From: a virus
Length of the DNA stretch: 64,000 nt
IMG/VR virus record: IMGVR_UViG_3300030106_006270
Coordinates: 17,828 to 81,827 of that record
Reading direction: 5' to 3' (one strand)
Below the pieces are notes generated by a model, which saw only the letters and a list, made by a program, of their open reading frames with translations, had not been told where the DNA came from and made no database searches. The position numbers and the translations under genes are program-made. Below, one piece after another: positions 1 through 64,000 of this stretch (within the stretch, counting starts at the first letter, position 1; the number at the start of each line of letters is the position of its first letter).

Positions 1-40
1 CAGTAGCTGAATCTTTATTTAGTTGGGTTTCTAAGTTCAT
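1..40 (-). CDS. Partial CDS, N-terminus only (gene runs off the left edge)
   Basis: A minus-strand ATG at 38-40 opens a frame that stays open to the window edge and encodes MNLETQLNKDSAT. It is preceded by AAAGGAAAAACA, a good ribosome binding site, and lies about 20 bases downstream of the predicted start of a promoter at 67-95. The same AAAGGAAAAACAATGAAC leader occurs at the gene starting at 27577, which also follows a copy of that promoter. Nothing can be said of function. Confidence 0.6.
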   Translation of the reverse strand, partial: MNLETQLNKDSAT

Positions 41-66
41 TGTTTTTCCTTTATTTTTCATATATA

Positions 67-95
67 AAGCTACGGATAATTTTGCTAATATACAA
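67..95 (-). promoter_or_regulatory. Family A promoter, copy 1
   Basis: On the minus strand TTGTAT (90-95) is followed by exactly 17 bases and TAGCTT (67-72), with TTCG replaced by TCCG before the -10. It is one of seven copies in the window. A further 25 bases upstream are identical to copy 2 at 7952-7980. It would start transcription near base 60, just before the truncated gene at 1-40. Confidence 0.75.
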
Positions 96-114
96 GGAAA
101 AGATCAAATTATTT

Positions 115-1005
115 CTAGTTATTTCTTGTAAAAGAACCCTTCAACGATTTTTCACTATCACTATCATCATTTTCTTGATTGTCAAGTCTTTTATCTTGTT
201 TTATAATCTTTTTAAAGTTTTCGTGTATGTTCTTTTTATTTTTTTCTCCATACAATTCCCACCACGATTTATTTTTTCTTTTAGTGTTTGTTACTACTTT
301 ATCATTATTCATTAGTGTAACATTGTAACTTATCACAAAAATAACAGCCATTGGGTCAAAAACAAAAATAAGTATAAAGATAAAAAACTTAACCACTGTA
401 TCTACATCAGTACCAAAAACTTTTGCCAAATAAATTGCAGGTCCTACTTCCACACCAGTTTCTATTATCTGAACTTTTAAATCTCCGACTTCGCTTTTTA
501 AATTTATAATATCTTCATTTATTTTATTTATCTTTGGTTGATACTCTTCTCTGAGTTTTCTTTTTGCTGTACGGTAATTATCAGGCAATTCATTAACAGC
601 GGCTTCTAATTCTTCTTTTAGAAACATCTTATCATCTTTCAATTGTTCTAATCTATCTTCTTTGTATAACAGTGCTGTGGTTTCTTTTTCAAATGCCACA
701 GTTGCACCTTGATAAGCATTGGATAAAAAACCAAATATACCCGCTGACGTAATCAATACCAATATTATGGTGGCAATCGTCATGTATGTTTTATGTAGTA
801 AATTTATATCTTTCCAATATCTGTACAGAAATGAAGCAGCTACCAGCTTACCGAATTCTAATGAACCAGCCATTATAATTACTGCACTCTGTGCACCCGC
901 AAATAACTTTGACAATCCATAAACCGAAAAGAAAGCGGCACTTCCAGCTATTGATAGGGCTGAAAATCCTACTAACTTATTAAATGATTTAGTATTCTCA
1001 AACAC
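115..1005 (-). CDS. Multi-pass membrane protein with central coiled coil, unknown function
   Basis: A 296-residue protein not recognised as a named family. Hydrophobic segments lie at about residues 12-34, 39-60 and 72-96. A long charged, probably coiled-coil region rich in E, K and L follows at about 103-190, then another hydrophobic segment at about 205-232 (FIFILIFVFDPMAVIFVIS), and a hydrophilic, Lys/Asp-rich C-terminal tail. This layout would put the coiled coil on one side of the host inner membrane, held between membrane hairpins. The start has AGGAGAAACC in front of it, and a motif B element lies 21 bases upstream. A role in altering the host envelope or excluding other phages is only a guess. 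Confidence 0.75.
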   Translation of the reverse strand: MFENTKSFNKLVGFSALSIAGSAAFFSVYGLSKLFAGAQSAVIIMAGSLEFGKLVAASFLYRYWKDINLLHKTYMTIATIILVLITSAGIFGFLSNAYQGATVAFEKETTALLYKEDRLEQLKDDKMFLKEELEAAVNELPDNYRTAKRKLREEYQPKINKINEDIINLKSEVGDLKVQIIETGVEVGPAIYLAKVFGTDVDTVVKFFIFILIFVFDPMAVIFVISYNVTLMNNDKVVTNTKRKNKSWWELYGEKNKKNIHENFKKIIKQDKRLDNQENDDSDSEKSLKGSFTRNN

Positions 1006-1025
1006 AAGGTTTCTCCTATTTATCT

Positions 1026-1036
1026 ATAATAAATAT
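1026..1036 (-). promoter_or_regulatory. Motif B element (possible late promoter), copy 1
   Basis: The coding strand reads ATATTTATTAT, 21 bases upstream of the start at 1005. The same 11-mer recurs at 1776, 21086, 22453 and 23614, each in front of a gene start. Confidence 0.45.
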
Positions 1037-1043
1037 CTGAAAC

Positions 1044-1229
1044 CTATTTTAACTCTTCAAAATCTGCATCTATGGCTTTCATGCAGATATAGTAAACATC
1101 GCCGTTCCTAAGAACAGCATCGGCTAATATATATTTTCTCTTCAACAGTTGTGTATCTTTTGTAACCGAAGCCGAAGCTGTTCCAAGAACGATAAATACA
1201 TCGTCATTTACATAAATGAATTGTTTCAC
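1044..1229 (-). CDS. Small protein, unknown function
   Basis: 61 residues, mostly alternating hydrophobic and polar, with no signal peptide or motif that I recognise. It begins MKQFIYVNDDVFIVLG, consistent with a small beta-rich domain. It starts directly after the Hsp20 gene, so the two are probably cotranscribed and translationally coupled. Confidence 0.6.
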   Translation of the reverse strand: MKQFIYVNDDVFIVLGTASASVTKDTQLLKRKYILADAVLRNGDVYYICMKAIDADFEELK

Positions 1230-1703
1230 CTATGATATTTTGACGAACTTCTTCTTTGGTTTTTCTGGTTCTACTTTAGGAACTGATATCGAAAGGACAC
1301 CATCTTTGAAGTTAGCTGATATATTATCACCATCTAACAAATCACCAAGTTCAAACGAGCGCTTGAATGAAGAAGACTTTAACTCACGACGGATTACTTT
1401 GGCGCCATCATCTTCATGCACACCATGCTTATCACCGCTGACGGTTAATACACCATTCTCAACTTCTATATTAAGTTGCTTCTTATCCAAACCAGGAATC
1501 TCAGCAACAATACCAATTTTATCATCGTATTCATATACATTGACTTTTGGATATGCTGTTCCTTGAAATGGTTTTACGCCAACCGATTTTGTCACATCTG
1601 GAAATGATGATTCAACAATTTGGTCGAACATTTTGTCAAAAGGTGTTAAAAAAGAATCCCTATCGATTATAGGGAATGGATTGCGAACTACTACTTTAGT
1701 CAT
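1230..1703 (-). CDS. hsp20: Small heat shock protein, Hsp20/alpha-crystallin family
   Basis: 157 residues. The alpha-crystallin domain spans about residues 50-145, seen in the strands YPKVNVYEYDDKIGIVAEIP, LNIEVENGVLTVSG and the hallmark end motif FKDGVLSISVPK. A hydrophobic N-terminal arm (PFPIIDRDSF) and a basic C-terminal tail are typical of these ATP-independent holdases, which bind unfolding proteins and pass them to other chaperones. Hsp20 genes are a well-known feature of marine T4-like phages, where they are thought to help virion assembly or protect host proteins. A J-domain-like gene lies just upstream, suggesting a small chaperone block. Confidence 0.93.
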   Translation of the reverse strand: MTKVVVRNPFPIIDRDSFLTPFDKMFDQIVESSFPDVTKSVGVKPFQGTAYPKVNVYEYDDKIGIVAEIPGLDKKQLNIEVENGVLTVSGDKHGVHEDDGAKVIRRELKSSSFKRSFELGDLLDGDNISANFKDGVLSISVPKVEPEKPKKKFVKIS

Positions 1704-1775
1704 TTTATTTCTCCTATTTTGTTTACTTTGTAGTCAAACATCGATATCCTCATTTGAGCGATATCAATAACTTCT

Positions 1776-1786
1776 ATAATAAATAT
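1776..1786 (-). promoter_or_regulatory. Motif B element, copy 2
   Basis: ATATTTATTAT on the coding strand, 73 bases upstream of hsp20 and just downstream of the preceding gene's stop. Here the motif lies in the loop region of a weak hairpin with arms TTCTAT and ATAGAA. Confidence 0.4.
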
Positions 1787-1820
1787 ATAGAATTTTTTTA
1801 TTATACAATTTTTTTTGTAA

Positions 1821-2321
1821 TTATTTTCCAAGTGTATTCATAATTACATTTTCAAAATTTTCTTTTTCAGAATCATCAATTGTGTACCACTGCATTATCA
1901 AAGTTTTTCTAAAGTAATCTAATTTATTTTTAAGTCTTTCAATCTTACCTAACAGAACATCTTCTTGATTGACTTCTACAGCAATATCTATATCATATTC
2001 ATCTGCTAAATCCATCATCGTATCTATATCACTAGTATCTATGGATTTTTTTAATTTTCTGAAATCTTCAGTGTCGCCAGTTTTTTTATCAGGATGTATT
2101 TTTTGTGCTAATTTTTTGTAAACCTTATTTAAGCTTTTCTTTCTTAATGGTTTTTTTTCTTTTACCTTTTTTTCATTTGGTACATTCAAGTTAAGTAGAT
2201 TACTAAATCTTTTATCGAATTTCTTTTTAGCAGTTTGGAAAAGTTCAGCTTGATACTCTACTTCTACTTTTAAAAATTTGTATTCTGATTTAAGTTTTTT
2301 AAGATATAATTCATCATTCAT
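1821..2321 (-). CDS. J-domain-like (DnaJ-type) protein
   Basis: 166 residues. Residues about 66-95 (VYKKLAQKIHPDKKTGD followed by FRKLKKSI) match helix II, the HPD loop (residues 76-78) and helix III of a J domain, the part of DnaJ proteins that stimulates Hsp70 ATPase. Helix I is less clear, and the N-terminal 60 residues are Lys-rich and probably coiled coil. No G/F region or zinc centre is present, so it is a J-domain protein in the broad sense only. Its neighbours are an Hsp20 gene downstream and lysis genes upstream. It might recruit host DnaK to a phage substrate. Confidence 0.65.
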   Translation of the reverse strand: MNDELYLKKLKSEYKFLKVEVEYQAELFQTAKKKFDKRFSNLLNLNVPNEKKVKEKKPLRKKSLNKVYKKLAQKIHPDKKTGDTEDFRKLKKSIDTSDIDTMMDLADEYDIDIAVEVNQEDVLLGKIERLKNKLDYFRKTLIMQWYTIDDSEKENFENVIMNTLGK

Positions 2322-2527
2322 TTCAACTCATCGAATTGTTGTTGATTTTTTATTTGTCTTATTTCATCTTGTAGAGCTTGCATTTTATTTTGTTGTTCAA
2401 TCTTCATTTCTAACGCAGTAATGCGGCTCTCCATTTCCCACCAGCCCCAACCTACAGCACCAGCCAAAGAAATGATATTCAATACGAATTTTATATCTAC
2501 CGACTTATTTTTGTGTTGTATCCTCAT
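2318..2527 (-). CDS. Small single-pass membrane protein with coiled coil, holin-like or spanin-like
   Basis: 69 residues: a basic N-terminus, one hydrophobic segment at about 13-30 (FVLNIISLAGAVGWGWW), then a charged Gln/Glu-rich coiled coil. Its ATG overlaps the end of the endolysin gene, an arrangement often seen for phage lysis proteins. It could be a holin, an antiholin or a lysis regulator. The sequence alone does not decide between these. Confidence 0.6.
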   Translation of the reverse strand: MRIQHKNKSVDIKFVLNIISLAGAVGWGWWEMESRITALEMKIEQQNKMQALQDEIRQIKNQQQFDELK

Positions 2528-3000
2528 ACTTCCAATGCTCTACGGAACCAGCCAAAGTAAAACTTTTCTAAGTCTGGCTTACGTGTTACCAAATCAGCAT
2601 AGTATTTAACTCTATATGCTCTGACTCTTTGTAACTCTACACCTTCCATAGCAGCGATAGTTTTAGGACCCATACCACCATCTACGACTAAATCAGCACC
2701 TTTAGCATTAGCAGCTTTTTGTAATATCTTAACTGCTCTACCCCTACCTTGATTTACGCACATATCAAAATAAATGTGTCTTAAATCTTCGGATAGTGAT
2801 TCTACTTTATTTCTATCCCAATAATGTTCTTTGTAGATTTCTTTCGCACCCTCTTTAGTTAGGTTAGCAATATCTACATCAGGGTGACTACGTTTAGCTA
2901 TTCCAAAATTAGTCTCACCACCTGGATCATCAGGATCGTTTACATATCCACCTTCGTGGTGTAATACTACTTCTATGATATCATCAAAATTTACTAACAT
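2524..3000 (-). CDS. Endolysin, glycoside hydrolase family 108 muramidase
   Basis: 158 residues, the usual length for a single-domain GH108 lysozyme. The N-terminal block HHEGGYVNDPDDPGGETNFG (residues 14-33) carries the catalytic Glu of the EGGY motif (residue 16) and the conserved DPGG and TNFGI turns. Later blocks (YWDR, the helix around FDMCVNQG, and VDGGMGPKT) match the C-terminal peptidoglycan-binding half of the family. It would cut the MurNAc-GlcNAc bond in host peptidoglycan at lysis. There is no signal peptide, so a holin is needed for export. Candidates are the overlapping gene at 2318-2527 and the gene at 17652-17954. Confidence 0.92.
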   Translation of the reverse strand: MLVNFDDIIEVVLHHEGGYVNDPDDPGGETNFGIAKRSHPDVDIANLTKEGAKEIYKEHYWDRNKVESLSEDLRHIYFDMCVNQGRGRAVKILQKAANAKGADLVVDGGMGPKTIAAMEGVELQRVRAYRVKYYADLVTRKPDLEKFYFGWFRRALEV

Positions 3001-3013
3001 AATTTTTCTCCTA

Positions 3014-3598
3014 CTATAGTGTTACCTCTATACCTACTTTTGCTTGATAATTAGATTCACCTTTAAGTTGAGAAACTTCACCTAAATTATACAATCTAAT
3101 TTTATCTGTTAATTTCCAAGAAACTTTGAATTTGTTTTCAAACTCAAATGTTGTGTTTTCCCCACTTTCATCTGGTGGTAGATAACCATCAAAGGATAAT
3201 TCAACATCCACCTTATCACCATATTTTTTATTTTTATTCCAACCTACTGAAGCAAATGTTTCATAAGTTTTTAAATATTCATCTGTAGAACGAGTGGTAA
3301 ACCCCCAAGTTGCACCAAAGAGAGTTCTACGCCAGTCAAGTTTTAGGTATTTTACATTATCACTTTCTTTATCGAAATACTCTGGTTTGAAATATACTCC
3401 ATCTTCTACTTTTGCCCATATATGAATATCGTCATATTTAGAACCTAACTCTCTTTCCCATTGACGATTAATAAAGTAATTAGGATGACTTACCCCTATG
3501 CTTACTTCATAGTCATCAGGGTTAGGTTGTACGTTCGCATCTCTCATTGAGAATGAGCTAAACAACATAACACCAACTAACAAACTATCTATTAACAC
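3014..3598 (-). CDS. Secreted beta-rich protein, probable outer-membrane beta-barrel
   Basis: 194 residues. The first about 18 residues (LLVGVMLFSSFSM) form a weak signal peptide. The rest is full of alternating strands with aromatic girdle residues (VKYLKLDWRRTLFGATWGF, ASVGWNKNKKYGDKVDVEL, KFKVSWKLTDKIRLYNLGEV) and ends in a hydrophobic strand, VGIEVTL. This is the pattern of a small outer-membrane barrel. A larger barrel-like protein is at 19211-20500. It may modify the host surface. No family is recognised. Confidence 0.6.
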   Translation of the reverse strand: MLIDSLLVGVMLFSSFSMRDANVQPNPDDYEVSIGVSHPNYFINRQWERELGSKYDDIHIWAKVEDGVYFKPEYFDKESDNVKYLKLDWRRTLFGATWGFTTRSTDEYLKTYETFASVGWNKNKKYGDKVDVELSFDGYLPPDESGENTTFEFENKFKVSWKLTDKIRLYNLGEVSQLKGESNYQAKVGIEVTL

Positions 3599-3812
3599 TT
3601 AAATCTCCATCACGAAAATACTTTTTCAAATTTTTTATATTTTCTTCAGCCTCAGATAATTTACCAGTCCAAGAATTTATTTCATCAAGTATTTTGGAAT
3701 GTTCTCCAATACCAACTGAATTGTTAAAGTATAAATTTAATGTGGCAATAGCCTCTCTTTTCTGCGCCTCCCAATATGACACAGCTGCTTTGTAAAAAGG
3801 TTCTGAATTCAT
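3585..3812 (-). CDS. Small helical protein, unknown function
   Basis: 75 residues, predominantly helical, with a C-terminal coiled-coil-like stretch (LDEINSWTGKLSEAEENIKN). Its start overlaps the stop of the 44-residue gene upstream (TAATG), and its end overlaps the start of the barrel gene. No motif is recognised. Confidence 0.6.
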   Translation of the reverse strand: MNSEPFYKAAVSYWEAQKREAIATLNLYFNNSVGIGEHSKILDEINSWTGKLSEAEENIKNLKKYFRDGDLSVNR

Positions 3813-3946
3813 TACTTTCTCCGCTGAATTTTTCTTTTATTAGTTTTCTTTCTTCTACTTGGTTTTACCCTTCGTTCAATACCACTTCTCTTTTCGACAC
3901 CAATCCACTTCTTTAGTGTTTCAATTGCTTTCATAAAACTATTCAT
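3812..3946 (-). CDS. Small basic protein, unknown function
   Basis: 44 residues starting MNSFMKAIETLKKWIGVEK, with a strongly Arg/Lys-rich C-terminal half. GGAG lies 7 bases before the ATG. The gene overlaps its neighbours by TAATG at both ends, filling the gap exactly. The basic tail suggests nucleic acid or phospholipid contact. Confidence 0.6.
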   Translation of the reverse strand: MNSFMKAIETLKKWIGVEKRSGIERRVKPSRRKKTNKRKIQRRK

Positions 3947-4140
3947 TATTTACTCCTACTTAATTGAACAGGTGATTTGGTAAGTTTACTAGGATGTACA
4001 TACCATATACGACCCATATTATCTTTGACTCTTAAATCACCATCTGCTTCTTTATTTTCAAAAGTAACCACCTCATCTTTATACAGAGTTCCCTCTACGG
4101 TAGTTACTGTTTCTAATACTCTATGCTTTTTCTTTACCAT
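3946..4140 (-). CDS. Small SH3-like protein, unknown function
   Basis: The start is set at 4140 rather than further upstream: MVKKKHRVLETVTTVEG follows GGGATGGAC and the ATG sits against the stop of the preceding gene. The 64 residues read as short beta strands (VEGTLYKDEVVTFEN, RVKDNMGRIWYVHPSKL) resembling an SH3-like or KOW-like barrel. Function unknown. Confidence 0.6.
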   Translation of the reverse strand: MVKKKHRVLETVTTVEGTLYKDEVVTFENKEADGDLRVKDNMGRIWYVHPSKLTKSPVQLSRSK

Positions 4141-4256
4141 GTCCATCCCATTATTATAAAATGAAAATATAGATATCCAGCTATAAACCAAACAGCACCT
4201 TTTACATATTCCATTGTTACATCTGATTGACTAACTGCTTTTTTATTTCTATCCAT
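4134..4256 (-). CDS. Small single-pass membrane protein
   Basis: 40 residues with one hydrophobic segment at about 21-38 (AVWFIAGYLYFHFIIMGW) after a charged N-terminus (MDRNKKAVSQSD). It overlaps the stop of the preceding membrane gene and the start of the next one, which supports translation. Confidence 0.55.
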   Translation of the reverse strand: MDRNKKAVSQSDVTMEYVKGAVWFIAGYLYFHFIIMGWTW

Positions 4257-4374
4257 AGAAAAAACTCACTACTAATTTATACAAAAGAAACCAACTTAAT
4301 ACTGCACCAGTAGGTAGTAGAATAAAAAAAACAAACACACCAAGCCAATCTGCTTTTACTTTTGAGTCTCTCAC
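4249..4374 (-). CDS. Small single-pass membrane protein with GTG start
   Basis: 41 residues from a GTG overlapping the previous stop (GTGA), preceded by the strong GGGGGCAGGG. It begins MRDSKVKADW and has a hydrophobic segment at about 11-38 (LGVFVFFILLPTGAVLSWFL). Together with the next gene it makes a pair of tiny membrane proteins, a common arrangement for phage lysis or envelope modifiers. Confidence 0.5.
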   Translation of the reverse strand: MRDSKVKADWLGVFVFFILLPTGAVLSWFLLYKLVVSFFYG

Positions 4375-4517
4375 TTACCCTGCCCCCTATATCTTTTCTT
4401 AAATCTTTTTGAAGCCACTCGAGTACTAAATTTAGTTCCACGACCTAATCCTTGTCTTGTCTTTTTACGAGAACCAGTTTTATTTTCAATTGTCGATAAA
4501 CCTTTAGCCTTAGCCAT
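4371..4517 (-). CDS. Small very basic protein
   Basis: 48 residues, MAKAKGLSTIENKTGSRKKT followed by an Arg/Lys/Gly-rich tail. The high positive charge and lack of a hydrophobic core suggest nucleic acid binding or a structural peptide packaged with DNA. The ATG directly follows the stop of the gene at 4517-4705. Confidence 0.6.
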   Translation of the reverse strand: MAKAKGLSTIENKTGSRKKTRQGLGRGTKFSTRVASKRFKKRYRGQGK

Positions 4518-4705
4518 TAATTTTCCTCAACATCTAAAGTTGTATTGACATTCGGTAAGTGCCAAGGATACATTCCATCATTGACATTTTCTTTAGGAAC
4601 TTCTAACATCTTTTTAATATCAGCAACATCTTTTGATATTTCTTTTATAAGATTACGCAGTTCTTTTAGCGAAGATGTCATACCTGCATCACCCATTCTA
4701 CTCAT
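4517..4705 (-). CDS. Small helical protein, unknown function
   Basis: 62 residues with an amphipathic, probably coiled-coil helix (LKELRNLIKEISKDVADIKK) and an acidic C-terminus. It overlaps the end of the gene at 4698-4856. Confidence 0.55.
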   Translation of the reverse strand: MSRMGDAGMTSSLKELRNLIKEISKDVADIKKMLEVPKENVNDGMYPWHLPNVNTTLDVEEN

Positions 4706-4856
4706 CTGTAACCTCTTTTATCTTACCTAAATTTCCACCTGTAGTATGAACATAGGATTTAGCATCCTCAATATTCTCAGCTAAAAAAGTGTAACCTTCG
4801 TCAGTTGTCCATTTTTTATAATGGTCGAACTGACCTTTACTTTTCTTCTTCGGCAT
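4698..4856 (-). CDS. Small protein, unknown function
   Basis: 52 residues starting MPKKKSKGQFDHYKKWTTDE. The gene fits exactly between two neighbours with short overlaps at both ends. It has a mixed alpha/beta pattern and a basic N-terminus. No family is recognised. Confidence 0.55.
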   Translation of the reverse strand: MPKKKSKGQFDHYKKWTTDEGYTFLAENIEDAKSYVHTTGGNLGKIKEVTDE

Positions 4857-5019
4857 TCATAGCCTCCTTGTATAATTTGTTAATTGATTTCTCATTTTCA
4901 CCTTGTTTAATGAGAGATTTTTTTCTTGTCATAATAGTTAATGGAACGTCAGCTAATGATGGTGGTCTTCCCCATTCATCACACATAACTTTTTGTTCTA
5001 ACCATTTTTTCTTAGTCAT
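4837..5019 (-). CDS. Small charged protein, unknown function
   Basis: 60 residues, MTKKKWLEQKVMCDEWGRPP at the N-terminus and a Lys/Glu-rich helical C-terminus (INKLYKEAMNAEEEK). AGAGGTTACA precedes the ATG. Function unknown. Confidence 0.6.
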   Translation of the reverse strand: MTKKKWLEQKVMCDEWGRPPSLADVPLTIMTRKKSLIKQGENEKSINKLYKEAMNAEEEK

Positions 5020-5028
5020 TGTAACCTC

Positions 5029-5649
5029 TTAGTTTAATATGCTCATTATCTCTCTCATCCACTTTTCAGTAGATTCTCTTTTACGAATATCTACTTCACC
5101 TTTCTTTTCTAAAGACATTCCGTGAATATGATTTTGTGGTCTGTCAGCATATTTAAATCCTTCAAATGTAAATGGTTTACCTTTAAGGCTTGAGTAGAAT
5201 TGAGCAACCTTCATTGGATTAAATTTACTCATCTTCATATCAACCTTATTTACAGGCTTACCATCATCACTTGTTTGTATAAGTCTCGTACCTTTATCAG
5301 GATTATGCAAGACTATACCCCACTGTTTATATCTATGTGCTAATTTAACCATAAACTTTTCAAAGGCTTTGGTGTCCATTAGAGAATCACCACCAGCCTT
5401 AACATTCTTAACTAATAAAGATGGCTCTTTAACAGACCTAACTACACCTGACTCATCTTCTTCTTGTCCAACACCATCTATTCTAACATAACCAAACCCT
5501 GCACTACTAATAGCACTCTTTAGTTTCGATAGATTAGCTTTGTTATCAACATCTCCAACTCTCCAAGAAGTAATGATACCAAATTCATTTTCTTGAAAGT
5601 CTCTCCAAATGCGAGATAAACTAGCTTCTAAAATTTGATGTTTGTTCAT
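5029..5649 (-). CDS. Conserved-type phage protein of unknown function with possible processed N-terminus
   Basis: 206 residues. The N-terminus MNKHQILEASLSRIWRDF carries an ILE site like those of the head-associated proteins at 13.8-17.4 kb. The body (FGIITSWRVG, LKSAISSAGFGYVRIDGVGQ, SLLVKNVKAGG, YKQWGIVLHNP, GTRLIQTSDDG) reads as one alpha/beta domain reminiscent of the DUF3293 type, but I am not certain. No catalytic motif is evident. It is followed at 10 bases by the selenoprotein gene, so the two are cotranscribed. Confidence 0.65.
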   Translation of the reverse strand: MNKHQILEASLSRIWRDFQENEFGIITSWRVGDVDNKANLSKLKSAISSAGFGYVRIDGVGQEEDESGVVRSVKEPSLLVKNVKAGGDSLMDTKAFEKFMVKLAHRYKQWGIVLHNPDKGTRLIQTSDDGKPVNKVDMKMSKFNPMKVAQFYSSLKGKPFTFEGFKYADRPQNHIHGMSLEKKGEVDIRKRESTEKWMREIMSILN

Positions 5650-5658
5650 TATTAACTC

Positions 5659-5892
5659 CTAAGTTGCTGACTCATAATATTCTATTAAATCTTCCACTTC
5701 ATTTTCATTTGGAAATCTATTCAATTGTTTTTTACTGAATATCATTCTGTTGTTAAATTTGACTTCAAATACACCGCCCATACCTTTTATGAGTTCTGCC
5801 TTAATACCAAATTGTCTTTCTATTGATTCCCTCAAACTGAGAGCCTGATTCAAGTATCCTCAGGAAGTACAATACTCAATACTAACTTTCAT
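5659..5892 (-). CDS. Putative SelW/Rdx-family selenoprotein, in-frame UGA as selenocysteine
   Basis: The frame begins at an ATG (5890-5892) behind the strong site GAGGAAGAGG, overlapping the stop of the nuclease gene. It reads MKVSIEYCTS, UGA, then GYLNQALSLRES and continues 66 residues to TAG/TAA-type termination at 5659, 77 residues in all. The UGA sits at residue 11 in a C-x-x-U position exactly where SelW, SelT and Rdx proteins carry their CxxU/CxxC redox motif. The remainder shows the family core (KGMGGVFEVKFNNRMIFSKK, then RFPNENEVEDLI). A start after the UGA would need TTG and lose the active site. TGA is used as a normal stop by many neighbours, so global recoding is unlikely. Such proteins are thioredoxin-like oxidoreductases. 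Selenocysteine use would depend on host SelA, SelB, SelC and SelD. Confidence 0.75.
5829..5862 (-). promoter_or_regulatory. Putative bacterial SECIS element with the UGA codon
   Basis: On the minus strand the UGA (5860-5862) is followed 22 bases later by an apical loop. CTCTCA pairs with TGAGGG (5829-5843) around the tri-loop GTT, whose first base is G. A lower stem TTGA/TCAA brackets it with an asymmetric internal loop. Bacterial SECIS hairpins lie immediately 3' of the UGA, with an apical G about 16-37 bases away, so position and loop fit. Confidence 0.6.
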
Positions 5893-6337
5893 CCTCTTCC
5901 TCTGCAGGTTTATCAACTAAATCTTCTTTCTTAGCTGCTTTCTCAGTTTCTATCTCAGCTACAAATTTCTTTTTCTTACCACCATCGTACTCATAGGCAT
6001 GTCCTTCATCCATTAGAATTTGATTTACACTTTTCAAACCATCTTCTGTTTCAACAAAAACCTCACCTAAAACTCTACCGAACTTTCCAGTTCCATGTGA
6101 AATAATTTTAAAAGTACCTGCTTCCAATAATTCTTTATTACGGGCTTTAGCAGCAAGTCCTTTTTTCTTTTCTTCTAAATCACGAGTTCTACTCTCCCAA
6201 GTATCAATACCCATATATCTAATTCTTTTTTTGATTTTTAAATCGAAACCTAAATCGATGTACGCATCAATTGTATCTCCATCTAAAACTTTAACTAGTG
6301 TGCCATTATATTCAAATGACGCTGGTTTCTTAGCCAC
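5882..6337 (-). CDS. Thermonuclease-like (staphylococcal nuclease, TNase) protein
   Basis: 151 residues. The SNase fold is seen in LVKVLDGDTIDAYIDLGF (residues about 14-31, with the calcium-binding Asp), IRYMGIDTWESR (catalytic Arg and Glu region), and GKFGRVLGEVFVE with the second conserved Arg. It then has VNQILMDEGHAYEYDGGKKK near the end. SNases are calcium-dependent phosphodiesterases cutting DNA and RNA to 3'-phosphates. The acidic C-terminal tail (EEEDES) is extra. There is no signal peptide, so it would act in the host cytoplasm, perhaps on host DNA or in nucleotide scavenging. Its last codons overlap the selenoprotein start. Confidence 0.9.
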   Translation of the reverse strand: MAKKPASFEYNGTLVKVLDGDTIDAYIDLGFDLKIKKRIRYMGIDTWESRTRDLEEKKKGLAAKARNKELLEAGTFKIISHGTGKFGRVLGEVFVETEDGLKSVNQILMDEGHAYEYDGGKKKKFVAEIETEKAAKKEDLVDKPAEEEDES

Positions 6338-6347
6338 CTAATTTCTC

Positions 6348-6632
6348 CTACAATCTAATCTTCAATTGATTAGCTGCTTTTCTTAGTTCATGTATGTCGT
6401 AACATCTATTACTCATAAAACCATCCAACAACTTTCTAGCAGTACCAGATGTTATCTTCTTCTTATAAATAGTACCATTATGAAGAAAACTGTCTGCAGT
6501 TGTTGATGATATTTGATTTAGAAATTGTTTAACCTCTTTAAATTTCAGAAATGCTTCATAACCAAAATTTAACTCAGAACCATCTGCTAAAAGAGTATAT
6601 CTATCATAATCACTTAATCTATTTGACTTCAT
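6348..6632 (-). CDS. Small protein, unknown function
   Basis: 94 residues, MKSNRLSDYDRYTLLADG at the start, mainly helical, with a basic C-terminal part (ELRKAANQLKIRL). It sits 10 bases before the nuclease gene and about 110 bases downstream of the hairpins that end the AAA gene, so it may open a new transcript. No family is recognised. Confidence 0.6.
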   Translation of the reverse strand: MKSNRLSDYDRYTLLADGSELNFGYEAFLKFKEVKQFLNQISSTTADSFLHNGTIYKKKITSGTARKLLDGFMSNRCYDIHELRKAANQLKIRL

Positions 6633-6662
6633 TTTTCATCCTCATCCTTTCTGTTAATTAAC

Positions 6663-6696
6663 AAGGGCTGGGAGAAAGGAATAAAACCCAGCCCTT
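6663..6696 (-). terminator. Hairpin downstream of the AAA ATPase gene (second of two)
   Basis: AAGGGCTGGG and CCCAGCCCTT form a perfect 10-bp stem around a 14-base loop. There is no U-run after it on the minus strand, so it may act as a processing or 3'-end stabilising structure rather than a full intrinsic terminator. Confidence 0.55.
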
Positions 6697-6701
6697 TAAT
6701 C

Positions 6702-6730
6702 GAGTGGCGTCACATTGAACAACGCCACTC
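6702..6730 (-). terminator. Hairpin immediately downstream of the AAA ATPase gene (first of two)
   Basis: GAGTGGCGT and ACGCCACTC make a perfect 9-bp stem with an 11-base loop, starting 13 bases after the stop at 6743. Tandem with the hairpin at 6663-6696. Confidence 0.6.
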
Positions 6731-6742
6731 TCAGAGAAAAAC

Positions 6743-7897
6743 TTAGTTAGAGTTCTCTACTTCTTCTTCATTGAACAAGTCTTCAGAAGAACCATCAGAG
6801 ATATACTTCTGAACCAACTGTTTGACATAAGTCCTTTCAGACTCAAGTCCACCATCATCAGAAAACTGAGGATAGATAGTTACTTCAGCAGCTTCATCCA
6901 AACCGAAACCATCAAAGAGTAGTCCAGCAACTTCAACCGAAGTTCTGGTTGATATGCCGGTTGATAATCTACCGGCTTCAGACTTGGACTCTGTGCGACT
7001 CTGTGAAGAAATTTCGGCAACAGACTTCAGTAACTCACCATCAACATGTGGGAACATATACTGAAGTAAGTCATGCTCTTCTTCAGAGTTTAGAACATCC
7101 ATTTCAACAATGATAAATCTATCCATCAGCGCTTTATCCATAACTCTGGTAGAGGTGTACTCATTACCAATATTAGCGGTAGCAACGAAAGTCACGCCCT
7201 CAGCCACATTGATAGTTTCTTGACCTTCACCTTCGTCAAGTCTGAGGTATCTCTGACCACTATCTAAAACTGTCATCAGAATATTCCAAGCATCTGGATG
7301 AGCCCGACTCAACTCATCTAACAAAATAACAGCGTTAGGAGTTTGAATAGCTTTCACAAAAAGAGCCTCAGAGAAGTAAGTACCCTTCTTCTTATCGAAA
7401 TGAGTGTTACCAATTAAGGTAGCTCTTGGGTCTTGTGTGGCACCTAAGTTGAAGTAGAAATCAGGCCTATCAAGTGAGTTAACCAATGACTTAGCAGCCA
7501 TTGTCTTACCACATCCAGCAGGACCTGTCATTAAAATATTCTTACCACGTACAGCGGAACGAATCAGGTACTTCCACTTCAATTCTTTCATTTTCAAACC
7601 AGCAGGTTTTAGGTTGTAAGAACTATGAATGAAGTTAAGAACTTCAGCATGATCTGTAGGAACATCAACTGATGAAACATCGATTACAGGAGCAGCAGTA
7701 GCCTCAAACATATCCATTGGAACTTTCCACCAATAAACCCTACCATTTTTGCCAGTCCTTCTTTCTAAGGCCATACCAGCATTGTAAGCTTTCTTTCTGG
7801 TAGAAGTACCAATTTCTGATGTGTGTTTGTTACCATCAGCATCCCAAGCATTAAACCTATTGCCTGACTTTTCTATTTTTACGATTGTATTTGACAT
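6743..7897 (-). CDS. MoxR/CobS-type AAA+ ATPase
   Basis: 384 residues. An N-terminal domain of about 65 residues (FNAWDADGNKHTSEIG, GRVYWWKVP) precedes the AAA core. Walker A is GPAGCGKT (residues 125-132), Walker B is VILLDELSRAH (about 190-200), and sensor-1 is VTFVATANIGNEYTS. Arg-finger-like RVMDKALMDRFIIVEMD follows. MoxR-family ATPases work with VWA-domain partners to insert metals or remodel protein complexes. The very next gene upstream (8357-10381) is such a VWA protein. Family A promoter copy 2 lies about 48 bases upstream, and two hairpins follow the stop, so this is a single-gene transcript. Its substrate is unknown, but AAA/VWA pairs are frequent in large marine phages. Confidence 0.9.
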   Translation of the reverse strand: MSNTIVKIEKSGNRFNAWDADGNKHTSEIGTSTRKKAYNAGMALERRTGKNGRVYWWKVPMDMFEATAAPVIDVSSVDVPTDHAEVLNFIHSSYNLKPAGLKMKELKWKYLIRSAVRGKNILMTGPAGCGKTMAAKSLVNSLDRPDFYFNLGATQDPRATLIGNTHFDKKKGTYFSEALFVKAIQTPNAVILLDELSRAHPDAWNILMTVLDSGQRYLRLDEGEGQETINVAEGVTFVATANIGNEYTSTRVMDKALMDRFIIVEMDVLNSEEEHDLLQYMFPHVDGELLKSVAEISSQSRTESKSEAGRLSTGISTRTSVEVAGLLFDGFGLDEAAEVTIYPQFSDDGGLESERTYVKQLVQKYISDGSSEDLFNEEEVENSN

Positions 7898-7951
7898 AAC
7901 TTATTTTTTCCTTTTTTTAAGTTGTTTGTTTTTTCTCTAAAATCATATATA

Positions 7952-7980
7952 AAGCTACGAATAAATTTGCTAACATACAA
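7952..7980 (-). promoter_or_regulatory. Family A promoter, copy 2
   Basis: TTGTAT (7975-7980), 17 bases, TAGCTT (7952-7957) on the minus strand, with TTCG directly before the -10. It drives the AAA ATPase gene starting at 7897, whose leader contains AAAGGAAAAAA. Confidence 0.8.
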
Positions 7981-8009
7981 GGAAAAGATCAAATTATTTC
8001 TAGTTTTTT

Positions 8010-8189
8010 TTATGATTTCCAAAATCTAATCCTATAACTCGAAGTTGTGAAAGCTTCCCAAGTACAATTATCCCATATACATTTCCAATAATTATCAAAA
8101 CCACTTCTATCGGTTGGTATCATTCTACAACCGCATTGACATTCTGGCTCTCTTTTGTACTTTCTATTATGTAGCCACTTCCTTATCAT
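8010..8189 (-). CDS. Small Cys-containing protein, probable zinc ribbon
   Basis: The start is placed at the ATG of an ATGA overlap with the preceding gene (8189), giving 59 residues. A TTG start at 8231 would overlap that gene by 46 bases. Cys pairs in CQCGC and CIWDNC, about 20 residues apart, could bind zinc. The basic N-terminus (MIRKWLHNRKYKRE) fits nucleic acid contact. It lies downstream of the VWA gene. Confidence 0.6.
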   Translation of the reverse strand: MIRKWLHNRKYKREPECQCGCRMIPTDRSGFDNYWKCIWDNCTWEAFTTSSYRIRFWKS

Positions 8190-8356
8190 TTGGTAATTTC
8201 GTTTAATTTTACTTTGAGTTTGAAAGTCCAAGTCCCTTCTTTCTGTATAACCTCATAATTATCTCCATCTATTGAAGCGACTTCGAACATTCCAGTCATA
8301 CCTGTCTTTCTTACTCTAACTAAATCACCAACTTTTATTTCTTTTTTATCAGACAT
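8186..8356 (-). CDS. Small SH3/KOW-like protein
   Basis: 56 residues, MSDKKEIKVGDLVRVRKTGM at the N-terminus. The VKVGDLVRV...GMFEVASI pattern is that of a small beta-barrel (KOW/SH3-like). AGGAGAAATAA? spacing is slightly short but GGAGAAATAA precedes the ATG. It is coupled to the downstream zinc-ribbon gene by an ATGA overlap. Confidence 0.6.
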   Translation of the reverse strand: MSDKKEIKVGDLVRVRKTGMTGMFEVASIDGDNYEVIQKEGTWTFKLKVKLNEITK

Positions 8357-10381
8357 TTATTTCTCCAAGAATTTTTTGTTCATTGTTTTAGCGATTGGAA
8401 GAACCGAAGTTACATTGACAAACTCAGAATCAGTTCCATACATTTTTGTGAAAGTTGAATTAGCTCTATCTCTATCCCAACTATCTCCGATAAAGTAACT
8501 AAGAACCTTAACACCACGATTCTTTATCTCTTTAACCATCTTAGCAGTATGATTGATTGCCGTATCATAGTTATAATCGATATCATCATTATTAAACATT
8601 GGCATCCCATCTGAAAAGTTAAGAAAGTAAGAATCCTTATCATTAGAACCCATTTCGATTTCTTTCATTACAGCCTCAAAACACAAACCCTCTGGTGTAG
8701 TGCCTGATGGGCGAAGTAGATGAAACAAGTTTCTTACTTTAGAAATTTTATCAACTCTAGAGTCATAAGCAATCAACATCAATGGATTTACTTTACTACT
8801 TCTTCTACTCATTTGAGTTGATTGAGTGCTTCTGTAAGAAATAACCAAATCAACATTGTTAATCATTGAACAGGCCTTAGCAATCGCTGTTACGGCAGTT
8901 TGAGTATTTTTCCACTTATCTCCACTCATTGAACCACTTGCATCAACAGAAATGTGAAGAAAAGCATCTGAGTAAGCTTCAACAAAAGTAGTGTTAAAAA
9001 CTCTCTCATTACCAAACCCTAACTCAGCAATTAATCTTTTGTCGATTCTACCACTATCTAATCTAGTCCACTTAGTCTCACGCGACTCACCACGCACCTG
9101 AAGTTTCTTACCTAAGATAGTTCCCATAACCAAACCCTTAGCAATACACTCTTTATTCTCATCTGAATACCAAGTGTGGCTTGGGTTTGAAATCATACTG
9201 ATTGTATCAGACTCAGCCAGAGCTTTGTTAAATTTCTTAACCATCAAAACCTTAGTAGGAGTTTTTTTACCTGTCCATCTATCAGTAACACCAGCAACAT
9301 CAACATAACTCATTCCAGCAGACTCAACAGCATCCATAGCAGCCTTATCAGTTTTGGTAAGCTTTTTCTTAGTAATATCACCATCCATAAATTTCTTCTG
9401 TTTTGAAACTGCATTTTCAAGCTGTTTCTTTTGTCTATCACTAAGTTGTGGTTTATCACCACTATCTGAATCAGAACTACTAACACTTTCACCATTATCG
9501 GAACTTTCACTACCTTCGACATTTTCATCGCCATTACCCTCTTCAGATTCTTCAGTAGGATTCACTGTTTGAACATCTAAGTTGTCCAAAAGAATACTAA
9601 AGACTTTTAGTGTAATATCAAATGCTTCCTCAGTAGAGTTCAAAGATTTGACATTACTAAAAATAAGATTTCTGATTTTTTTGAGACCAGGTAAGGAATC
9701 CAAATCTGAGTTTTTATTTGTAAGATTGATAATTCTGAAAATATATGAATCCCAATCCAAAGAAGTGTATTCATCAGATTGAAGTGCTTTATCAATAATT
9801 TTAGAATGAAAATACTTATCGTACATTGAGTGGTAGTAACCTTTGTAGCCAGGTGAATTTGAAAACACAAAGTAATCAATTCGTCTATCTTCTACATAAT
9901 TAAGTAAATCCTTCAATTTAATTTTCACATCATCTCTATCGAAACCAAAGACTTCTGCTCTGTTGAAATATTCCTGAGGAATCTCATTCTCAAGATTTCT
10001 AAGAAAATCAAAATTAGAAAGTTTGATATGAGAACCTTCATGCAATGCCAAACCAACAGTTGGGTCGAATGTTTTGTCATCTAATTTAGAAGATATTACA
10101 ACAGCTTTACCATCTGTGTAACTATCTCCACGCGAATTGAAAGTAACTTTGATATCAGACTCACCAGTAACAATTGATACGAAATTACTGATAGCCCTAC
10201 GATAAGATGCCAGTGCAACTAAATCTACACCTTTCTTAGTTTCTTCCTCATCAAAAATTGATGTCCTACTGATATCATTGTCTAACCAAAAAGACGAATA
10301 ATTACTTGTACGATTCTTAGCAGAGTATTTTTCTCTAAGAGCCATAGGGTTGAAGTTTTTAAGTGTGTTTGAATCTTTCAT
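8357..10381 (-). CDS. VWA-domain protein with HExxH motif, partner of the AAA ATPase (CobT-like)
   Basis: 674 residues. The N-terminal part has LALHEGSHIK (HEGSH at 114-118), a zinc-metallopeptidase-like signature. A long acidic Ser/Glu/Asp-rich linker spans about 275-320. The C-terminal VWA domain has an intact MIDAS motif DASGS (480-484), plus SGTTPEG and FSDGMP, which supply the remaining metal ligands. CobT-type chelatase subunits and the VWA partners of MoxR ATPases share this acidic-linker-plus-VWA plan. The HExxH suggests a peptidase or metal-binding role, which is unproven. Promoter copy 3 lies immediately upstream and AAAGGAAAT precedes the ATG. It probably acts in the host cytoplasm with the ATPase at 6743-7897. 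Confidence 0.88.
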   Translation of the reverse strand: MKDSNTLKNFNPMALREKYSAKNRTSNYSSFWLDNDISRTSIFDEEETKKGVDLVALASYRRAISNFVSIVTGESDIKVTFNSRGDSYTDGKAVVISSKLDDKTFDPTVGLALHEGSHIKLSNFDFLRNLENEIPQEYFNRAEVFGFDRDDVKIKLKDLLNYVEDRRIDYFVFSNSPGYKGYYHSMYDKYFHSKIIDKALQSDEYTSLDWDSYIFRIINLTNKNSDLDSLPGLKKIRNLIFSNVKSLNSTEEAFDITLKVFSILLDNLDVQTVNPTEESEEGNGDENVEGSESSDNGESVSSSDSDSGDKPQLSDRQKKQLENAVSKQKKFMDGDITKKKLTKTDKAAMDAVESAGMSYVDVAGVTDRWTGKKTPTKVLMVKKFNKALAESDTISMISNPSHTWYSDENKECIAKGLVMGTILGKKLQVRGESRETKWTRLDSGRIDKRLIAELGFGNERVFNTTFVEAYSDAFLHISVDASGSMSGDKWKNTQTAVTAIAKACSMINNVDLVISYRSTQSTQMSRRSSKVNPLMLIAYDSRVDKISKVRNLFHLLRPSGTTPEGLCFEAVMKEIEMGSNDKDSYFLNFSDGMPMFNNDDIDYNYDTAINHTAKMVKEIKNRGVKVLSYFIGDSWDRDRANSTFTKMYGTDSEFVNVTSVLPIAKTMNKKFLEK

Positions 10382-10404
10382 ATATTTCCTTTATTATATA
10401 AACA

Positions 10405-10433
10405 AAGCTACGAAGAATTTTGCTAATATACAA
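10405..10433 (-). promoter_or_regulatory. Family A promoter, copy 3
   Basis: TTGTAT (10428-10433), 17 bases, TAGCTT (10405-10410) with TTCG before the -10. It is directly upstream of the VWA gene start at 10381. Confidence 0.8.
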
Positions 10434-10488
10434 GCATTATTTCTTGTTTTCTGGATATTTCTTTTATTGTTTGTCATATACTATATAT

Positions 10489-10505
10489 GGTACAAGAACT
10501 GTACC
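10489..10505. promoter_or_regulatory. Operator-like dyad, copy 1
   Basis: GGTACA-AGAAC-TGTACC is a perfect 6-bp inverted repeat with a 5-base spacer. The right half continues as ACTGTACCAAACT, a 13-mer found again at 13640-13652. It lies upstream of promoter copy 3. Confidence 0.4.
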
Positions 10506-10518
10506 AAACTCAAAAGTC

Positions 10519-10560
10519 TGTCATTTTGTCATCACTATCACACTATCACACATTTTGTCA
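10519..10560. promoter_or_regulatory. TGACA repeat sites, group 1
   Basis: The minus strand reads TGACAAAATGACA (10519-10531) and TGACAAAATG (10551-10560). Similar TGACA pairs with an 8-base period occur at 33198-33260 and 34513-34574, all in non-coding DNA. It may be a protein-binding site upstream of the VWA gene. Confidence 0.35.
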
Positions 10561-10568
10561 GAAGTAGA

Positions 10569-11040
10569 AACGGCTCCTAGCTTTTTTAAGTTTGGTAGAT
10601 AGTGGAAACTAAAAATTTAGGAGCCGTTATAAAAATTGAAAATCGGGGGATGTAGGATTAGCGAATACCTACAACTTCTAGCTCAGATTTTTTTTACTTT
10701 GTACCTAATACCTAAAAGTTACTTTAGTTCTCTTCAAAGTGGTTAGCTTCATTAGAGTGAGTACAACCTCTGTATTATTGCCTTATCTCTCTGAGTTTAG
10801 ATTAATTCAGCCATTAAGTGGGATTTGGTTTTATCCTACCCACAACAAAGTCAAAGAATCGTGTTCTTTAGTTATTCTAGAAGTACATTCCAAGTCGTAT
10901 GTCTACGAATCGCTTCAACCTACGATATTTAGCAGGTGGATATAGTCACCACAACTTCTTGGTAGATTCCCTTATGAGCTTCTATGTTTACTCATTATTC
11001 AGGCAATCCCATAAAGAGTTAATTACTCTCTTTACTTTCT
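10569..11040 (-). ncRNA. Putative structured non-coding RNA or regulatory region
   Basis: About 670 bases between the VWA gene and the gene ending at 11107 contain no convincing ORF on the minus strand, and the plus-strand frames there look like noise. The stretch ends (in the minus direction) with an 11-bp perfect stem, AACGGCTCCTA (10569-10579) with TAGGAGCCGTT (10618-10628), enclosing a smaller AGTTT/AAACT hairpin. A weak promoter, TTGACA (11051-11056), 16 bases, TAAAGA (11029-11034), could start a transcript near 11022. The base composition is less AT-biased than usual intergenic DNA. The boundaries are approximate and the strand is inferred from surrounding genes. Confidence 0.4.
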
Positions 11041-11106
11041 ATTTTCAAATTGTCAAAAAACTTATAAATATATATATATTCGAAAAATCCCAAACTGTCT
11101 TTTTTT

Positions 11107-11718
11107 TTAAACTTTTTTCAATTTAAGTTTTAACTGAGATATGTAACCATCTATTTTTTTAATGTCTTTATGGTCGTCTGGCATTTTTTCTCTTCTTAAA
11201 ATTAATTTACCTAATGCTTTTTGTATGTCTAATTTTGCTAAACCTTTCATACTTTTTCTGTAATATAAATGTTCTAATGCTTCGTCTTCTGCTTCTGCTC
11301 CACGAACACCAGCAACAGCCGTTATGTATTCTGTTTCATAAACTTCAGCATCAGCTATACTTTCTATTTCGTTCCAAACTGTATTTTCCCACATAGCATC
11401 TAAGTCTAAATCTTCAAGTGGTTCAGCTAATTCTTTTTCTTTAGCTAATCTTTCCTCTTCTTGTTTCTTTTTTCTTTTGATGGCGAACTCAGCATCATAG
11501 TATGTAGTTGATAAAGAATCACATTCACTTAACCATTGACCGTAATTCTTCCAATTAGGTCTACCATTAGAATTTCTATATTCGGTATCATCACATTCAG
11601 TTCCCATAAATGAAGATGTTTTAAATTCTGATACACGTGTTACATCTTGACTATAGCTTAGTTGGATGTTCAGACAAATAAAAAGTATTAGGGTTGTATT
11701 CAAAATACCAAATTTCAT
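11107..11718 (-). CDS. Secreted protein with charged helical C-terminal region
   Basis: 203 residues with a clear signal peptide (about 1-23, MKFGILNTTLILFICLN then SYS before QDV). A short region with two Cys (GTECDD, SECDS), perhaps a disulfide, is followed by a long helical, Glu/Lys-rich part. Its start overlaps the end of a prepilin-like gene by 68 bases, so it belongs to the same operon. It could be an accessory periplasmic or surface factor for the pilin-like proteins. No family is recognised. Confidence 0.6.
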   Translation of the reverse strand: MKFGILNTTLILFICLNIQLSYSQDVTRVSEFKTSSFMGTECDDTEYRNSNGRPNWKNYGQWLSECDSLSTTYYDAEFAIKRKKKQEEERLAKEKELAEPLEDLDLDAMWENTVWNEIESIADAEVYETEYITAVAGVRGAEAEDEALEHLYYRKSMKGLAKLDIQKALGKLILRREKMPDDHKDIKKIDGYISQLKLKLKKV

Positions 11719-12046
11719 TATTCATTCTCCTATGATATAGTTTAGTTCCATCAAATTGCCATTCATTATCTTCATCTGGTAATCCCAAATCAAAAGTAAC
11801 AATGACACCTCTCGTACGACCTAATACTAAAAGTGGATGTTCAGGCCAACTTTCAATACCTGTTAATTCTTTTTGTTTCTCAGAGTATATTTCTAACTCT
11901 TCCCAAATTTTGTATGTAAAATCTTTTTCGAATTTTAGCTCTTCTAATTCAATTCTTTTTTCAAATCTTGGTATAGATACAACACTCAAAATTCCAATCA
12001 ATAAAATCACTATAACTAATTCAATCATAGTGTAGCCTTTACTCAT
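11651..12046 (-). CDS. Prepilin-like protein 4
   Basis: 131 residues. The N-terminus MSKGYTMIELVIVILLIGIL has the class III prepilin signature: short basic leader, Gly just before the cleavage site, Glu at mature position 5, then a roughly 20-residue hydrophobic helix. Phe at +1 is replaced by Tyr. The rest is a small soluble domain (WPEHPLLVLGRTRG, DNEWQFDGTKLYH) related in pattern to that of the protein at 12504-12935 (SWPDHPFAALDQ, GEWTYNTTTNKITHQR), so the two are probably paralogues. Processing would require a host prepilin peptidase, PilD. Confidence 0.8.
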   Translation of the reverse strand: MSKGYTMIELVIVILLIGILSVVSIPRFEKRIELEELKFEKDFTYKIWEELEIYSEKQKELTGIESWPEHPLLVLGRTRGVIVTFDLGLPDEDNEWQFDGTKLYHRRMNNEIWYFEYNPNTFYLSEHPTKL

Positions 12047-12492
12047 TAGATTTCTCCGATTACATATTCCTCATATGATGGACTATCTTCATCCACATCA
12101 CTAATGATAAATAGTTTAGTTATATATCCTTGTGAAGAAGTATCAGATTTTATTTCATATTTAAATGGATTTCTGTTAGAGTTGAGCGGTAGATCTCCAC
12201 TAAACAAATGATTAGGAGTTCTACCATCAGAGAGTATTAACTCAAAATAATCTTCATCTAATAAATTGTTTTCTGGCTCAGTTGGAAGCTGTGGATTACC
12301 TTTCATATGAGTTTCTTGATAATATCTTAAAAATGAATCTTTTATGATTGACATATTAGCAAGGTTGATTTGCTTTTGGGTATCCATAGTTAAATTACTA
12401 AAAGTGGGAATAGCAAATGACATCACTACTCCCACCAAAGCAATACTAACTACTAACTCCGCCAATGTGAAACCAGCATTTGAGTTTCTCAT
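12046..12492 (-). CDS. Prepilin-like protein 3
   Basis: 148 residues, N-terminus NAGFTLAELVVSIALVGVV: Gly-Phe cleavage site, Glu at +5 and a hydrophobic alpha-1 helix. The soluble part (about 35-148) has no recognised family and ends in alternating strands (YITKLFIISDVDED). The stop is adjacent to the start of the next prepilin gene (both at 12046), typical of an operon. Confidence 0.82.
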   Translation of the reverse strand: MRNSNAGFTLAELVVSIALVGVVMSFAIPTFSNLTMDTQKQINLANMSIIKDSFLRYYQETHMKGNPQLPTEPENNLLDEDYFELILSDGRTPNHLFSGDLPLNSNRNPFKYEIKSDTSSQGYITKLFIISDVDEDSPSYEEYVIGEI

Positions 12493-12503
12493 TGGTTTCT
12501 CCT

Positions 12504-12935
12504 TTAATCTACGATAGCTTCTCTAGCACCAATTGAACCAACACCAGCATTATCGCCTGATTGAACTCCTTTGTCGTATGCCCAAGCATAACGAGAGTTA
12601 TCTTTTCGTTGGTGTGTGATTTTGTTAGTTGTGGTATTGTATGTCCACTCACCATCGGTATCAGCATTATCAACATCTGTTGAATCATATCCAACTGGCA
12701 CCTGATCTAAAGCAGCAAAAGGATGGTCAGGCCAACTCTTTCTACCGTTATCAAGAAGTTGTTCAACAGCGTAATTTTCTAAACCAGCTTTCACAGAAGA
12801 AATTATTGCATTTTCAGCAGCTTCTTCAGCTTTGTCTACCACACCAACATATCTTGGTATGGCTACGGCTGCAAGAATTCCTAAAATGATAGTAACCATT
12901 ATTAGTTCTATTAATGTGAATCCTTTGTTGTTCAT
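12504..12935 (-). CDS. Prepilin-like protein 2
   Basis: 143 residues. MNNKGFTLIELIMVTIILGI is a textbook type IV pilin/pseudopilin N-terminus (G|FTLIE). The mature helix runs into AAVAIPRYVGVVDKAEEAAE, as in major pilins and GspG-like pseudopilins. The globular domain has no Cys pair. It could form a thin filament or cap by itself or join a host pilus. Confidence 0.88.
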   Translation of the reverse strand: MNNKGFTLIELIMVTIILGILAAVAIPRYVGVVDKAEEAAENAIISSVKAGLENYAVEQLLDNGRKSWPDHPFAALDQVPVGYDSTDVDNADTDGEWTYNTTTNKITHQRKDNSRYAWAYDKGVQSGDNAGVGSIGAREAIVD

Positions 12936-12953
12936 TGTATTCTCCGTTAGATT

Positions 12954-13592
12954 CTAAGGTTGTAATTTCTTGTTAAAGTTCTTTGGACTTTCCAAATCTG
13001 CAATATAAAGAATTGGAGAATAGGATTGTTGTCCACTTCCACCACCAGCAATTACTGTGTAGATATAGTGACCATCCTGAAAAGGTGATTTGATAGCATT
13101 ACCACCAAACTCATTTAAGAACTCTTCAGCACCAGCTGAAACATCAAATGAACCATCAGCATCATCATCTTCTGATACATTTACAGAAGAACCTTGAGGT
13201 GCTGGTGACTCTAAATTGTCAGTTCCAAACACAGAAGCCCATTGTGATGCCTCTTCACTTTCATAAGTTTCGAATACATCGATACTTGAGAGAAGTAAAT
13301 CTTCGTTAGCATATCCACCATTATTATCAGGCACACTTTCGTTATACTTTACCTGACCAGGAAATCTACCACGACCTTCTGATGTTACTTTAGCGTTATA
13401 AAAATTGTTAGCTGATTTCATTATCTTATCGATATCAGCTAATGTTTTTTTCTCCTTTGCACCCTCTCCAACTCCTGAAAATTTAGGTGCGGCAGTTGTA
13501 GCAAGTGTAGCCATCATAGCAGTTGTTACTGCAAATTCGGCAAGTGACTGCCCACTTCTACCCTTTAGATGTTTTTTTATTGATTTGAACAT
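12954..13592 (-). CDS. Pilin-like protein 1, larger
   Basis: The start is set at MFKSIKKHLKGRSGQSLAEF (13592), with AAGGAGAACACA in front, giving 212 residues. The N-terminus has a basic leader, SGQS as a possible processing site, Glu at +5 and a short hydrophobic helix (AVTTAMMATLATTAAPKFSG). This resembles Flp/TadE-type or divergent prepilins more than classical ones. The rest is acidic, with a Gly/Ser/Asp-rich loop (VSEDDDADGSFDVSAG). It heads the four-gene pilin block, followed in order by 12504, 12046 and 11651. An operator-like dyad and a promoter region lie upstream. Confidence 0.68.
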   Translation of the reverse strand: MFKSIKKHLKGRSGQSLAEFAVTTAMMATLATTAAPKFSGVGEGAKEKKTLADIDKIMKSANNFYNAKVTSEGRGRFPGQVKYNESVPDNNGGYANEDLLLSSIDVFETYESEEASQWASVFGTDNLESPAPQGSSVNVSEDDDADGSFDVSAGAEEFLNEFGGNAIKSPFQDGHYIYTVIAGGGSGQQSYSPILYIADLESPKNFNKKLQP

Positions 13593-13632
13593 TGTGTTCT
13601 CCTTAATTAAGTTAATGTTTATACCTATATAA

Positions 13633-13645
13633 TACAATTACTGTA
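13633..13645. promoter_or_regulatory. Operator-like dyad, copy 2
   Basis: TACA-ATTAC-TGTA is the inner part of the dyad seen at 10489-10505, and it continues into the identical 13-mer ACTGTACCAAACT (13640-13652). It lies about 40 bases upstream of the first pilin-like gene, a position suited to a repressor. Confidence 0.4.
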
Positions 13646-13717
13646 CCAAACTTGCGTATATTGAAAACTTTTTCTTCTTAGTTTTTGTAAGTAGTTATTA
13701 TACAGGTATTTGCCTAT

Positions 13718-13749
13718 ATAAAAAGAAATCTCTGATAAAAATTAGAGAT
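13718..13749 (-). terminator. Intrinsic terminator after the 13.8-17.6 kb block
   Basis: ATCTCT and AGAGAT (13744-13749 and 13728-13733) pair around an AT-rich loop. TTCTTTTTAT follows directly on the minus strand. It lies downstream of the gene ending at 13811 and separates it from the pilin operon. Confidence 0.65.
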
Positions 13750-13810
13750 GTGAATTTGTAACATTTTGGTTTACTATGTTACAGATATGTAACATAAATT
13801 TACGATTAGA

Positions 13811-14143
13811 CTAAATACCACCTCTTATATTGTGTTGTGCTTTAGTATATCTTTTATCTCCGATAGTAGATGAATCCGCCATTACATTGATTTCATTTGG
13901 TGTTTGAAATCCTTTTTGAATACCAGCTTTTTTTAATCTATTACTCACCATATCGGTTAAATCACCCTTGCCTTCAGGATTCTTCTTTTCGAAATAATCT
14001 CTACCTAAAGCTATAGTTAATCTATCCTCATCATCCAAATGAATTGTAGCTCGAACTGGCACACCCTTTAAGGCTTTCACTACTTTATCAAATAGTTTCT
14101 TATCTGCTTTCTTTTCAACTATCAAATCTTTTAATTTAATCAT
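13811..14143 (-). CDS. Probable head-associated protein with targeting-like N-terminus
   Basis: 110 residues. It begins MIKLKDLIVEKKADKKLFDK. The first ten residues match a motif shared by at least five neighbouring proteins, and LIVE fits the [LI]-x-E cleavage rule of T4-type prohead proteases. The rest is a small, mostly basic domain. Its start overlaps the end of the next gene upstream by 8 bases. It is likely a small internal virion protein, inferred from the motif and context only. Confidence 0.6.
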   Translation of the reverse strand: MIKLKDLIVEKKADKKLFDKVVKALKGVPVRATIHLDDEDRLTIALGRDYFEKKNPEGKGDLTDMVSNRLKKAGIQKGFQTPNEINVMADSSTIGDKRYTKAQHNIRGGI

Positions 14144-14372
14144 TTCTCATACCCTTTATATCCTGATAAGACTTACTCTTAGAAACCATTCTCCTTACCA
14201 TCATAGATTGTTTTTCTAAAGTATTGGAAATTAGTCTTTCTTGTGGTGCATGTTTTTTAAACAAATCAGATAAGTCTTCCAACGAGTCTACAGCAGATTG
14301 ATATACATCTTCAATTGTATCAGACCTTTTTGATACATATCTTTCATTTAGTAATTCTTTCAACTTTATCAT
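14136..14372 (-). CDS. Probable head-associated protein with targeting-like N-terminus
   Basis: 78 residues starting MIKLKELLNERYVSKRSD, nearly the same N-terminus as the gene at 13811-14143, again with an L-x-E site (LLNE). The remainder is helical and charged. An ATGA overlap joins it to the upstream gene. Confidence 0.6.
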   Translation of the reverse strand: MIKLKELLNERYVSKRSDTIEDVYQSAVDSLEDLSDLFKKHAPQERLISNTLEKQSMMVRRMVSKSKSYQDIKGMRND

Positions 14373-14671
14373 TGTGATTTATCATCTAGTCCATCTTTTC
14401 CATCAAAGTAATTGTAAACACTTTGTAAGTAATCCATAGACTTAGTGAGTTTAGATTGAACCCAAGCCGGCATTTGAACCTCACCGCCATCACCAACATT
14501 GTCAACTATTTTATAAATCATTTTTGCGTATTTCATAGAACGCTCTAACTGTGACTTTGCCATTTGCCCTTCATGGTCACTAGCCTCATTGACTTTGAAC
14601 GGTGGTTTATCTTTATCAGTGTAGACTTTACCTAACTGTATATCTTTCAACATATCTGTGAGCTTTACCAT
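14369..14671 (-). CDS. Probable head-associated protein with targeting-like N-terminus
   Basis: The start is set at the ATG (14671) overlapping the stop of the preceding gene, in place of an upstream TTG. The 100-residue protein begins MVKLTDMLKDIQLGKVYTDK, a variant of the shared N-terminus, and has a VNEAS site near residue 33. The remainder is helical (MKYAKMIYKIVDNVGDGG). Virion location is an inference. Confidence 0.6.
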   Translation of the reverse strand: MVKLTDMLKDIQLGKVYTDKDKPPFKVNEASDHEGQMAKSQLERSMKYAKMIYKIVDNVGDGGEVQMPAWVQSKLTKSMDYLQSVYNYFDGKDGLDDKSQ

Positions 14672-16110
14672 TTTCTGCAACTCCAATATCTAGCCTTATG
14701 TCTTGGTCCTGGATTATCACAGTTGTGTCTAGCTCTAAATGATTTACGAGCTTTAGGATTTGATTTCCTAATTCTCATCGTTCCGCCTTTAGCATCACCG
14801 CCTTGTCCAAAGTTTACTTTCACGACATTACCTTTTGGATTCTTTACATATACTTTGAACTTCTTTGTGTCACCTTGCATTATCTTACCTAACTTTACTT
14901 TCCTACCTTGGTATTCTGCTTCATTGAGTTTTAGGTCTTTTATGTGTTCGAATGTGTAACCATGCCCTTCACCGTTTTGCTCATAATATATCTCAATAAT
15001 TTCTTTGACACAATTCGGAACCATCTTACCACCTTTTTTCTTCATACCTAACTGTTGATATCCTACCCAACAGGTTCCTCTGGCTTCATTTACGGATTCA
15101 AATACAATGGGCAAATAAACAGATCGTTTACCTACTTTTGTTAAGATATGGTCTACACCCTTTATGCGCTTTTTATCGTAATCTGGTCTTTTTTTGTATT
15201 GGGATTTTGTCATAACTACTCCACCTATCCCATACTTTTTTGTCTTATCTTTGGTTACTTTTATTGGCTTACCTTTTCTGTTTTTTCCTATAACAATATA
15301 GTCATTTTTCTTTTCACTCAAAGATTCTTTTACCATATCAAAAGGAAATGATGGTGTCTGTGACATCTTCAAACCTCTTCTCTTACGATAATAAGTTTTT
15401 CCTTTATCTGAATACCATATAACTTTTTTACCTTTATTAGAACCCGATACAAATCTTCCACTAACTCTTAAATCGTTTTTACTTAGTATCACATACCTAC
15501 CATATTTACCGAAATCAAGAGTTCCACTTTTCGGTACATCATTCCATTTCTTTATGGCTTCATTTACGGATTCCATTTTAGCAGATAAAGCAGATATAAT
15601 TTCAGCTTTTTTAGAATTTGATGCGTTCTTATACATCTTATTTACTTTGTTGTAAAGTTTTTCAACATCACTTTTCGCATCTTGTGGATTGTTGCCTCTT
15701 TTGATTAGAAGTTTTAGAACCTTTGCCTTATCTTCATTTATAGATTCTTCTCTGTTCTTCTTAATACTTTTCTTTAAGTCTTTTGGTAAGGCTTTCAAAT
15801 CATCCAAACCTTCTTTCTTAGATTTGTTTCCCCAATTTTTTGCACCAACTTTTCTACACTTTACCAAAGCACCACTGGCATAAGCTGATGGCCAGACATC
15901 GTAACGAGCTTTCACTTTATGATAGCAAGCATCTTTCTTACCTGCAGCTTCATCGAACTGTTCTTCTGTAAGTCTTTTACCAACTAACTCTTCTAACTTT
16001 GAACTCATTACGTTCTCCTTCTTCTTTCTTCCAGCACAATGTGCTTTTTGACTAAATCCTTTTGGGTTATTACAATCGATACTTCGTTTGTACTTCTTAC
16101 TCCAACCCAT
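14665..16110 (-). CDS. Large basic protein with repeated E-S-[VI]-N-E motifs, candidate processed head protein
   Basis: 481 residues, strongly Lys/Arg-rich. The N-terminus GWSKKYKRSIDCNNPKGFSQ and the C-terminus (SFRARHNCDNPGPRHKARYW, then SCRKW) are Cys/His-containing modules that I recall from hypothetical proteins of marine T4-like phages. Between them, separate small basic domains are punctuated by ESINED, ESVNEA, ESLSEK, ESVNEA and KLNEAE. These resemble the L/I/V-x-E sites of prohead protease substrates. A module KARYDVWPSAYASGALVKCR occurs near residue 68. The pattern suggests a polyprotein cut into DNA-binding internal head peptides. No enzyme motif is seen. Confidence 0.65.
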   Translation of the reverse strand: MGWSKKYKRSIDCNNPKGFSQKAHCAGRKKKENVMSSKLEELVGKRLTEEQFDEAAGKKDACYHKVKARYDVWPSAYASGALVKCRKVGAKNWGNKSKKEGLDDLKALPKDLKKSIKKNREESINEDKAKVLKLLIKRGNNPQDAKSDVEKLYNKVNKMYKNASNSKKAEIISALSAKMESVNEAIKKWNDVPKSGTLDFGKYGRYVILSKNDLRVSGRFVSGSNKGKKVIWYSDKGKTYYRKRRGLKMSQTPSFPFDMVKESLSEKKNDYIVIGKNRKGKPIKVTKDKTKKYGIGGVVMTKSQYKKRPDYDKKRIKGVDHILTKVGKRSVYLPIVFESVNEARGTCWVGYQQLGMKKKGGKMVPNCVKEIIEIYYEQNGEGHGYTFEHIKDLKLNEAEYQGRKVKLGKIMQGDTKKFKVYVKNPKGNVVKVNFGQGGDAKGGTMRIRKSNPKARKSFRARHNCDNPGPRHKARYWSCRKW

Positions 16111-16691
16111 TACTTTTTAGGTTTAGTAGAAACTCTTATTGGGGCTTTACCTTGTCCTGCAGATTGTTTACCCCCTCTACCAGCTTTATTCTGTGCTGCT
16201 CTCTTTCTACGAGTAGCACTTGCCTTCTGTTTCTTTGTCATACGAGCAGCTTTACTTGCTGGTACACATTTTGCATATCCTCTCTTCTTACCGCTCGTAC
16301 CACACGGTGGATGTCCACCACCTTTCTTTTTCTTTCCAATATTAACCCATCTATCTTTGAACCACTTTCTTAAATTTTCATTTGCAAAATCACCACAATT
16401 CTCACATATGTTATCCATAATTTTGCCAGCTTGTTCCAAAGTCATTGTAGTATCGACTCCTTCTTTCTTTACACAATTCCTATATCTCTTACCGAACATA
16501 ATCTTTGTCTTACGAGTAGGATGTGTCATATATCCTTTTTGACAAGCTTCGTCTAAATCAAATTTTTTCTTAGATTTCAACAACTCCTTTTTCTTCTTCA
16601 TAAGATTAGGACCTGCTGGCTCTTCACCTAGCTTACCATCTATACCATACCCACAGGTTCCCTCTTTTAATATTTCGTATAATACTTTCAT
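16110..16691 (-). CDS. Basic Cys-containing protein, candidate head-associated protein
   Basis: 193 residues. It starts MKVLYEILKEGTCGYGIDGK, where ILKE may be a processing site. The central NLRKWFKDRWVNIGKKKKGG and HPPCGTSGKKRGYAKCVPAS are, from memory, typical of a protein family common in marine myoviruses. The C-terminal 50 residues are nearly all Lys, Arg, Ala and Gly. It abuts the start of the 481-residue gene. Function unknown, with DNA condensation possible. Confidence 0.62.
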   Translation of the reverse strand: MKVLYEILKEGTCGYGIDGKLGEEPAGPNLMKKKKELLKSKKKFDLDEACQKGYMTHPTRKTKIMFGKRYRNCVKKEGVDTTMTLEQAGKIMDNICENCGDFANENLRKWFKDRWVNIGKKKKGGGHPPCGTSGKKRGYAKCVPASKAARMTKKQKASATRRKRAAQNKAGRGGKQSAGQGKAPIRVSTKPKK

Positions 16692-16694
16692 CTT

Positions 16695-17351
16695 TTATTT
16701 TGCAAGTTGTTTAGCCATATTTTGAAATTTAACTTTGAATTCGATTATATGTTTTTTGAATAAAGAAGCTAATTGTAATGATTCTTTTTTCAATCCATCT
16801 TTACCCAAATCCACAATCATCTGTTTTACATTTTTTTCCAATCTATCAGTATTATCATTTACATTTGATACATATCCTCTGAAATATCTTGGTATTTGTT
16901 CATTTACAGATTCAGGTATATTAGTTTTCATAATCTTCGCTATCTTCTTAGCAGCTTCAGGTGTAAGTTTTAAGAAATTAGTCTTACCTTTACTACTTTT
17001 AATCTGTAATGTTAAATCCTCACCTTTTAATTGATTCATAATTTGTTTTTCTTCGTATGAACCCTCATTTACAGATTCGTTCAAATCCTTTAACATATAC
17101 TTTAATTGTAATTGCATATAACTTGCAACCTCAAGAAAATCTTCTTCATTTTGTACCCGATGATATTTCTGTAGATTTTTTACTTCTCTAGCAAGAATCG
17201 AAATATACTTTTTAGACATATTCCAACCCTTTGGAGATACAGCTTCATCAACTTCTGTTTCTAAGTAAGACTGATACTTCTTCTTTCTACGCAAAAGGTC
17301 TATTTTGTTTATTTCTTGTAATGCTTTTGATTCTTTAATTACTTTCTTCAT
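16695..17351 (-). CDS. Protein with ESVNE sites, candidate processed head protein
   Basis: 218 residues. The N-terminus is MKKVIKESKALQEINKIDLL. Further sites are TEVDEAVS, ESVNEG and ESVNEQ, with the ESVNE parts encoded near 17060-17080 and 16895-16915. The DNA around these (TCATTTAC[AG]GATTC on the plus strand) is almost identical to the repeats in the 481-residue gene, pointing to shared origin or recombination. The segments between sites are helical and charged. Confidence 0.6.
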   Translation of the reverse strand: MKKVIKESKALQEINKIDLLRRKKKYQSYLETEVDEAVSPKGWNMSKKYISILAREVKNLQKYHRVQNEEDFLEVASYMQLQLKYMLKDLNESVNEGSYEEKQIMNQLKGEDLTLQIKSSKGKTNFLKLTPEAAKKIAKIMKTNIPESVNEQIPRYFRGYVSNVNDNTDRLEKNVKQMIVDLGKDGLKKESLQLASLFKKHIIEFKVKFQNMAKQLAK

Positions 17352-17361
17352 AGTATATTCC

Positions 17362-17649
17362 TTAGTATGCCTGATATATATCTTGGTAATTACTGTACTT
17401 TCTTTCCGCTGCAGTCATCAACATCTTATCTAATTTTTGTCTAGCTGCCATCATTTCATTCATTTGTCTAAACATATCGTGTAAAACCATAATAGCTTCA
17501 TACCCCTTTACCAAATTTTTTAAACCCATTTGTTTAGCTAAGACTAATCTGGCTTCATTATGATTATTGTAATCAGTAAGTTTGGCAATTTTATCCACCA
17601 CATTTTGTGGTAACTCTTGTTTTTCTAATAGTAAACTTTTTAACTTCAA
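17362..17649 (-). CDS. Probable head-associated protein with targeting-like N-terminus
   Basis: 95 residues starting MKLKSLLLEKQELPQNVVDK, with LLLE as possible cleavage site. The body is helical and Met-rich (MVLHDMFRQMNEMMAARQ). It lies between the ESVNE protein and the holin-like gene. Confidence 0.6.
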   Translation of the reverse strand: MKLKSLLLEKQELPQNVVDKIAKLTDYNNHNEARLVLAKQMGLKNLVKGYEAIMVLHDMFRQMNEMMAARQKLDKMLMTAAERKYSNYQDIYQAY

Positions 17650-17651
17650 AA

Positions 17652-17954
17652 TCAGTCTCCTTTCTTTTTGGAATGTCTAAACCAAAAATCAATTGTTTTA
17701 CCAAAGGTGGCTATGAACGTACCTAAGATAATATTTAATAAATCTCTATGGTTTGGGTCTAACTCTAATACTGGATGAAACAGTAAATATAGCACCCAAT
17801 ACAACACAACAAACATACCAAGTGTAATAGTAAATTGCATCCAATCTGGCAAACCATCCCCACCTAAATATAAATCAGGACCAGTAGGTAGTTCCTTTGG
17901 TTTACTCTTTACATTTCGTCTTTCGACTCCATCCCACTTTTTACTTTCTGCCAT
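17652..17954 (-). CDS. Holin-like two-segment membrane protein
   Basis: 100 residues. After a hydrophilic N-terminus (MAESKKWDGVERRNVKSK) come two hydrophobic segments, at about 40-60 (FTITLGMFVVLYWVLYLLF) and 70-88 (LLNIILGTFIATFGKTIDFW), then a basic tail FRHSKKKGD. A short TM hairpin ending in a tryptophan plus charged tail is typical of phage holins of the T4-like marine group. The gene is far from the endolysin but in the same orientation. Confidence 0.6.
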   Translation of the reverse strand: MAESKKWDGVERRNVKSKPKELPTGPDLYLGGDGLPDWMQFTITLGMFVVLYWVLYLLFHPVLELDPNHRDLLNIILGTFIATFGKTIDFWFRHSKKKGD

Positions 17955-17962
17955 AATAACAC

Positions 17963-18169
17963 CTATCCTGTTTTAGATAAACCCACCATCATATCTTGAA
18001 TATCACCAAACTGACTCAAACTAGGTGAGTTTGTTCTTGAAGTATACTGACTTCCTCTGTTCGGAGATACTCTTTGTATACCAACCGCGCCTCTTTCTCG
18101 AGCACCAGCAGGCGCAGACCTACTTGGTTTCTTTCTATTACTAACAGCATATCTGTTTAACAAACTCAT
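17963..18169 (-). CDS. Small disordered basic protein
   Basis: 68 residues, low in hydrophobics and rich in Arg, Ser, Gly and Pro (SRSAPAGARERGAVG). GAGGAGAATATG? lies close to the start and a motif B element is about 17 bases upstream, so this gene probably opens a transcript covering the holin-like and head-associated genes. Confidence 0.55.
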   Translation of the reverse strand: MSLLNRYAVSNRKKPSRSAPAGARERGAVGIQRVSPNRGSQYTSRTNSPSLSQFGDIQDMMVGLSKTG

Positions 18170-18184
18170 ATCATATTCTCCTCA

Positions 18185-18197
18185 GATATAAATATAT
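18185..18197 (-). promoter_or_regulatory. Motif B element, copy 3 (variant)
   Basis: The coding strand reads TATATTTATATC, 17 bases before the start at 18169, in the short gap between two genes. Confidence 0.4.
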
Positions 18198-18216
18198 AAT
18201 ATTCAAAAATATCTTT

Positions 18217-18591
18217 CTAATAAGAATCACTTGCTAAAGCATCTTCTATCGCACTTTTTATATCATCAGCAGAACAATCTATTTCACCATCCATATCCGC
18301 CTTCCAAGTATCAACTTTATCTCCATTATGAAATAAAGCAATAGATGGATAATTTCTTACTCTTAATTTTTTACAAACCTTTTTCAAATCAGCAGATTTA
18401 ACTGTTACTATTTGGGCATCCTCAAATCCATTTACTCCTTTTAGTATTGAATCATCTAAATCCCTTTCCTGCCATTCAGAGGTAAATACAACCACATAAA
18501 ATCCATCACCTATCTCACTTTTAAAATTTTTGTCATTTATCTGTGCAGTTGTAATTGTTAATAAAAGTAAAGATAAAAATAATTTTTTCAT
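18217..18591 (-). CDS. Secreted thioredoxin-fold protein lacking the CxxC motif
   Basis: The start is placed at MKKLFLSLLLLTITTAQIND (18591) because AGGAG lies 8 bases upstream and a signal peptide then sits at the N-terminus. 124 residues. The fold is visible in YVVVFTSEWQERDLDD, IVTVKSADLKKVCKKLRV and the cis-Pro loop RNYPSIALFHNGDKVD. The usual W-C-x-x-C is replaced by E-W-Q-E-R, so it cannot be a dithiol oxidoreductase. It may be a structural or redox-inactive periplasmic protein. Confidence 0.7.
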   Translation of the reverse strand: MKKLFLSLLLLTITTAQINDKNFKSEIGDGFYVVVFTSEWQERDLDDSILKGVNGFEDAQIVTVKSADLKKVCKKLRVRNYPSIALFHNGDKVDTWKADMDGEIDCSADDIKSAIEDALASDSY

Positions 18592-18601
18592 AACAAAGCT
18601 C

Positions 18602-19204
18602 CTACTTATCCCTTTTTCTACGTTCAAGGTCTTTAATATCTTTCTGTAATTCTTTTATGGTTTCTTCTAATTCATCCACCATATCTAAAACATCATCCAT
18701 ATCCTTTTGAAGACCACCAACTTGAGTTTTATATTGTTCAAAAGATCTTGGCCAATTATGCCCCTCAGGTTTAGATGGATACTCTGCTTCGTACAAACTC
18801 TCTAAACTTGGAAGTTGTTTTGCTTCCTCAATTTCTCCTTGTAATGTATACCACATACCAATTAAAGAAGCAAGACCAGTTCCTGCGGCTACCATAGTCT
18901 GTACTGATAAAGTAAATTTGGTATCTAATACTTTATCTTCACTCAATTCAATTGGCTCTTTTTTCTTAGATTTATTTTTCTCAACCTTCTCCTTAATTTC
19001 GTCTTGTTTTTCCTCATGTCCATTTCCGTGTTCTAATATAACATCAGTTATATCTTCAAGACTACAAAAGCCTTTGTCTACAAGTATTTCGCCAATAGTT
19101 CTCTTGTCACCTTTTACCTGAGCCTGTAAGACTTGATTGAGTTGTCTTCTAGTGATGATATCTTCATCACAAAGTAATCTTCCTATTTTGACATCACCGT
19201 TCAT
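18602..19204 (-). CDS. MshEN/GspE-N-domain-like protein with membrane segment and coiled coil
   Basis: 200 residues. Residues about 5-55 (KIGRLLCDEDIITRRQLNQV, then TIGEILVDKGFCSLEDITDV) follow the pattern of the N-terminal domain of type II secretion/type IV pilus ATPases (MshEN), which in some members binds cyclic di-GMP. The ATPase domain is absent. A Lys/Glu linker, a hydrophobic segment at about 102-122 and an acidic coiled coil ending ERRKRDK follow. In the same phage as four prepilin-like proteins, it might act on a host pilus machine. That is an inference. Confidence 0.6.
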   Translation of the reverse strand: MNGDVKIGRLLCDEDIITRRQLNQVLQAQVKGDKRTIGEILVDKGFCSLEDITDVILEHGNGHEEKQDEIKEKVEKNKSKKKEPIELSEDKVLDTKFTLSVQTMVAAGTGLASLIGMWYTLQGEIEEAKQLPSLESLYEAEYPSKPEGHNWPRSFEQYKTQVGGLQKDMDDVLDMVDELEETIKELQKDIKDLERRKRDK

Positions 19205-19210
19205 CTTTTA

Positions 19211-20500
19211 TTACCACCCTACAAATTGATAATTCAAACCTACTTTGAAATCATAAGCTGGTCTTTCCCAATAGTTCAGATACTTACCTTCAGCAAACAC
19301 ACCTAAATTATCTTGTATCTTTACACCAAAAATTGCACCTACATCATAATCGTTCCAACTATGCCACATCGGGTCTTTAAATTCAAACTCATGTGGTTTG
19401 CCACCATCATCTTTATGCATCTGATAATGTGAGGCGTTGTGATATGCATGTGAGTCATGACCATAGTGATATGGTAGCCAGTTACCCCAAGAATGTAACC
19501 ACCAATTTTCTGAATGATGGTAGTAGTCTAATCCTAAAACAATACTTGTTTCTTTCATAAATCCTAAATCTCTTTTGACATCCTCTATATAATCTTCTAA
19601 CATACCTGGAAAGTGATACAAGAAATACTCTCTATCTGTATATGCAAAAATCCTTCCATTCTCATCTCTCCATAACCAATCGACACCAACGAATCTTCCG
19701 TCATCATTCCAAAAAGGCCCTCCACCTTCAATCTCTCTAAGTTCACCAGTTTCAGGATCTATCTCATACAGCTGAATATCCTGATCACCATTTAGATGAT
19801 AATCTTCTGTGAACCAGGCATTATCGTCAATACCAAAAGCCCTTTCGGCAAACTTCCACCATTGTCCTCTATACCAAGTGGTATCTAGTATCATAGCATC
19901 AAAACCATAAACAGGATGTTGTCTATGTTTTGCACCAACGCTCACAGTTAGTTTGTTATCTAAAAATTCAGGTGACCATTTGATTCTTAAATCACCTTCA
20001 CCATATTGAATTTCCTCTAATCCAAGTTCAGTCCAACCTATTTTGACCATCCACCAATTAGCTGTGTACCTTAGCCAATATTCTTGATTGAGATAATCGT
20101 CACCCCATTGACGACCTTCTGAAAATTTAATCAAATATTCCCAACCTTCAACAGGTCCAAAAGTCGCGCTTTCGTTAGCATTTTGTTCTGAACCATCATA
20201 CCAAGTTCCACCTTTACCAGCATTTTTAACACCTCTTTTTGGTTCATATTTAAATCTTCCAATCTTTCTTAAACCAAAAGATTTTTGAAAATCAGGCTTC
20301 AGTTCTCTTTTATCTCTATCAACTACTAATTGTCCTGTGCTCAATCCACCAACAATACTGAATCTATCATCTTGATATCGTGGTGCGTTAAGACTGAAGC
20401 TAGCATAAGCAGTTGAATATTTAAAAAATTTCCAAAGTTCAGTTTCACCAAACAAAGATGAGACCGATAGTAGGCCTATTACAATAAGCTTCTTTAACAT
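19211..20500 (-). CDS. Secreted beta-barrel-like (porin-like) protein
   Basis: 429 residues with a signal peptide (MLKKLIVIGLLSVSSLFG before ETE). The rest is Trp/Tyr-rich with many amphipathic strands (WLRYTANWWMVKIGWTELG, LTVSVGAKHRQ, TSIVLGLDYYHHSENWWLHS) and ends VGLNYQFVGW. The final strand with a terminal aromatic fits the C-terminal signal of outer-membrane barrels. A His-rich stretch (HYGHDSHAYHNASHYQMH) at about 350 could bind metal. TAGGAGAAAAACAG precedes the ATG. It may replace or mask host porins or receptors. Confidence 0.65.
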   Translation of the reverse strand: MLKKLIVIGLLSVSSLFGETELWKFFKYSTAYASFSLNAPRYQDDRFSIVGGLSTGQLVVDRDKRELKPDFQKSFGLRKIGRFKYEPKRGVKNAGKGGTWYDGSEQNANESATFGPVEGWEYLIKFSEGRQWGDDYLNQEYWLRYTANWWMVKIGWTELGLEEIQYGEGDLRIKWSPEFLDNKLTVSVGAKHRQHPVYGFDAMILDTTWYRGQWWKFAERAFGIDDNAWFTEDYHLNGDQDIQLYEIDPETGELREIEGGGPFWNDDGRFVGVDWLWRDENGRIFAYTDREYFLYHFPGMLEDYIEDVKRDLGFMKETSIVLGLDYYHHSENWWLHSWGNWLPYHYGHDSHAYHNASHYQMHKDDGGKPHEFEFKDPMWHSWNDYDVGAIFGVKIQDNLGVFAEGKYLNYWERPAYDFKVGLNYQFVGW

Positions 20501-20519
20501 CTGTTTTTCTCCTAATTAA

Positions 20520-20564
20520 TTATTTACAACAACAATCGCAATTACAATTTTCACATGTACACAT
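20520..20564 (-). CDS. 14-residue cysteine-rich microprotein
   Basis: Between the porin-like gene and the gene ending at 20574 there is a minimal frame, MCTCENCNCDCCCK, with seven Cys in 14 residues. AGGAG lies 6 bases before the ATG, at the normal spacing. The Cys spacing (C-x-C, C-x-C, CCC) is metallothionein-like. It would be cotranscribed with both neighbours. The size is far below the usual annotation cut-off, so translation is unproven. Confidence 0.5.
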   Translation of the reverse strand: MCTCENCNCDCCCK

Positions 20565-20573
20565 TTTTTTCTC

Positions 20574-20864
20574 CTACCAAACCATCCAAGCAGCAGCCCC
20601 AACTTCTACTATAATGTCAGCAGCTGTGTTGTATGCCCATTTCTTTTTACTACCATAGACTCTCCAATCCTCTATGATATATTCAAATATTTCCCACGCA
20701 ATTCCAATTATAAGCACCCATAAAACTGCCCATAAATCAGAAGAACCCAACCATTGGGCTATCTTCGCAATAGCTAAACCGGCTGCTATGTGATAAGATG
20801 TCCAATGGTCAAGTTGTCCAGTTGAAAGTTGCCAATTTACAAATTTTGAAATTGGACTATTCAT
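20574..20864 (-). CDS. Small membrane protein
   Basis: 96 residues with hydrophobic segments at about 26-45 and 45-65 (LWAVLWVLIIGIAWEIFEYI) and a C-terminal one (ADIIVEVGAAAWMVW). The H-x-x-x-G and W-E-x-x-E-Y residues inside segments resemble VanZ-like or DUF2279-like small membrane proteins, with low certainty. Confidence 0.6.
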   Translation of the reverse strand: MNSPISKFVNWQLSTGQLDHWTSYHIAAGLAIAKIAQWLGSSDLWAVLWVLIIGIAWEIFEYIIEDWRVYGSKKKWAYNTAADIIVEVGAAAWMVW

Positions 20865-21059
20865 TTACTTACTACCAAAGATTTTTGAGAAGAAACCTTT
20901 TTTCTTCTTATTACTTTTTTTCATTTTCTTCTTTTTGATTTTTTTCTTCTTTTTGATTTCTTCCATACCTGCCATATTGCTCATATCCATAGCATTAATA
21001 GTCGGTGCTGCACCAAAAAGAATTACAGCAGAAAGAAGTAATTTAAGTATGTTTTTCAT
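20865..21059 (-). CDS. Secreted Lys-rich small protein
   Basis: The start is moved to MKNILKLLLSAVILFGAAPT (21059), preceded by GGAGGAATACAG. 64 residues: signal peptide, then a short Met-rich part (MDMSNMAGMEE), then about 35 residues nearly all Lys. It is likely a periplasmic cationic peptide that could bind lipopolysaccharide or nucleic acid. Confidence 0.6.
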   Translation of the reverse strand: MKNILKLLLSAVILFGAAPTINAMDMSNMAGMEEIKKKKKIKKKKMKKSNKKKKGFFSKIFGSK

Positions 21060-21085
21060 TCTGTATTCCTCCAGAGTTTTATTCA

Positions 21086-21096
21086 ATAATAAATAT
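21086..21096 (-). promoter_or_regulatory. Motif B element, copy 4
   Basis: ATATTTATTAT on the coding strand, 26 bases upstream of the start at 21059. Confidence 0.45.
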
Positions 21097-21110
21097 AAGA
21101 TACCAAAATT

Positions 21111-21359
21111 TTAATTATATTCAGGAGTCATTATAAAGTCTTCAGGACAAATCATAAACTTTAATATCCACTTTTTATCATCGCCCTCATCCCACTCCTC
21201 ATAGCCTGATAGGATGCAGGTATCAGTTTGCATTCTTTTAACAACTTTGTCCATTTGCTCTTCGGTGTTACAGATGACATTTATCTCATCACCATTAGTT
21301 TTAACCATAACTAAGTTGTCAGCACTATTGTAAACAGCATCAGATTTTAGTTTACCCAT
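21111..21359 (-). CDS. Small protein, unknown function
   Basis: The start is set at MGKLKSDAVYNSADNLVMVK (21359), behind GGAGAGCGAG and overlapping the end of the upstream gene. 82 residues of mixed alpha/beta (INVICNTEEQMDKVVKRM, KKWILKFMICPEDFIM). No family is recognised. Confidence 0.6.
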   Translation of the reverse strand: MGKLKSDAVYNSADNLVMVKTNGDEINVICNTEEQMDKVVKRMQTDTCILSGYEEWDEGDDKKWILKFMICPEDFIMTPEYN

Positions 21360-21576
21360 CTCGCTCTCCATATAAATCCCAAGTCTTAGGTGGTGGCTTA
21401 GGTGCTTCTTTACCATCATCAATAACGATTTCACCAACCGATGCATCTACTTCAAATTTAGAAACCCCCTCATTTAAAAATATTTGGTTTAGACATTCTG
21501 TAAGCGATTCGTATATATCATTATTTATTTGCCACCTATCACCTGGCGGAACTCTTTTAGCATATGTGACTTTCAT
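21352..21576 (-). CDS. Small protein, unknown function
   Basis: 74 residues, MKVTYAKRVPPGDRWQINND at the start, with a Pro-rich end (EAPKPPPKTWDLYG). It directly follows the PhoH gene (1-base gap). Function unknown. Confidence 0.6.
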   Translation of the reverse strand: MKVTYAKRVPPGDRWQINNDIYESLTECLNQIFLNEGVSKFEVDASVGEIVIDDGKEAPKPPPKTWDLYGERDG

Positions 21577-21577
21577 G

Positions 21578-22417
21578 TTAGTTCCTTATTTTATAAAAGT
21601 AATTATTACTTATAGTTGATTCATCATATGTTTGCTTTTCTATCCACATAGATAAAGTTTCTTCAGCAGACTCTGCTCCTAACTCATATCCATCTTGATA
21701 TCGTACAAGTAATTGAGCAACGATAGGATGTCTCACAACATCACTTAAATCAAATTGACTAAACCCAACCCTACGAATACCTGTAAACCTTTTTATAGCG
21801 TCTTCTAATCCATTTGACTTTCTTATATCAGATTGCATCAAGTCTCCACAAACTATGTATTTACTACCACTACCTATACGAGTTATAAAAGTCTTTATCT
21901 GAGCAGGTGTGGCATTCTGAGCCTCATCTAATATAACTATACTATCTGTTAAAGTTAATCCTCTCATATAAGCTAATGGAATAACCTGAATAGCACCAGC
22001 TTTCTTTAACACTTCTAATCTTTGTTTACCAATTATCTGTTCCATATTGTAATATAAAGACATCATATACGGCATTGTTTTTTCGTCAATGTCGCCTGGC
22101 AAATATCCCATCTTTTCACCATCCACTTCTACTAATGGTTTTGTGATTACCATCTTATCGTATTTACCTTTGGCTAGGTTTTTAAGAGCATAGTGCGTAG
22201 CTAAAAATGTCTTACCACATCCAGCAGGTCCTACAGAAAAGGTTACATCATTTCTACTAATGATATTGTAAAATGTTTTCTGATTTGGTGTTCTGAACTC
22301 TAAGGATTTCCAATCTATTCTTTTGATTTGTGATAAGGCTTGTCTTTTGTTCTCACAGGTTTGGTCGGACTTAATTCGGGTAACTGTTTTTACTTTATTT
22401 CTATCAGACATGATCAT
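21578..22417 (-). CDS. phoH: PhoH-like ATPase
   Basis: 279 residues. Walker A is GPAGCGKTFLA, Walker B is IVILDEAQNATP, and the family motifs KMVITKPLVEVDGEKMGYLP, LAYMRGLTLTDS, GSKYIVCGDLMQSD and VVRHPIVAQLL are all present. PhoH-like proteins are RNA-linked P-loop ATPases with an RNase/helicase relation, and one of the commonest genes in marine phages. Their role in infection is unsettled. The start may be the first ATG (22417) or MSDRNKVK two codons later. GGAGA lies just upstream, and a motif B element is 36 bases upstream. Confidence 0.93.
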   Translation of the reverse strand: MIMSDRNKVKTVTRIKSDQTCENKRQALSQIKRIDWKSLEFRTPNQKTFYNIISRNDVTFSVGPAGCGKTFLATHYALKNLAKGKYDKMVITKPLVEVDGEKMGYLPGDIDEKTMPYMMSLYYNMEQIIGKQRLEVLKKAGAIQVIPLAYMRGLTLTDSIVILDEAQNATPAQIKTFITRIGSGSKYIVCGDLMQSDIRKSNGLEDAIKRFTGIRRVGFSQFDLSDVVRHPIVAQLLVRYQDGYELGAESAEETLSMWIEKQTYDESTISNNYFYKIRN

Positions 22418-22452
22418 CTTCTCCTTTATTTTTAGAAGGTTGTTCCTTTCTG

Positions 22453-22463
22453 ATAATAAATAT
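22453..22463 (-). promoter_or_regulatory. Motif B element, copy 5
   Basis: ATATTTATTAT on the coding strand between the gene ending at 22474 and phoH. Confidence 0.45.
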
Positions 22464-22473
22464 AATATATAAA

Positions 22474-22728
22474 CTATTCTATTAATTCATTTTTGTTTAA
22501 AATTTCGATTAATTGACTGAGTAATATATTATATTCTGGATATTTAGACATAACTTTTAATAAATTATTCAGATATTCAGGCGGCATAGTTTCTAACTCA
22601 TATTCACCTATTATTATTGCCTGTTCTATAAAAGTTTGTATCGCAACTTTTAGGTCTTTAGGAACTCCATCTATTACTTTAAGATTTTTGATTCTTTGTA
22701 TATCTCTTTTTAAATCCTCAGGTAACAT
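22474..22728 (-). CDS. Small helical protein, unknown function
   Basis: The start is at MLPEDLKRDIQRIKNLKVID (22728), with GGAG 7 bases upstream and an overlap with the ASCH gene. 84 residues, all-helical (LKVAIQTFIEQAIIIGEYEL). No motif is recognised. Confidence 0.6.
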   Translation of the reverse strand: MLPEDLKRDIQRIKNLKVIDGVPKDLKVAIQTFIEQAIIIGEYELETMPPEYLNNLLKVMSKYPEYNILLSQLIEILNKNELIE

Positions 22729-22975
22729 TTTTAGACTCCAATATTTCACCTAATTGAATGGCATACTTACCATTATCAATATCAATACCTTTATATTCAA
22801 CAACCATTTCAGGTGCTACCTTAGCGTATCCATTACGAAATTTTATCACATCGTAATATCTACCCTCTAGTCTTTTAGACCAATATGGCGTGATATCTCT
22901 GTATTCAATTGTCTTAGTTCCTTTAAGAATTGCATCGAAATACTTTCGATATAAATTAAGATGTAAAACCCTCAT
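22718..22975 (-). CDS. ASCH-domain protein
   Basis: 85 residues. LHLNLYRKYFDAILKGTKTI followed by EYRDITPYW and YDVIKFRNGY match the start of the ASCH/PUA-like fold, where the basic and aromatic residues line a nucleic-acid cleft, and YAIQLGEIL closes it. ASCH proteins bind RNA or nucleosides, and some have ribonuclease or amidohydrolase activity. The gene overlaps the PAP2 gene. Confidence 0.78.
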   Translation of the reverse strand: MRVLHLNLYRKYFDAILKGTKTIEYRDITPYWSKRLEGRYYDVIKFRNGYAKVAPEMVVEYKGIDIDNGKYAIQLGEILESKNVT

Positions 22976-23594
22976 TTTTTCTTATACTAAATAAATACTC
23001 AGCAACAACTTTACCAAAACTTTTATCCGATGGATAATGTGCCTTAGCTAAAATTCTTGATTGGGCAATATCTTCTCCTAACTGATTAAATACTTTTCTA
23101 CTTTGTGGATACTTATCTGCAAAATACATACCTAATAAATATCCTTGTATGGCGTGTCCGCTTGGATAGGATGGAGTCTTCATCGTATCTAACTCAACAC
23201 CATTTAAATTTATACCATAGAACTCAGCAATCTGATGAGGTCTTGGTCTGTTGTACTTATATTTCAATTCCATGACAAACTTCGCCGATTGTTTTAAAAG
23301 AGAGTCTAACTCCTCTTCTATGTAAGGTAGTTCCAACTCTGCTAAAGTATTTTTAAATACTTCTTTTATGTCATCATGCATTTCGACAAACTTTTTATTT
23401 TGTCTGATACTTGCTAAATGCTTGATTTCACTCAAAGTTGTTGCACTACTATTTTCGGGAGGTAACTGATTCGGTAATGCGTACTCGTTCTCAAAGAGAG
23501 TGAGCGGCGTCATCATTCTTTTTTTATGTCTGCCCTTCGGACCCGAATTATAAGTCATCTTATTAAGCGCTAATAAGTCTGTTAGTTTAATCAA
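22956..23594 (-). CDS. PAP2-family acid phosphatase with phage targeting-like N-terminus
   Basis: 212 residues. All three catalytic motifs are present: KYKYNRPRP (KX6RP), PSYPSGH (PSGH) and SRILAKAHYPSD (SRX5HX3D). The protein has no obvious membrane segments, so it resembles a soluble class A nonspecific acid phosphatase. The N-terminus MIKLTDLLALNKMTYNSG matches the shared N-terminal motif of the head-associated proteins at 13.8-17.6 kb, so the enzyme may be packaged in the virion. Substrates could be nucleotides or lipid phosphates. Confidence 0.85.
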   Translation of the reverse strand: MIKLTDLLALNKMTYNSGPKGRHKKRMMTPLTLFENEYALPNQLPPENSSATTLSEIKHLASIRQNKKFVEMHDDIKEVFKNTLAELELPYIEEELDSLLKQSAKFVMELKYKYNRPRPHQIAEFYGINLNGVELDTMKTPSYPSGHAIQGYLLGMYFADKYPQSRKVFNQLGEDIAQSRILAKAHYPSDKSFGKVVAEYLFSIRKNEGFTS

Positions 23595-23613
23595 TCGATT
23601 TCTCCTCTAACTT

Positions 23614-23624
23614 ATAATAAATAT
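23614..23624 (-). promoter_or_regulatory. Motif B element, copy 6
   Basis: ATATTTATTAT on the coding strand, 20 bases upstream of the PAP2 gene start. Confidence 0.45.
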
Positions 23625-23653
23625 AAGGCAATATATAAAAAAAGAAAATTATT

Positions 23654-23797
23654 TTACCATTCTTCTCTTCTACCGAAATCGTTCTTTTCGATTCTTTTTT
23701 TCAAATGCCTTTTGTACATTTGTAGAAATATGAATTGTTTTATGACGCTAAGTAAATCATCAAAAAACCAATACACTTTCATTAACCAATAGGGCAT
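23654..23797 (-). CDS. Small Trp-rich, partly hydrophobic protein
   Basis: 47 residues, MPYWLMKVYWFFDDLLSVIK followed by a hydrophobic stretch and a basic end. It overlaps the uvsE stop (TAATG), filling the gap before motif B copy 6. It is probably membrane-associated. Confidence 0.55.
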   Translation of the reverse strand: MPYWLMKVYWFFDDLLSVIKQFIFLQMYKRHLKKRIEKNDFGRREEW

Positions 23798-24735
23798 TAT
23801 CCGTGCAATTCCAAATACTTTTTGACTGCTAATTCTTTGTGTTTAGCCTCTACCATGATATCAACATCATTACCATAAGTGTCAATATAATCGTAGACAT
23901 AATCAGAATGGGCTTGAGGTCTAATTGACTCGTCAAGTCGTTCTTTACTCCGACTCTCGCTATAGTGTACAACTGGTGTGATACCTTCCGGCCAAGTTGA
24001 TATAGCCAACTCCAAAGCCTCTTGTTCACTAAGCCCACCATCACAAAAGCGGTGGTGATGGTAGTCGAACACAATGGGCACGCCAATTCTACTGTATACT
24101 CCATGATATAACTCCTTAACTGAATACATATTTGCTTTATCATCATTCTCTACCGTCAAACGAGACTTAACTCTATCAGGTAGTCTTTCAAAATTTTTAC
24201 AAAATCTTTCCATAGACTTTGGTTTGTTACCATAAGCACCACCGATGTGAATATTGATTTTGTTGTACGGTGTTCTACTCAATCCCATCATATCGAAAGT
24301 ATCTCCATGATCTGTCAAATCACCAATACAGTTTTCTACAACGTGTTCGTGTGGTGATGTCAATACATTAAAAGGACCAGGATGAGATGTAATCCTTACT
24401 TTATGAGTATCACATTTTATACCAGCGGAACGTAGGTAGGTTCTGATTCTAAATATGTCTTTTAAATCATCCCATTCGTACTCCGATTTCCAAGGTGCAA
24501 GACCTGATGTGATACGAAAGAAATTATACCCATTGAGTATATTCCAATCAATTATTCTATCCAAGTCCATAGCATTAGCTAGTGTAAGTTCACTAGCATA
24601 ATCCAAACCTTTAGACTCGAAAGTTCGTTTAATCATACCACGACCAGTAGTAATTGGTTTCACACCTTTTTCTTTACCACCATATTTCTGTGGATAAGAA
24701 AGTTGCATATTGATACAAGCATAACCTATATTCAT
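23797..24735 (-). CDS. uvsE: UV damage endonuclease
   Basis: 312 residues from the ATG at 24735 (MNIGYACINMQL), which overlaps the stop of the small gene upstream. It shows the UVDE TIM-barrel: NILNGYNFFRITSGLAPW, ISSHPGPF-like RITSHPGPFNVLTSP, NIHIGGAYGNK, RLTVENDDKANMYSVKELY, VFDYHHHRFC and PVVHYSESRSKERL, with the His, Glu and Asp metal ligands in place. UVDE cuts 5' of pyrimidine dimers and other lesions in alternative excision repair. A phage copy would help repair sunlight damage to its DNA in surface waters. Confidence 0.93.
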   Translation of the reverse strand: MNIGYACINMQLSYPQKYGGKEKGVKPITTGRGMIKRTFESKGLDYASELTLANAMDLDRIIDWNILNGYNFFRITSGLAPWKSEYEWDDLKDIFRIRTYLRSAGIKCDTHKVRITSHPGPFNVLTSPHEHVVENCIGDLTDHGDTFDMMGLSRTPYNKINIHIGGAYGNKPKSMERFCKNFERLPDRVKSRLTVENDDKANMYSVKELYHGVYSRIGVPIVFDYHHHRFCDGGLSEQEALELAISTWPEGITPVVHYSESRSKERLDESIRPQAHSDYVYDYIDTYGNDVDIMVEAKHKELAVKKYLELHG

Positions 24736-24815
24736 TACCAATTCCTAAAATCGTCTCTGTACAACCAATATGTTAAAAATAATATAGCCGTAGCTATTCC
24801 TAATCCTAGTTCCAT
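24735..24815 (-). CDS. Very small membrane peptide
   Basis: 26 residues, MELGLGIATAILFLTYWLYR then DDFRNW, one hydrophobic segment. AGGAG lies 6 bases before the ATG and the stop overlaps the uvsE start (TAATG). Confidence 0.5.
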   Translation of the reverse strand: MELGLGIATAILFLTYWLYRDDFRNW

Positions 24816-24833
24816 AGTTAACTCCTATTTTGT

Positions 24834-25388
24834 TTAAACTTTAAGTTTTGTTTTTTCCTTATCACTAAAATTTTCAAAGTATTTAGTGTCCAATAATTTC
24901 TTGTGCGATTTACCGAAGTGTTCTCTAGTTGCAATATTAATTAAGAAGTAAGGTGCTTTCTTTCGAGTGGGTTCTCCAGCTGCAGTAAAATCTTCATATG
25001 GTGATAAACACAATGCTTTAAGTCCTGTTTTCTTAATTGCTTTTTGTAAGAACTTCTGATATTTTGTTCTCTCTACATCTTTCCATTCAATACTTTCGGT
25101 ATCCATACATATGAACAGCGCAGAATCTTTTTTTGAATTTCTAAAACTATTGAATAACTCATAGAAACTTTTTTTATCTGGTTTCCATATATCAATGTAA
25201 AGATTATCTTTTTCAATTTCTGCTTTAAGAAACGGACATACAGGCATATCAGAAAAAGATTTGTTTGGCTTTTGTAGATAATTGAAGTATTCTTTTGACT
25301 CCAAAAATATTTGCCAGTCATCCTTATCTAGCATTTCTAATTGCGTGTTTTGATTAAATAGTTCTAATTGCACTATTGCCATTTCCAT
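24834..25388 (-). CDS. Protein of unknown function
   Basis: 182-184 residues (start at 25388 or two codons on, MAIVQLELFNQN). A C-P-F-L-K-A-E block near residue 50 and YIDIWKPDKKSFYELFNSF, LFICMDTESIEWKD, then PYFLINIATREHFGKSH suggest one alpha/beta domain. I do not recognise the family. It is the last gene of a chain that contains five very small frames upstream. Confidence 0.6.
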   Translation of the reverse strand: MEMAIVQLELFNQNTQLEMLDKDDWQIFLESKEYFNYLQKPNKSFSDMPVCPFLKAEIEKDNLYIDIWKPDKKSFYELFNSFRNSKKDSALFICMDTESIEWKDVERTKYQKFLQKAIKKTGLKALCLSPYEDFTAAGEPTRKKAPYFLINIATREHFGKSHKKLLDTKYFENFSDKEKTKLKV

Positions 25389-25450
25389 CCGTTTCTAATT
25401 TGCATAATAAGTATCAATAATAATGCCAGTAATAAAAAATATTTAATCAT
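25373..25450 (-). CDS. Micro-ORF 5, membrane peptide
   Basis: 25 residues, MIKYFLLLALLLILIMQIRN then GWKWQ. The ATG overlaps the end of micro-ORF 4 and the stop overlaps the next gene. A hydrophobic N-terminal half and a basic aromatic tail look like a small membrane toxin or lysis peptide. Confidence 0.45.
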   Translation of the reverse strand: MIKYFLLLALLLILIMQIRNGWKWQ

Positions 25451-25529
25451 TAAAAATATCTCTCTCAAGTTCTTTCGATAAATTATAAACAACAACCACT
25501 GAAACTATATAAAATAATAATTCAATCAT
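25443..25529 (-). CDS. Micro-ORF 4, membrane peptide
   Basis: 28 residues, MIELLFYIVSVVVVYNLSKE followed by LERDIFND. One hydrophobic segment. An ATGA overlap joins it to micro-ORF 3. Confidence 0.45.
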   Translation of the reverse strand: MIELLFYIVSVVVVYNLSKELERDIFND

Positions 25530-25651
25530 TTCCATATTCCTACATCCCAAGGTTCTCTTGGTTTATAACCTTTTCTTTTTAGTTCTTTTGCAAACTTAGC
25601 TGATTGTCTAATAACCAACCACTCTTTAAATCTCTGCCATAATTTAATCAT
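25526..25651 (-). CDS. Micro-ORF 3, basic peptide
   Basis: 41 residues, MIKLWQRFKEWLVIRQSAKF and a Lys/Arg-rich remainder. It overlaps micro-ORF 2 by 8 bases and micro-ORF 4 by 4 bases. Amphipathic and basic. Confidence 0.45.
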   Translation of the reverse strand: MIKLWQRFKEWLVIRQSAKFAKELKRKGYKPREPWDVGIWK

Positions 25652-25745
25652 TCCAACTATCAACCACTCCTTTTATATATTTGAATATTATGAAGATTAT
25701 TGGCATCCAAACATACCATACATCCATTACTTCTTTATAATTCAT
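25644..25745 (-). CDS. Micro-ORF 2, membrane peptide
   Basis: 33 residues, MNYKEVMDVWYVWMPIIFII then FKYIKGVVDSWND. One hydrophobic segment. It overlaps both neighbours. Confidence 0.45.
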   Translation of the reverse strand: MNYKEVMDVWYVWMPIIFIIFKYIKGVVDSWND

Positions 25746-25911
25746 CTTTCTTTTTACTTAAATTTCTTGGTTTACCATTTGAGAATAGACTTTTGAATGT
25801 TGATGGTAAGAACTTATCCAAATAATTATCAACAATTATAAAGTGATAAAACAATACCGTTGGAATAAAAATACAAACAGCAATAATAATAGCTAGTAAC
25901 TCATTACTCAT
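25735..25911 (-). CDS. Micro-ORF 1, small membrane protein
   Basis: 58 residues, MSNELLAIIIAVCIFIPTVL with a hydrophobic segment at about 5-27, then a basic hydrophilic tail (SLFSNGKPRNLSKKKDEL). It is joined by an ATGA overlap to the gene ending at 25908. First of the chain of five. Confidence 0.55.
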   Translation of the reverse strand: MSNELLAIIIAVCIFIPTVLFYHFIIVDNYLDKFLPSTFKSLFSNGKPRNLSKKKDEL

Positions 25912-26222
25912 TTGACTTGCATCCTTTGTAAACTTTCTGGCACATTCTGTTGTATGTAATGTTGTATTACAAATGCTTCTACTATGTGAGTGAAGAACCA
26001 GAAGAATGTAAGCAACGGTACATATATTCTAAAATCTAATTCTAATATCGAAATTCCTAACCAAGTCAGAAAAATCATACCCATCGATTTAGTCAAAAAA
26101 CTGATGCCTGTAAATCCCAAAGAGAATACACTACCTCTTTGTGTAACTACATAAAGACCAACAATCAGATGTGACAAATTTAAGATTATTGGTGCGAGTA
26201 TACCTAATAAGATATATGCCAT
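25908..26222 (-). CDS. Multi-pass membrane protein
   Basis: 104 residues, almost wholly hydrophobic with about three or four segments (LLGILAPIILNLSHLIVGLY, GISFLTKSMGMIFLTWLGI, VPLLTFFWFFTHIVEAFVIQ). No motif is recognised. A small AtpI-like or holin-like protein is possible. Confidence 0.6.
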   Translation of the reverse strand: MAYILLGILAPIILNLSHLIVGLYVVTQRGSVFSLGFTGISFLTKSMGMIFLTWLGISILELDFRIYVPLLTFFWFFTHIVEAFVIQHYIQQNVPESLQRMQVK

Positions 26223-26566
26223 ATTTCTCCTGTATGTGGTAATCTTATTAAATAATAGTATCTTCCATCTATTGTGAAAAGTTCATTCTGAGAATATGGA
26301 TTCACAAGCTCATATACTATTCGTTCCAATAGAATCTCTTTCACTTCTTCGGAATGTGCTTCTACCATATTGTTGAAACTATATGGTTCTACTATATCAA
26401 TATCCAAATAACAAGCACCATCATATGTCGCTGATAATCTGTATGGCACCATCTCAACCTTTTGTCCAGCTTTTGGATATGATTGCGCTTCTGTAAGAGA
26501 TATACTGAGTATAAGTGTAGCAGCTGCTATAACAAAGTGTATTAGTGAAATTGATGTTCTTTTCAT
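26204..26566 (-). CDS. Secreted or periplasmic protein
   Basis: 120 residues with a signal peptide (SLIHFVIAAATLILSISLTE before AQS), then a small domain of alternating strands (VEMVPYRLSATYDGACYLDI, YYYLIRLPHTGEIWHISY). No family is recognised. It overlaps the membrane gene downstream. Confidence 0.62.
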   Translation of the reverse strand: MKRTSISLIHFVIAAATLILSISLTEAQSYPKAGQKVEMVPYRLSATYDGACYLDIDIVEPYSFNNMVEAHSEEVKEILLERIVYELVNPYSQNELFTIDGRYYYLIRLPHTGEIWHISY

Positions 26567-26583
26567 TGTATTTATCCTTTTAT

Positions 26584-26925
26584 TTATAAATTAGTTACTT
26601 GTATCAAAATAATTGCTAGAGCTAATAATAGACTAATAATTGTTTTTATAGTTGGAATCTCTCCAATCATAGCCCATGCCATAATACCGAATACGATTGT
26701 GCTAATACCAAAACCAGCTAACCTCATATTCCAAAAAGCACCAAAGTGTTCGTAAGACAATTTTGTACTCCAAAAAAACATCGGTGCGATAATAAGACTT
26801 GTGGCATACATCCACCATATAGATTGTAACCAAGGTTTATTCCACACTACCCATCCCTGTAACTGAAAGAATGCAACAACTGAACCAACTAACTGAGCTA
26901 TTATAGCCCACCATAATTTACTCAT
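26584..26925 (-). CDS. Four-segment membrane protein
   Basis: 113 residues with four hydrophobic segments, Trp-rich, ending ISLLLALAIILIQVTNL. Size and layout resemble small multidrug-resistance/EamA-type four-helix transporters, though conserved charges are not clear. It overlaps the SWIM gene start region. Confidence 0.6.
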   Translation of the reverse strand: MSKLWWAIIAQLVGSVVAFFQLQGWVVWNKPWLQSIWWMYATSLIIAPMFFWSTKLSYEHFGAFWNMRLAGFGISTIVFGIMAWAMIGEIPTIKTIISLLLALAIILIQVTNL

Positions 26926-27133
26926 ATAATTTCCTTCTAAAAGAATCGCTTAGCTCCTTTATATGTCTACATTTTTTTCTGAACATAAAACCTTTACAAT
27001 TACAACTATAGCTTTTGTCATAGGGATTCCACTCTACGACATATCTATTACCTTTTGAACCATCTACAACCCACTGATTATCTTCTATGATAACACCATC
27101 AAATTTTTCAATTAATGTTTCAAGTAAGTTCAC
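26918..27133 (-). CDS. SWIM-type zinc finger protein
   Basis: 71 residues. YSCNCKGFMFRKKCRHIKEL near the C-terminus is the SWIM motif C-x-C-xn-C-x-H. The upstream strands (YVVEWNPYDKS) fit the beta hairpin that precedes it. SWIM fingers bind nucleic acid or proteins. Confidence 0.78.
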   Translation of the reverse strand: MNLLETLIEKFDGVIIEDNQWVVDGSKGNRYVVEWNPYDKSYSCNCKGFMFRKKCRHIKELSDSFRRKLYE

Positions 27134-27348
27134 ACAGCACCTATACTAGCAAGATGGTCTAATTCGTCTTTATTACTATCTAATATAGCCCTCTCTATTT
27201 CATCTTTAAGATTGTACAATTCATATCTTGCACCATCAATTGAACCACGAGTATCTGTATTTGATTCATACTCAGGTAGTTGATTTACAGCGTCATCGAG
27301 CTCACCCTCAATGATTTGTAATGTTTCTAAAATTTTTTTATATTCCAT
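27130..27348 (-). CDS. Small acidic helical protein
   Basis: 72 residues, MEYKKILETLQIIEGELDDA at the start, helical and acidic. It may be a paralogue of the next gene upstream (both have DA-x-x-x-x-P/L patterns and helix-turn-helix hairpin spacing). The overlap with the SWIM gene is 4 bases (ATGA type). Confidence 0.55.
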   Translation of the reverse strand: MEYKKILETLQIIEGELDDAVNQLPEYESNTDTRGSIDGARYELYNLKDEIERAILDSNKDELDHLASIGAV

Positions 27349-27577
27349 AGTGTAACTCCGCTTTCATTTCAAGATGTTCTACTTCGTCATTACTCATCGG
27401 TACATTATCAAATTTACCATGCAAATTTTCAGCCAACTCATGCACCAATTCTTGCGCCGTACCCACAGCAGAATTAGCTTCTACTGTACTGTCTGTATCA
27501 GTAAGGTGATGAGCATCTGTTAGTTCATCAGCAATAGCTAGTAAGTAATTTAGTATCTGTTCTTTAGTTAAGTTCAT
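27338..27577 (-). CDS. Small acidic helical protein
   Basis: The start is corrected to 27577 (MNLTKEQILNYLLAIADELT): AAAGGAAAAACA precedes it, and the predicted transcription start at about 27596 makes any earlier start leaderless. 79 residues, His/Asp-rich centre (DAHHLTDTDS). First gene of a transcript driven by promoter copy 4. Confidence 0.65.
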   Translation of the reverse strand: MNLTKEQILNYLLAIADELTDAHHLTDTDSTVEANSAVGTAQELVHELAENLHGKFDNVPMSNDEVEHLEMKAELHYGI

Positions 27578-27602
27578 TGTTTTTCCTTTCATTTCTTAAC
27601 TA

Positions 27603-27631
27603 AAGCTACGAAGAATTTTGCTATAATACAA
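27603..27631 (-). promoter_or_regulatory. Family A promoter, copy 4
   Basis: TTGTAT (27626-27631), 17 bases, TAGCTT (27603-27608) with TTCG before the -10, just upstream of the gene starting at 27577. Confidence 0.8.
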
Positions 27632-27634
27632 GGA

Positions 27635-27940
27635 TTATTTCTTGTTTTTTTGATCTTTTTTGTACTTTATCTTTTCTATGATATTACCAAATGTATCGTG
27701 GTCATATATTGATTCTGAACCATCTCTATGTACAGTTCCATTTTTTATACTCTCATCTACGAATGCAATATGTGGTGGGTGTTCTGCTGGTAAAACTAAT
27801 GCTAAATCTACATTTTCAAATTCTAATAATGCCCAACTACTGTCTTGATACTTAACTTTACAATCTCTATTTTTAGTATACCAGTCTACTCCTCTATTTA
27901 TGTTATTAACCACTATCGCTATATGGTCAATTTTTTCCAT
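27635..27940 (-). CDS. Glyoxalase/VOC-family protein
   Basis: 101 residues from MEKIDHIAIVVNNINRGVDW (27940), with GGAG upstream. The HIAIVV-x-N-I-x-x-x-x-D-W-Y opening, ALLEFENVDLALVLP and HIAFVDESI are the two beta-alpha-beta-beta-beta modules of VOC enzymes. His6 and a Glu in the first module may be metal ligands, but the second half is short and it is cut to the minimum size. It might be a metal-dependent isomerase, dioxygenase or fosfomycin-type resistance relative. Substrate unknown. Confidence 0.75.
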   Translation of the reverse strand: MEKIDHIAIVVNNINRGVDWYTKNRDCKVKYQDSSWALLEFENVDLALVLPAEHPPHIAFVDESIKNGTVHRDGSESIYDHDTFGNIIEKIKYKKDQKNKK

Positions 27941-28229
27941 CACTATCACTCCACTTTCTGATATCTAAACTTTTCATAATCTCTTCTAACGTCAAACCAT
28001 CATTAGGATTTTTTTCTTTCTTACTCATATCTTGAATTCTTGTACTCATAATCATAGCATCTAACATCTCATCATATGAACGCATTTTTTTCAGTTTATC
28101 AATAAAATCACCTAACTCATCTACACTAGGATTTCTATCTGCTAACATCTGTAACATAGCGATTATCTGATTTATTTCTTTTCCGAATAACAAGTAACAC
28201 TCATTATCATTGTGAAAGTTCATTTCCAT
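27927..28229 (-). CDS. Small helical protein, unknown function
   Basis: 100 residues, helical, with CYLLFGKEINQIIAMLQMLA, a Leu-rich central part and an acidic end. No family is recognised. It lies between the VOC gene and the cNMP-binding gene. Confidence 0.58.
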   Translation of the reverse strand: MEMNFHNDNECYLLFGKEINQIIAMLQMLADRNPSVDELGDFIDKLKKMRSYDEMLDAMIMSTRIQDMSKKEKNPNDGLTLEEIMKSLDIRKWSDSDGKN

Positions 28230-28237
28230 TACAACTC

Positions 28238-28879
28238 CTATTTACTACTATAACTTACTAACTGATTACTTAACAAACTTTGTATTGAATAATATAAAGA
28301 TGGATTTCTCTTAAGCAGTTCTTTGAACTCATCTTGTTTCCAAACCAAACATTCAGTTGCGTGTTTTGTTATACAAGTTGCCGTTGCTGGTTTCTCTGTA
28401 AGAAAAGACATCTCCCCAACAAACTGCCCATCTCTAAGTTCAGCAACCTTACCTTTGTCTACAGCAACATCTACTGTACCATTGTATATCAACACTAAAT
28501 CTTTTACTGGCAAACCTTGTTTAATTATCTTCTGTCCTGACTTAAATTTTTTCCAACTAGCAATCTTACTAATCTTTAGATATTCTACAGGACTCAAATC
28601 TTTGAATAATGTTTCATATAATTCTTTATCTTTAGGATTCATATGTACTGGCCTTTTCTCATAAATGATTACGGATATATGATAAAAATTCAACACAATG
28701 AAAACTAAGTTCCAATGTATGGCAATCCACATCGGTTCTACTGGTATAACCCAATTATAAAAAATAGAAAATGCGCTTGCCAGTATAGATACTATTCTAA
28801 GCCATAGTATGTCTTTTACTAAAAAAGAAAATGCGATTAATCCAAAGGCTAGATGCCCAGCTATAGTTGCTATATTCAT
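28238..28879 (-). CDS. Membrane-anchored cyclic-nucleotide-binding (Popeye-like) protein
   Basis: 213 residues. Three hydrophobic segments at about 5-20, 22-45 and 50-72 (WIAIHWNLVFIVLNFYHISV) precede a cNMP-binding domain at about 95-205: FKSGQKIIKQGLPVKDLVLI, GTVDVAVDKGKVAELRDGQF and the phosphate-binding cassette VGEMSFLTEKPATATC. The Arg of the usual R-A motif is replaced by Ala, so nucleotide binding may differ. The plan (N-terminal three-TM plus CNB) is that of Popeye-domain proteins. A phage-encoded sensor of host cAMP or cGMP is unusual. Confidence 0.8.
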   Translation of the reverse strand: MNIATIAGHLAFGLIAFSFLVKDILWLRIVSILASAFSIFYNWVIPVEPMWIAIHWNLVFIVLNFYHISVIIYEKRPVHMNPKDKELYETLFKDLSPVEYLKISKIASWKKFKSGQKIIKQGLPVKDLVLIYNGTVDVAVDKGKVAELRDGQFVGEMSFLTEKPATATCITKHATECLVWKQDEFKELLKRNPSLYYSIQSLLSNQLVSYSSK

Positions 28880-28894
28880 ATAAATAAGTATTAT

Positions 28895-29152
28895 TCAATC
28901 TTCTTTTCCATCGGGCTCATCCCAATATCTTTCCTCACCAACTTCATTTATTTGATACTCTACAAAGTCTTCCGAACTCATATTATCGTCTCCCATATAG
29001 TCAATGCCAAAAGTAAGGTAATCTTCTATATATCTTTGAATGTCTTTTGGCTGTATGTATAATCCATAAATACTCATGGGTCTCTTCTTAGCCATTCTCT
29101 TTTGGTCTTTACATATTCTCTTATGTATATAATGACCTAATTTATTCAACAT
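28895..29152 (-). CDS. Small protein, unknown function
   Basis: 85 residues, basic N-terminus (MLNKLGHYIHKRICKDQKRM) and acidic C-terminus (YWDEPDGKED). It overlaps the MazG gene by 11 bases. No family is recognised. Confidence 0.58.
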   Translation of the reverse strand: MLNKLGHYIHKRICKDQKRMAKKRPMSIYGLYIQPKDIQRYIEDYLTFGIDYMGDDNMSSEDFVEYQINEVGEERYWDEPDGKED

Positions 29153-29399
29153 CCAAGCTACTCCACCTTTTCAACTTTTTCTTTTTGACTTTTACTCTTT
29201 CTTCAATATCACTCCAACTGATAAGGTCATACTCATGCATCAATTCAATCATACAATACAAATCACCAACCTCTTCTGTTAGTTTTTCTCTAGTGCGACT
29301 TTCATAGTAATCATCGCACCTGATTGCTTTACTGCATGCTTGTATCAACTCACCACACTCTTCCATTGTAATGGTTAGTAACTCTTGTAATTTATCCAT
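29142..29399 (-). CDS. mazG: MazG-like nucleotide pyrophosphohydrolase
   Basis: 85 residues. MEECGELIQACSKAIRC and EKLTEEVGDLYCMIELM carry the E-x-x-E and E-x-x-D metal-binding quartet of the all-alpha NTP-PPase superfamily, giving a single-domain enzyme of usual size. It would hydrolyse NTPs or dNTPs to monophosphates, or perhaps (p)ppGpp-like signals as proposed for cyanophage MazG. It is cotranscribed with the next gene. Confidence 0.82.
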   Translation of the reverse strand: MDKLQELLTITMEECGELIQACSKAIRCDDYYESRTREKLTEEVGDLYCMIELMHEYDLISWSDIEERVKVKKKKLKRWSSLDVE

Positions 29400-29400
29400 A

Positions 29401-29931
29401 TCACAATCTCCTCATAAACTTCCTCTGCTTTGTTGTCATCATTTGTTGTGACGCTAACTCATTCATAATAGTAGATTTATTCATAAGAGTAATCTTATCG
29501 TCACTGTACAATGATTGTGTGTAGTTACAAGCAGCTTGATAACCTCTACTGTCAAACTCTGTCATAACCAACTTAGTTGCTTTTTGTATTGAGAGCAGGG
29601 TGGGAGTCGAACCCACTAACTTCGGGTTTGCAATCCGAGCCCTTTTCCGATTGGGTACCTGCTCATTGTATTTCTTTAACCATCTATCCCAGCTGTTGTC
29701 AGCAAAGATACCTTTGGCTCTCTTATTACCACCAACACCTCTTCTGTCTAATCTCTTCAGTTCATCAGACTTCTCACTAGATACTGGCTGAATGTAACCA
29801 CCTGTTTTATGTGGGTATACTGTATGTGACGAATACTTTTGAGTATCACTACATTCAACACATACATCATAACCCAACTTAATACGCTCATCAGTTAACT
29901 GATGTTCACATTGTTTACATTTCTGGCACAT
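29401..29931 (-). CDS. Zinc-ribbon protein whose reading frame runs through a tRNA gene
   Basis: 176 residues. The N-terminus has C-x-x-C-x-x-C and later C-x-x-C (MCQKCKQCEHQL, VCVECSDTQK), a zinc ribbon, then YPHKTGGYIQPV, a block I recall from short hypothetical proteins of marine phages. At about residues 90-114 the frame is the tRNA-Cys gene read as protein, yet stays open. A Met-rich helical C-terminus follows (MNELASQQMMTTKQRKFMRR). The tRNA may have been inserted in frame. Ending before the tRNA may be the ancestral form. Function unknown. Confidence 0.55.
   Translation of the reverse strand: MCQKCKQCEHQLTDERIKLGYDVCVECSDTQKYSSHTVYPHKTGGYIQPVSSEKSDELKRLDRRGVGGNKRAKGIFADNSWDRWLKKYNEQVPNRKRARIANPKLVGSTPTLLSIQKATKLVMTEFDSRGYQAACNYTQSLYSDDKITLMNKSTIMNELASQQMMTTKQRKFMRRL
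29592..29664 (-). tRNA. tRNA-Cys(GCA)
   Basis: 73 bases on the minus strand. Acceptor GAGCAGG pairs with CCTGCTC (7 of 7), D-arm CCC/GGG, anticodon stem TCGG/CCGA with loop TTGCAAA (anticodon GCA), T-arm GTGGG/CCCAC with loop TTCGACT, and discriminator U, as Cys-tRNA requires. The anticodon stem has an A-C mismatch at its last pair. CCA is not encoded (CAA follows). The gene lies within an ORF on the same strand. Confidence 0.93.
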
Positions 29932-30148
29932 CTCTGTCCAAATCTATTTCGGTTTCAAAGCCTGTAGTTTGTAGACTATCTAAGTAACTGACATCCTCAT
30001 CATTGTAACCATAAGAGTCATAAGGAGGACCTGGCAATTCAGGTTCGTCAGGGTCTATGATATCGATAGAATGGTCATAAACTTCGTTATCCATTTCTTC
30101 GAAAAAGTCATCCATATCTTTTTGTATTTCCGATAGTGTTGTATTCAT
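29915..30148 (-). CDS. Small acidic protein, unknown function
   Basis: 77 residues, 30 percent Asp and Glu (MDDFFEEMDNEVYDHSIDII), Pro-rich centre (DEPELPGPPYDSYG). AAAGGATATATA precedes the ATG, and promoter copy 5 starts a transcript about 20 bases upstream. A highly acidic early phage protein might mimic DNA or inhibit a host enzyme, which is speculation. Confidence 0.65.
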   Translation of the reverse strand: MNTTLSEIQKDMDDFFEEMDNEVYDHSIDIIDPDEPELPGPPYDSYGYNDEDVSYLDSLQTTGFETEIDLDRDVPEM

Positions 30149-30174
30149 TATATATCCTTTATTTTTTACATCTA

Positions 30175-30203
30175 AAGCTACGAATAAATACGCTAAAAGT
30201 CAA
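30175..30203 (-). promoter_or_regulatory. Family A promoter, copy 5 (strong -35)
   Basis: TTGACT (30198-30203), 17 bases, TAGCTT (30175-30180) with TTCG before the -10. This copy and copy 7 show a near-consensus TTGAC -35, which confirms the sigma-70-type reading of the family. Confidence 0.85.
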
Positions 30204-30221
30204 GCACTTTTTCCTGTTTTT

Positions 30222-31973
30222 TTACAATAAATGTGACACCTCAATATGTTCTGCATTGAACTGTTTTTTCTTTATACCACAGCCCTCTACGAATGTCCAC
30301 TGTTTTCCACCTTTGAAAATTCTTTTATCTATAATTAAATCTATATATCTATCATTACTCACACCTATGCTCATAAGTATTAGTTTCTTCTTAAATCTGT
30401 ATATAGCTCTACTGTTTGCCACAACTCCACTGAAGTAAGTAACTCCTTCGGATTCTTCACAACCAAAGTCGTTTGATAGAAAATCAGAACCATCCCACCA
30501 ACCTGTTTTTTCAAACTGAAACATTGGTGGGCCTTGCTTTCTATTATATAAGTAATTACCGGCTAATATACTTTGTCTTCTATGCACCCATCTACGATAA
30601 GATGAGTTACAATTCTTAATAGTGGCTTTCCAAAACTTCTGTGGTTCTCTGGCTTTCCAATAAGCCAATGCCCATACTAATTGTCCATAGGATAAAGCGT
30701 GTCCTCTGCAGTAACTATACTTCGGTGAGTGTCTTAGTTCAGTAATAATATTTGATTGGTCAGCGTCTTTCTTTTTACCTTGCAATCTATTGAGAAACTC
30801 ATCCATCACATCAGGTTGTTGTTTGCTCCAACCTCTACGGTATCTATCGGCAAAATCCATAGAACATCCTAAACTATCAGAGATATATTCTATGGCATCT
30901 TCATCAGTTATTATCTGTCTCTTACCCTTACCACCACTACGGAAGTAAGCTGCTTTCCTACCACCATCGGCAGCGGCTGGTCTTATCAAAGCCAGAGCCA
31001 ACGCCACATCATACACATTCTTTGGTTGCAAAGCCAGTATAGTCTTTCTCATAGTACGGCTTTCACTTTGAGTTAAACCTATGACTTCTCCTCTGCATAG
31101 TAATTCAGAAGCTAACTTATCATCCTGCGGATACTCTGCTACAGGTTTGGAACTAAGTTGCCACAATTGAGATAATCCTCTATTACATAGTAAATCTATT
31201 TTGATTAAGTTCTGCTCCTCAACATCGTACTTGTCTAATATGATTTGCTTCCTCTGTTCTTTCAACCAAAGTTCATTCGGTACATTGTCGTTAAAAACAA
31301 TCAACCCACCACAATGTAGAGACCACTGTCGTTGCTTACCCAAAAGAGATTTCGCATAGTGTTGAACGTCTTTACGAACATAAGGGTCGGGAAAGATGTC
31401 GGAGAGTTTGTACCTTCGTGGAAGAAACTTACGATAACCAAATTTTCGAATTGCTTCCCTCATAGCAGACTTAGGCTTGTACATAACTTTATTACTTATC
31501 CTAGCAACTTTGTTAGGGTGTATCTCGTGGAACTGCTCTATCAAATCATCCCTAATAAAGTGAGGTACATCTAAGTCGATATCGGGTTGGGTATCCCTAC
31601 ACCAGTTCATAAATCTAGTTAATGGAATCTTTTCTCGGATAGGGTCGATATCACTAATTCCTAATTGATAACAGATTAACGAACTAGCCGCTGAACCTCT
31701 GAGGACATGCGGTATGTTTTGATTTTTAATCAACTGTAGTAAATCACTTACTCTGTGAAATGTAGAGACAAAACCTTTTTGCTCAATAATCTTATACTCT
31801 TTGTCTAATCTTCTGATATACTCCATACCAGTGGGATAAGGGCGTCTGAATCTTTTAATCAATGCCCCTATGGGCTGGGAATACTTTTTATCAACTAAAC
31901 CTATGTGTAAATCTGAATTACTTATATAACCTTCCATGCAGTAATAAATAGTTTCGGAAGGATGGAATATCAA
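30222..31973 (-). CDS. Minimal C-family DNA polymerase (DNA polymerase III alpha-like)
   Basis: Up to 583 residues (TTG start at 31973 or ATG at 31937). Palm motifs: VLRGSAASSLICYQLGISDI (the GRGSAAGS-type block) and PDIDLDVPH (catalytic Asp triplet PDxDxD). Fingers: ALALIRPAAADGGRKAAYF and the C-terminal SYCRGHALSYGQLVWALAYW. Host PolIIIα is about 1,160 residues. Here the PHP exonuclease, the beta-clamp-binding tail and the OB domain are absent. A motif B-like TATTTATTA lies between the two possible starts. Such stand-alone polymerases replace host enzyme in some large phages. Confidence 0.85.
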   Translation of the reverse strand: MIFHPSETIYYCMEGYISNSDLHIGLVDKKYSQPIGALIKRFRRPYPTGMEYIRRLDKEYKIIEQKGFVSTFHRVSDLLQLIKNQNIPHVLRGSAASSLICYQLGISDIDPIREKIPLTRFMNWCRDTQPDIDLDVPHFIRDDLIEQFHEIHPNKVARISNKVMYKPKSAMREAIRKFGYRKFLPRRYKLSDIFPDPYVRKDVQHYAKSLLGKQRQWSLHCGGLIVFNDNVPNELWLKEQRKQIILDKYDVEEQNLIKIDLLCNRGLSQLWQLSSKPVAEYPQDDKLASELLCRGEVIGLTQSESRTMRKTILALQPKNVYDVALALALIRPAAADGGRKAAYFRSGGKGKRQIITDEDAIEYISDSLGCSMDFADRYRRGWSKQQPDVMDEFLNRLQGKKKDADQSNIITELRHSPKYSYCRGHALSYGQLVWALAYWKAREPQKFWKATIKNCNSSYRRWVHRRQSILAGNYLYNRKQGPPMFQFEKTGWWDGSDFLSNDFGCEESEGVTYFSGVVANSRAIYRFKKKLILMSIGVSNDRYIDLIIDKRIFKGGKQWTFVEGCGIKKKQFNAEHIEVSHLL

Positions 31974-31981
31974 TTATTTTT

Positions 31982-32677
31982 TCAAAAACTACCTGTTATT
32001 GTCTTTCTCGGTGTATCTTTATAATAATTCCAATCTGTATAAATAGAGTGTATGAGATTAGACCTATAGCTTACCAACCTATTGAACTTCATCGGTATCA
32101 TATAATACTGTTCCCATTGATTGCTATCATAATTCCAAACATCCTCTGAGTTTATAAGAGTTTTATTATCAACCAATACCTTAGTCCACTCATCATAATT
32201 TTCAGTGGTTTCGTACTTCTTATCTAAATCTACTCGTCTGATGAATTGAGTTCCTCCGTGTATATGTTGTTCATTCATATAGATGACTGCAGCATACCAG
32301 GGGTCGATGTTTCTCTGACTATCTACGTGTGGTATAACTGAATCCACATCTATTGCATCGCCCCTATCATAATACTTATCGAATGACCAAACCAGATGTG
32401 ATAAGGTTTGTATATTATACTTTTCAAAGTGTTGGGCAAATATCTCACGTGTTAAATCTCTGATTGGAAAGCCCATAGTGCACCTAAGAGCTGGAGTTAG
32501 ATTTCTTATATCTCGGTTATCCGTATAGTAAAGGTCTTCCATAAACAAAGATATGTCCTGTGGATACCTGAATACATCATCTATTACTACGAGTTGATGC
32601 CCACCCTCTCCGATTGAAATAGTATTAAGAGTTCTTTTTTCGTTGAGTTGAAATAGTTCTGGTGGTAAGAACTTCAT
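31982..32677 (-). CDS. 2OG-Fe(II) oxygenase-like protein (DUF6445 type)
   Basis: 231 residues. The fold shows LVVIDDVFRYPQDI, then IPHVDSQRNIDPWYAAVIYM (H-x-D iron ligands), GGTQFIRRVDLDKKY, and RLVSYRSNLIHSIYTDWNYY with the distal His, and PRKTITG with Arg for 2-oxoglutarate. The pattern fits DUF6445-like oxygenases found in marine bacteria and viruses. The substrate is unknown, perhaps a DNA base, glycan or peptide. It sits upstream of the polymerase gene, 9 bases away. Confidence 0.72.
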   Translation of the reverse strand: MKFLPPELFQLNEKRTLNTISIGEGGHQLVVIDDVFRYPQDISLFMEDLYYTDNRDIRNLTPALRCTMGFPIRDLTREIFAQHFEKYNIQTLSHLVWSFDKYYDRGDAIDVDSVIPHVDSQRNIDPWYAAVIYMNEQHIHGGTQFIRRVDLDKKYETTENYDEWTKVLVDNKTLINSEDVWNYDSNQWEQYYMIPMKFNRLVSYRSNLIHSIYTDWNYYKDTPRKTITGSF

Positions 32678-32959
32678 TTAGGCATCTACTTTAACCATTG
32701 TCCATTTATAAGGCCCACCATCTTCATCCAGTTTATTCGTATCTGCACTATAGATATCGCGAGTCTCCTCTATCACTTCTATGGTAATCTTTCTCACATC
32801 CTTATACCACATAGGAGAGAGAGCTGATACAACTAAACCAGTAAACATTTGCTTAGGGTCGTGATGCTCATCCTCTTCAGCGGTATCATAAATAATTTCA
32901 TCCTCTATGGTGTTGGGGTTCCACTGCATAGGCTTATCTGTTTTAATTCTTATCTTCAT
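32678..32959 (-). CDS. Small protein, unknown function
   Basis: 93 residues, MKIRIKTDKPMQWNPNTIED at the start, with mixed strands and KITIEVIEETRDIYSADTNK. It abuts the oxygenase start. No family is recognised. Confidence 0.58.
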   Translation of the reverse strand: MKIRIKTDKPMQWNPNTIEDEIIYDTAEEDEHHDPKQMFTGLVVSALSPMWYKDVRKITIEVIEETRDIYSADTNKLDEDGGPYKWTMVKVDA

Positions 32960-33125
32960 CTTTGTTCAACTCCTTACTGGCATAATTGGTTAATACATTG
33001 GGTAGGAAGGCGTGTATCAATAGAGCCAGAGCTATACGAATAGCCCTAAACATATGAGAGAGGTAACTGATTTGCCCATCCTCTAAGTGTTGGAAGAGAT
33101 AGATACGCTTTTTATTTTTTATCAT
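32943..33125 (-). CDS. Small membrane-associated protein
   Basis: 60 residues, MIKNKKRIYLFQHLEDGQIS then a hydrophobic helix (IRIALALLIHAFLPNVLTNY) and an acidic tail. It overlaps the downstream gene by 17 bases. Confidence 0.5.
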   Translation of the reverse strand: MIKNKKRIYLFQHLEDGQISYLSHMFRAIRIALALLIHAFLPNVLTNYASKELNKDEDKN

Positions 33126-33197
33126 TATGATACCCTTTTTATATCAAATCCCATAGGGTTTAAAACCTGCCTGTATATGAAAATCAGTATGAGCGCC

Positions 33198-33260
33198 TGA
33201 CATTTTGTCATACTGCTGCCGATTCCCTAGCAATTGCCTCAGGTGGCGTCAATTTGTCAG
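33198..33260. promoter_or_regulatory. TGACA repeat sites, group 2
   Basis: TGACATTTTGTCA (33198-33210, an inverted TGACA pair) and GTCAATTTGTCA (about 33248-33259) flank about 40 bases between genes. See the groups at 10519 and 34513. Confidence 0.35.
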
Positions 33261-33442
33261 GCTTCTCCGATAATCATGCCTAAGGCTTCATAGTGAGTTC
33301 TATCAGAGTGTACTGCTACCAGTATTGTTTCGATGAACTCTGAGTCATTTTCGAGCACATACTTTGCCTCTCCTAATGACCACATCCTTACCATCTCATC
33401 TTCTAGCCTAGCTATTATCTCATATACTTGTTCCATATCCAT
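33257..33442 (-). CDS. Small helical protein, unknown function
   Basis: 61 residues, MDMEQVYEIIARLEDEMVRM at the start, acidic and amphipathic. A CTATTTATAG motif (variant of motif B) lies 10 bases before the ATG, so the message may have almost no leader. It lies downstream of the non-coding RNA region. Confidence 0.55.
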   Translation of the reverse strand: MDMEQVYEIIARLEDEMVRMWSLGEAKYVLENDSEFIETILVAVHSDRTHYEALGMIIGEA

Positions 33443-33492
33443 ACCTATAAATAGTGTAGTGTGTTAGCAAAAATCTTTTTATCTTACCGCTC

Positions 33493-33893
33493 AAAAAATA
33501 GACGGTGCCAAAGGGTAGTTAACTCTATCGCCAGGAAAACTATCCTTCCAACAGCACCGCCTACATAACAACAAACAATAAGGTAAATCTTTGAGTTGGT
33601 CTGTTTCTGTCTTTTAGTTCGAACACTCAGACATAATACGAGCTATCTTACGAATTACACTTTAAGGGAACTCACCCCACCATAAGCCTACTCTTGCATT
33701 TCGAACCTATGGCCAACAAATTCTTTGTCGGTATTTATCTATGAGTTCCGACTTCTCAGCTGCCTCACCATTCTTGACTCTACTGAGGACTTTAGCAGAG
33801 CCCCACACTCTTCTTACTCTATCCCGTCTTTACCCAATGTGGTAGGTGGGATTACGAGCTTTCTCTAATTCATCGGTATTATCTCATTTCTCA
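33493..33893 (-). ncRNA. Putative structured non-coding RNA with its own promoter
   Basis: About 400 bases with no ORF in any frame of useful length, lying directly downstream of promoter copy 6 (predicted start near 33893), without a ribosome binding site after it. Base composition is clearly more G+C rich than other non-coding DNA here. The 3' end has a 9-bp stem AGGCGGTGC (33554-33562) with GCACCGTCT (33500-33508), followed by a U-run (33493-33498), an intrinsic terminator layout. Inside are a GGAA/TTCC hairpin (33534-33549), two TTCGAA-containing segments near 33625 and 33700, and repeated AGCTCGTA. It does not show tmRNA, RNase P or 6S features. It might be a new member of the large ornate RNAs (GOLLD/ROOL-like) seen in phages. 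Confidence 0.6.
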
Positions 33894-33899
33894 TATATA

Positions 33900-33928
33900 A
33901 AGCTACGAAGAAATCCGCTAAAATACAA
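33900..33928 (-). promoter_or_regulatory. Family A promoter, copy 6
   Basis: TTGTAT (33923-33928), 17 bases, TAGCTT (33900-33905) with TTCG before the -10. It is the only copy followed by non-coding DNA rather than a ribosome binding site and ATG. Confidence 0.8.
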
Positions 33929-33961
33929 GGAAAAAGTCCAGAAATATTGATCTTTTTTTAC

Positions 33962-33991
33962 TTGACATATATGGGATTTATTCAGTATACT
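33962..33991 (+). promoter_or_regulatory. Consensus-like promoter on the plus strand
   Basis: TTGACA (33962-33967), 18 bases, TATACT (33986-33991). It faces into the 3' end of the minus-strand gene at 34006, so would give an antisense transcript from about 33998. No plus-strand gene follows. This could be chance in AT-rich DNA. Confidence 0.35.
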
Positions 33992-34005
33992 CTGGCGCTG
34001 CAGAA

Positions 34006-34497
34006 TTAGGATGGCTTACTGAAGGCAGAGTAGACAGCCTTTTGAAATGACTTAACTGACTTCGGTATATCTACGCTCACTCTGTCGAGCTTCAACAGAT
34101 AGAAACAGTTGTAGCATAACACCCTTAGATTCGCTAAGTCTTTGTTAGTTGGGTCGTCATCCAAATAGTCCAGCATTAGCGGCTTAGACATATCCTGTGG
34201 TCTATACTCATCATATCCACAGTTACCACACTCCTCCGCTAAATAACCTTCGCGGTGTAGTCGATGCTGTAATTTCGTGGTACTGTAATTAGGATTCTCA
34301 CCCGCTAGTATCTTATCCAACTCTATTGGTCTACCCTTAGAGTCTCTCGACACTCCCGCATTACTGGCGGGCTCCCATAAGTCGTATAGCTTAGCATACT
34401 TCTTAAAGGTATTATAACTTACGCTAAGTATTTTGGCTGCTCTACGCATAGATGTGGTTTCGTTGATTGCCCAAGCTATTTTACTTTTTGCTAACAT
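34006..34497 (-). CDS. Degenerate HNH-like protein with helix-turn-helix
   Basis: 163 residues. The N-terminal part (SMRRAAKILSVSYNTFKKYA) is a Fis-type helix-turn-helix. The C-terminal domain has CGNCGYDEYRPQ and NLRVLCYNCFY with four Cys for a structural zinc, as in HNH endonucleases. The catalytic His of the first H motif is Tyr (LDYLDDDPTN) and the last His is Phe. It is probably a DNA-binding protein derived from an HNH nuclease, without cutting activity, and may act as a regulator. Two TGACA pair sites lie 15-75 bases upstream. Confidence 0.7.
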   Translation of the reverse strand: MLAKSKIAWAINETTSMRRAAKILSVSYNTFKKYAKLYDLWEPASNAGVSRDSKGRPIELDKILAGENPNYSTTKLQHRLHREGYLAEECGNCGYDEYRPQDMSKPLMLDYLDDDPTNKDLANLRVLCYNCFYLLKLDRVSVDIPKSVKSFQKAVYSAFSKPS

Positions 34498-34512
34498 AAT
34501 ACTCTCCCAATA

Positions 34513-34574
34513 TGACAGAATGACACAGCTGGTATATCAAGCCGCTGCTATAAAAAAGTCTGACACGATGACAC
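34513..34574. promoter_or_regulatory. TGACA repeat sites, group 3
   Basis: TGACAGAATGACAC (34513-34526) and TGACACGATGACAC (34561-34574) are near-identical 14-mers 48 bases apart, upstream of the HNH-like gene. They are plausible operators for it. Confidence 0.4.
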
Positions 34575-34654
34575 ACACGAATTATATTCCTGTATATGTG
34601 ACACCGTTGTGGTCAATAAGTAGGTAAGGGTGGTAAAAAGTGGTTAGAAGTGGG

Positions 34655-34909
34655 TTATGTCTTGGTGAGTTGCTTAATCAAATAGTTTAATCCGTCTATT
34701 CTACCGTTCAACCGTTTGATTTTCTCTTCTGCTTGTTCTAATCGTTGTTCTAAGTCATCAACTCTATCGCGAGACGATATGTTGGCACCCCATGGCTCAG
34801 GGTTCTTGATAACTTTGGTTATGTCATTGATACGCTTCTCCAATTTAGTGTGTCTATCGAGTTCTCTTGGAGCGCTCATCTTATTCAATTCTTTGTAATT
34901 GTCTTTCAT
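34655..34909 (-). CDS. Coiled-coil protein, unknown function
   Basis: 84 residues, with a long amphipathic heptad region (VDDLEQRLEQAEEKIKRLNG, RIDGLNYLIKQL). The N-terminal part is charged (APRELDRHTKLEKRIND). It could be a small oligomerising adaptor. Confidence 0.6.
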   Translation of the reverse strand: MKDNYKELNKMSAPRELDRHTKLEKRINDITKVIKNPEPWGANISSRDRVDDLEQRLEQAEEKIKRLNGRIDGLNYLIKQLTKT

Positions 34910-34941
34910 ACAGGTAAGTATAGGGTTGGTGGGAAAACGAT

Positions 34942-34969
34942 TGAAGGGGAGCGGTTTATCTCCCCTTCA
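34942..34969 (-). terminator. Intrinsic terminator after the TonB-like gene
   Basis: TGAAGGGGAG and CTCCCCTTCA make a perfect 10-bp stem with an 8-base loop, followed on the minus strand by ATCGTTTTCC. It lies 12 bases past the stop at 34981. Confidence 0.7.
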
Positions 34970-34980
34970 GCTTCATCTAC

Positions 34981-35313
34981 TTACTTAAACAAGATAGGTA
35001 ATTGGTAATCCACAGCGATAGCTTTGCCATTTTGCACAGCCGGTTCAAACTCTATGGCTAAAACCTTATCCAGAATAGTATCATTCAGATATGGATTAAA
35101 ACTATTTATTATTTCTGGTCTCGTAACCTTTCCTTCTTTATTCACTCTAAACCGAACCAATACACTACCCCTGAGATTCAAATGTCTGTAATTCTCTATA
35201 TCTTCATAATGTAATTGGAAAGGAGTTTTAGTCTTAGGTGGTTGACTCAAACCCGTTGGTAAGTTTTGGGCCATCAACGAGCCCATTAAGGATAAACACA
35301 AAAGTGCTCTCAT
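34981..35313 (-). CDS. Secreted TonB C-terminal-domain protein
   Basis: The start is placed at MRALLCLSLMGSLMAQNLPT (35313), with GGGAGAGAAAGAG upstream. 110 residues: a signal peptide, then about 65 residues of the TonB C-terminal fold (GSVLVRFRVNKEGKVTRPEI, LDKVLAIEFEPAVQNGKAIA, VDYQLPILFK). No membrane anchor or Pro-rich linker is left, so it is a free periplasmic domain. It might block or hijack TonB-dependent receptors, which many phages use for entry. Confidence 0.8.
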   Translation of the reverse strand: MRALLCLSLMGSLMAQNLPTGLSQPPKTKTPFQLHYEDIENYRHLNLRGSVLVRFRVNKEGKVTRPEIINSFNPYLNDTILDKVLAIEFEPAVQNGKAIAVDYQLPILFK

Positions 35314-35461
35314 CTCTTTCTCTCCCTGCCTGCTCACGCAAGTCTTTTCTTTTCTTTAACTATTTTAAGGATGGATAAAGTATGAAGGAATAAACTTTAC
35401 TCATCTACTATAAATACTTAAAGATTGAAAAATATCTTCAGGTATTTTGTAAAATCTTTTC

Positions 35462-35641
35462 CTAAACCCGTCTTAGTTGATTTAGCGTATCATCCAATTC
35501 CTGATGGCTTAACTTCATATCCATCTCAATGCATAGTGCAAATCTTTTCATCACTCTACGCCAGGCTTTGGATGACCATCCGCTTCTCCCAACAATCAAA
35601 AGGGCCTTTTCTCTTAATTTACTTTCCTGTGACTCATTCAT
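35462..35641 (-). CDS. Small basic protein with Trp-Arg motif
   Basis: 59 residues, MNESQESKLREKALLIVGRS then GWSSKAWRRVMKRFALCIEM. The frame extends upstream without ATG through a similar block, LSIAWKRVMNE, so A-W-[KR]-R-V-M occurs twice about 35 residues apart. A non-ATG start further upstream is possible. The opposite strand also has an open frame, which I take as a shadow. Function unknown. Confidence 0.4.
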   Translation of the reverse strand: MNESQESKLREKALLIVGRSGWSSKAWRRVMKRFALCIEMDMKLSHQELDDTLNQLRRV

Positions 35642-35729
35642 AACTCTTTTCCAAGCTATGGATAACCAAACTCCGATGAAGTATCTTCTTAACGGAGAGC
35701 CGCTATCCGTTATTTAAGTATTACTATAT

Positions 35730-35755
35730 GGTGAAATCTCGTAAGAGATTTTACC
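35730..35755. terminator. Strong hairpin with GTAA tetraloop
   Basis: GGTGAAATCTC and GAGATTTTACC form an 11-bp stem (one G-T pair) closed by GTAA. It lies in a non-coding stretch between the genes at 35641 and 35821. A second smaller dyad, ACGCGT-ATTCGTC-ACGCGT, lies at about 35787-35805. Function as a terminator for the gene ending at 35821 is the simplest reading. Confidence 0.5.
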
Positions 35756-35820
35756 CTTTGACAGAGTGTTAAAAGATTCAAGCGACACGCGTATTCGTCA
35801 CGCGTCTTCGTTCCACACCC

Positions 35821-36102
35821 CTAACTGAAAAAGTCGTAGATTTGTTTGAAAAATAACCCTACAAAACCGGCACCAATAGTTGTTCTCCACCTATTGGCAT
35901 TTTCTCTAAACTGAGTATTTTGTTTGGTTTCAGCCCACAAACCCTTATGTGGATTGAATAGGTTTTCTTTGATGAATTTTAGATTCTCTTCTGTTCTCTG
36001 ATGAGCAACATCCATCTCAGCTTTTAAATCATCGATGGATTGTGTTATGTTGTCTATCTTATTATGTATTAAATCAAATTCTTTTCTGTCCGCCTGATTC
36101 AA
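35821..36102 (-). CDS. Coiled-coil protein with C-terminal membrane segment
   Basis: 93 residues from a TTG start (36102) with AGGAG 7 bases upstream. A coiled coil (LIHNKIDNITQSIDDLKAEM) is followed by WRTTIGAGFVGLFFKQIYDF, a short hydrophobic C-terminal segment. The layout resembles XhlA-type (hemolysin XhlA) lysis-associated proteins. Unproven. Confidence 0.55.
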   Translation of the reverse strand: MNQADRKEFDLIHNKIDNITQSIDDLKAEMDVAHQRTEENLKFIKENLFNPHKGLWAETKQNTQFRENANRWRTTIGAGFVGLFFKQIYDFFS

Positions 36103-36120
36103 TTTATTTCTCCTATCATT

Positions 36121-36132
36121 ACATATAAATAT
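36121..36132 (-). promoter_or_regulatory. Motif B element, copy 7 (variant)
   Basis: The coding strand reads TTATATTTATATG, about 20 bases before the start at 36102. Confidence 0.4.
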
Positions 36133-36141
36133 AACACAATA

Positions 36142-36357
36142 TTATTTTCCACGTCGTTTTGAACGAGGTTTTGGTTTTACTTGGTTATCTAATCTAAATA
36201 TTTCGTCTTTAAGTGATTCTCTGACAAATTTTAAGTGATGAATCTCAGCCTCTAAGTCTGCTTGTTTACCACTGTTCAATATTCCACTTACTACTATACC
36301 AGCTATTGCTCCAATAACTATTCCCATCCATACCCAGCCTATTGTTGTTATAATCAT
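36142..36357 (-). CDS. Small single-pass membrane protein
   Basis: 71 residues: MIITTIGWVWMGIVIGAIAG then VVSGIL forms a membrane anchor, followed by a coiled coil (ADLEAEIHHLKFVRESLKDE) and a very basic tail (PKPRSKRRGK). It overlaps the HNH gene by 4 bases. Candidate spanin-like or lysis protein. Confidence 0.6.
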   Translation of the reverse strand: MIITTIGWVWMGIVIGAIAGIVVSGILNSGKQADLEAEIHHLKFVRESLKDEIFRLDNQVKPKPRSKRRGK

Positions 36358-36815
36358 TTTACTCTCCTAAGATTTTTCATATCTATTTTTGTTTTCTTCT
36401 TATGACACTCACGACATAAGGTTTGTAAATTCTTTTCATCCCAATACGACCAATCAACCTCATGCGGTTGTTTGTGCTTTTGTTCATATAGTGGTTTGAT
36501 GTGGTCTATTTGAAATCTTGGGTCGTATTCACCACATTCAGCACACTCACAGTAATCTCTTTGCCTGATATACTTTCTAATGTGTTTGGAATTATAATAC
36601 ATTAGAAACTCTTCACTACAATCGGGATGCCAACTGGCACGCATATTTCTCTCACCCCTTTCGTTATTTATAATACCATCACACCATCTACACACGCCCT
36701 TTTCTTTCACATCATAGTATGAGTCAGGCTTAGGTGGAAATCTGAAGTTATTTTCGAAAGTCTGTTCATCAAACTTTCTTGTCTTAATTCCTAATGTTCT
36801 TCTTATTCTTGGCAT
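36354..36815 (-). CDS. HNH endonuclease
   Basis: 153 residues. The C-terminal domain has CECAECGEYD, FQIDHIKPLYE (HNH His plus metal ligand), then LQTLCRECHKKKTKID (N-equivalent and final His), so all catalytic residues look intact. An N-terminal C-x-x-C, H, C module (VCRWCDGI, ASWHPDCSEEF) adds a second zinc site, common in phage and mobile HNH proteins. It may be a homing-type nuclease, or one linked to DNA packaging. Confidence 0.85.
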   Translation of the reverse strand: MPRIRRTLGIKTRKFDEQTFENNFRFPPKPDSYYDVKEKGVCRWCDGIINNERGERNMRASWHPDCSEEFLMYYNSKHIRKYIRQRDYCECAECGEYDPRFQIDHIKPLYEQKHKQPHEVDWSYWDEKNLQTLCRECHKKKTKIDMKNLRRVK

Positions 36816-36824
36816 TAAACAGTG

Positions 36825-36995
36825 TTATTCTTCTTCTAAAATCTCCGCATTTTGATGTACATATATCACACTACCGCTTTCTTCTGACGGTGTTGGATTA
36901 TTTTCATAATCCAATTTCATTTGGATAGCCTCAGCTTCTATCTCTAATGCGAGTTGTTCTAACTCTTTCTGTTGTTCTTTTGTTAAATCTTTCAT
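36825..36995 (-). CDS. Small acidic protein
   Basis: 56 residues, MKDLTKEQQKELEQLALEIE at the start, acidic and helical, with VIYVHQNAEILEEE at the end. An ATGA overlap joins it to the gene at 36992-37243. No family is recognised. Confidence 0.55.
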   Translation of the reverse strand: MKDLTKEQQKELEQLALEIEAEAIQMKLDYENNPTPSEESGSVIYVHQNAEILEEE

Positions 36996-37243
36996 GGTTT
37001 ATCTATATCTAACCAACCCTCATCATCTTTCCACCACTCATATTGCTTTCCTTCACGATTAGCTAAATCCTTTTGTGTGTTATAGTATTGTTCGCTCATT
37101 ACCTTCCATAACTTATCAAACTCTTTTTCTTCCATTTGTTTGACACCCATAAAATATGTTTTAGCACCAGAGATACCAACACCACTTCCTATCTCACATT
37201 TACCAACTATCTCATCTGCTTTATTAACTAATAGCCATTTCAT
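36992..37243 (-). CDS. Small protein, unknown function
   Basis: 83 residues, MKWLLVNKADEIVGKCEIGS at the start, then a Trp-rich, acidic C-terminus (YEWWKDDEGWLDIDKP). No family is recognised. Confidence 0.57.
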   Translation of the reverse strand: MKWLLVNKADEIVGKCEIGSGVGISGAKTYFMGVKQMEEKEFDKLWKVMSEQYYNTQKDLANREGKQYEWWKDDEGWLDIDKP

Positions 37244-37253
37244 CTATCCTCTC

Positions 37254-37784
37254 CTAATCAAATATTATATTAAAACTCCCATATGTATCTTCATATCTCC
37301 AATTGTCATAGTAAGTAAAATATATTGTGGCAGTATCCCCAATCATAGTTTTCACAGGTGCTAACATAGTATTTACATATCCATCGAAATCACTGTAAGA
37401 AGCACCGTTCACTATAGGAACTTCGAATCCATTGAACCAAGTAACATAAGTGGTGTCGTATCCAATATACAGTAATTCATCTGATGTGTTCTGTATAGCA
37501 TAACCAAGCGTATCACCAACAAACCACATCAAATCACTACTCCAACCAAATTTTATTACATTAACTCCATCATTATTACGAAGAACTCTTCCCTCTATGC
37601 GATGTAAAGTTTGCCACCTATTTCTGTCAATGGTTAATCTGTAGTAACCATTTTCGTCTTGTGGTAACTTAGTGTTAAGTTTAAAGACAATTTCTTCTAT
37701 CTGATGATTGTCCTCACATCCTATGAATAAACTAGATACGCTTAGGGTTATTACTCCAAGTATTCTTCTTATCACGTTTGACAT
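37254..37784 (-). CDS. Predicted lipoprotein with beta-rich domain
   Basis: 176 residues. A signal peptide ends in the lipobox SSLFIGC (Cys at about residue 23), so it should be lipidated in the host envelope. The mature part is a beta-sandwich-like domain (YYRLTIDRNRWQTLHRIEGR, GASYSDFDGYVNTML, ATIYFTYYDNWRYEDTYGSF). The gene overlaps the 3' end of the upstream gene. It may be a superinfection-exclusion lipoprotein, like several phage lipoproteins. Untested. Confidence 0.65.
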   Translation of the reverse strand: MSNVIRRILGVITLSVSSLFIGCEDNHQIEEIVFKLNTKLPQDENGYYRLTIDRNRWQTLHRIEGRVLRNNDGVNVIKFGWSSDLMWFVGDTLGYAIQNTSDELLYIGYDTTYVTWFNGFEVPIVNGASYSDFDGYVNTMLAPVKTMIGDTATIYFTYYDNWRYEDTYGSFNIIFD

Positions 37785-37899
37785 TTTTTATCTCTTCCTT
37801 TTTATATGATTTTTTTTGTTTCTTTGGTTTCTTTTTTCTACTAATTCTATCAGCAAAAGCCTGTTCTTCAAGCTCTTCATAGTAATCGTAATTAGCCAT
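37732..37899 (-). CDS. Small basic protein
   Basis: The start is at MANYDYYEELEEQAFADRIS (37899), with GGAG 7 bases upstream and the predicted transcription start only about 7 bases before that. A longer frame would begin inside the promoter. 55 residues, acidic N-terminal half and Lys-rich C-terminal half. First gene of the transcript driven by promoter copy 7. Confidence 0.6.
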   Translation of the reverse strand: MANYDYYEELEEQAFADRISRKKKPKKQKKSYKKEEIKNVKRDKKNTWSNNPKRI

Positions 37900-37912
37900 T
37901 TTTCTACTCCTA

Positions 37913-37941
37913 AAGCTACGAATAATTTTGTTAATTGTCAA
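37913..37941 (-). promoter_or_regulatory. Family A promoter, copy 7 (consensus -35)
   Basis: TTGACA (37936-37941), 17 bases, TAGCTT (37913-37918) with TTCG before the -10. It overlaps the 3' end of the gene at 37931-38167. Confidence 0.85.
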
Positions 37942-38167
37942 GCATTATTTTAAACTTTTTTATTGTATCTAAGAACTCTGTGATACTATACTTAGAACCC
38001 CTTTCATCAACTATCTTCACATCACCAAGTGCCTCAGGTTCTTTTTGTATCATGTTGTTTAATGCTATAAATCCATTACCGGTATAAAACTTACCAAAGG
38101 ATTCCTCACCCAAAATGTTCTCATCCCATAAGTCTTCGTTGTCATTTAATAATATATAGTAGGTCAT
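37931..38167 (-). CDS. Small protein, unknown function
   Basis: 78 residues, MTYYILLNDNEDLWDENILG at the start. The C-terminal stop lies inside promoter copy 7. It is the last gene of the 26 kb glycan transcript and is joined to the epimerase gene by a 4-base overlap. Confidence 0.58.
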   Translation of the reverse strand: MTYYILLNDNEDLWDENILGEESFGKFYTGNGFIALNNMIQKEPEALGDVKIVDERGSKYSITEFLDTIKKFKIMLDN

Positions 38168-39036
38168 TTATCTAAAACATAATTTTCTTTTATAAAGTCT
38201 AATACATCTAAACTTGGATTCCACCCCAACAATTCATTGGCATTTTCATCCTCACACAAAGTTTCTCTCATTTCACCCTGCTTTCCATCTATATGTATTG
38301 TTGGATAGTTTTCACCAAAGGCTTCAGCTATTTCATTTACTGAATAGTTTTTACCTCTACCTAACTCAAACAACTCTCCGCTAACCTCATGTATTGACTC
38401 TCCACACCTGATTAATCCATCTACAATATCATCCACGTGTGTAAAATCTCTCCTCTGTTCTCCATCATCTGTAATAGTTAATGGTCTACCCTCTTTATAA
38501 AGAGTCTGAAATATACCTATCAGAGTGCAATACTCACCCTCTGTAAGTTGATGTGGTCCGTACACATTATAAAATCTACATATAGCTGTTGGTAAATCAT
38601 ATACTTTATTGTACAATTCTACTAACTGCTCACTAAGAGACTTACTTAAAGTATATGGATTAGCAAACTTATCCCCATTAGATGATGATGAGCCTGCAAA
38701 TACAATAGGACAACCAATACCTCTAGCCCACTCTAATACATTTAGTGTTGCTGTAACATTTGCGTGGTGTGTATACACAGGATGTTTAAATGAAGGTTGT
38801 ATTCTAGCGATTGCCGCTAAATGAAATATCAAATCAGGTTTTGATATAAAGAAGTCGTAGTTTACAGTTTCAGTCAAATCTACATCAAAGTATTGAACAC
38901 CCTTTTGTTCTATCTCATTTTCTTTCAAACCAGTAGAGTAATTATCTAATGAAACGACTTTGTGTCCTTCACTTAACAATCTTTTGATTAAATTAGTACC
39001 TACAAATCCTGCACCGCCTGTTACTAAGACTCGCAT
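38164..39036 (-). CDS. NAD-dependent sugar epimerase/dehydratase (extended SDR)
   Basis: 290 residues. Rossmann motif GGAGFVG at residues 7-13, YxxxK in NPYTLSKSLSEQ with a preceding SSSS (catalytic Ser), FYNVYGPHQ and RRDFTHVDD match GalE/WbpP-type sugar-nucleotide epimerases. It would use NAD to epimerise or dehydrate a nucleotide sugar in the cytoplasm. The exact substrate is not decided by sequence. It overlaps the glycosyltransferase gene upstream. Confidence 0.88.
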   Translation of the reverse strand: MRVLVTGGAGFVGTNLIKRLLSEGHKVVSLDNYSTGLKENEIEQKGVQYFDVDLTETVNYDFFISKPDLIFHLAAIARIQPSFKHPVYTHHANVTATLNVLEWARGIGCPIVFAGSSSSNGDKFANPYTLSKSLSEQLVELYNKVYDLPTAICRFYNVYGPHQLTEGEYCTLIGIFQTLYKEGRPLTITDDGEQRRDFTHVDDIVDGLIRCGESIHEVSGELFELGRGKNYSVNEIAEAFGENYPTIHIDGKQGEMRETLCEDENANELLGWNPSLDVLDFIKENYVLDK

Positions 39037-40256
39037 ACAATCAAATCCTTTTCATATGTTTTTAATGATTTAATATAAAATTTAAATATACTGTACTCCA
39101 TCTCACCTATCTCCCCACTGTCTTGTAACATCTGTGATAGATTCACAATTACTTGAAAGTTTTGTGGTGTAAGTTTTTGACAATCAAACTCAATACAAAT
39201 ATCGTGCAACTCTGATATCTTACTGTTTCCATACAATTTTATTCTTTCACCCAAGTTAAAATCTGTGTTTGGCTGTTCTTTTTTAACATACTCATTTATA
39301 CATTCCGAATCACTTAAATCTAAGTATATTTTGTTACACCAAGGTTCTAATTCTGCTAACACATGAGAATCACAGTTGTAAGCGACAAATGCCACATCAT
39401 ACTTTGGTGGTACAATTGGTTTAAGATATTCATCATGATTAACCATATGGCCCCACTTACGGATGAAGTTACGAGTAGACCTAAGATTTTGCGCTAACCA
39501 TTCTGATGATTCTCTACCTTTCATAAACACCTGTCCAGCGGGATTTCTCAAAGCACCATCTTTGAATCTACTACCTCTACAAGTCATATGGTATACAAAC
39601 CCTTGCCAAGTCTGTATCGTTTCGTATCCGGCCAATACAAACCTATTGAATATATCAGAGTCCTCTTTTGATTGTGGAGCATATAAAGGATCATGTCCAC
39701 CTATTGCAAGAAAGTCATCTTTGTATATAGCCCAAGGTGCAAAGATACCATTTGTGGTATCATGCTCATCATCTTTATTTTCATCTAAATATTGATTAAT
39801 CCAACTCAGTAGTTTATCTTCTTCAAATTCTTCTGGTTCTATACCACAATCCATTAATATCTTCTCAGGACCATCAGGATGAAGTGGTGGTTCTATACGA
39901 GTAGCAGATACAACCTTACCTCGCTCTAAATGTTTAAGTATCTCTGTATCTAAATTAGGACAAGCGTACATATCTGCGTGATATATCATAACAATATCGT
40001 TTGTTGCCATATCTACTAATGTATCATATAAAATGGTGTGTCCAAGTCTCGTAGGTCCTTCATTCCTATGTATCTTTACATTCTCATCCTTTTCAGCAAT
40101 CTCCTGCATCCACTCCCAAGTTCCGTCATCAGAGAAATCATCAGCCCAACATATTTCGTGGTCAGGTGAGAGATTTTTACGGATACTCTCATAAGACCAC
40201 TGTAGGTATTTAAGATTATTTCTACTTGGTTGGATAAAACTTATAACTTTATTCAT
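39024..40256 (-). CDS. GT2-family glycosyltransferase
   Basis: 410 residues. VISFIQPSRNNLKYLQWSYE, then ICWADDFSDDGTWEWMQEIA, and NDIVMIYHADMYACPN (acidic DxD-like H-A-D) are the GT-A nucleotide-binding core. The region around residues 155-210 (NGIFAPWAIYKDDFLAIGGH) is the acceptor and base region. The C-terminal 130 residues form an extra domain with no recognised family. It transfers a sugar from a nucleotide donor. Acceptor unknown. Confidence 0.85.
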   Translation of the reverse strand: MNKVISFIQPSRNNLKYLQWSYESIRKNLSPDHEICWADDFSDDGTWEWMQEIAEKDENVKIHRNEGPTRLGHTILYDTLVDMATNDIVMIYHADMYACPNLDTEILKHLERGKVVSATRIEPPLHPDGPEKILMDCGIEPEEFEEDKLLSWINQYLDENKDDEHDTTNGIFAPWAIYKDDFLAIGGHDPLYAPQSKEDSDIFNRFVLAGYETIQTWQGFVYHMTCRGSRFKDGALRNPAGQVFMKGRESSEWLAQNLRSTRNFIRKWGHMVNHDEYLKPIVPPKYDVAFVAYNCDSHVLAELEPWCNKIYLDLSDSECINEYVKKEQPNTDFNLGERIKLYGNSKISELHDICIEFDCQKLTPQNFQVIVNLSQMLQDSGEIGEMEYSIFKFYIKSLKTYEKDLIVCES

Positions 40257-41274
40257 CGATTAACCCCTCGAATATCATTTCTAAATAACTTCTACATCTC
40301 TTTTCATTATACATTGATTTTTTATAATTCTCTCTACACATAGAACTACACTCCTCATAAAAATCATCATCTTTTAATTTATCGGCAAGCTCAATTGCAC
40401 CACATAAATCACCATCGTCTACGGACAACAATGGATGTAAATCTTCTTGCGTATCTAATCCTTTATATCCAATACAAGGTATCCCATGAAATGCACAATT
40501 CAATGTGAATGTTCCAGCTGCGTGTGTTGGCATCATATGAACGCCTACATAGTATTGACTCAAAGTATTAATCCATTCTACCCAAGTCATATAGGGCAAG
40601 TGTTGTATATCCATCTCATCTTCTCTATCTATCTTTCTACCCATTGATGGTGCTGATATAGGCATTTCAAATTCTCTAGCAACAATCATCGAATCGAATC
40701 CACCATACCATCTAACCATATTACCGCCAATCATAACTTTTTTCTCTCTGTAGGAAGATGGACTTGGTAAGTCACCATATTTATCTATCAAATTATCTCT
40801 TTTCGATGTTATATTTAATTTTTCAGCTAACATTAGTGTTGGCATTTTTACAACAGATTTATTTGTGATACCTTTGTAGTAATTTACATCCTTCCAATTG
40901 TGGGCGAACAACATATCAAACTCTGTAAGGGAGTTGTACCACCAAATCTGTTGTTCCATACTGTAATCTTGAAAATACCAATGAGGGCCTTCCTGCATTG
41001 ATATAGTTTTTTTACACAACTTCTTCAAATCACCAACCATATCAAACTTTAGTAACTGCTCTATGTTTGTTTTAGGTAAAGTTACTATACCAATGTCGAA
41101 ATGATTCTCACCAAAATGTTGTAGTACCTGTGGTAATTGAAAGATAGGATAATGTTCAGCCCCTATCAACCATTTAGTAGAAACATCATTTCTCATATTT
41201 GGATTATCTAAGGAAACCGTACCTTGCCATCCACCCTCTGTGAACCAAGCTATTTTAAGATCTAATAACCCCAT
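40249..41274 (-). CDS. Glycosyltransferase-like protein, GT-B fold
   Basis: 341 residues, LKIAWFTEGGWQGTVSLDNP near the start, then MLFAHNWKDVNYYKGITNKS and, in the C-terminal half, GVHMMPTHAAGTFTLNCAFH, where an H-A-A-G-T-F block resembles the donor site of GT4-type enzymes. The match is weaker than for its neighbours. The gene overlaps on both sides. Confidence 0.7.
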   Translation of the reverse strand: MGLLDLKIAWFTEGGWQGTVSLDNPNMRNDVSTKWLIGAEHYPIFQLPQVLQHFGENHFDIGIVTLPKTNIEQLLKFDMVGDLKKLCKKTISMQEGPHWYFQDYSMEQQIWWYNSLTEFDMLFAHNWKDVNYYKGITNKSVVKMPTLMLAEKLNITSKRDNLIDKYGDLPSPSSYREKKVMIGGNMVRWYGGFDSMIVAREFEMPISAPSMGRKIDREDEMDIQHLPYMTWVEWINTLSQYYVGVHMMPTHAAGTFTLNCAFHGIPCIGYKGLDTQEDLHPLLSVDDGDLCGAIELADKLKDDDFYEECSSMCRENYKKSMYNEKRCRSYLEMIFEGLIDE

Positions 41275-42167
41275 ACTAATTTTTCTATCTCCTCAGTTGT
41301 CATTTTTTCTGCACTAGCAGAGTTGTAAGGTTCACTCAATTTGTTCTCCTCTTCATTTTTTTCTGTTCTGATATGGATGTCATCTCCATAAATAAAAGTG
41401 CGAGATATTTCTCTTTCCGATATCAAATCCTCATCTGTTTTCTCGCCTGGTCTTTTACCAACTATTTCTATGTCATCAGAAATAACTTTAGCTAAATCAA
41501 ACATATTCACACATTTCATCTTATAGGACTTTACAAATCCACCACCACTTTCTTTAGTAAAATCAATTGTTCTGTTTATTAGACTAGCAGCATCCTCTTT
41601 TGTGAATATCAATCTATTCATATTTGGGTCTGTAAGTTTAAGTGGATTACCCTCTTTTTTTAACTTCAACCAAAATGGTAGTACCGAACCAGCACTGTGT
41701 GCCACATTAGCAAATCTGGTAAGTGAAAATCTGTTGTCATCTGTATTGGTATTCATAAACACTCTTTCCATTAAATACTTCGAAGCACCGTATACGCTTT
41801 CTGATAAACAGGCTTTGTCTGTACTAATACCAATTGTAATTGGAATGTCATTTATTATGCTAGCTTCTACGACATTCAAACTACCCATCACATTTACATT
41901 ACATCCAGCTATTGGATTTAGTTCCATCAAATCAATATGTTTCATAGCGGCTGAATGAACCACCACATCTGGCTTTACCTCTTTGAACACTCTGAGTAAT
42001 AAAGATTTATCTTCTATATTACCAACATAACATTTAACATTTGGATAATCTCTTTTTAGGTTAGCTATATTCTCTTCATTTCTGCTGATACTGATATATT
42101 CATTATCGTTTTGTGCGATAAGAGCCTTACCTACAGTACCTGTTCCACCTGTTATTAATACTTTCAC
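41262..42167 (-). CDS. UDP-GlcNAc 4,6-dehydratase/5-epimerase-like (PseB/CapD family SDR)
   Basis: 301 residues. GGTGTVG nucleotide motif, VVVHSAAMKHIDLMELNP (the AA-x-K-H motif characteristic of PseB/FlaA1/CapD), STDKACLSESVYGASKYLME with the YxxxK catalytic pair, and a C-terminal GEKTDEDLIS. It would remove water at C4-C6 of a UDP-amino sugar, giving a 4-keto-6-deoxy intermediate, the entry point of bacillosamine or pseudaminic acid-type sugars. It fits with the DegT aminotransferase at 44326. Confidence 0.87.
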   Translation of the reverse strand: MKVLITGGTGTVGKALIAQNDNEYISISRNEENIANLKRDYPNVKCYVGNIEDKSLLLRVFKEVKPDVVVHSAAMKHIDLMELNPIAGCNVNVMGSLNVVEASIINDIPITIGISTDKACLSESVYGASKYLMERVFMNTNTDDNRFSLTRFANVAHSAGSVLPFWLKLKKEGNPLKLTDPNMNRLIFTKEDAASLINRTIDFTKESGGGFVKSYKMKCVNMFDLAKVISDDIEIVGKRPGEKTDEDLISEREISRTFIYGDDIHIRTEKNEEENKLSEPYNSASAEKMTTEEIEKLVWGY

Positions 42168-42168
42168 A

Positions 42169-42894
42169 TCAACTCCTAAATGCCATTTCGTTATTGTAAT
42201 CTACTTTCATTCTTGGATAGAACTTTTTCTCTATGTATCTAAATATATCTTGGTCTTGTGAACCTTTTGGGTAATCATCAGGTTGACTACCTAAGTAATC
42301 TCTATATTCATCCATAGTTACACCATGTGGTACAGCATATTTCATTCCTTCTTCTATCATTTCTTTAACAAAAGAAGTTCTTCCGATATAAACACCGCTG
42401 TTCAAATATCTATCCTTTTTATTGATGGTATCCACCCATTCTTTTACTTCTGGCATACAATTATATCCATCTGTGGAATTAGTGGACATAAATAAAGCAT
42501 CACAATCAAAAGATTCGAACATATCTATTACTCTCTGTGGTTTATCTCTCCATATAACATCAATGGCATCTAAACACATAAAGTATTCTGTTGTGCATTC
42601 ACCTGAATTAAAATAGTTATGTAGCATCTCAAACTTAAATGTATTTCTCCAAGGTAATCTATCATCTCTGAGGACAACTAAATCCAAACCTAAGTATCTC
42701 ATATTACTCTCTAAAATCGACTCTTCTTCATAGCCTGACAAATGTGGTATTATTCTATCTTCTAACGTACCCTCATTTCGACAAGTCACAATCGTTAGAT
42801 TTTCAGGCATATCGAATTGTTTTAATTGATTGTTTACCAAATTTTGGAATTCTTTCTTAACTATGTGTCGGTCATGCACAAGTGGTTGATTCAT
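42169..42894 (-). CDS. Glycosyltransferase, PLOD-type
   Basis: 241 residues from MNQPLVHDRHIVKKEFQNLV (42894, ATGA overlap). LTIVTCRNEGTLEDRIIPHL opens it. YFMCLDAIDVIW is the metal/nucleotide site, and KDRYLNSGVYIGRTSFVKEM with SQDQDIFRYIEKKF match the procollagen galactosyltransferase/PLOD-like family, widespread in marine viruses. Confidence 0.75.
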   Translation of the reverse strand: MNQPLVHDRHIVKKEFQNLVNNQLKQFDMPENLTIVTCRNEGTLEDRIIPHLSGYEEESILESNMRYLGLDLVVLRDDRLPWRNTFKFEMLHNYFNSGECTTEYFMCLDAIDVIWRDKPQRVIDMFESFDCDALFMSTNSTDGYNCMPEVKEWVDTINKKDRYLNSGVYIGRTSFVKEMIEEGMKYAVPHGVTMDEYRDYLGSQPDDYPKGSQDQDIFRYIEKKFYPRMKVDYNNEMAFRS

Positions 42895-43772
42895 AACCAC
42901 CCCATTTTTTCTAATACAGATTCTAAGTTTCTCAAATACTGATTACCATCGGCTCTGTGATTTTTGATAAATCCTCTTTCACCCTCTACACAATATTTAC
43001 TAACTCTTTTAGTATTAGATAACCATCTTGTATTTTCAACTAAATTTGAATCGTACAAAAAGTTTCTAAAAGTACCAGCGTGCGTATTCCAAGCTGAAAT
43101 ACCATTATGTCCTACGCTATCTGTTTTTCCAACTCTATTTACTACCCCCTCTCCACCAGACTGATACATATCGAATTTGTTATTAGGTAACATATCTATT
43201 AATTCTTTTTTGTAGAAACTAAAAGAACCTCTTGGTTCGAAAGCCTTTGGTATCTGTTCTGTATATCCATTATCTAAAAACAACCAATTATCTAATTTTA
43301 CAACCTCTGTTGGAAATTGATGTGCACTATATCTTTCTTCAACGATAGGTTTATGTACATCTACTCCACTGACAATATCTACAAATAGCTGATTCGATAA
43401 TATCAGATTGTCATCATGCGTAACCAAAACAAAGTCATACTCTGTGTAGTCATAATGCTCTGACCATTGATTGAAACACTCCATATCACCAACAGTGTTA
43501 TCTTCAATCATAAAGTTCCAACCTAAGTCTTCTATTTGTTTAGTTGTTATAGGATACTCATACAACATTTTGTCTAATTCATCTAAGTAATTGTCGCTCT
43601 TTGAATTTCTGGCACTTTCTTTCTCTGATATTGTGTTATCATCCTCTGGCATTCTGTGGGCAACACAATAGTAATCAATCTTCCAACCTTTTGGAACCTC
43701 TTGTTTTATCATTTCCTCATAAAAGTGAGAACTAAAATGCCAGCCTGTGGCAACTACTAATATTTTCCTCAT
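42891..43772 (-). CDS. Probable glycosyltransferase, unclassified
   Basis: 293 residues. ILVVATGWHFSSHFYEEMIK, DYTEYDFVLVTHDDNLILSN (acidic donor-site-like block) and PRGSFSFYKKELIDMLPNNK suggest a GT-A glycosyltransferase. I do not recognise the exact family. It overlaps both neighbours. Confidence 0.62.
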   Translation of the reverse strand: MRKILVVATGWHFSSHFYEEMIKQEVPKGWKIDYYCVAHRMPEDDNTISEKESARNSKSDNYLDELDKMLYEYPITTKQIEDLGWNFMIEDNTVGDMECFNQWSEHYDYTEYDFVLVTHDDNLILSNQLFVDIVSGVDVHKPIVEERYSAHQFPTEVVKLDNWLFLDNGYTEQIPKAFEPRGSFSFYKKELIDMLPNNKFDMYQSGGEGVVNRVGKTDSVGHNGISAWNTHAGTFRNFLYDSNLVENTRWLSNTKRVSKYCVEGERGFIKNHRADGNQYLRNLESVLEKMGWL

Positions 43773-44326
43773 GAAAAATCCAAATTATACATATCGGAAT
43801 TGTAAATAGCGGAAGCAGAATATTTAACATTTCCAGTTAGTATTTTATATCCAATTTTCTCTTTGATATCATACATACCACCACCATTATGTCCGTGTGA
43901 ATCCCTTTCTTTAGAACCACCTTCAAAAAACACAACAGAACCATTTTCTATCTGTTCTTTTACTCCATCATAGAGTGTAAGTAATTTTTCAGATGTATTA
44001 TTAATGTCGAAATACATAAAGTCAAACTCTGTTGGGTTTTTTATCCAATCAAAGAAATCAAGTTTTTCCAATGTTATATATCTGGAAACACCCCAAGCAT
44101 CATATTCTATCTGAGTAAGAGTTTTTTTACCCCAATACTTATCATCCCAAATATCATAAGAGTTTATGTATCCATCTATATCATTTTCATCTAAAGCCTT
44201 AGCCATAGTTACTGTGGTGTATCCTGCGCCAGGACCAAACTCTATTATCTTCTTAGGTTTTAGGGTGACTATAAAATCATATAAGATAGGCATCCATTCA
44301 TACTTACCATGTGTAGGTATATTCAT
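43769..44326 (-). CDS. Class I SAM-dependent methyltransferase-like protein
   Basis: 185 residues. KIIEFGPGAGYTTVTMAKAL is motif I (SAM-binding), GYINSYDIWDD and EFDFMYFDINNTSEKLLTLY are motifs II and IV, and VVFFEGGSKERDS near the end is the last strand. The domain is short but complete. It may methylate a sugar in the glycan. Substrate unknown. Confidence 0.78.
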   Translation of the reverse strand: MNIPTHGKYEWMPILYDFIVTLKPKKIIEFGPGAGYTTVTMAKALDENDIDGYINSYDIWDDKYWGKKTLTQIEYDAWGVSRYITLEKLDFFDWIKNPTEFDFMYFDINNTSEKLLTLYDGVKEQIENGSVVFFEGGSKERDSHGHNGGGMYDIKEKIGYKILTGNVKYSASAIYNSDMYNLDFS

Positions 44327-45258
44327 TACAAATTCTCCTTTACTTTATCTATAATGTATTCAGTTTCTAAAAAGGATAAGGTTTCATTCATTGGAAGACT
44401 AACAGTTCTTTTTTCTAACTTCTCTGATTTGGGGCAATCAGGTTGATTTCCATCATTGTATATTGGATTTAAATGTAACGCAGGATAATGAATACCACAT
44501 ATTATTCCAGCATTTTTCATACTCTGAATGAACTTTTCATTATTTAAAACCTCTATTGTGTACAAGTGTTTACTTTTATTTTCGTAACCAAGCTCTCTAT
44601 TATATATATCAACCAAATTTCCCAACACCTTCATTTTTTTATCTAAATGTTCAAAATTTCTCATCAAAACCTCAGCTTGTATTGAATTCATGTACATTTT
44701 GTAACCTGGAAAAGATATCCCACGCTCCCAATTATTTTGGGCAAAAGTCATTCCATTTAAAACTGCTTCTTTGAACCACTTATAAGCTTTATAATCATCT
44801 GTAACAATAGTTCCACCATCTATCCCACCTAAAGGTTTAGTCGGATAATGACTAAATATCATTATATCATTTGGGTTACACTCTTTTCTAAATTGATTCT
44901 TTTCTAGTTTTTGAGCAGAGTCAACCAATTTGTATGTTCTAAACTTATGTAAAATATATGAATCACCAATCCACTTAACATTATCTGTAAACTTAACTTT
45001 GTTATGACTTGTAATAATAGCGTTAGCAACTACAGGCGGAATCATACTTGGTACTTTAACTGTGCGTGGTTTCAGAAAGTAATCCATAGTAAATGTTAAG
45101 AAAATAGCATTTGTCGCACTATTAACAGCACAAGCATATTTAGCACCTACATATTTTGCAATTTTTTTCTCAAATTTCAAAACCACATCATCATGTAGTA
45201 TGTGGGAAAACTTGGAAGTATCTATTATGTGATTGTTTAGATTAAATAATTGAATCAT
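44326..45258 (-). CDS. DegT/DnrJ/EryC1/StrS-family sugar aminotransferase
   Basis: 310 residues, somewhat short for a family of about 370. YVGAKYACAVNSATNAIFLT binds PLP phosphate. FSHYPTKPLGGIDGGTIVTD holds the catalytic Lys. IHYPALHLNPIYNDGN is the C-terminal substrate region. PLP-dependent transfer of an amino group to a 4-keto sugar would follow the PseB-like enzyme at 41262. The first part of the large domain seems trimmed. Confidence 0.87.
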   Translation of the reverse strand: MIQLFNLNNHIIDTSKFSHILHDDVVLKFEKKIAKYVGAKYACAVNSATNAIFLTFTMDYFLKPRTVKVPSMIPPVVANAIITSHNKVKFTDNVKWIGDSYILHKFRTYKLVDSAQKLEKNQFRKECNPNDIMIFSHYPTKPLGGIDGGTIVTDDYKAYKWFKEAVLNGMTFAQNNWERGISFPGYKMYMNSIQAEVLMRNFEHLDKKMKVLGNLVDIYNRELGYENKSKHLYTIEVLNNEKFIQSMKNAGIICGIHYPALHLNPIYNDGNQPDCPKSEKLEKRTVSLPMNETLSFLETEYIIDKVKENL

Positions 45259-45967
45259 CGATAACCTTTTTCATTTTTGTTACATCAAGCGAACAATCAG
45301 TTGCCATATTAACATCTGATATATCTCTTAAATAAATAGGTTCTATGTTAGGATTTTCTTCTTTTACAAAGTCATAGACAGATTTCGACTCACCACCAAC
45401 ATTAATTATACCATTTTCACCCAATAACTTTAGAGTAATCTTAGCAGCATCCTCAATCCACATCAAACTCTTTTTCATATCTTTAATAGCTTTCGGATGT
45501 GGAAATGGTTTTCTGTTCATAGCCATTCTTAATATCAAATGGTTGTCATACATTTGAACTGCACACTCACCACCTAATTTAGACCATCCATACTTTGTAA
45601 ATGGTTTCATAGCATCAGTTTCTTTATAGTTTCCATCCTTACCTTCATAAACATAATCAGTAGATATATAAATTATTTTCTTATTATATCTTTCACACAT
45701 TAATACCACATTAGAAGTTCCAATTATGTTTGTTTGTATACTTAACGATGGATTATCTTCGTGTATAACCATAGGTCTTGTAATAGCACCAGCATGTATT
45801 ACATAATCAAAGTCATTTTGAGATTGATAAAAGTACCTATCTAGTTTCCAATAGTCTCTTATATCGGCTTGTTTTTTTGTTGGTGTTAAAAATGAGTGTT
45901 CGTATTTTCCATACTCAACCAAATGTTTACAAAACTCCCCATCACCTCCTGTAACTAATATTCTCAA
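45242..45967 (-). CDS. RmlD-like dTDP-sugar reductase (SDR)
   Basis: 241 residues. TGGDGEF Rossmann motif (last Gly altered), YVIHAGAITRPMVIHEDNPS, IIYISTDYVYEGKDGNYKET and FTKYGWSKLGGECAV (YxxxK) match dTDP-4-dehydrorhamnose reductase. LRMAMN follows the active site. It probably reduces a 4-keto sugar using NAD(P)H. Confidence 0.83.
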   Translation of the reverse strand: MRILVTGGDGEFCKHLVEYGKYEHSFLTPTKKQADIRDYWKLDRYFYQSQNDFDYVIHAGAITRPMVIHEDNPSLSIQTNIIGTSNVVLMCERYNKKIIYISTDYVYEGKDGNYKETDAMKPFTKYGWSKLGGECAVQMYDNHLILRMAMNRKPFPHPKAIKDMKKSLMWIEDAAKITLKLLGENGIINVGGESKSVYDFVKEENPNIEPIYLRDISDVNMATDCSLDVTKMKKVIDDSII

Positions 45968-46605
45968 TCAAACTCCAAATTATTGTTAAACTTAGCTTTA
46001 ATTTGTTCACCTTCTTTGTCCTTAGACCAGAACATAACTCCTAATGTTTTTCTATCCATACCCTTCGTAATCTCAGGTAATCCATGCCAAGAGTTTTCAG
46101 AACATTTAAATATATTTAATTGATTGAATTTGTAAGGTATAGTTCCATGCTCATCTCCATTATGTATCTTTAAATCGAAAGATGAATCATATTCTTCTGA
46201 TAAACAAAGTATAGCACTAAATTCTCTTTTCCAATCTCTGTGTAATCCATGATGACTAGCATCAACATGCATACCCAAATAACCACCTTCTCCATTTTTG
46301 TTGGGTGTAACCATCATACCACCACCATAATGAGACATATCAGGAAAACACTTAGTATCGAATCCCATTAGTAAATCAGGATTACAATGTGTTGCTATGT
46401 AGTCTAATAAAAGTAAGGCAGGTGCTGGAACATTATCACGTCCCAATTTAGAGCAATATTGAATTTGTCCAGCATCATCTCCACCATACTTTACCCAATC
46501 TTCAACCTCATCAAAACTCTCAGCGGCTGCCCTTACCAATGGTTCTGACGGATGAAAGTTTTCTATTGTCATAGCTGGATATGGTTTTTCAATTTTAGTT
46601 TTCAT
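45964..46605 (-). CDS. 2-oxoglutarate/Fe(II)-dependent oxygenase
   Basis: 213 residues. YLGMHVDASHHGLHRDWKRE has the H-x-D ligands, ENSWHGLPEITKGMDRKTLG the distal His and the 2-oxoglutarate Arg. Strands between (FSAILCLSEEYD, FDLKIHNGDEHGTIPYKFNQ) complete the double-stranded beta helix. It could hydroxylate a sugar, lipid or peptide. Location inside the glycan operon favours a sugar. Confidence 0.85.
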   Translation of the reverse strand: MKTKIEKPYPAMTIENFHPSEPLVRAAAESFDEVEDWVKYGGDDAGQIQYCSKLGRDNVPAPALLLLDYIATHCNPDLLMGFDTKCFPDMSHYGGGMMVTPNKNGEGGYLGMHVDASHHGLHRDWKREFSAILCLSEEYDSSFDLKIHNGDEHGTIPYKFNQLNIFKCSENSWHGLPEITKGMDRKTLGVMFWSKDKEGEQIKAKFNNNLEFD

Positions 46606-47008
46606 TCTTTAACCTTTTAAATTCATCATAGTCTTCAATGTAATCACTAGTATCATAATTTGTATTTGATAAAACTAACAATACTGAACTTTCATTGTGA
46701 TATACCTGTTCATCCCAAATCATCTCTGGAATGTATAATGCTTTGTTTGGTTCGTTCAAAATGTAGTTTCTTCTTTTCTTACCATCGTCACATATAACAG
46801 TCACCCCACCATTTACGGCAATTAAAATCTGCTTAGTTTTATGATGACTGTGCTTTCCTCTATCATTTTGGTCGTGCACATCGTATACATAAAACATTCT
46901 TTTAACTTCAAATGGTATGTCCTTATCTAATTCAATTGGTGTCAACTTACCATCTGGTTCTGTAAATGTTTTTAATGTAAATTTTTTTACATCATCCAAT
47001 GTTGTCAT
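46595..47008 (-). CDS. FdtA/WxcM-like dTDP-sugar 3,4-ketoisomerase
   Basis: 137 residues, cupin fold. RGKHSHHKTKQILIAVNGGV is the FdtA hallmark (R-G-x-H-x-H-x-x-x-x-Q). FEVKRMFYVYDV opens the barrel and LYIPEMIWDEQVYH closes it. FdtA-type enzymes turn dTDP-4-keto-6-deoxyglucose into the 3-keto isomer, a step to 3-aminosugars such as Fuc3NAc. No rmlA/rmlB homologue lies in the window, so the substrate would come from the host. Confidence 0.88.
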   Translation of the reverse strand: MTTLDDVKKFTLKTFTEPDGKLTPIELDKDIPFEVKRMFYVYDVHDQNDRGKHSHHKTKQILIAVNGGVTVICDDGKKRRNYILNEPNKALYIPEMIWDEQVYHNESSVLLVLSNTNYDTSDYIEDYDEFKRLKNEN

Positions 47009-47388
47009 TTATTTTCTGTTCCCCATTCTTCTCCAAAATGCCCAACAGCCACTCTGAACTCATCTTTTGGATTATACTTCTCTGTCAAATAGTATAGTAA
47101 AATAGAATTTGGTTCTAATGCTTTATATCCGTGATAGACACCTGGTTTCATTTCTATTACTCTTGGATTCTTATCTGATAGATAAACAAACTCACAACCA
47201 TCTTCCTCTGTAGCCATTCCAACTTTGAATGAACCTTTTAGACAAGTCCAATAATCAGATTGTATATCATGTTTATGCCAAGCCACAATATGTTCCGTAC
47301 TGTTAACATAAGATACATTTATCTGTCCATCAATAACTTCAAAGACATCTAATAACCTCTGTGCTCTATCGTCTTCATTATAATACAT
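47005..47388 (-). CDS. RmlC-like cupin sugar epimerase
   Basis: 127 residues. IVAWHKHDIQSDYWTCLKGS, PRVIEMKPGVYHGYKALEPN and LLYYLTEKYNPKDEFRVAVG follow dTDP-4-dehydrorhamnose 3,5-epimerase, with the active-site His in the H-x-H/ D-x-W region. The N-terminal third of RmlC is missing, so it is a short version. Activity uncertain. Confidence 0.75.
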   Translation of the reverse strand: MYYNEDDRAQRLLDVFEVIDGQINVSYVNSTEHIVAWHKHDIQSDYWTCLKGSFKVGMATEEDGCEFVYLSDKNPRVIEMKPGVYHGYKALEPNSILLYYLTEKYNPKDEFRVAVGHFGEEWGTENK

Positions 47389-47399
47389 ATCAATCTCCT

Positions 47400-48584
47400 T
47401 TACGAAAATGTCATTATTTTTGGAACATGAGTTATAAATTGTCCACCACTTTCTACGAACTCTCTCTCCGCATTAGCTATTAAACTTTTAAAGTTCCAAG
47501 CACCCAAAAAAGCGTAGTCGTAATCCAAAAGGTTTACTGAATCACGACTTACAACAGGTATAGAAGAGCCTGGTGCGATAGTTCCTTGTTTATCAGGCGT
47601 TGTATCAGTAATACATTCAATCAAATCGGGACCAATTTCACAGTAATTAAATACGGTTGTAGATTTCGATGTGGCACCAATACTTACAACTCTCTTTCCA
47701 TTAAATTTCAAGCCTCTTAGTAACTCAATTAACTCTCTTTTTGATTCCTCAACTCTTTCAGCAAACTCCACATAAGTAGAGAATTCATTGATACCAAAAA
47801 GTTTTTCGTTGAGTATATTATCACTCACGCTTTGCTTTATGGTATTATCTGATGGAATATCTGGTTTCTTAGCATATATTCTGTTTGAACCGCCATGCAC
47901 TGATAGATTATCTACATCAAAAATAATCAAACCATTTTTTCTCAGAATATTATCTAATGCTGTGACTGAGAATACATGCGCGTGTTCATCATATATTTGG
48001 TCATATGAACCTCTCTCTAACATTCTGAGTAAAGATGGGTCTTCGAATACAAACACCCCTTTATCACTTAACAATTCAGAAACTGCGCTGAAACAATCAT
48101 CTAAATCTTGAATGTGGCAAATACAATTAGCAGAGTAAATTAAATCCATTTCCCCAACTGATTCTTTAATTTTGTTAGCTAAGTCAGTTGTCCAAAATTC
48201 TGTCCAAGTTCTGTATCCCATTTCTCCTGTCATTTCTGCAAAGTTATCACAAGGTTCAACACAAAAGGCATCTTCTTTTTTAAAGTTCGATATGAAAGGC
48301 CCGTCATTTGAACCAATCTCTAACACACTTTTTGGTTTGAATTCAGATGCTAACATTTCGGCAGTGCTTTTGAAATGATTAACCATAGGTGTAGATAAAG
48401 ATGTGTTGTATTTGTAATCCTCATTGAACATCATTTCTGGCTTTACGAAGTCTTTCATAGACACAAGTTTCGTTTCTTCATCAAAAACTACTTTCAAATC
48501 GTAAAAAAACTCTGACTCTTTCTCATCACTTCTAAAATTATTTGCTATAGGTTGTTTGCCCAAATTTAAAAACTCTTTCTTCAT
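47400..48584 (-). CDS. Sugar C-methyltransferase (NovU/TylC3-like)
   Basis: 394 residues. The SAM domain is seen in PKSVLEIGSNDGPFISNFKK, CICHIQDLDDCFSAVSELLS and FVFEDPSLLRMLERGSYDQI. YDEHAHVFSVTALDNILRKN and DVDNLSVHGGSNRIYAKKP are signatures of the TDP-sugar C-methyltransferases. The Cys-rich zinc N-terminus of the family is absent (it begins MKKEFLNLGKQPIANNF), a notable shortening. The C-terminal half (KRVVSIGATSKSTTVFNYCE) is complete. It would add a branched methyl group to a deoxysugar. Confidence 0.88.
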   Translation of the reverse strand: MKKEFLNLGKQPIANNFRSDEKESEFFYDLKVVFDEETKLVSMKDFVKPEMMFNEDYKYNTSLSTPMVNHFKSTAEMLASEFKPKSVLEIGSNDGPFISNFKKEDAFCVEPCDNFAEMTGEMGYRTWTEFWTTDLANKIKESVGEMDLIYSANCICHIQDLDDCFSAVSELLSDKGVFVFEDPSLLRMLERGSYDQIYDEHAHVFSVTALDNILRKNGLIIFDVDNLSVHGGSNRIYAKKPDIPSDNTIKQSVSDNILNEKLFGINEFSTYVEFAERVEESKRELIELLRGLKFNGKRVVSIGATSKSTTVFNYCEIGPDLIECITDTTPDKQGTIAPGSSIPVVSRDSVNLLDYDYAFLGAWNFKSLIANAEREFVESGGQFITHVPKIMTFS

Positions 48585-49219
48585 TTTAACTCCTTGTTTA
48601 AAAATAGTAAATCTTTCTGAGATATTTCATCACCTTCATAGTGCTCACCTACGCTCATAGCCTCTTCAAAACCAATACTATTCATATATTTGATAACTTC
48701 ATCACTTGTTGGCGCACCTAAATTATATTCCATATACGCTACTTCTAATATTACAGCAGTTGTTCTGCTAACCAAATTTTCACCACCTTTTAAAATATCT
48801 AACTCAGAACCCTGAGTGTCCATCTTAATCAATTCAAATACTTTTTCATCACTAAATATATCATCTAATCTTTGTAAGGTTACAGTTTCTTCTTGAACAA
48901 GCTGTGGTATATCCCAATAATTAGCTTCTTTATAGTATGAATTACCCTCTGTATGTGGTTTGTCACTTCGAGTGTAGAAAGTAACCTCTCTTTCTACATC
49001 ACCTAAAGCAGCTATCATATATTCATCGTTACTATTAGATGTCAGGTTTAGTAATGTGCTTTCGTGTATTTGATTAGCTTCTATCATAAAAACATTACAG
49101 TAAGGCCAAACTGATTTAGCCCATTTACAGAACTGTCCGGTGTGTGCACCAATATCTAAAACATCTTTTGGCATTAATTGGATATCTCTTAATCTCATAC
49201 CCTCACCATCTCTATACAT
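48581..49219 (-). CDS. FkbM-family methyltransferase
   Basis: 212 residues. PKDVLDIGAHTGQFCKWAKS (SAM motif I), VFMIEANQIHESTLLN, ETVTLQRLDDIFSDEKVFEL then IKMDTQGSELDILKGG (the FkbM K-x-D-x-x-G-x-E block) define the family. FkbM enzymes O-methylate sugars and other hydroxyl groups. Confidence 0.9.
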   Translation of the reverse strand: MYRDGEGMRLRDIQLMPKDVLDIGAHTGQFCKWAKSVWPYCNVFMIEANQIHESTLLNLTSNSNDEYMIAALGDVEREVTFYTRSDKPHTEGNSYYKEANYWDIPQLVQEETVTLQRLDDIFSDEKVFELIKMDTQGSELDILKGGENLVSRTTAVILEVAYMEYNLGAPTSDEVIKYMNSIGFEEAMSVGEHYEGDEISQKDLLFLNKELK

Positions 49220-49946
49220 TATTCAACTCCTCTAAGATTTCAACATCATCACAGACTCTTTTTATCTGTGTATAGTATTGTCCACTATTTTCTTTGCCAG
49301 GCACACCCCAAGGTTTGTGTATTCCAAATGGAGCGTTGTCATCTAACGGATACATATAACTACTGTCTATAGAAAAACTTAAAACCTCTTTTACCTTTGG
49401 TCTATCAGTAACGCAAGCAGAAACAAAATAGTCTTCACAAGGATTACCCCCATTAGCTAAATATGATTCTAACTTATTTTCTATTATATCTAACATAAAT
49501 TCTTTCTTTCTAAACGACACCCCGCCATTCATAACTCTGTCATATGTTTGTTCCAAAGATGATATATCAAATGGAAACCCCCACCAGCCACCAATGTAGT
49601 TATGGTGCATGTAATCATCTATTTTGTATTTCGAATTAGTACATAACATTGTATCACACTCAAAGTACAAAACATTATCTGCTACAACTTGGTTCCAAAA
49701 TTTGCTGGTTAACATTATATCTAAACTTGACTCATCTGCTGTGATTGATTTTATGTTGAGATTAGTAAAGGTAGTTTTTTCAAAATATTTTTCATTTGAG
49801 ATAAATTCATTTATGTATTCAAAATTATCAGTGCCATAAAATATTTGTAGTTGCCAATCATCTGGCAAAACTGACATTACATTATTTATTACGAATGGTA
49901 GAGCTTTATGTTTTCTAGTCTCTACTATTATCGCTACTTTCTCCAT
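49212..49946 (-). CDS. DUF5672-type putative glycosyltransferase
   Basis: 244 residues. VAIIVETRKHKALPFVINNV, DNVLYFECDTMLC (D-x-D-like), YIGGWWGFPFDISSL, RVMNGGVSFRKKEFMLDIIE and FGIHKPWGVPG are the features of DUF5672 proteins, which belong to the GT-A superfamily. Substrate unknown. Confidence 0.78.
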   Translation of the reverse strand: MEKVAIIVETRKHKALPFVINNVMSVLPDDWQLQIFYGTDNFEYINEFISNEKYFEKTTFTNLNIKSITADESSLDIMLTSKFWNQVVADNVLYFECDTMLCTNSKYKIDDYMHHNYIGGWWGFPFDISSLEQTYDRVMNGGVSFRKKEFMLDIIENKLESYLANGGNPCEDYFVSACVTDRPKVKEVLSFSIDSSYMYPLDDNAPFGIHKPWGVPGKENSGQYYTQIKRVCDDVEILEELNNV

Positions 49947-51556
49947 AACTTACTTACCAATATACCGTAATCTCTGAAATACAAATGGTCTATATTAGTT
50001 CTTAGAAAACAATCTAATCCATGCTCTGGCGTTTCAACTATTGGTTCTCTATCATTGAAGCTGGTATTTAATACTATGGGAACACCAGTCTTTTTCCTAA
50101 ACTTATCGATAAAATTATAGTACCATTCATTATCTTCTTTTTTCACAGTCTGAAGTCTAGCAGTATAATCATGATGTAAAACCGCTGGAACTTTTTCACC
50201 CATTCCCTCTTTGAACTTAAGCGCAATGCTCATATATGGACTGTCAACATCATGTACAAACCAATCTTTGACATAATCTCTGAGTATTGATGGTGCGAAT
50301 GGTCGAAACCACTGTCTATGTTTTACCTTTTCATTTACTATATCTTTGTTTTCTTCTGACCTCGGGTCTGCTAAAATACTTCTATTACCTAACGCTCTCC
50401 TACCTGACTCAGAGCCACCACCGAAAACTGAAATGATTTTCTTTTGAGTCATTAACTCAATCACATAATCATCGTCACAACCGATAGTTTCAATTTCATC
50501 TGCTCTATCTAATATGGCAGATTCAACCTGTTCTTCGCTGTAAGTATATCCCAAATAAGGACTCCAATTCTTTGGATTGTCATATACTCTTGGTTTATCT
50601 AAGATTTGATGCCAGACATATCGAGAAGAACCTAATGATAATCCCGCATCATATGGTATTGGGTCACAGAATATGTTGATACCAGGAAACCAATCAAACA
50701 TCTTACCAACTGAAACACAATTCAAACTGACACCACCTGATAAACACAAATTCTTTGGTTTATACTTTTCGATGTAAGGAGTTAAATATGCTTTCATAAT
50801 CTCCTCAGTTTCAGCCTGTAGTGCAGCAGCTACGTGAAAACCTTCTCTTTCGTCTCTTCTAGTCTCTTTTGCCAAAAGTCCGTGATTTTTTGGTGTTACA
50901 TAGCCATCTTTCATATTTTTGAAATGTCCTCGATATTTCTCAGGATCTCCAAGTGCAGCCATACCCATAACTGTGCCTGCTTGGTCGCCTCTTGGGTCTC
51001 CCCAAGTACCAAGTCCAAATATTTCTCTCGTAACATTAGCCCAATAGAACCCTATATTTATCTTTGTATTAGGTATCATTTTCAGTGGTTCAATTTTATT
51101 ATCCTTCCCCAACCAAAAAGTTGTACAGGTATTTACTGCACTTTTACTAGTGTCTATCTCATCTTTATGGTGTAAGGAACCATCTTGATTGTCTACACCA
51201 CCACCATCAATAGTCATTATTAGTGCTTCTTTGAAGTTACTACTGAAGAAAGCATTTGCTGCATGTGCTTGATGGTGTCCTGTAACATATAATCTACCAC
51301 CATTCTTCTTTACTACTTCTTCACACATCTCAAGGTCATCCATATATTTATTATCTCTAGGCCCGCCTGTTCTGTGTGTAGTCATAGAATCTATGTTGTT
51401 GACATCTTCATCATTATCTATAAAGAATTTTATCGAATTAGCAACGCAATTTTTTATTCTGTTAAATCTTTCTATTTCATTATGTACCTTTGGAACACCA
51501 TCTTCTAAAACTGAGTATGAAGCATCGTGTGCACTGTGAAAACCTACTATTTTCAT
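49934..51556 (-). CDS. NodU/CmcH-family carbamoyltransferase
   Basis: 540 residues, normal length. The N-terminal ASKHA domain has GFHSAHDASYSVLEDG and GHHQAHAANAFFSSNFKEAL with ALIMTIDGGGVDN, the His/Asp metal and carbamoyl-adenylate site. The C-terminal YrdC-like part has VFGGGSESGRRALGNRSILA, LADPRSEENKDIVNEKVKHR and VPIVLNTSFNDREPIVETPE. The enzyme makes carbamoyl-AMP from carbamoyl phosphate and ATP and carbamoylates a sugar hydroxyl. It sits directly downstream of the phosphonate module. Confidence 0.93.
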   Translation of the reverse strand: MKIVGFHSAHDASYSVLEDGVPKVHNEIERFNRIKNCVANSIKFFIDNDEDVNNIDSMTTHRTGGPRDNKYMDDLEMCEEVVKKNGGRLYVTGHHQAHAANAFFSSNFKEALIMTIDGGGVDNQDGSLHHKDEIDTSKSAVNTCTTFWLGKDNKIEPLKMIPNTKINIGFYWANVTREIFGLGTWGDPRGDQAGTVMGMAALGDPEKYRGHFKNMKDGYVTPKNHGLLAKETRRDEREGFHVAAALQAETEEIMKAYLTPYIEKYKPKNLCLSGGVSLNCVSVGKMFDWFPGINIFCDPIPYDAGLSLGSSRYVWHQILDKPRVYDNPKNWSPYLGYTYSEEQVESAILDRADEIETIGCDDDYVIELMTQKKIISVFGGGSESGRRALGNRSILADPRSEENKDIVNEKVKHRQWFRPFAPSILRDYVKDWFVHDVDSPYMSIALKFKEGMGEKVPAVLHHDYTARLQTVKKEDNEWYYNFIDKFRKKTGVPIVLNTSFNDREPIVETPEHGLDCFLRTNIDHLYFRDYGILVSKLWRK

Positions 51557-52311
51557 TTTAAAACCTCCTGTAAAGTCTTTCTATCTATAAATATATCACA
51601 TTCTTGAATCTTGTCATATTTTAATGCTTCATCAATTATCAAATCAATATCTACTGCGAAGAAAAAAACCTCTTTTGTTATATCACTCACATCCACTCCC
51701 ATAAATTTTGAAATCTTTGGTAAAAAGTATCCCAAAGCTCTACCGTGGGATACTCCGTAAATGCCTGTCATTGGGTAAGATAAAGAATGTAGTAAGTTAG
51801 TGCCTGTTATCTCTATAGCCTTTCCACCTAACCTACCAGCTCTTATTAAATCTACCACACTACCCTTTTTTCTAAGAATATCAAGTCCTTCAATGCAATA
51901 TTTTTTACTAACCTTTGTTTTGTTTTTCGAAAACATACTGTCCAAAAAATGACTAACAACATCACAGGTTGTATCTTCTATAACCCTTTCTGGCAGATTC
52001 AAAAACTCTGAATTAATTATAACCTCTTTTGGTTTCTGTCTTTTTAAACTTTTTTTATCAGTTCCATCCCAATATACAGACCAAGAGGTTTCTGTAGCAC
52101 CTGATGCTGTAGTGGGATAACAAACTATAGGTTTACTACTTAATATTTTTGCAGTATCAACAACTGCACCACCACCAATTGCAGTCACCTTTTCATAAGA
52201 ACCTACCTCTGATAATATACTGACATCAGGCGCTCCTTTAACCACTCTAACTTCATCAAAATCGCTAAGAAAATCTTTTGTAGATTCTGAACATACTAAA
52301 AGTTTACTCAA
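51553..52311 (-). CDS. Iron-type alcohol dehydrogenase, candidate phosphonoacetaldehyde reductase
   Basis: 252 residues, against about 380 for the family. TAIGGGAVVDTAKILSSKPI (nucleotide GGG motif), CYPTTASGATETSWSVYWDG, and the metal ligands D in TTCDVVSHFLDS and His in GVSHGRALG remain. The N-terminal and C-terminal parts are trimmed. With PEP mutase and phosphonopyruvate decarboxylase next door, it probably reduces phosphonoacetaldehyde to 2-hydroxyethylphosphonate, as PhpC does. That substrate is an inference from context. Confidence 0.82.
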   Translation of the reverse strand: MSKLLVCSESTKDFLSDFDEVRVVKGAPDVSILSEVGSYEKVTAIGGGAVVDTAKILSSKPIVCYPTTASGATETSWSVYWDGTDKKSLKRQKPKEVIINSEFLNLPERVIEDTTCDVVSHFLDSMFSKNKTKVSKKYCIEGLDILRKKGSVVDLIRAGRLGGKAIEITGTNLLHSLSYPMTGIYGVSHGRALGYFLPKISKFMGVDVSDITKEVFFFAVDIDLIIDEALKYDKIQECDIFIDRKTLQEVLK

Positions 52312-52763
52312 AATAACTCCTTAATTTGTTTGGTATTTTTTTGACAATCCAACTTAACTCTACCTGTTTTGCCATCGTTAGTAATTTTGAATATCTTAGT
52401 AATTCCCAATAGATTCGTACCTAATGATACACACTCAAATCCACCAACGGATTCATGACACTCATTGTCTAAGACATATACAAACAGATTTTTCAAATCC
52501 CGTTCAACTATAGTGTGTGTTATACCTAAGTGCATTAGAAGAGCGGCATCACCACTTATAACAACTATGTCTTTATCCGTATTAGCAGCCATACCTAACC
52601 CAATACAAGGAGCTAATCCCATACTACCCTGCATATAGAATATGTTTTTGTTTTCAGGAAATATATTGTACATAGCTCGAGAAATGTAACCAGTGCTTGT
52701 AATAAATACAGCATCTTCATGATATGATACAATCGTATCTAATACAAATTCTCTACTGTTCAT
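52308..52763 (-). CDS. Phosphonopyruvate decarboxylase, TPP-binding (PP) subunit
   Basis: 151 residues. FYMQGSMGLAPCIGLGMAAN and IVVISGDAALLMHLGITHTI (GDA...; TPP-Mg site) with YVLDNECHESVGGFECVSLG (N of the GDG-x25-N-type motif) match the C-terminal half of phosphonopyruvate and sulfopyruvate decarboxylases. The Pyr-domain half is a separate gene (52760-53125), so the enzyme is split, as in ComD/ComE. The genes overlap by 4 bases, giving equal subunits. Confidence 0.86.
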   Translation of the reverse strand: MNSREFVLDTIVSYHEDAVFITSTGYISRAMYNIFPENKNIFYMQGSMGLAPCIGLGMAANTDKDIVVISGDAALLMHLGITHTIVERDLKNLFVYVLDNECHESVGGFECVSLGTNLLGITKIFKITNDGKTGRVKLDCQKNTKQIKELF

Positions 52764-53125
52764 ACTATAATAAAATTTTCATATCCGATTAATTCCAACA
52801 TTTCTTTATCAACCCTACCCATAACCTCATGTTGTGGTAAGGTGTGTCTGTGACCAATAACTAAAAATGGATGTATATTATGTGGTATACACAAACTTGT
52901 CAAAGCATTTATACAATTACCAAGACCTGAGTTTTGTAGGTAAACACAACTTTTCGAACCAGCTAATTCTGCACCAACTGCGATACCAATAGCTTGCCCT
53001 TCATTAAGAGCTGGTATGTGATTGAAGCCTGAGTTTTCAATTTGTCTTATGAAAAATTTCAGTCTACTATCTGGCACACCAGTGAAAAAATCGTATCCGT
53101 CTGGTAAATCTGACATATCAAACAT
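52760..53125 (-). CDS. Phosphonopyruvate decarboxylase, Pyr subunit
   Basis: 121 residues. YDFFTGVPDSRLKFFIRQIE, HIPALNEGQAIGIAVGAELA (Glu that activates TPP in NEG) and YLQNSGLGNCINALTSL are the Pyr-domain motifs of PPD. With the PP subunit it converts phosphonopyruvate to phosphonoacetaldehyde and CO2, the step that pulls the unfavourable PEP mutase reaction forward. The start overlaps the end of the PEP mutase gene. Confidence 0.88.
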   Translation of the reverse strand: MFDMSDLPDGYDFFTGVPDSRLKFFIRQIENSGFNHIPALNEGQAIGIAVGAELAGSKSCVYLQNSGLGNCINALTSLCIPHNIHPFLVIGHRHTLPQHEVMGRVDKEMLELIGYENFIIV

Positions 53126-55487
53126 CTGGTATTAACTCCAATATGTCTTTGATTGGTAAGCACTTAGAATCACACTCATAAGACCTTTTGTTTTTTAGAA
53201 TTGTTTTAGCTGTAGAAACCATAGCTGGGTAAGAACTCCTCAGTAAATGATTAGCATAGATAACAACATCAACACCTGCCTCTATTAATTCCTGTTCTGT
53301 TATCTGGTTATAAGTAGTTGGTACAACCACCAAAGGAACTTTTTTGTCAAACTTTCTATACATTATACAGAAAGTAATTACTTCTTTTATATCTCTATCC
53401 TTACTGTGAATCATTATACCATCTGCACCATTATCTATGTAAATTCTAGCTCTGTCAAGTGCATCATTGAAACCTTTTCCTAAAATCAAACTCTCTATCC
53501 TAGCAATTATCATAAAGTCTTTTGTAACTAAAGATTTTTTACCTTCTGATATTTTTTCTGCAAAATCATCAGCTTCGTCTTGTTTTTGATTTGACGTATC
53601 TTCAAATAATGAGTTTCTTTTACTACCTATTTTATCTTCAATAATTACAGCGGACACGCCCATTCTTTCTAAAGTTCTAACTGTGTATTTAAAATGCTCA
53701 ATCATCCCACCATTGTCTAAATCCACAATCATTGGTTTGGTAGTTACATCAAATATTTCACTAAGAGTTTGACTTACTGTTGTTATATCAACGTATTGAT
53801 TATCTCTTTTTCCTTTAGATGTGGAATGTGTTAGACTACTCAACCACATAGCATCAAATTCATCGTTTCCTACTTTTGTTTTCTCTACTATCAAACCAGT
53901 TAAGCCGTTATGTGTTTCTAAAACTCTAACTATAGGTTTAACTTCTAATAACCTTAACAACATCGTTCTTCTCACATCAGGTGTAGTTCCGATTTCTTTT
54001 AAATGATTATTTATTTTTGTAGATGATATACCTTGTGTATAAGGAACATCAACAATTTCACCATCCCACTCCTTCAACTTTTCCGAAACTTTTTGTCGTA
54101 CTTGCTTTTGAACTCCTTCCAGCCAATCATCACCATGCACAACAAATTTCGGTTTGTACTTCTCCAAGTTAGGAATGTAATCTAATGTTTCTTGTGGAAC
54201 AACTGTATGAACCCCAACAATACTTTTGACTATTTCATACCTCTGATTATAAGTTAATGTAGGCAATCTTTTGTAACTTGCAATTGCAGAATCAGTTAGT
54301 AATCCTACCATAACATTACCATGCTTTTTCGCTTCCCTTATTATATTTAAATGTCCGTGATGTATTATATCAGCACACATCCCAACATAAGAAATCAATT
54401 CAGAACCATCTTCTGGCATTATACCATAATACCAGCACCAATGTCGTGAGTGCTTTAAGTGTTTTGATAAATCAGCAGCCACATTTTTTATCTTACTACC
54501 AGCTAACACATTCCTACGAACTGTGGTGTTATAACCGACATATTTTTCCTCATTTTTTGGTTTATGATAAGACAACTGAACATATAAATCATCTTCAATT
54601 CTTTTTATAGCTGAAACGGTTGTTGAGTTGTCACTATCTTCTTTACTTCTCCCATCCTCACATACATAGATTCTCTCTGTATCAACCTCATCTAAAACAT
54701 CATTTGGCAACCTTTCGTCTCTTACTCTATTCAGAATTGTATTTTTGAAGTCGCACATATAAATCAAATCTTTCTTAACAGTTTTGTTAGTTATATTATC
54801 AGTAACACTACACCAACTCAACCAAGAATCTGGCGGAGACATATGGACATCAATATGATTAGGTAGTCCGTGGTCTGAAAATAACCAAAACAAGGAATTT
54901 TCTTCGGTAAAGTCTATTTTTTTAATGATATTCTTATAACTTTCAACCCAACGCTCTCTTTCATTATCAAATTTAGCATCGTGATAATGATTATATTTCA
55001 AAAAAATAAAGTGATTCTCATCTTTGGGAAGTTCTTGCATTTTTTCAATAAAATTATACTCATCTCCCCTTTTTTTGTATTGTGGTAAGCCACCAACAAC
55101 TTTATCTTCGATGTAAGGATATATAATATAATCTCTGTTTATAGAACATATCTCATCCGGCACAAATCTGAAATTTTCATTATCACCTCTTGTAGGACCC
55201 ATAGAGTGTATGTGTATCTTCCAATCATCAGGCAGCATATTAAATATCATTTTTTTGTCTGCAATTTGCTTTTCAAACTCTCCTTTAGATTTGTAAGTAT
55301 CCTCATAAGCAATCCCCTTCATTGGATACAACTCAGAGGGTGACAAACCAGAAAACATAGAGGATAGGGTAGTAGCAGTCCAACTGTTAGTTATAAAATC
55401 AGAACAGTGTAATCCCTTTGATTTTATAATGTCTTCCATACCGACATTTTTTCTAACCATATCAAACAGTATAGCATATATCTTCAT
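53118..55487 (-). CDS. pepM: Three-domain enzyme: phosphatase/sulfatase-like, cytidylyltransferase, PEP mutase
   Basis: The start is at MKIYAILFDMVRKNVGMEDI (55487), overlapping the previous stop (TAATG), with AAGGAAAC upstream. 789 residues. Domain 1 (about 1-300): alkaline phosphatase/sulfatase superfamily pattern (ITNSWTATTLSSMFSGLSPS, then FWLFSDHGLPNH). Domain 2 (about 365-495): cytidylyltransferase, YVGMCADIIHHGHLN with HxGH at 376-379 and GISSTK near its end. Domain 3 (about 510-780): PEP mutase with EDK and NS at 617-626 (EDKIGSKRNS, the EDKX5NS signature), then ADGIMIHSKD. PEP mutase rearranges PEP to phosphonopyruvate. A fused cytidylyltransferase (as in PntC-type fusions) would make CMP-phosphonate for transfer. 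Confidence 0.93.
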   Translation of the reverse strand: MKIYAILFDMVRKNVGMEDIIKSKGLHCSDFITNSWTATTLSSMFSGLSPSELYPMKGIAYEDTYKSKGEFEKQIADKKMIFNMLPDDWKIHIHSMGPTRGDNENFRFVPDEICSINRDYIIYPYIEDKVVGGLPQYKKRGDEYNFIEKMQELPKDENHFIFLKYNHYHDAKFDNERERWVESYKNIIKKIDFTEENSLFWLFSDHGLPNHIDVHMSPPDSWLSWCSVTDNITNKTVKKDLIYMCDFKNTILNRVRDERLPNDVLDEVDTERIYVCEDGRSKEDSDNSTTVSAIKRIEDDLYVQLSYHKPKNEEKYVGYNTTVRRNVLAGSKIKNVAADLSKHLKHSRHWCWYYGIMPEDGSELISYVGMCADIIHHGHLNIIREAKKHGNVMVGLLTDSAIASYKRLPTLTYNQRYEIVKSIVGVHTVVPQETLDYIPNLEKYKPKFVVHGDDWLEGVQKQVRQKVSEKLKEWDGEIVDVPYTQGISSTKINNHLKEIGTTPDVRRTMLLRLLEVKPIVRVLETHNGLTGLIVEKTKVGNDEFDAMWLSSLTHSTSKGKRDNQYVDITTVSQTLSEIFDVTTKPMIVDLDNGGMIEHFKYTVRTLERMGVSAVIIEDKIGSKRNSLFEDTSNQKQDEADDFAEKISEGKKSLVTKDFMIIARIESLILGKGFNDALDRARIYIDNGADGIMIHSKDRDIKEVITFCIMYRKFDKKVPLVVVPTTYNQITEQELIEAGVDVVIYANHLLRSSYPAMVSTAKTILKNKRSYECDSKCLPIKDILELIPDV

Positions 55488-56191
55488 TATAGTTTCCTTA
55501 TAAAAGCCAACATAGTTGGCCATTTGTAAGTGTAACCTTTAGGATTAGTATAAGAGTCCACTCCTATTTTAGTTCTACACCACTTGACTTGACTCTTAAT
55601 GTCGGACAGTCTTTCTTTAGATATATAATTAGTTTCGGTTATAGTCTCATCGTTATTTTCCATACTATAAAGTAAATCAGTTGTCAATGTATCACCAGAT
55701 TTTATAACTTCGTAACCATATAAATGAGACCATTCACCACTACAACTATGTAAATCTTCAATCACATATAACCCACCTGACTTTACTTCATCCCATAAAT
55801 AATTCAAAGACACCTGCATTTGTTCCATAGTGTGTCCACCATCATCTATTATCATATCAAACTCACCACCATTCTCTGATATGAACCTTTTTAAATCATC
55901 GGTATTTGACTGATCTCCTTTAAACATTACAGACCTATCTAAGTAAGGATTACCCTCTTGCAATTTATTAAACTCATCAACACCATACTCAAAAATATCA
56001 TAACCATAAACAGTAGCATTTTCAAAATACTCTAACCACATTCTATGAGACCTGCCTGTTTCCACACCTATCTCAAGAACTTTACCAATATTATATCTAT
56101 CTTCCTCTAATATATCGTGATAATGTTTTGTGTAACCCAACTCTAAAGCATCGACATCATATTTTCTAGTTAAATCTTCTAATGTAGCCAT
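55487..56191 (-). CDS. Class I methyltransferase (macrocin O-methyltransferase type)
   Basis: 234 residues. GKVLEIGVETGRSHRMWLEY (SAM motif I), ATVYGYDIFEYGVDE (motif II), EFDMIIDDGGHTMEQMQVSL (D-D-G-x-H, metal and catalysis) and GGLYVIEDLHSCSG are the features of this O-methyltransferase subgroup. It would methylate a sugar hydroxyl. Confidence 0.85.
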   Translation of the reverse strand: MATLEDLTRKYDVDALELGYTKHYHDILEEDRYNIGKVLEIGVETGRSHRMWLEYFENATVYGYDIFEYGVDEFNKLQEGNPYLDRSVMFKGDQSNTDDLKRFISENGGEFDMIIDDGGHTMEQMQVSLNYLWDEVKSGGLYVIEDLHSCSGEWSHLYGYEVIKSGDTLTTDLLYSMENNDETITETNYISKERLSDIKSQVKWCRTKIGVDSYTNPKGYTYKWPTMLAFIRKL

Positions 56192-56943
56192 TATATTCTC
56201 TTTTCCAAATAATGGTCTTGAACATTGGTATGTCCAACATGTAATATAATTTCATTACCACATCCTATGTAACCACTACCAACTCCCCACTGCTGTGGCA
56301 TTGAATAAGGATGTATACCAGTATTCCAACTAGCTCTACTCATTTGAAGTGGTGCTCTTTTTGGATTTGTCTCCATCAACCTACAGAATTCACTTAACCA
56401 AGCCCTACCTCTGTTATCACTCACATCGAAACTACACCACCATAAATCATAGGTTAATAAATTACCTTTACTTTCATCCTCATCTAAATGGTAATCTCCA
56501 TCGTTACCTCTAGTGTAAATACCATCTACTTTTACCATTTGTCTTTCATTAGTTGGAACACAAACTCCAAATTTCTTTGTTATTGGCAAAATAGTCCTTA
56601 CATCTGATGATATGAACATAAGGTCTGAATCAACAGATATAGCGACATCAGCAGTTGATTCTAATAAACCTTTAGCTTCGTAGTAATCACAACAATGCCA
56701 ACCCCATCTATGATTAGCCTTTGTGAAAGGACTCTTATCTATATCAATCAATCTCACTTCAACATCAGGATAATTCTTACCTAACTCTTTGATATCAGTA
56801 TACAATGTTAACTTGGCTTCTGGAAAGAATTTCTTTACAGAAGAATATGTTGGGTCTAATCTATACTCATCAGTAAAACTATCTGGCTGATTAGCAGTAG
56901 ACCTCAAACCAAACTCTGAAAATATAAACTCTATATTCATCAA
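56191..56943 (-). CDS. Glycosyltransferase-like protein
   Basis: 250 residues. KLTLYTDIKELGKNYPDVEV, STADVAISVDSDLMFISSDV (D-S-D metal site), DLWWCSFDVSDNRGRAWL, and WNTGIHPYSMPQQWGVGSGY show a GT-A fold. No exact family is recognised. It overlaps the methyltransferase gene. Confidence 0.7.
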   Translation of the reverse strand: MMNIEFIFSEFGLRSTANQPDSFTDEYRLDPTYSSVKKFFPEAKLTLYTDIKELGKNYPDVEVRLIDIDKSPFTKANHRWGWHCCDYYEAKGLLESTADVAISVDSDLMFISSDVRTILPITKKFGVCVPTNERQMVKVDGIYTRGNDGDYHLDEDESKGNLLTYDLWWCSFDVSDNRGRAWLSEFCRLMETNPKRAPLQMSRASWNTGIHPYSMPQQWGVGSGYIGCGNEIILHVGHTNVQDHYLEKRI

Positions 56944-57362
56944 CTCCTCTCCTTTACAATCTTAGCTATAGTATTAGTAGTGCTGTAGTCATGATCTCTA
57001 CTATTGAATACTATATCGATTGGCAAATCATCGCCTGTAAATGGTTTTCCTTTATGGTCTGCTCCTAATATACGAACATTAATAAAGTCTACATTTTTAG
57101 ATAGATACTCATATAGTGCTGGTTCACCATCGTACAGAAAAGCAGTATCTACATACTTATTTGATTTTACCATCAACAACCTCTCTTCAGGTGTCCATAT
57201 AGGTTCACTTTTAACTCTACCATCTGGTTGACTAACTTTAGTTTTGTATTCATTAACTGCTACTATTAAATGGTCACAGTATTGTGTACATTCTTTTAAC
57301 ATCATAACATGACCAGGATGCATGATATCGAAGTATCCGCTAGTAAATCCTATCACTTGCAT
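56940..57362 (-). CDS. TagD-like cytidylyltransferase
   Basis: 140 residues. GFTSGYFDIMHPGHVMMLKE contains HxGH, KSEPIWTPEERLLMVKSNKY the second motif, and NVRILGADHKGKPFTG and DYSTTNT the third. It is close to glycerol-3-phosphate cytidylyltransferases. It might activate glycerol phosphate or another small phosphate or phosphonate for attachment. With domain 2 of the PEP mutase protein, the operon has two such activating enzymes. Confidence 0.88.
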   Translation of the reverse strand: MQVIGFTSGYFDIMHPGHVMMLKECTQYCDHLIVAVNEYKTKVSQPDGRVKSEPIWTPEERLLMVKSNKYVDTAFLYDGEPALYEYLSKNVDFINVRILGADHKGKPFTGDDLPIDIVFNSRDHDYSTTNTIAKIVKERS

Positions 57363-58120
57363 ATTTCTGTAAATGTCCTTTTAATCCAATAATTAGCATC
57401 TCTATTCATAGGGTTAGGTGGTATAGAATTGAAGTGATATACCCAACCTGCATCTAAATAGTGTAACTCATCAGTCCAATACTCTTTACCAGTCAATACC
57501 AATAAATTTTTTCTATACAAATCTTGTAGGTTATAACAACTTGGTAAATATTTTACATCTACTTTTTCTTTGTGTAACATATAATTTACTATGGTTTGGT
57601 CAGTACCACATTTCAACTCATCAATAGTCTGAATAATTTTATCGCTGTTCTCTTTGTAGTAAGACTTCATAGCGTCAAAGAATGACTTATGATTACTATT
57701 AACAATCTGAAATCCACCGTTAATATAATTCCAAGGATGTATCCTGATACCATCGAATAACTTATCACCAAATCCTCTGATACTCCGCAGTACCCACTCA
57801 TAACAACCATCAACCCTCACACCACAGTATCTATTGTCTGTTTCATCAAAAAAATTAGGACAATTTGGATGAACTATAGTATCAGCATCTACCATCAGTA
57901 TTTGATTATATTCGATTTGATTAGCTTCAAGTATATCAAAAAGATAATACCTTTGCCAGGTAATTTTCATATAATCCACAGGATATAATAAATCTTCCCA
58001 CACTAATAATTCACAGCTATTTTTTTCACACCAATTCTTCCAACTGTTGACAGAGTATAAGTAGGAATCACTCCTACCATTACCTAAATCTATATTTGGA
58101 ATAAATACTACATTTTTCAT
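57353..58120 (-). CDS. Glycosyltransferase, GT8/GT34-like
   Basis: 255 residues. VDYMKITWQRYYLFDILEAN, QILMVDADTIVHPN (D-x-D), WNYINGGFQIVNSNHKSFFD and CGTDQTIVNYMLHKEKVDVK are typical of retaining GT-A transferases. The exact family is uncertain. Confidence 0.75.
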   Translation of the reverse strand: MKNVVFIPNIDLGNGRSDSYLYSVNSWKNWCEKNSCELLVWEDLLYPVDYMKITWQRYYLFDILEANQIEYNQILMVDADTIVHPNCPNFFDETDNRYCGVRVDGCYEWVLRSIRGFGDKLFDGIRIHPWNYINGGFQIVNSNHKSFFDAMKSYYKENSDKIIQTIDELKCGTDQTIVNYMLHKEKVDVKYLPSCYNLQDLYRKNLLVLTGKEYWTDELHYLDAGWVYHFNSIPPNPMNRDANYWIKRTFTEICK

Positions 58121-58806
58121 TTTTTTCCTACGTGGGGATTTGTATCTCTTTTGAAATATTTGTTGTCTCTTGAGTCACCATCAATGTAATTAAACTTTAA
58201 ATTATTCTTCCAAGCAACATAGTTAAAACTCAATTGGTCTCTCCTGCTACCATACTTTATTTCTGTCCACCAATCTTCCATAGTTTGTATACAATCTTTT
58301 TCATTGTGTCTTCTTAGGATAACCATACCTGTAATCAAACCATTATTTGCAGGATAGCTCAGTATTCTGTATGTCTCTAACTGATTCTGTATAACAAATG
58401 GATTGTCTTTATAATTCAACACACCCCTTTCTGGTGTGGCATTCATATTTTTTTCACCTAACTGAAATATAGTTCTAGCTTCTTCATAAGCACAGTTTCT
58501 TGAATCCAATCCATTATTATTATGACTAAAAAATGCCACATTAGCGTCACCCAAATACTTATCAATCAACTCATTAAGATTCTTATCATTCACATACATA
58601 TTACCATCAATAAAAATACTATACTCATAGTCTTTGAGATACCGATGTGGTAGAATCTTAAATCTCTTAGCATTTCTTGTATTATCTTGGTAGATAGGTA
58701 GACTATTCTCCTCACTGAAACATTTCCAATCCCAACCTTCAATTTTCTGTGGATTGACATTATCGTATCCACCAAATATAGATGTGTAAATTATACTGTT
58801 TGACAT
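58117..58806 (-). CDS. DUF616-type glycosyltransferase
   Basis: 229 residues. IIYTSIFGGYDNVNPQKIEG at the N-terminus, RFKILPHRYLKDYEYSIFID, then GNMYV (D-x-N-type metal site) and EDWWTEIKYGSRRDQLSFNY match DUF616/TOD1-like transferases. Confidence 0.78.
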   Translation of the reverse strand: MSNSIIYTSIFGGYDNVNPQKIEGWDWKCFSEENSLPIYQDNTRNAKRFKILPHRYLKDYEYSIFIDGNMYVNDKNLNELIDKYLGDANVAFFSHNNNGLDSRNCAYEEARTIFQLGEKNMNATPERGVLNYKDNPFVIQNQLETYRILSYPANNGLITGMVILRRHNEKDCIQTMEDWWTEIKYGSRRDQLSFNYVAWKNNLKFNYIDGDSRDNKYFKRDTNPHVGKK

Positions 58807-60233
58807 ATTATCCCCTCATAATCTCGTAGTATTTTATGTGCCGTTTTGGGAATAACGACATCTTTTTTGTGTCCTATATACTTAACAACCTTTATCAATC
58901 CAGCCTCTATGAATTCATCAACAGCCTTCATCACACTGTTTGGAAATAATCCATAGTCATCGAAAATAAGTAATGGTTTGTAAAAGTAATTTATAGCATT
59001 TTCTATGTCTCTTCTAACATATGGATAATCATGCACACAATCTATAAAAACCACTTGATGATTTTTATCGAAATCCCAAACTGTTCCATAAACATCTTTT
59101 ACTACAAAATCTATATTTGTTTTATTCTGACTAAATTGTCTAGCAGAGTGTATTCTGGCAGGATCGAAGTCAACGGCAGTAACCTTATTGAAGTAACCAC
59201 TGAGGACATGAGATGTGTATCCTAAAGAACATCCTATTTCTACTACATTTTTGTCTCTAAAATTATCTCCTAAGAAATCTATCAAGTCTGCTTTAAATTT
59301 TAATGTAGTGGTTGTTTTAGATTCAAACTTATCTGGTGAACGCATAAGGTGTTGTCTTTTGTACTCATCATCCATATAAACTTCACCACGAACAAAGTTA
59401 TGAGCAATTGGAAATTGTCTCTGTACGGTGTAAACATCTGAATACCTAGTCACTATTTGTGTTGTTCCGCATTGATTACCTACGTTATACTTAGCTTTAG
59501 ACTTTATGTAAAGTTGAACCCTAATAGGCATATGTCTCATATCTAATGCTTTGTCAATATAATCAAACTCTGTCTGTTCAATCGGTTTTTCTGTCCAATA
59601 AAAGTGTTTCAATTCTTTATCTATTTTTTCGATTATAAGCTTATCCATAGTATAATCATATCTGTCTGATATTAATAAACAACCAAATTCATTTTCACCA
59701 ATATATTCTTTTATTATATCATCACCTAATTTCTTTTCTTCATCAGACCAATACATCTCAGGCTGAGAGTCTTCATAGTCTTTTTCATCGAACTGCCAGA
59801 ACTTTAACATTTGTTCTACAAGAGGAACATTCAAATCATCATTGTCATAAATTCTGTAGTGGTCATGGAATATTTCACCATCATATTCGTCTACAAAATC
59901 ATCGACAAAAGGATTGTTTTTGAATACAGTTTCGACATTATGAAACTTACTGTTCCAAGGATTTAAATCGGGATGGTATTTAGTAAATAATTTTTCTAAA
60001 AGATTAACTGATGGAACATATACTTTACAATCAGGATACTTTTCTTTCAATAATCTTGGCATTGATGATATAATTCCCCAATCACCAATACCATGCGCTG
60101 TTCTCATAACCATAAACTCTTTTCTTTCTAAATATTCATCAGGTATAACAAGACCATCAGACTTTTCAAAACCAAGAGTATCTGTTTCCTCAACATCATA
60201 AACATTATTATCGACTATTCTCCAAAATATCAT
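58791..60233 (-). CDS. Two-domain protein: GT9-like N-terminal part and C-terminal methyltransferase
   Basis: 480 residues. N-terminal (about 40-300): RTAHGIGDWGIISSMPRLLK and DCKVYVPSVNLLEKLF resemble the start of heptosyltransferase-type GT-B enzymes. C-terminal (about 320-470): KNVVEIGCSLGYTSHVLSGY, VTAVDFDPARIHSARQFSQN and FIDCVHDYPYVRRDIENAIN is a class I SAM methyltransferase. The linker is rich in Asp and Tyr. It couples glycosyl transfer and methylation in one chain. Confidence 0.75.
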   Translation of the reverse strand: MIFWRIVDNNVYDVEETDTLGFEKSDGLVIPDEYLERKEFMVMRTAHGIGDWGIISSMPRLLKEKYPDCKVYVPSVNLLEKLFTKYHPDLNPWNSKFHNVETVFKNNPFVDDFVDEYDGEIFHDHYRIYDNDDLNVPLVEQMLKFWQFDEKDYEDSQPEMYWSDEEKKLGDDIIKEYIGENEFGCLLISDRYDYTMDKLIIEKIDKELKHFYWTEKPIEQTEFDYIDKALDMRHMPIRVQLYIKSKAKYNVGNQCGTTQIVTRYSDVYTVQRQFPIAHNFVRGEVYMDDEYKRQHLMRSPDKFESKTTTTLKFKADLIDFLGDNFRDKNVVEIGCSLGYTSHVLSGYFNKVTAVDFDPARIHSARQFSQNKTNIDFVVKDVYGTVWDFDKNHQVVFIDCVHDYPYVRRDIENAINYFYKPLLIFDDYGLFPNSVMKAVDEFIEAGLIKVVKYIGHKKDVVIPKTAHKILRDYEGIICQTV

Positions 60234-60892
60234 AATCCCCTCCGAACATTCATTTCTCTACTAAAATTTTGATTATAAAACATATTCTGTTCTTCCTGCC
60301 TTTCTATAGTTTTTGGATGATACAAACTTAACTCCTCATGAGGTGGCAAATGTGAGTAAGTTTTGTAACCTCTAATCACTTCATGTAATGGTCTTTCCCA
60401 TCTAATTTTCTCATCATTTTTAAATACACGAGCTTGATAGTCGGGGTAATTAACCCATCCCTTTTCTGTAACTTTCCAACCCCACTTTTTAATATGTTCA
60501 TCTTTCATGCCATCAATTGTATTTACCCTCGGTATCCAAACCAAATCAACATCATTAATAGTTAGTATTTGTTTGAGTTGATTTATTAATATTTCATTTG
60601 GATACTCATCCGCATCAATGTGAAAAACATAATCACCTATGGAGTTTTCTATGACTGAATTCTTTTGAGAAGCAAAGTCTTTATTGAGTTCTCTCTGATA
60701 AACTTTCATAACTCTAGAGTCATCGTAAAACTTTTTGGAGTATATATCTAGCTCAAATCTTACAGCATCATCTTCACCATCAACACAAACTACAATCTCA
60801 TCATTGTCATCTATGTTTTTATACAATACATCTAATAGCCTCTTCAGTTCTTCAGCCTCTTTGTGGACTGTGATACCATAACTAATTATCAT
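60230..60892 (-). CDS. GT2-family glycosyltransferase
   Basis: 220 residues. ISYGITVHKEAEELKRLLDV, DEIVVCVDGEDDAVRF and NSIGDYVFHIDADEYPNEIL (D-A-D metal site) are the GT2 core. A compact single-domain enzyme of the WaaE/KdtX-like type. Overlaps the small gene at 60882. Confidence 0.87.
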   Translation of the reverse strand: MIISYGITVHKEAEELKRLLDVLYKNIDDNDEIVVCVDGEDDAVRFELDIYSKKFYDDSRVMKVYQRELNKDFASQKNSVIENSIGDYVFHIDADEYPNEILINQLKQILTINDVDLVWIPRVNTIDGMKDEHIKKWGWKVTEKGWVNYPDYQARVFKNDEKIRWERPLHEVIRGYKTYSHLPPHEELSLYHPKTIERQEEQNMFYNQNFSREMNVRRGL

Positions 60893-61325
60893 CTAATAAC
60901 ATCTCTTTATATTTTTCTGGCAATCGTAAATCCTCTAAAAAAACTCCACTACGACTGGCCTTTTCATAAGCAAAACTTCTATACATTCCAAACTTTTTAA
61001 TAAAAGACCTAAGTCTTTTATATATTTCTTGACTCTTATCTTGAAGTTCAACTCTATATATATTTTTATCTTTATTAACAGATTCCACTACACCTGAATC
61101 GGTAAGTATTTCAGTGATTACTCGAGAAGACACTACTGATACATTTGATACTTCTAGCTGAATACCATGCAGTAAGAATTTGCTTTTGGCATTTTTGGAC
61201 TTATTGGCTAGTTTAGGTTCTAATACTAATATCGTTCTTCTTAATCTTCTACCTTCTTTACTCTTATAGACAAATGAGATAATATCACCACGCTTTACTT
61301 TACTCCACGCGTAACCTATTTTCAT
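60882..61325 (-). CDS. SH3-like phage protein, unknown function
   Basis: 147 residues. VKRGDIISFVYKSKEGRRLR followed by RTILVLEPKLANKS is a beta-rich block that I recall from hypothetical proteins in marine T4-like phages. The C-terminal half is helical and basic. No catalytic motif. This and the next gene look like phage core genes embedded in the glycan operon. Confidence 0.62.
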   Translation of the reverse strand: MKIGYAWSKVKRGDIISFVYKSKEGRRLRRTILVLEPKLANKSKNAKSKFLLHGIQLEVSNVSVVSSRVITEILTDSGVVESVNKDKNIYRVELQDKSQEIYKRLRSFIKKFGMYRSFAYEKASRSGVFLEDLRLPEKYKEMLLDDN

Positions 61326-61792
61326 CAGAGAATAACCTTAGTATCGTCATCAACCATTATTCCCATAGCCTTACAAGCATCTAAAAACTCAAACTGGCCA
61401 AATACTTCAGGATTTTCTATGTCCAACCTTTTGTCATGTCCTTCGAATTGTTCACGTTCTTCTTCTGGCACTTCAACGACTTTAGCATAGTTCCAATACC
61501 AATCATTTGCTTTACCGTCAGGATATATTATACCTCTTTCACCCATATTAAGAACTGATGGAAACCACACAAGACCTCTCTCCTCATCTACTATTTTTAA
61601 ATCGTTCATCAGTTGTGTATTATTTTCTGTAGCTTTTTCTAAATGTTCACTGTCAACAGCCATATAGGAATTACTAGTCATTCCACAACTGAAACACATA
61701 TATGACTCAAATGGTTTTTTCTCTATCTCTGTTTTTTCAACAAAACAAATATTTGAATCTAAATTACAAGGACAATTAGTTTTCTGTTCCAT
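61325..61792 (-). CDS. Zinc-ribbon-containing phage protein, unknown function
   Basis: 155 residues. Cys in NCPCNLDSNICFVE and YMCFSCGMTSNSYMAVDSEH could bind zinc. DEERGLVWFPSVLNMGERGI and FEFLDACKAMGIMVDDDTK are memorable blocks of a protein present in many marine myoviruses, of unknown role. It overlaps the GT4 gene. Confidence 0.68.
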   Translation of the reverse strand: MEQKTNCPCNLDSNICFVEKTEIEKKPFESYMCFSCGMTSNSYMAVDSEHLEKATENNTQLMNDLKIVDEERGLVWFPSVLNMGERGIIYPDGKANDWYWNYAKVVEVPEEEREQFEGHDKRLDIENPEVFGQFEFLDACKAMGIMVDDDTKVIL

Positions 61793-63126
61793 TATTTCAC
61801 CTTTTTAAGTTTAGGTAATTCCATTTTCTTTGGAGTAGTGCTCGAAACTTTCTTCAACTTAGGAAGTTTTAGCTCAACGGGTTGTGGCATACTCTCAAAC
61901 TTTGGTAGGTAATTATCTAATATTTTTTCAAATTTATTATTCATACCTTTAAGTGAAAAATTACCTCTGTTCGATATACCTAATCGTTTTGCTGGTAAGG
62001 TGTACTGTTTGTAATTCTTAAACACTCGAGTCATCATTTGGGATGCATATTGATAATTTACGGCAAACCACTTAGCACCTTCTTGTAACATTTCTTTTGG
62101 TATTGCAGATGAATGTACATCTATTAAAGTACCTGGTAAGAGGATAGCGTTTTTAGAATTCAAAAAATCTCTCTGCCCACTCCAATCAGGTGCAATAATT
62201 GGTTTTTCACTCAAAGATGCTTCAAGTAAAGGACGACCAAAACCCTCTCCATGTGTAAAAGTTATGTGTGCCTTAACTTTTGGATGATTATATAGTTCAT
62301 TTATCTCATCATCTGTCATATCACCATGTAATAAATAAACATTAGGTAAATCTCCTTTTATAGTTTCTTTAATTTCTTTAATTTTTCCAAGTATAGTTCT
62401 TCTATCAATAACAGAGAAAGTAGCACCACTTGTTTTCATAAGTAATGCTGGTTTATTTTTCTTATTTTTAAATGTTTCTAAAAATGTTTTCACTAACATA
62501 CCAGTGTCTTTTCTGTCCTGACCTAAATTTCCTTGTAACCAATGACCCGTATATAAAAACACAAACTTTTCAGGTATGTTTTCCATCTCATCTACAAGTT
62601 CTTTTGAAAACTCCTTTGTTTTTTTATAGATGTCTGTATCAGCACCCTCAAACAATACTTCCATAGGTTTATTCATTTTTACAATTCCTACGCTCTGTCC
62701 TTTATCATCCACTTGGTCATAGACAACACCAGAAAAAACATCTTTTACAAATTCAGAAACTGCTATGTTTAAATCCATCCTATTCAAACCATCAACCCAT
62801 TCTGGTTTTGGAGCGGTATTTTCAATACCAGCTGTCACTCCAATATTGTACTTACCTATTGGTGTGAATTCATTTGGAACTGATACTTGAATATGAACAT
62901 CAGGTTGTCTTGGTAAACTGTTTTCTTTAAGTAATCTGTCAATGATTAACTTATCCTTTGGATTTTGTATGTTTAGAGCATTCATTGGTGTATTACCCCA
63001 CCTTAAAGAATTAATATGAATGTCAAATCTATCCATAGCTATCAAAGCCCAAATTAAATCTCTAGTGTGTGCTCCGTAACCACTTCTTGTTGCTGGTGGT
63101 CCTGTAACTAATAGTAATGGTTTCAT
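61792..63126 (-). CDS. GT4-family glycosyltransferase
   Basis: 444 residues. LLLVTGPPATRSGYGAHTRD at the N-terminus (GT-B acceptor domain with G-x-G-x-H), FVFLYTGHWLQGNLGQDRKD, and in the donor domain ITFTHGEGFGRPLLEASLSE then KPIIAPDWSGQRDFL (E-x7-E motif). Retaining GT-B transferase. A basic Lys/Leu/Pro-rich tail (KLPKLKKVSSTTPKKMELPK) is extra. Confidence 0.9.
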   Translation of the reverse strand: MKPLLLVTGPPATRSGYGAHTRDLIWALIAMDRFDIHINSLRWGNTPMNALNIQNPKDKLIIDRLLKENSLPRQPDVHIQVSVPNEFTPIGKYNIGVTAGIENTAPKPEWVDGLNRMDLNIAVSEFVKDVFSGVVYDQVDDKGQSVGIVKMNKPMEVLFEGADTDIYKKTKEFSKELVDEMENIPEKFVFLYTGHWLQGNLGQDRKDTGMLVKTFLETFKNKKNKPALLMKTSGATFSVIDRRTILGKIKEIKETIKGDLPNVYLLHGDMTDDEINELYNHPKVKAHITFTHGEGFGRPLLEASLSEKPIIAPDWSGQRDFLNSKNAILLPGTLIDVHSSAIPKEMLQEGAKWFAVNYQYASQMMTRVFKNYKQYTLPAKRLGISNRGNFSLKGMNNKFEKILDNYLPKFESMPQPVELKLPKLKKVSSTTPKKMELPKLKKVK

Positions 63127-63134
63127 TCTATCTC

Positions 63135-64000
63135 CTATCCTTCAAAAATTGTGTATCGTTTTCTTGGTTCCCACTTTTCAAAAGCAGTATCCATATGGTT
63201 AATGAAATTCTGACACATAGCTTTAGCAGACATCATGGCATCATCACCCATTACAAATTCATGCCCTAACATTCCACATCTATCTCTTTCTTCTTTACCC
63301 ATATCATACCACTCTTTTAGAACATCAGCAAAATCTTCGAATCTTGGTCTATCATCAAAGATATATGGTGTTGGTATTGAACCTTGTAAACTACGATTAG
63401 ATGGCCAAACAGGTTTACACCACTCACCCCAAGTCAAATCGGAATTGTTTTTCCACTTTTTCTCATCGTGCAGTGAGTGAACCCAACTGTAATCATCGGC
63501 AGTAAGTAACTTATCCTTATACCTAAACCCACATTGGTCTTGTAATCCACCTGTAACATTCACTGATACTGGCGTGCCACACATTAGTGCTTCACAAGTC
63601 CCTAATCCAAACCCCTCATTGGAAGCCATATTGATTTGTACATCAGCCATATTGTACAGATAATTAAGATGTTTAGGTGCTAATTTCTTATGTGAAAATA
63701 TTACATCATAATCAGGACAGACAGCCTCAACTACTGCTGGTAAGTCTGTTCCATTAGTATCTTTTGGTTGAGTGTGCATTACCAATGCACATCTTTTTGC
63801 TTTATCTTTAGGTAGCATATCGCAAAATGTTTTGTATGCCATTATAACATCACCGGGCAGTTTTCTTCTAATATTTCTATTGTTCCAAAATACTATGAAA
63901 TCGTAATCTTCTCTTTCTTGAGTCACAGTTCTTTTGAATTGAAGTAAATCACCCCATTCTTTATCAGATTTTTTAATAGGATAAAAGGAATTCTCATCTA
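63135..64000 (-). CDS. Glycosyltransferase, GT-B fold, 5' end beyond the window
   Basis: The frame is open to the window edge. A GTG at 63924-63926 is only an internal codon, because in-frame coding upstream (…KEWGDLLQFKRTV) continues the domain. Visible part about 288 residues: YDFIVFWNNRNIRRKLPGDV, ALVMHTQPKDTNGTDLPAVV and NMASNEGFGLGTCEALMCGT (donor site, G-E-x2-G-x-x-x-E-A) followed by GGLQDQCG. GT4-type enzyme, probably a partner or paralogue of the gene at 61792. Confidence 0.85.
   Translation of the reverse strand, partial: DENSFYPIKKSDKEWGDLLQFKRTVTQEREDYDFIVFWNNRNIRRKLPGDVIMAYKTFCDMLPKDKAKRCALVMHTQPKDTNGTDLPAVVEAVCPDYDVIFSHKKLAPKHLNYLYNMADVQINMASNEGFGLGTCEALMCGTPVSVNVTGGLQDQCGFRYKDKLLTADDYSWVHSLHDEKKWKNNSDLTWGEWCKPVWPSNRSLQGSIPTPYIFDDRPRFEDFADVLKEWYDMGKEERDRCGMLGHEFVMGDDAMMSAKAMCQNFINHMDTAFEKWEPRKRYTIFEG

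Follow-up and report, generated by a model that had tools for sequence, protein, structure and literature searches.

The locus lies on the minus strand of a 64,000-nt stretch of viral DNA (hereafter the window), which forms part of a 95,890-base IMG/VR virus record. It carries a small gene of the SelW/Rdx type whose eleventh codon is an in-frame TGA (Table 1). When this TGA is read as selenocysteine (Sec), the gene encodes a product of 77 residues (MKVSIEYCTSUGYLNQALSLRESIERQFGIKAELIKGMGGVFEVKFNNRMIFSKKQLNRFPNENEVEDLIEYYESAT), with the CxxU motif near the N-terminus, as expected for the SelW/Rdx family. An AGGA-type Shine-Dalgarno sequence is located approximately 5 nt ahead of the ATG, and a purine-rich leader before SelW is also present in another viral locus, L003. 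The SelW start lies inside the 3' end of the upstream ORF, which encodes a staphylococcal-nuclease-type (SNase) domain, so that the two genes share 11 nt. SNase-domain homologues were likewise found upstream of SelW in L003, L004/L012, L005/L013 and L006. A first-pass annotation, made without database searches, had proposed the frame MKVSIEYCTS-UGA-GYLNQAL with the UGA occupying the U of CxxU, a strong ribosome binding site and an overlap with the upstream nuclease gene. All of these claims held; the strand, which had not been given, is minus.

Table 1. Features of the SelW locus (window coordinates)
Feature	Position	Strand	Remarks
SelW/Rdx-type gene, putative selenoprotein	5892-5659	minus	77 residues; ATG 5892-5890, TAG 5661-5659
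In-frame UGA, codon 11	5860-5862	minus	U of CxxU (C8-T9-S10-U11); inferred to be read as selenocysteine
Shine-Dalgarno-like purine stretch	5893-5902	minus	5' of the SelW ATG; read directly in the sequence
SNase-domain gene	5882-6337	minus	upstream of SelW; PF00565, E 1.1e-9
206-aa gene, phrog_30877	5029-5649	minus	downstream of SelW; unknown function
Bacterial-type SECIS hairpin, CUCUCA-GUU-UGAGGG	5843-5829	minus	6 bp, 3-nt loop; first loop base G, 22 nt past the UGA

Family membership and predicted fold

The read-through product matched the Pfam family PF10262 (Rdx) with an E-value of 4.4e-19 (68.9 bits, cut-off 22.6), and scored above the cut-offs of two NCBIfam models, TIGR02174 (CXXU_selWTH; 57.1 bits, cut-off 34.2) and NF041051 (SelTWH_Campy; 88.9 bits, cut-off 88). 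Solved structures matched by sequence were those of MIEN1/C17orf37, bacterial SelW-related proteins and mouse SelW. An AlphaFold2 model, predicted from an alignment with 13 relatives, reached a pLDDT of 94, and the best PDB matches of this model were SelW-family crystal structures. The gene product is a member of the SelW/Rdx (SelT/SelW/SelH) family, and the model predicts a thioredoxin-like fold. Membership in SelW/Rdx, as first annotated, was thereby upheld by Pfam, NCBIfam and structures alike. In a phylogeny of the 77-aa protein the viral rows did not form a single supported clade; the protein is too short, and one origin is not excluded.

TGA-bearing relatives in viral records

A protein search yielded six viral loci, each with a TGA at codon 11 and with nearly identical DNA over some 45 nt beyond it. 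IMG/VR was scanned with the DNA pattern I[EKQ]YCxxU-GY, and with a U-NY version of it. The GY pattern recovered the same six loci and added L022, L023, L025, L027, L028 and L030; all 13 GY-type viral records, window included, have TGA at the U position. When twelve records (that of the window and eleven others) were searched with a profile, each contained one full SelW copy with exactly one TGA, at U. The U-NY pattern matched 71 contigs, 68 of which carry SelW-type frames with one TGA, the remaining three being chance matches. The total thus stands at 81 viral records with a single-TGA SelW frame, that is, 80 contigs from uncultured viruses in addition to the window's, some of them near-identical. 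Bacterial contamination is possible among the short contigs of these 80, and viral hallmark genes were checked in few records only. Those found near SelW were a baseplate wedge gene (L094), a ribonucleotide reductase gene (L114) and a Dda-like helicase gene (L051); in L085 a DNA polymerase gene immediately adjoins SelW. In several records, the hallmark genes around SelW are consistent with T4-like phages, and the gene neighbourhoods vary between groups. Among annotated isolate phages (50,697 records) no SelW match was obtained with four queries.

As a separate observation, the contig of L009 carries, directly upstream of SelW, the tail of a second Rdx-type gene (L009:9246-9332, minus), cut by the contig end. 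A tandem SelW pair is conceivable at this locus.

Cys homologues in related phages had been named as a check by the first-pass annotation. Searches of viral contigs for Cys counterparts of the scanned motifs returned 10, 0 and 2 matches, all of them chance frames with stops, and truncated versions of these motifs were not found there either. As far as the scanned motifs reach, viral SelW was found in the TGA form only, without a real viral Cys version. In the Cys homologue L019, Cys occupies the U position.

These data bear on a first rival explanation, under which translation really terminates at the UGA, leaving either a gene in decay or one that encodes only a 10-residue peptide, perhaps accompanied by a TTG-started fragment downstream. 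In its favor, translation table 11 lists at this locus only a TTG-started ORF of 64 aa (5853-5659), which begins past the UGA. Against it, the same TGA is present in dozens of diverged viral copies in which the downstream protein is conserved. Conservation also extends to the start, to the CxxU motif that leads up to and includes the UGA, and to the hairpin that follows. We consider this explanation extremely improbable.

A hairpin downstream of the UGA

Published rules for bacterial SECIS elements demand a loop of 3-9 nt, a stem of 4-16 bp, a G within the first two loop bases and a distance of 16-37 nt from the UGA (PMC13188914, Fig. 2), together with a minimum free energy of -7.5 kcal/mol or lower (PMC13188914). 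The SelW hairpin (6 bp, 3-nt loop, G first, 22 nt) satisfies the rules for loop, stem, G and spacing. Its energy is borderline with respect to the fifth rule, amounting to -6.4 kcal/mol over the 45 nt past the UGA and to -10.6 kcal/mol when the UGA region is included. Single-sequence folding of the window sequence alone did not reveal unusual stability relative to shuffles (z -0.5 to +0.4). Since the single-sequence energy is not significant, the case for the hairpin rests on comparative evidence, chiefly covariation, and this evidence is strong.

In ten distinct viral sequences, all 60 pair cells form, compensatory double changes occur in four of the six pairs, and the covariation score was unmatched by any of 500 shuffles. 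When 52 distinct viral sequences were analyzed, 94.9% of 312 cells were paired, compared with 63.8% in shuffled and 33-56% in slid controls. Doubly changed, compensatory cells numbered 92, as against 36.9 in the shuffles. The two controls have different weaknesses: shuffling ignores relatedness, while sliding preserves relatedness but favors a structure derived from the same sequences. At least one of the six stem pairs is broken in 10 of the 52 sequences (the chance frame L104 was left out). Of the 12 GY-type loci examined, 11 have a fully paired stem, 6 bp or longer, placed exactly at +22. On the coding strand of the window's record, only 4 of the 2581 TGA triplets show this geometry, and placement of the hairpin by chance is therefore unlikely. 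Within the close clade, 8 of the 9 conserved residues of the stem zone are encoded by one and the same codon throughout, as against 14 of 36 elsewhere (Fisher p = 0.0098). The stem codons are constrained at synonymous sites.

A second rival holds that the UGA specifies a standard amino acid, either Trp or one inserted by near-cognate decoding, or that the code is reassigned. Conserved UGAs are indeed read through in other viruses. However, TGA is one of three ordinary stops in this record: the 106 ORFs with 100 aa or more in a non-overlapping set, all on one strand, end with TAA in 52 cases, TGA in 29 and TAG in 25. The only tRNAs found in the record are Cys(GCA) and Gly(TCC), with none for UGA. 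Moreover, Cys homologues have Cys at this position and the known family has Sec, and the rival leaves the covarying hairpin at SECIS distance unexplained. We regard it as highly improbable.

With respect to the selenoprotein reading, the first-pass annotation had placed a hairpin with G at the loop start 22 bases past the UGA, had stated that it fits bacterial SECIS rules and had described TGA as an ordinary stop elsewhere. Position, geometry and the use of TGA held, as did the rules apart from the borderline energy. The observations it had named as refuting, homologues with a true stop or lack of a SECIS fold, were sought but did not turn up. Its interpretation as a phage SelW selenoprotein was supported by every check run.

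Carrier phage, decoding and known selenoproteins

The record encodes a T4-type baseplate wedge protein, a gp43-like DNA polymerase, a clamp loader and a DnaB-type helicase, as well as a class II (B12-dependent) ribonucleotide reductase. It is a fragment of a T4-like myovirus, a virus of bacteria. A marine origin is inferred from the nearest relatives rather than from sample data. The DNA polymerase did not reveal the host, its nearest counterpart among annotated phages, in Microcystis phage Mel-JY01, being 47% identical. A tmRNA outside the window (L014:14431-14840, G000:C1:14431-14840, minus; RF00023, 104.8 bits; predicted tag EYDYSPMVASNQDQPTYAYAA) had no blastn match among annotated phages and hence did not reveal the host either. 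PADLOC returned nothing for SelW. In a search of the record for further UGA-split genes, the top candidates were nearly all antisense shadow frames; this test is insensitive to short genes such as SelW.

Several other features of the window were recorded. A manA RNA motif (10647-10844, minus; RF01745, 66.9 bits) lies upstream of a cobalamin-biosynthesis-like gene (8357-10381). An 801-aa protein (53118-55523, minus) combines a cytidylyltransferase-like domain with a PEP phosphomutase domain, a fusion that may point to phosphonate metabolism in the phage. A 583-aa protein (30222-31973, minus) matches bacterial DNA polymerase III alpha domains and coexists with the gp43-type polymerase in the same phage.

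In named cellular genomes, the TGA form of SelW goes together with the Sec machinery. TGA is the codon at this site in two Tissierella genomes and in a Deltaproteobacterial MAG, all three of which have SelB, SelA and tRNA-Sec over the cut-offs. Alicyclobacillus, with TGC at the site, has neither SelB nor tRNA-Sec over threshold and no SelA match at all. This comparison, which serves as a natural control, comprises three TGA-bearing genomes and one Cys-bearing genome. In the phylum of the Deltaproteobacterial MAG, 97 of 99 family matches contain one TGA. The first-pass annotation had also suggested scanning for sel genes: the viral records tested contained no match to SelB or SelA and no tRNA-Sec above the cut-off, although these records may be fragments. 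The sub-threshold tRNA-Sec matches in the window's record are its tRNA-Cys and tRNA-Gly genes. Since these records yielded no SelB, SelA or over-threshold tRNA-Sec, decoding is presumably carried out by the host machinery. Host dependence is the most economical reading and, like the Sec-competent host implied from the outset, it stays inferred; the host has not been identified and the viral records are possibly incomplete.

A third rival accepts the selenoprotein, but assumes that the phage supplies its own Sec-decoding genes and so decides on decoding itself. In support, one paper (PMC10747093) claims that three huge wastewater phages carry tRNA-Sec genes. The absence of SelB and SelA matches and of an over-cut-off tRNA-Sec speaks against it, incompletely, the records being fragments, and we judge it very improbable.

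At the sequence level, the gene very likely encodes a phage-borne SelW/Rdx-type selenoprotein, a CxxU oxidoreductase with the UGA decoded by the host; Sec insertion, host machinery and cellular role are inferred, and no expression or mass-spectrometry data stand behind the reading. In the proposed mechanism, host SelB with Sec-tRNA(Sec) would bind the hairpin just past the UGA during infection. Sec would be inserted at residue 11, and the product would be a thioredoxin-like protein of 77 residues whose redox site is C-x-x-U. Within the infected cell, the most likely role of SelW would be that of a small thiol/selenol oxidoreductase, such as one that reduces oxidized protein thiols. Class II ribonucleotide reductases need a thiol reductant. 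That SelW belongs to the reducing chain for the phage's own class II enzyme is possible, but this is a guess and not a result.

A bolder reading, which we hold as one joint claim to be likely, is that the marine T4-like phages infecting Sec-using bacteria together constitute a large SelW selenoprotein reservoir, in which the protein is retained as Sec and not as the scanned Cys form, in several gene neighbourhoods and in more than one SelW lineage. The phages would be tied to Sec-competent hosts since a selenol enzyme is advantageous in infection. If the selenoprotein reading is true, the phage hosts are predicted to have Sec machinery, which provides a handle for host assignment, and standard annotation truncates SelW genes wherever they are present in phages. 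Viral selenoproteins can be counted on one hand, and a phage-borne family with SECIS covariation would demonstrate that phages make use of the 21st amino acid. The approximately 50 distinct, natural, covarying short SECIS-type hairpins are material for testing SelB recognition, which can differ between species.

The SelW/Rdx protein family and the mechanism of UGA recoding are already known. A 2021 marine trace-element study (PMC9402790) states that viral sequences were absent or very scarce in the other metalloprotein and selenoprotein families it covered. By term searches, phages are unmentioned in prokaryotic selenoprotein reviews, a prediction-method paper and the Sargasso Sea study. The GOS study does not mention phages and uses "viral" once, in an unrelated context. 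The literature searched, which included no preprints and few subscription papers, did not reveal any widespread selenoprotein family carried by phages, and hence no claim of priority is made.

Phage SelW shares with bacterial SelW-like selenoproteins (Rdx, PF10262) the family profile, the CxxU motif, the UGA codon and a post-UGA hairpin with G in the loop. It differs in its occurrence in T4-like phages, within viral gene clusters and without Sec-decoding genes found in the viral records. The predicted fold is shared with the SelW-related proteins of PDB entries 2fa8, 2ojl, 3dex and 2p0g (query-normalised TM-score 0.83-0.89), listed as Cys forms. These are cellular proteins, whereas phage SelW is viral; in the alignment 2fa8 has Cys at the Sec position (the remaining chains were not inspected), where phage SelW has UGA. 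According to a 2019 review, the only proven viral selenoproteins are poxvirus glutathione peroxidases, GPX1 of molluscum contagiosum virus and GPX4 of fowlpox virus (PMC6769590). As with these enzymes, phage SelW would be a virus-encoded selenoprotein decoded by host machinery, which for the phage protein is inferred. The poxvirus enzymes, however, belong to another protein family, have eukaryotic hosts and use the eukaryotic type of SECIS, whereas SelW is found in bacteriophages, at dozens of loci.

Follow-up and report, generated by a model that had tools for sequence, protein, structure and literature searches.

The window analysed here is a stretch of 64,000 nucleotides (positions 17,828 to 81,827) of IMG/VR record IMGVR_UViG_3300030106_006270, a 95.9 kb contig from an uncultured marine virus of bacteria with 161 called ORFs. 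A cassette of seven ORFs was found on the minus strand at 13811-17649; the sequence-only reading had ended its range at 17351. One ORF (16110-16691) was entered by hand, the automatic caller having given an overlapping plus-strand ORF instead. The features are as follows, with a slash marking a predicted cut:

13811 to 14143, minus strand: 110-aa basic ORF (pI 9.7), capsid-targeting-like N-terminus MIKLKDLIVE/KKAD with E10
14136 to 14372, minus strand: 78-aa ORF (pI 9.0), N-terminus MIKLKELLNE/RYVS
14369 to 14671, minus strand: 100-aa ORF, N-terminus MVKLTDMLKD (D10), followed by FKVNE/AS
14665 to 16110, minus strand: 481-aa basic multi-module ORF, probably 447 aa with its start at 16008
14920 to 14934, minus strand: LKLNE ahead of the C-terminal AEYQG module
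15085 to 15099, minus strand: ESVNE, putative seam, GAATCCGTAAATGAA
15559 to 15573, minus strand: ESVNE, putative seam, GAATCCGTAAATGAA
15733 to 15747, minus strand: ESINE, putative seam, GAATCTATAAATGAA
16110 to 16691, minus strand: 193-aa basic ORF, N-terminus MKVLYEILKE/GTCGYG, boundaries FDLDE/ACQKGYM and FANE/NLRKWF
16695 to 17351, minus strand: 218-aa basic ORF with shuffled modules, EVDE/AVSPKGW, ESVNE/GSYE and ESVNE/QIPR
16899 to 16913, minus strand: ESVNE, putative seam, GAATCTGTAAATGAA
17064 to 17078, minus strand: ESVNE, putative seam, GAATCTGTAAATGAG
17362 to 17649, minus strand: 95-aa ORF with a TTG start, N-terminus MKLKSLLLE/KQEL, just beyond the range ending at 17351
22956 to 23594, minus strand: 212-aa PAP2-superfamily phosphatase with a TTG start, N-terminus MIKLTDLLAL (MIKLTDLLALNK), also outside that range

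The 481-aa ORF probably starts at an internal ATG with an AAGGAG box, as in its homologues, giving a 447-aa protein (MSSKLEELVGK...). Its predicted cuts (FDE/AAGKK, ESINE/DKAK, ESVNE/AIKK, SLSE/KKND, ESVNE/ARGT, KLNE/AEYQ) would leave fragments of 54-84 aa. No Pfam family was matched above cut-off by any of the seven ORFs, sub-threshold matches only being observed, with a weak DUF5872 match for the 193-aa ORF, and the array modules matched PHROG families without known function. An AlphaFold2 model of the 481-aa ORF from 5 sequences (mean pLDDT 37.6) was too poor to read. Relatives of the 218-aa ORF were few, in 2 of 26 pattern stretches.

The N-terminal motif was defined as a hydrophobic residue at positions 4, 7 and 8 and E at 10, give or take one residue. 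With E it was present in 4 of the 7 cassette ORFs and in 2 of the 142 other minus-strand ORFs of the contig (Fisher 2.6e-5), and with E or D in 5 of 7 and 4 of 142 (4.4e-6). The shared start claimed for the ORFs at 13811, 14136, 14369 and 17362 is thus real and enriched over the rest of the contig; the MKVLYEILKE start of the 193-aa ORF had been overlooked. Across related loci 73 of 893 non-redundant proteins carried the motif. We rejected a gene-calling artefact as its cause because homologues retain the start. As a control the pattern was applied to T4 (159 of 169 kb, 269 called ORFs), where it selected 7 ORFs including the known gp21 substrates IPII, IPIII, Alt and gp24, and missed IPI, gp67, gp68, gp22 and gp21. 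In the available text of the T4 review (PMC9026906), residues 4 and 7 of the IPIII capsid-targeting sequence serve targeting and residues 8 and 10 processing, and a D at position 10 allows targeting without processing. The cassette N-termini fit this sequence position by position, with hydrophobic residues at 4, 7 and 8 and E10.

The strict motif was absent from both array ORFs (14665 and 16695), whose targeting therefore needs another signal. It was also claimed for the PAP2 enzyme (22956-23594, PAP2 match at 4e-10), and here only part of the claim stood: the targeting-like residues are kept, but the cleavage Glu (E10) is missing in 17 of 17 distinct homologues. The sequence therefore suggests capsid targeting of this enzyme only, and no processing at that place. 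In one related record (G028) the PAP2 gene adjoins the cassette. A Lys- and Leu-rich start that also opens an enzyme lacking E10 throughout its family might instead be amphipathic or bind membranes, or reflect a bias at translation starts, and have nothing to do with the head. We consider this very improbable, as the spacing equals that of T4 IPIII and, in the published cyanophage data available (below), the motif marks virion proteins of S-CREM2 and the virion cytidylyltransferases of S-SM1 and S-SZBM1.

Five ES[VI]NE sites were observed in the 161 called ORFs of the contig, where shuffling predicts 0.065, with three in the 14665-16110 ORF, two in the 16695-17351 ORF and none elsewhere. The DNA pattern GAATC[CT][GA]TAAATGA also occurred exactly five times on the contig, solely at those sites, in agreement with the earlier observation of near-identical DNA around the sites of two basic proteins. 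ESVNE was the commonest pentapeptide in the 893 proteins of related loci, which held 45 ES[VI]NE sites where shuffling predicts 0.4; A or G came next in 23 of the 45. Chance was rejected as the source of the motif and the ESVNE pattern on these enrichment and shuffling counts.

The conservation extended to the linker DNA: local codon use would give a mean nucleotide identity of 0.781 (at most 0.804 in 200 trials), and 0.869 was observed over 94 context-deduplicated sites. The Ser codon was TCA in 44 of 53 linkers of one group and TCT or TCC in 36 of 41 of the other, and the flanks were not conserved. These same features (identity, Ser codon bias, unconserved flanks) would be expected if ESVNE were first and foremost a DNA element that joins modules by recombination or mobility, its peptide arising incidentally and no protease being involved. 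This we regard as quite unlikely, since the other linkers (LNE, INE, LTE, IKE and others), like the capsid, scaffold and protease genes, keep the peptide rule only. Roles as a protease site and as a DNA seam are compatible. Being conserved as both DNA and peptide, the linker is probably also a seam for the gain, loss and swap of modules. More tentatively, and at a little under even odds in our estimate, the 15-bp in-frame ESVNE element may combine protease site and recombination seam in a cargo-shuffling engine of marine T4-like phages, in which a packaged polyprotein could take up new effector or enzyme modules and set each free as an injected protein of its own, no further regulatory or targeting signal being needed.

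The ESVNE and LxE sites accord with the gp21 rule and coincide with module boundaries. An initial test of boundaries, based on ORFs that carry the targeting motif, gave a weak signal (11 of 31 compared to 0.148 at random) and was blurred by multi-domain matches. In the ESVNE proteins, 40 of 59 homology-block starts had [LIVM]xE within 8 residues (0.337 at random), while over all homology blocks the figures were 202 of 403 starts (0.301) and 150 of 369 ends (0.285). Of 87 distinct fused proteins, 86 had [LIVM]xE ahead of the C-terminal AEYQG module. Among 26 dissimilar upstream contexts of this boundary, P1 was E in all 26 and P3 was L in 17, I in 5, V in 2, M in 1 and T in 1 (L/I/V/M in 25, L/I in 22), and P2 and P4-P10 drifted. 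Some modules depart from this rule: [LIVM]xE lay within 4 residues in only 8 of 37 internal cases for KKDACY (mostly FDE/A), in 25 of 34 for RGTCW and in 31 of 57 for NLRKWF. The same module can follow two kinds of site, as in MKVLYEILKE/GTCGYG of the window and GKVNE/GTCGYG of a related locus (L095).

Arrays of this kind might also be packaged uncut, as beads-on-a-string proteins of the virion, whether in the core, in the neck or bound to DNA, with the linkers as flexible joints and only the short N-terminal propeptides processed. Detection of module proteins in virions, as published and available, does not show cleavage, and the SPN3US cleavages in the available source text, protease self-cleavage aside, all give N-terminal propeptides. 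At the AEYQG boundary, however, P1 is always E and P3 is L, I, V or M in 25 of 26 contexts while P2 and P4-P10 drift, a pattern that points to a protease rather than to the make-up of a linker, and isolates in which the protease family was not detected encode the modules as separate genes. We thus judge uncut packaging unlikely.

The gp21-type protease family (PF03420, S77) was found in 10 of 26 and 8 of 20 related records (18 of 46), and cassette families were observed near gp21-type protease and gp22/gp23 genes. In one locus (L216) the cassette sits between gp21 and gp22/gp23 and includes a homologue (MKLQDIIKDIELGKVYTDKDKPPFKVNE) of the 100-aa ORF, and in two others (L094, L102) an ORF starting MKLIDLLLEKK lies downstream of gp21 and is similar, by eye, to the 95-aa ORF. 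Counterparts in P-SSM2 and S-B43 also lie among head genes, where no ESVNE was observed. Homologues of the major capsid, scaffold and protease in relatives showed QL[VIL]xE/[AS], VISE/G-like and INE/S-like sites at matching places. Six of nine isolates contained the S77 family, with modules fused or bearing the targeting motif, whereas in the three where it was not found (Kolga, CRP-902, HTVC027P) the modules were separate ORFs in 3 of 3, starting at the predicted cut, e.g. M/AKYQG. The proposed prohead protease search over the full contig, which is incomplete, found no protease, scaffold or capsid gene, and neither a capsid gene nor a protease was found in the near relatives G027 and G028; the protease of this phage would lie in the missing part of its genome.

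Proteins with these modules or with the N-terminal motif were present in published proteomes of purified cyanophage virions, as far as available (PMC10665884, PMC9146016, PMC3037559). The modules were seen in S-CREM2 ORF160 (KKDACYHKVKARY, CW-GY and DWF modules) and S-SZBM1_139 (CWKGY module), both of which lack the strict N-terminal motif and, like the array ORFs of the window, would need another targeting signal. The virion cytidylyltransferases in these data start MKKFSAFLNE/A (S-SM1), MKNFSSFLTE/A (S-CREM2) and MRFRQFIIE/A (S-SZBM1). The record of S-SM1 SSM1_115 is annotated as hypothetical. At any offset, the motif was found in 8 S-CREM2 ORFs, 5 of them virion proteins and 3 not, compared to 52 virion proteins among 217 ORFs overall (Fisher 0.021, 217 of 219 ORFs; available published data from another phage). 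Capsid targeting, cleavage and propeptide occur nowhere in the available text of the S-CREM2 paper, and none of the cited sources on these phages, as available, reports cut termini. A literature search for cyanophage and capsid targeting gave the T4 review only, and none of the papers listed by the literature searches describes the array system.

We propose, with a probability of about 80%, that the cluster is a T4-like capsid-targeting and processing system elaborated into polyprotein-like cargo arrays with predicted processing. This upholds the T4-like interpretation of the sequence-only reading through the fit of the N-termini to IPIII, the LxE/ESVNE sites at module boundaries, the gp21 and head-gene neighbourhood of relatives, and the published virion proteins. 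The 13.8-17.6 kb cluster would encode internal head proteins of a marine T4-like phage, with the 9-10-residue targeting sequence of single-domain members docking each protein in the prohead core and a gp21-type prohead protease then cutting after its Glu. The two longer genes would each encode a polyprotein-like array, in which small modules of about 55-85 aa, for the most part basic, are held together by [LIV]-x-E linkers (ESVNE in most cases). Cutting by the prohead protease would turn such an array into a set of small DNA-compatible proteins. These would remain inside the head until they pass into the host together with the DNA, and the reshuffled cargo is probably delivered in this way. 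If this is right, families from abundant marine phages now called 'hypothetical' can be listed by the dozen, from sequence alone, as candidates for injection (whatever follows the targeting motif or sits between [LIV]xE seams). The arrival of cytidylyltransferase-type enzymes in cyanophage virions would be explained, and what phages inject beyond DNA, a question long open, could be tested directly in cultured cyanophages.

The cassette resembles the gp21-processed T4 proteins IPI, IPII, IPIII and Alt in its 10-residue N-terminus with hydrophobic residues at 4, 7 and 8 and E10, the L/I-x-E cut rule, the small basic cargo and the D10 variant. It differs in having several small genes plus multi-module arrays with internal repeated sites, in accepting V and M at P3, in a linker homogenised as DNA, and in its position away from head genes on the contig. 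In phiKZ and SPN3US the motif is different and the propeptides are long. Many ejection proteins are packaged there and, similar to the processing predicted here, cut by a gp21-related prohead protease, but module arrays are not reported in the available source text. The T4 core proteins gp22, gp67 and gp68, also cut by gp21, likewise have many [LI]xE sites in one protein; their pieces are mostly removed (PMC9026906, available text), whereas the pieces here are shared, reshuffled domains that exist elsewhere as separate genes. Finally, several of the cyanophage virion enzymes (cytidylyltransferase/NMNAT-like, kinases and SAM hydrolase; S-SM1, S-SZBM1, S-CREM2) share the N-terminal motif of the cassette.

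The cassette comprises seven minus-strand ORFs that overlap or almost touch, and five of these begin alike, in agreement with the shared N-terminus proposed in the sequence-only reading.

13811-17649, minus strand: cassette; common starts MIKLKDLIVE, MIKLKELLNE, MVKLTDMLKD, MKVLYEILKE and MKLKSLLLE
14665-16110, minus strand: basic multi-module array, 481 aa
16695-17351, minus strand: basic multi-module array, 218 aa
22956-23594, minus strand: PAP2 enzyme (PAP2 match 4e-10)

A T4-spaced motif (hydrophobic residues at 4, 7 and 8 and Glu at 10, with a slack of one residue) was observed in four of the seven cassette ORFs versus 2 of the 142 remaining minus-strand ORFs (Fisher 2.6e-5). According to a T4 review, residues 4 and 7 of IPIII serve targeting and residues 8 and 10 processing, while Asp at position 10 blocks processing and leaves targeting intact (PMC9026906). 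MVKLTDMLKD has this same Asp, which is kept in a related locus (L216, MKLQDIIKD). As a control, the pattern picked 7 of 269 called T4 ORFs (IPII, IPIII, Alt, gp24, 61.1, gp2, rnh) and failed to pick IPI, gp67, gp68, gp22 and gp21. T4 gene 61.1 (T4 record 18966-19130) starts with a clean targeting motif, MKTFKEFIKE, and is by its sequence a candidate unrecognised T4 internal protein; gp2 starts with MAIFQIINE.

The PAP2 enzyme had been counted among the proteins sharing this motif. Its N-terminus is indeed strongly conserved across 22 relatives (17 distinct sequences), yet always with L or I, never E, at residue 10. In a related record (G028) the PAP2 gene adjoins the cassette. The enzyme may therefore, by analogy with the T4 D10 variants, be targeted yet untrimmed at residue 10.

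Repeated ESVNE-type sites were also confirmed, with all five ES[VI]NE sites of the contig confined to the two basic arrays. Among 893 non-redundant proteins, drawn from the window genome and 100 related loci (some sharing a record), ESVNE was the commonest pentapeptide, and ES[VI]NE occurred at 45 sites in 25 proteins versus 0.4 expected, followed by A (12), G (11), N (5), S (4) or other residues (13). The near-identical DNA reported around these sites held for the 15-nt seam, with an identity of 0.869 versus 0.781 by codon use (highest of 200 trials, 0.804) at 94 sites left after fuzzy removal of homologous contexts; the flanks were near background, apart from the base that opens the following codon in one group. 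One group of loci carried GAATCAGTAAACGAA (36/53) and the other GAATC[CT]GTAAATGAA (20/41); these groups were split on the Asn codon, and only the remaining positions are informative within them. The Ser codons were clearest (TCA 44/53 vs 0.36; TCT or TCC 36/41 vs 0.32). Such identity fits recent copying along the seam, and the linker may thus serve as a joint for recombination, although the DNA may instead be under selection of some other kind.

The proposal that these sites separate modules agrees with the BLAST blocks, which in the 481-aa ORF start at ESINE, ESVNE, KESLSE, just before FESVNE and at DLKLNE (slashes below mark predicted cuts), with a few starts elsewhere. Taken over all loci, [LIVM]xE lay within 8 residues of 202 of the 403 block starts and of 150 of the 369 block ends, against fractions of 0.301 and 0.285 for random positions in these proteins. 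PHROG matches from different families tile this ORF, and its close relatives are alike at the ends and differ in the middle. The KKDACY-to-RGTCW interval is empty in locus L003 (KESVEE/ARGTCW) and holds differing insert sets in the window and in records G028 and G027, bounded by x-[VI]-x-E seams (insert limits by eye). The best boundary was the start of the C-terminal AEYQG module, where 86 of the 87 distinct internal occurrences have [LIVM]xE; in 26 dissimilar upstream contexts P1 was always E, P3 was L17 I5 V2 M1 T1, P2 was any residue and P4-P10 drifted. Boundaries at RGTCW (25/34), NLRKWF (31/57) and KKDACY (8/37, mostly preceded by FDE/A) were less clean.

The same modules follow both N-terminal and internal sites. 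GTCGYG lies behind MKVLYEILKE in the window and behind internal GKVNE in a 696-aa protein of locus L095; a nucleotidyltransferase-like module, matched by PF01467 in L095 and L094, comes after ISPFLTE at the N-terminus in L008 and after internal VNE, ISE or IKE elsewhere; and a zeta-toxin-like kinase domain follows MIKLKDLLPE/G in L021 and LVNE/G in L099. Zeta-toxin/AAA_33-like kinases with targeting-motif starts were observed at L021:1532-2272 (MIKLKDLLPE), L038:3989-4753 (MVNLKQLLTE) and L215:4184-4960 (MIKLKQLLTE), with the family match obtained for the first two. Giant arrays of 1046-1373 aa with [LIV]xE sites between domains (L095:13559-16699, L094:3632-7033, L100:5598-9719) contain a cytidylyltransferase-like domain, a ligase-like EKLDGxN motif and an HEIDH motif (both motifs by eye).

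The source record (IMG/VR, linear, 95,890 bases, of which the window is 17828-81827) carries genes for T4-type baseplate wedge proteins and for DNA polymerase, ribonucleotide reductase and a replicative helicase. The suggested search for a prohead protease returned no match to the gp21 protease family PF03420 on this record, nor were gp23 capsid (PF07068), portal, terminase or scaffold homologues found on it; the record is therefore incomplete or its head genes are unrecognisable. Three related records of 94-126 kb (G000, G027, G028) have the cassette and neither a gp21 nor a gp23 match, and their head genes may lie in a separately assembling part. Directly downstream of the cassette, three ORFs (11651-12935, minus strand, with 12954-13592) match the type IV prepilin N-methylation motif PF07963 (1.9e-7, 8.8e-7, 2e-4) and a fourth in this 11651-13592 group is pilin-like by eye, which is unusual for a phage. 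Just upstream is a secreted-looking thioredoxin (18217-18591, minus strand; PF00085, 6.7e-7), with a similar neighbour in locus L102 (by eye).

Searches of related records for PF03420 gave matches in 10 of a first set of 26 and in 8 of a second set of 20. The hand-calculated distance between protease and module hit was ~4-14 kb for the ten records of the first set; in the second set it was 4-27 kb for seven records and ~80 kb for the eighth. The protease gene of L095 adjoins the 696-aa array and homologues of window ORFs, and the L216 cassette is placed between gp21 and scaffold plus capsid. Sites at T4-matching positions, assigned by eye, were seen in homologues of capsid (QLVKE/A, QLIDE/S, QLLDE/A, QLISE/A), scaffold (VISE/G, IISE/E, VIEE/G, VINE/S) and protease (INE/S, LNE/A, others). 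In a small set of nine isolates picked by BLAST hits, the modules were either fused or preceded by a targeting motif in the six with PF03420 (C48C1, S-CREM2, S-SZBM1, S-SM1, P-SSM2, S-B43) and were single-domain ORFs of 32-92 aa in the three without a match (Kolga, CRP-902, HTVC027P), e.g. M/AKYQGRTVKL where the window reads KLNE/AEYQGRKVKL.

Proteins sharing these modules occur in published virions. The S-CREM2 report lists 52 virion proteins, including ORF160 with 7 unique peptides (PMC10665884); ORF160 holds the KKDACYHKVKARYDVWPSAYASGALVKC module after ETEISE/G, plus DWF and CWPGYEKKG modules. Virion proteins ORF136 and ORF154 (cytidylyltransferase) start with MQTFSMFFSE and MKNFSSFLTE/A. 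When 217 of the 219 ORFs were screened, eight had the motif (9 to 11 residues), five of them virion proteins (Fisher 0.021); motifs of exactly 10 residues, a subset chosen afterwards, gave 5 of 6 (P 0.0033). Motif starts were also observed in listed virion proteins ORF6 (SAM hydrolase), ORF13 and ORF14 (kinase) of S-CREM2 (L224), and the Cas9-like ORF12, likewise a listed virion protein, has ASFMAE/A slightly further in. The S-SZBM1 virion list contains S-SZBM1_139 and S-SZBM1_140 (PMC9146016), the former with a CWKGY module and the latter a cytidylyltransferase starting MRFRQFIIE/A. T4-GC190 of S-SM1, detected in virions (PMC3037559), starts with MKKFSAFLNE/A, and targeting-type motifs start all six further cyanophage homologues examined.

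In the proposed mechanism, the N-terminal motif would target proteins, an S77 protease would cut after [LIV]xE, small and mostly basic domains would be retained with the DNA, and these would be ejected at infection. Data support only the sequence logic and the virion presence of module-sharing proteins, and we infer all other steps from T4. Neither module arrays cut at repeated sites nor a seam conserved as DNA was described in the literature searched; capsid targeting and gp21 cleavage are already known in kind from T4.
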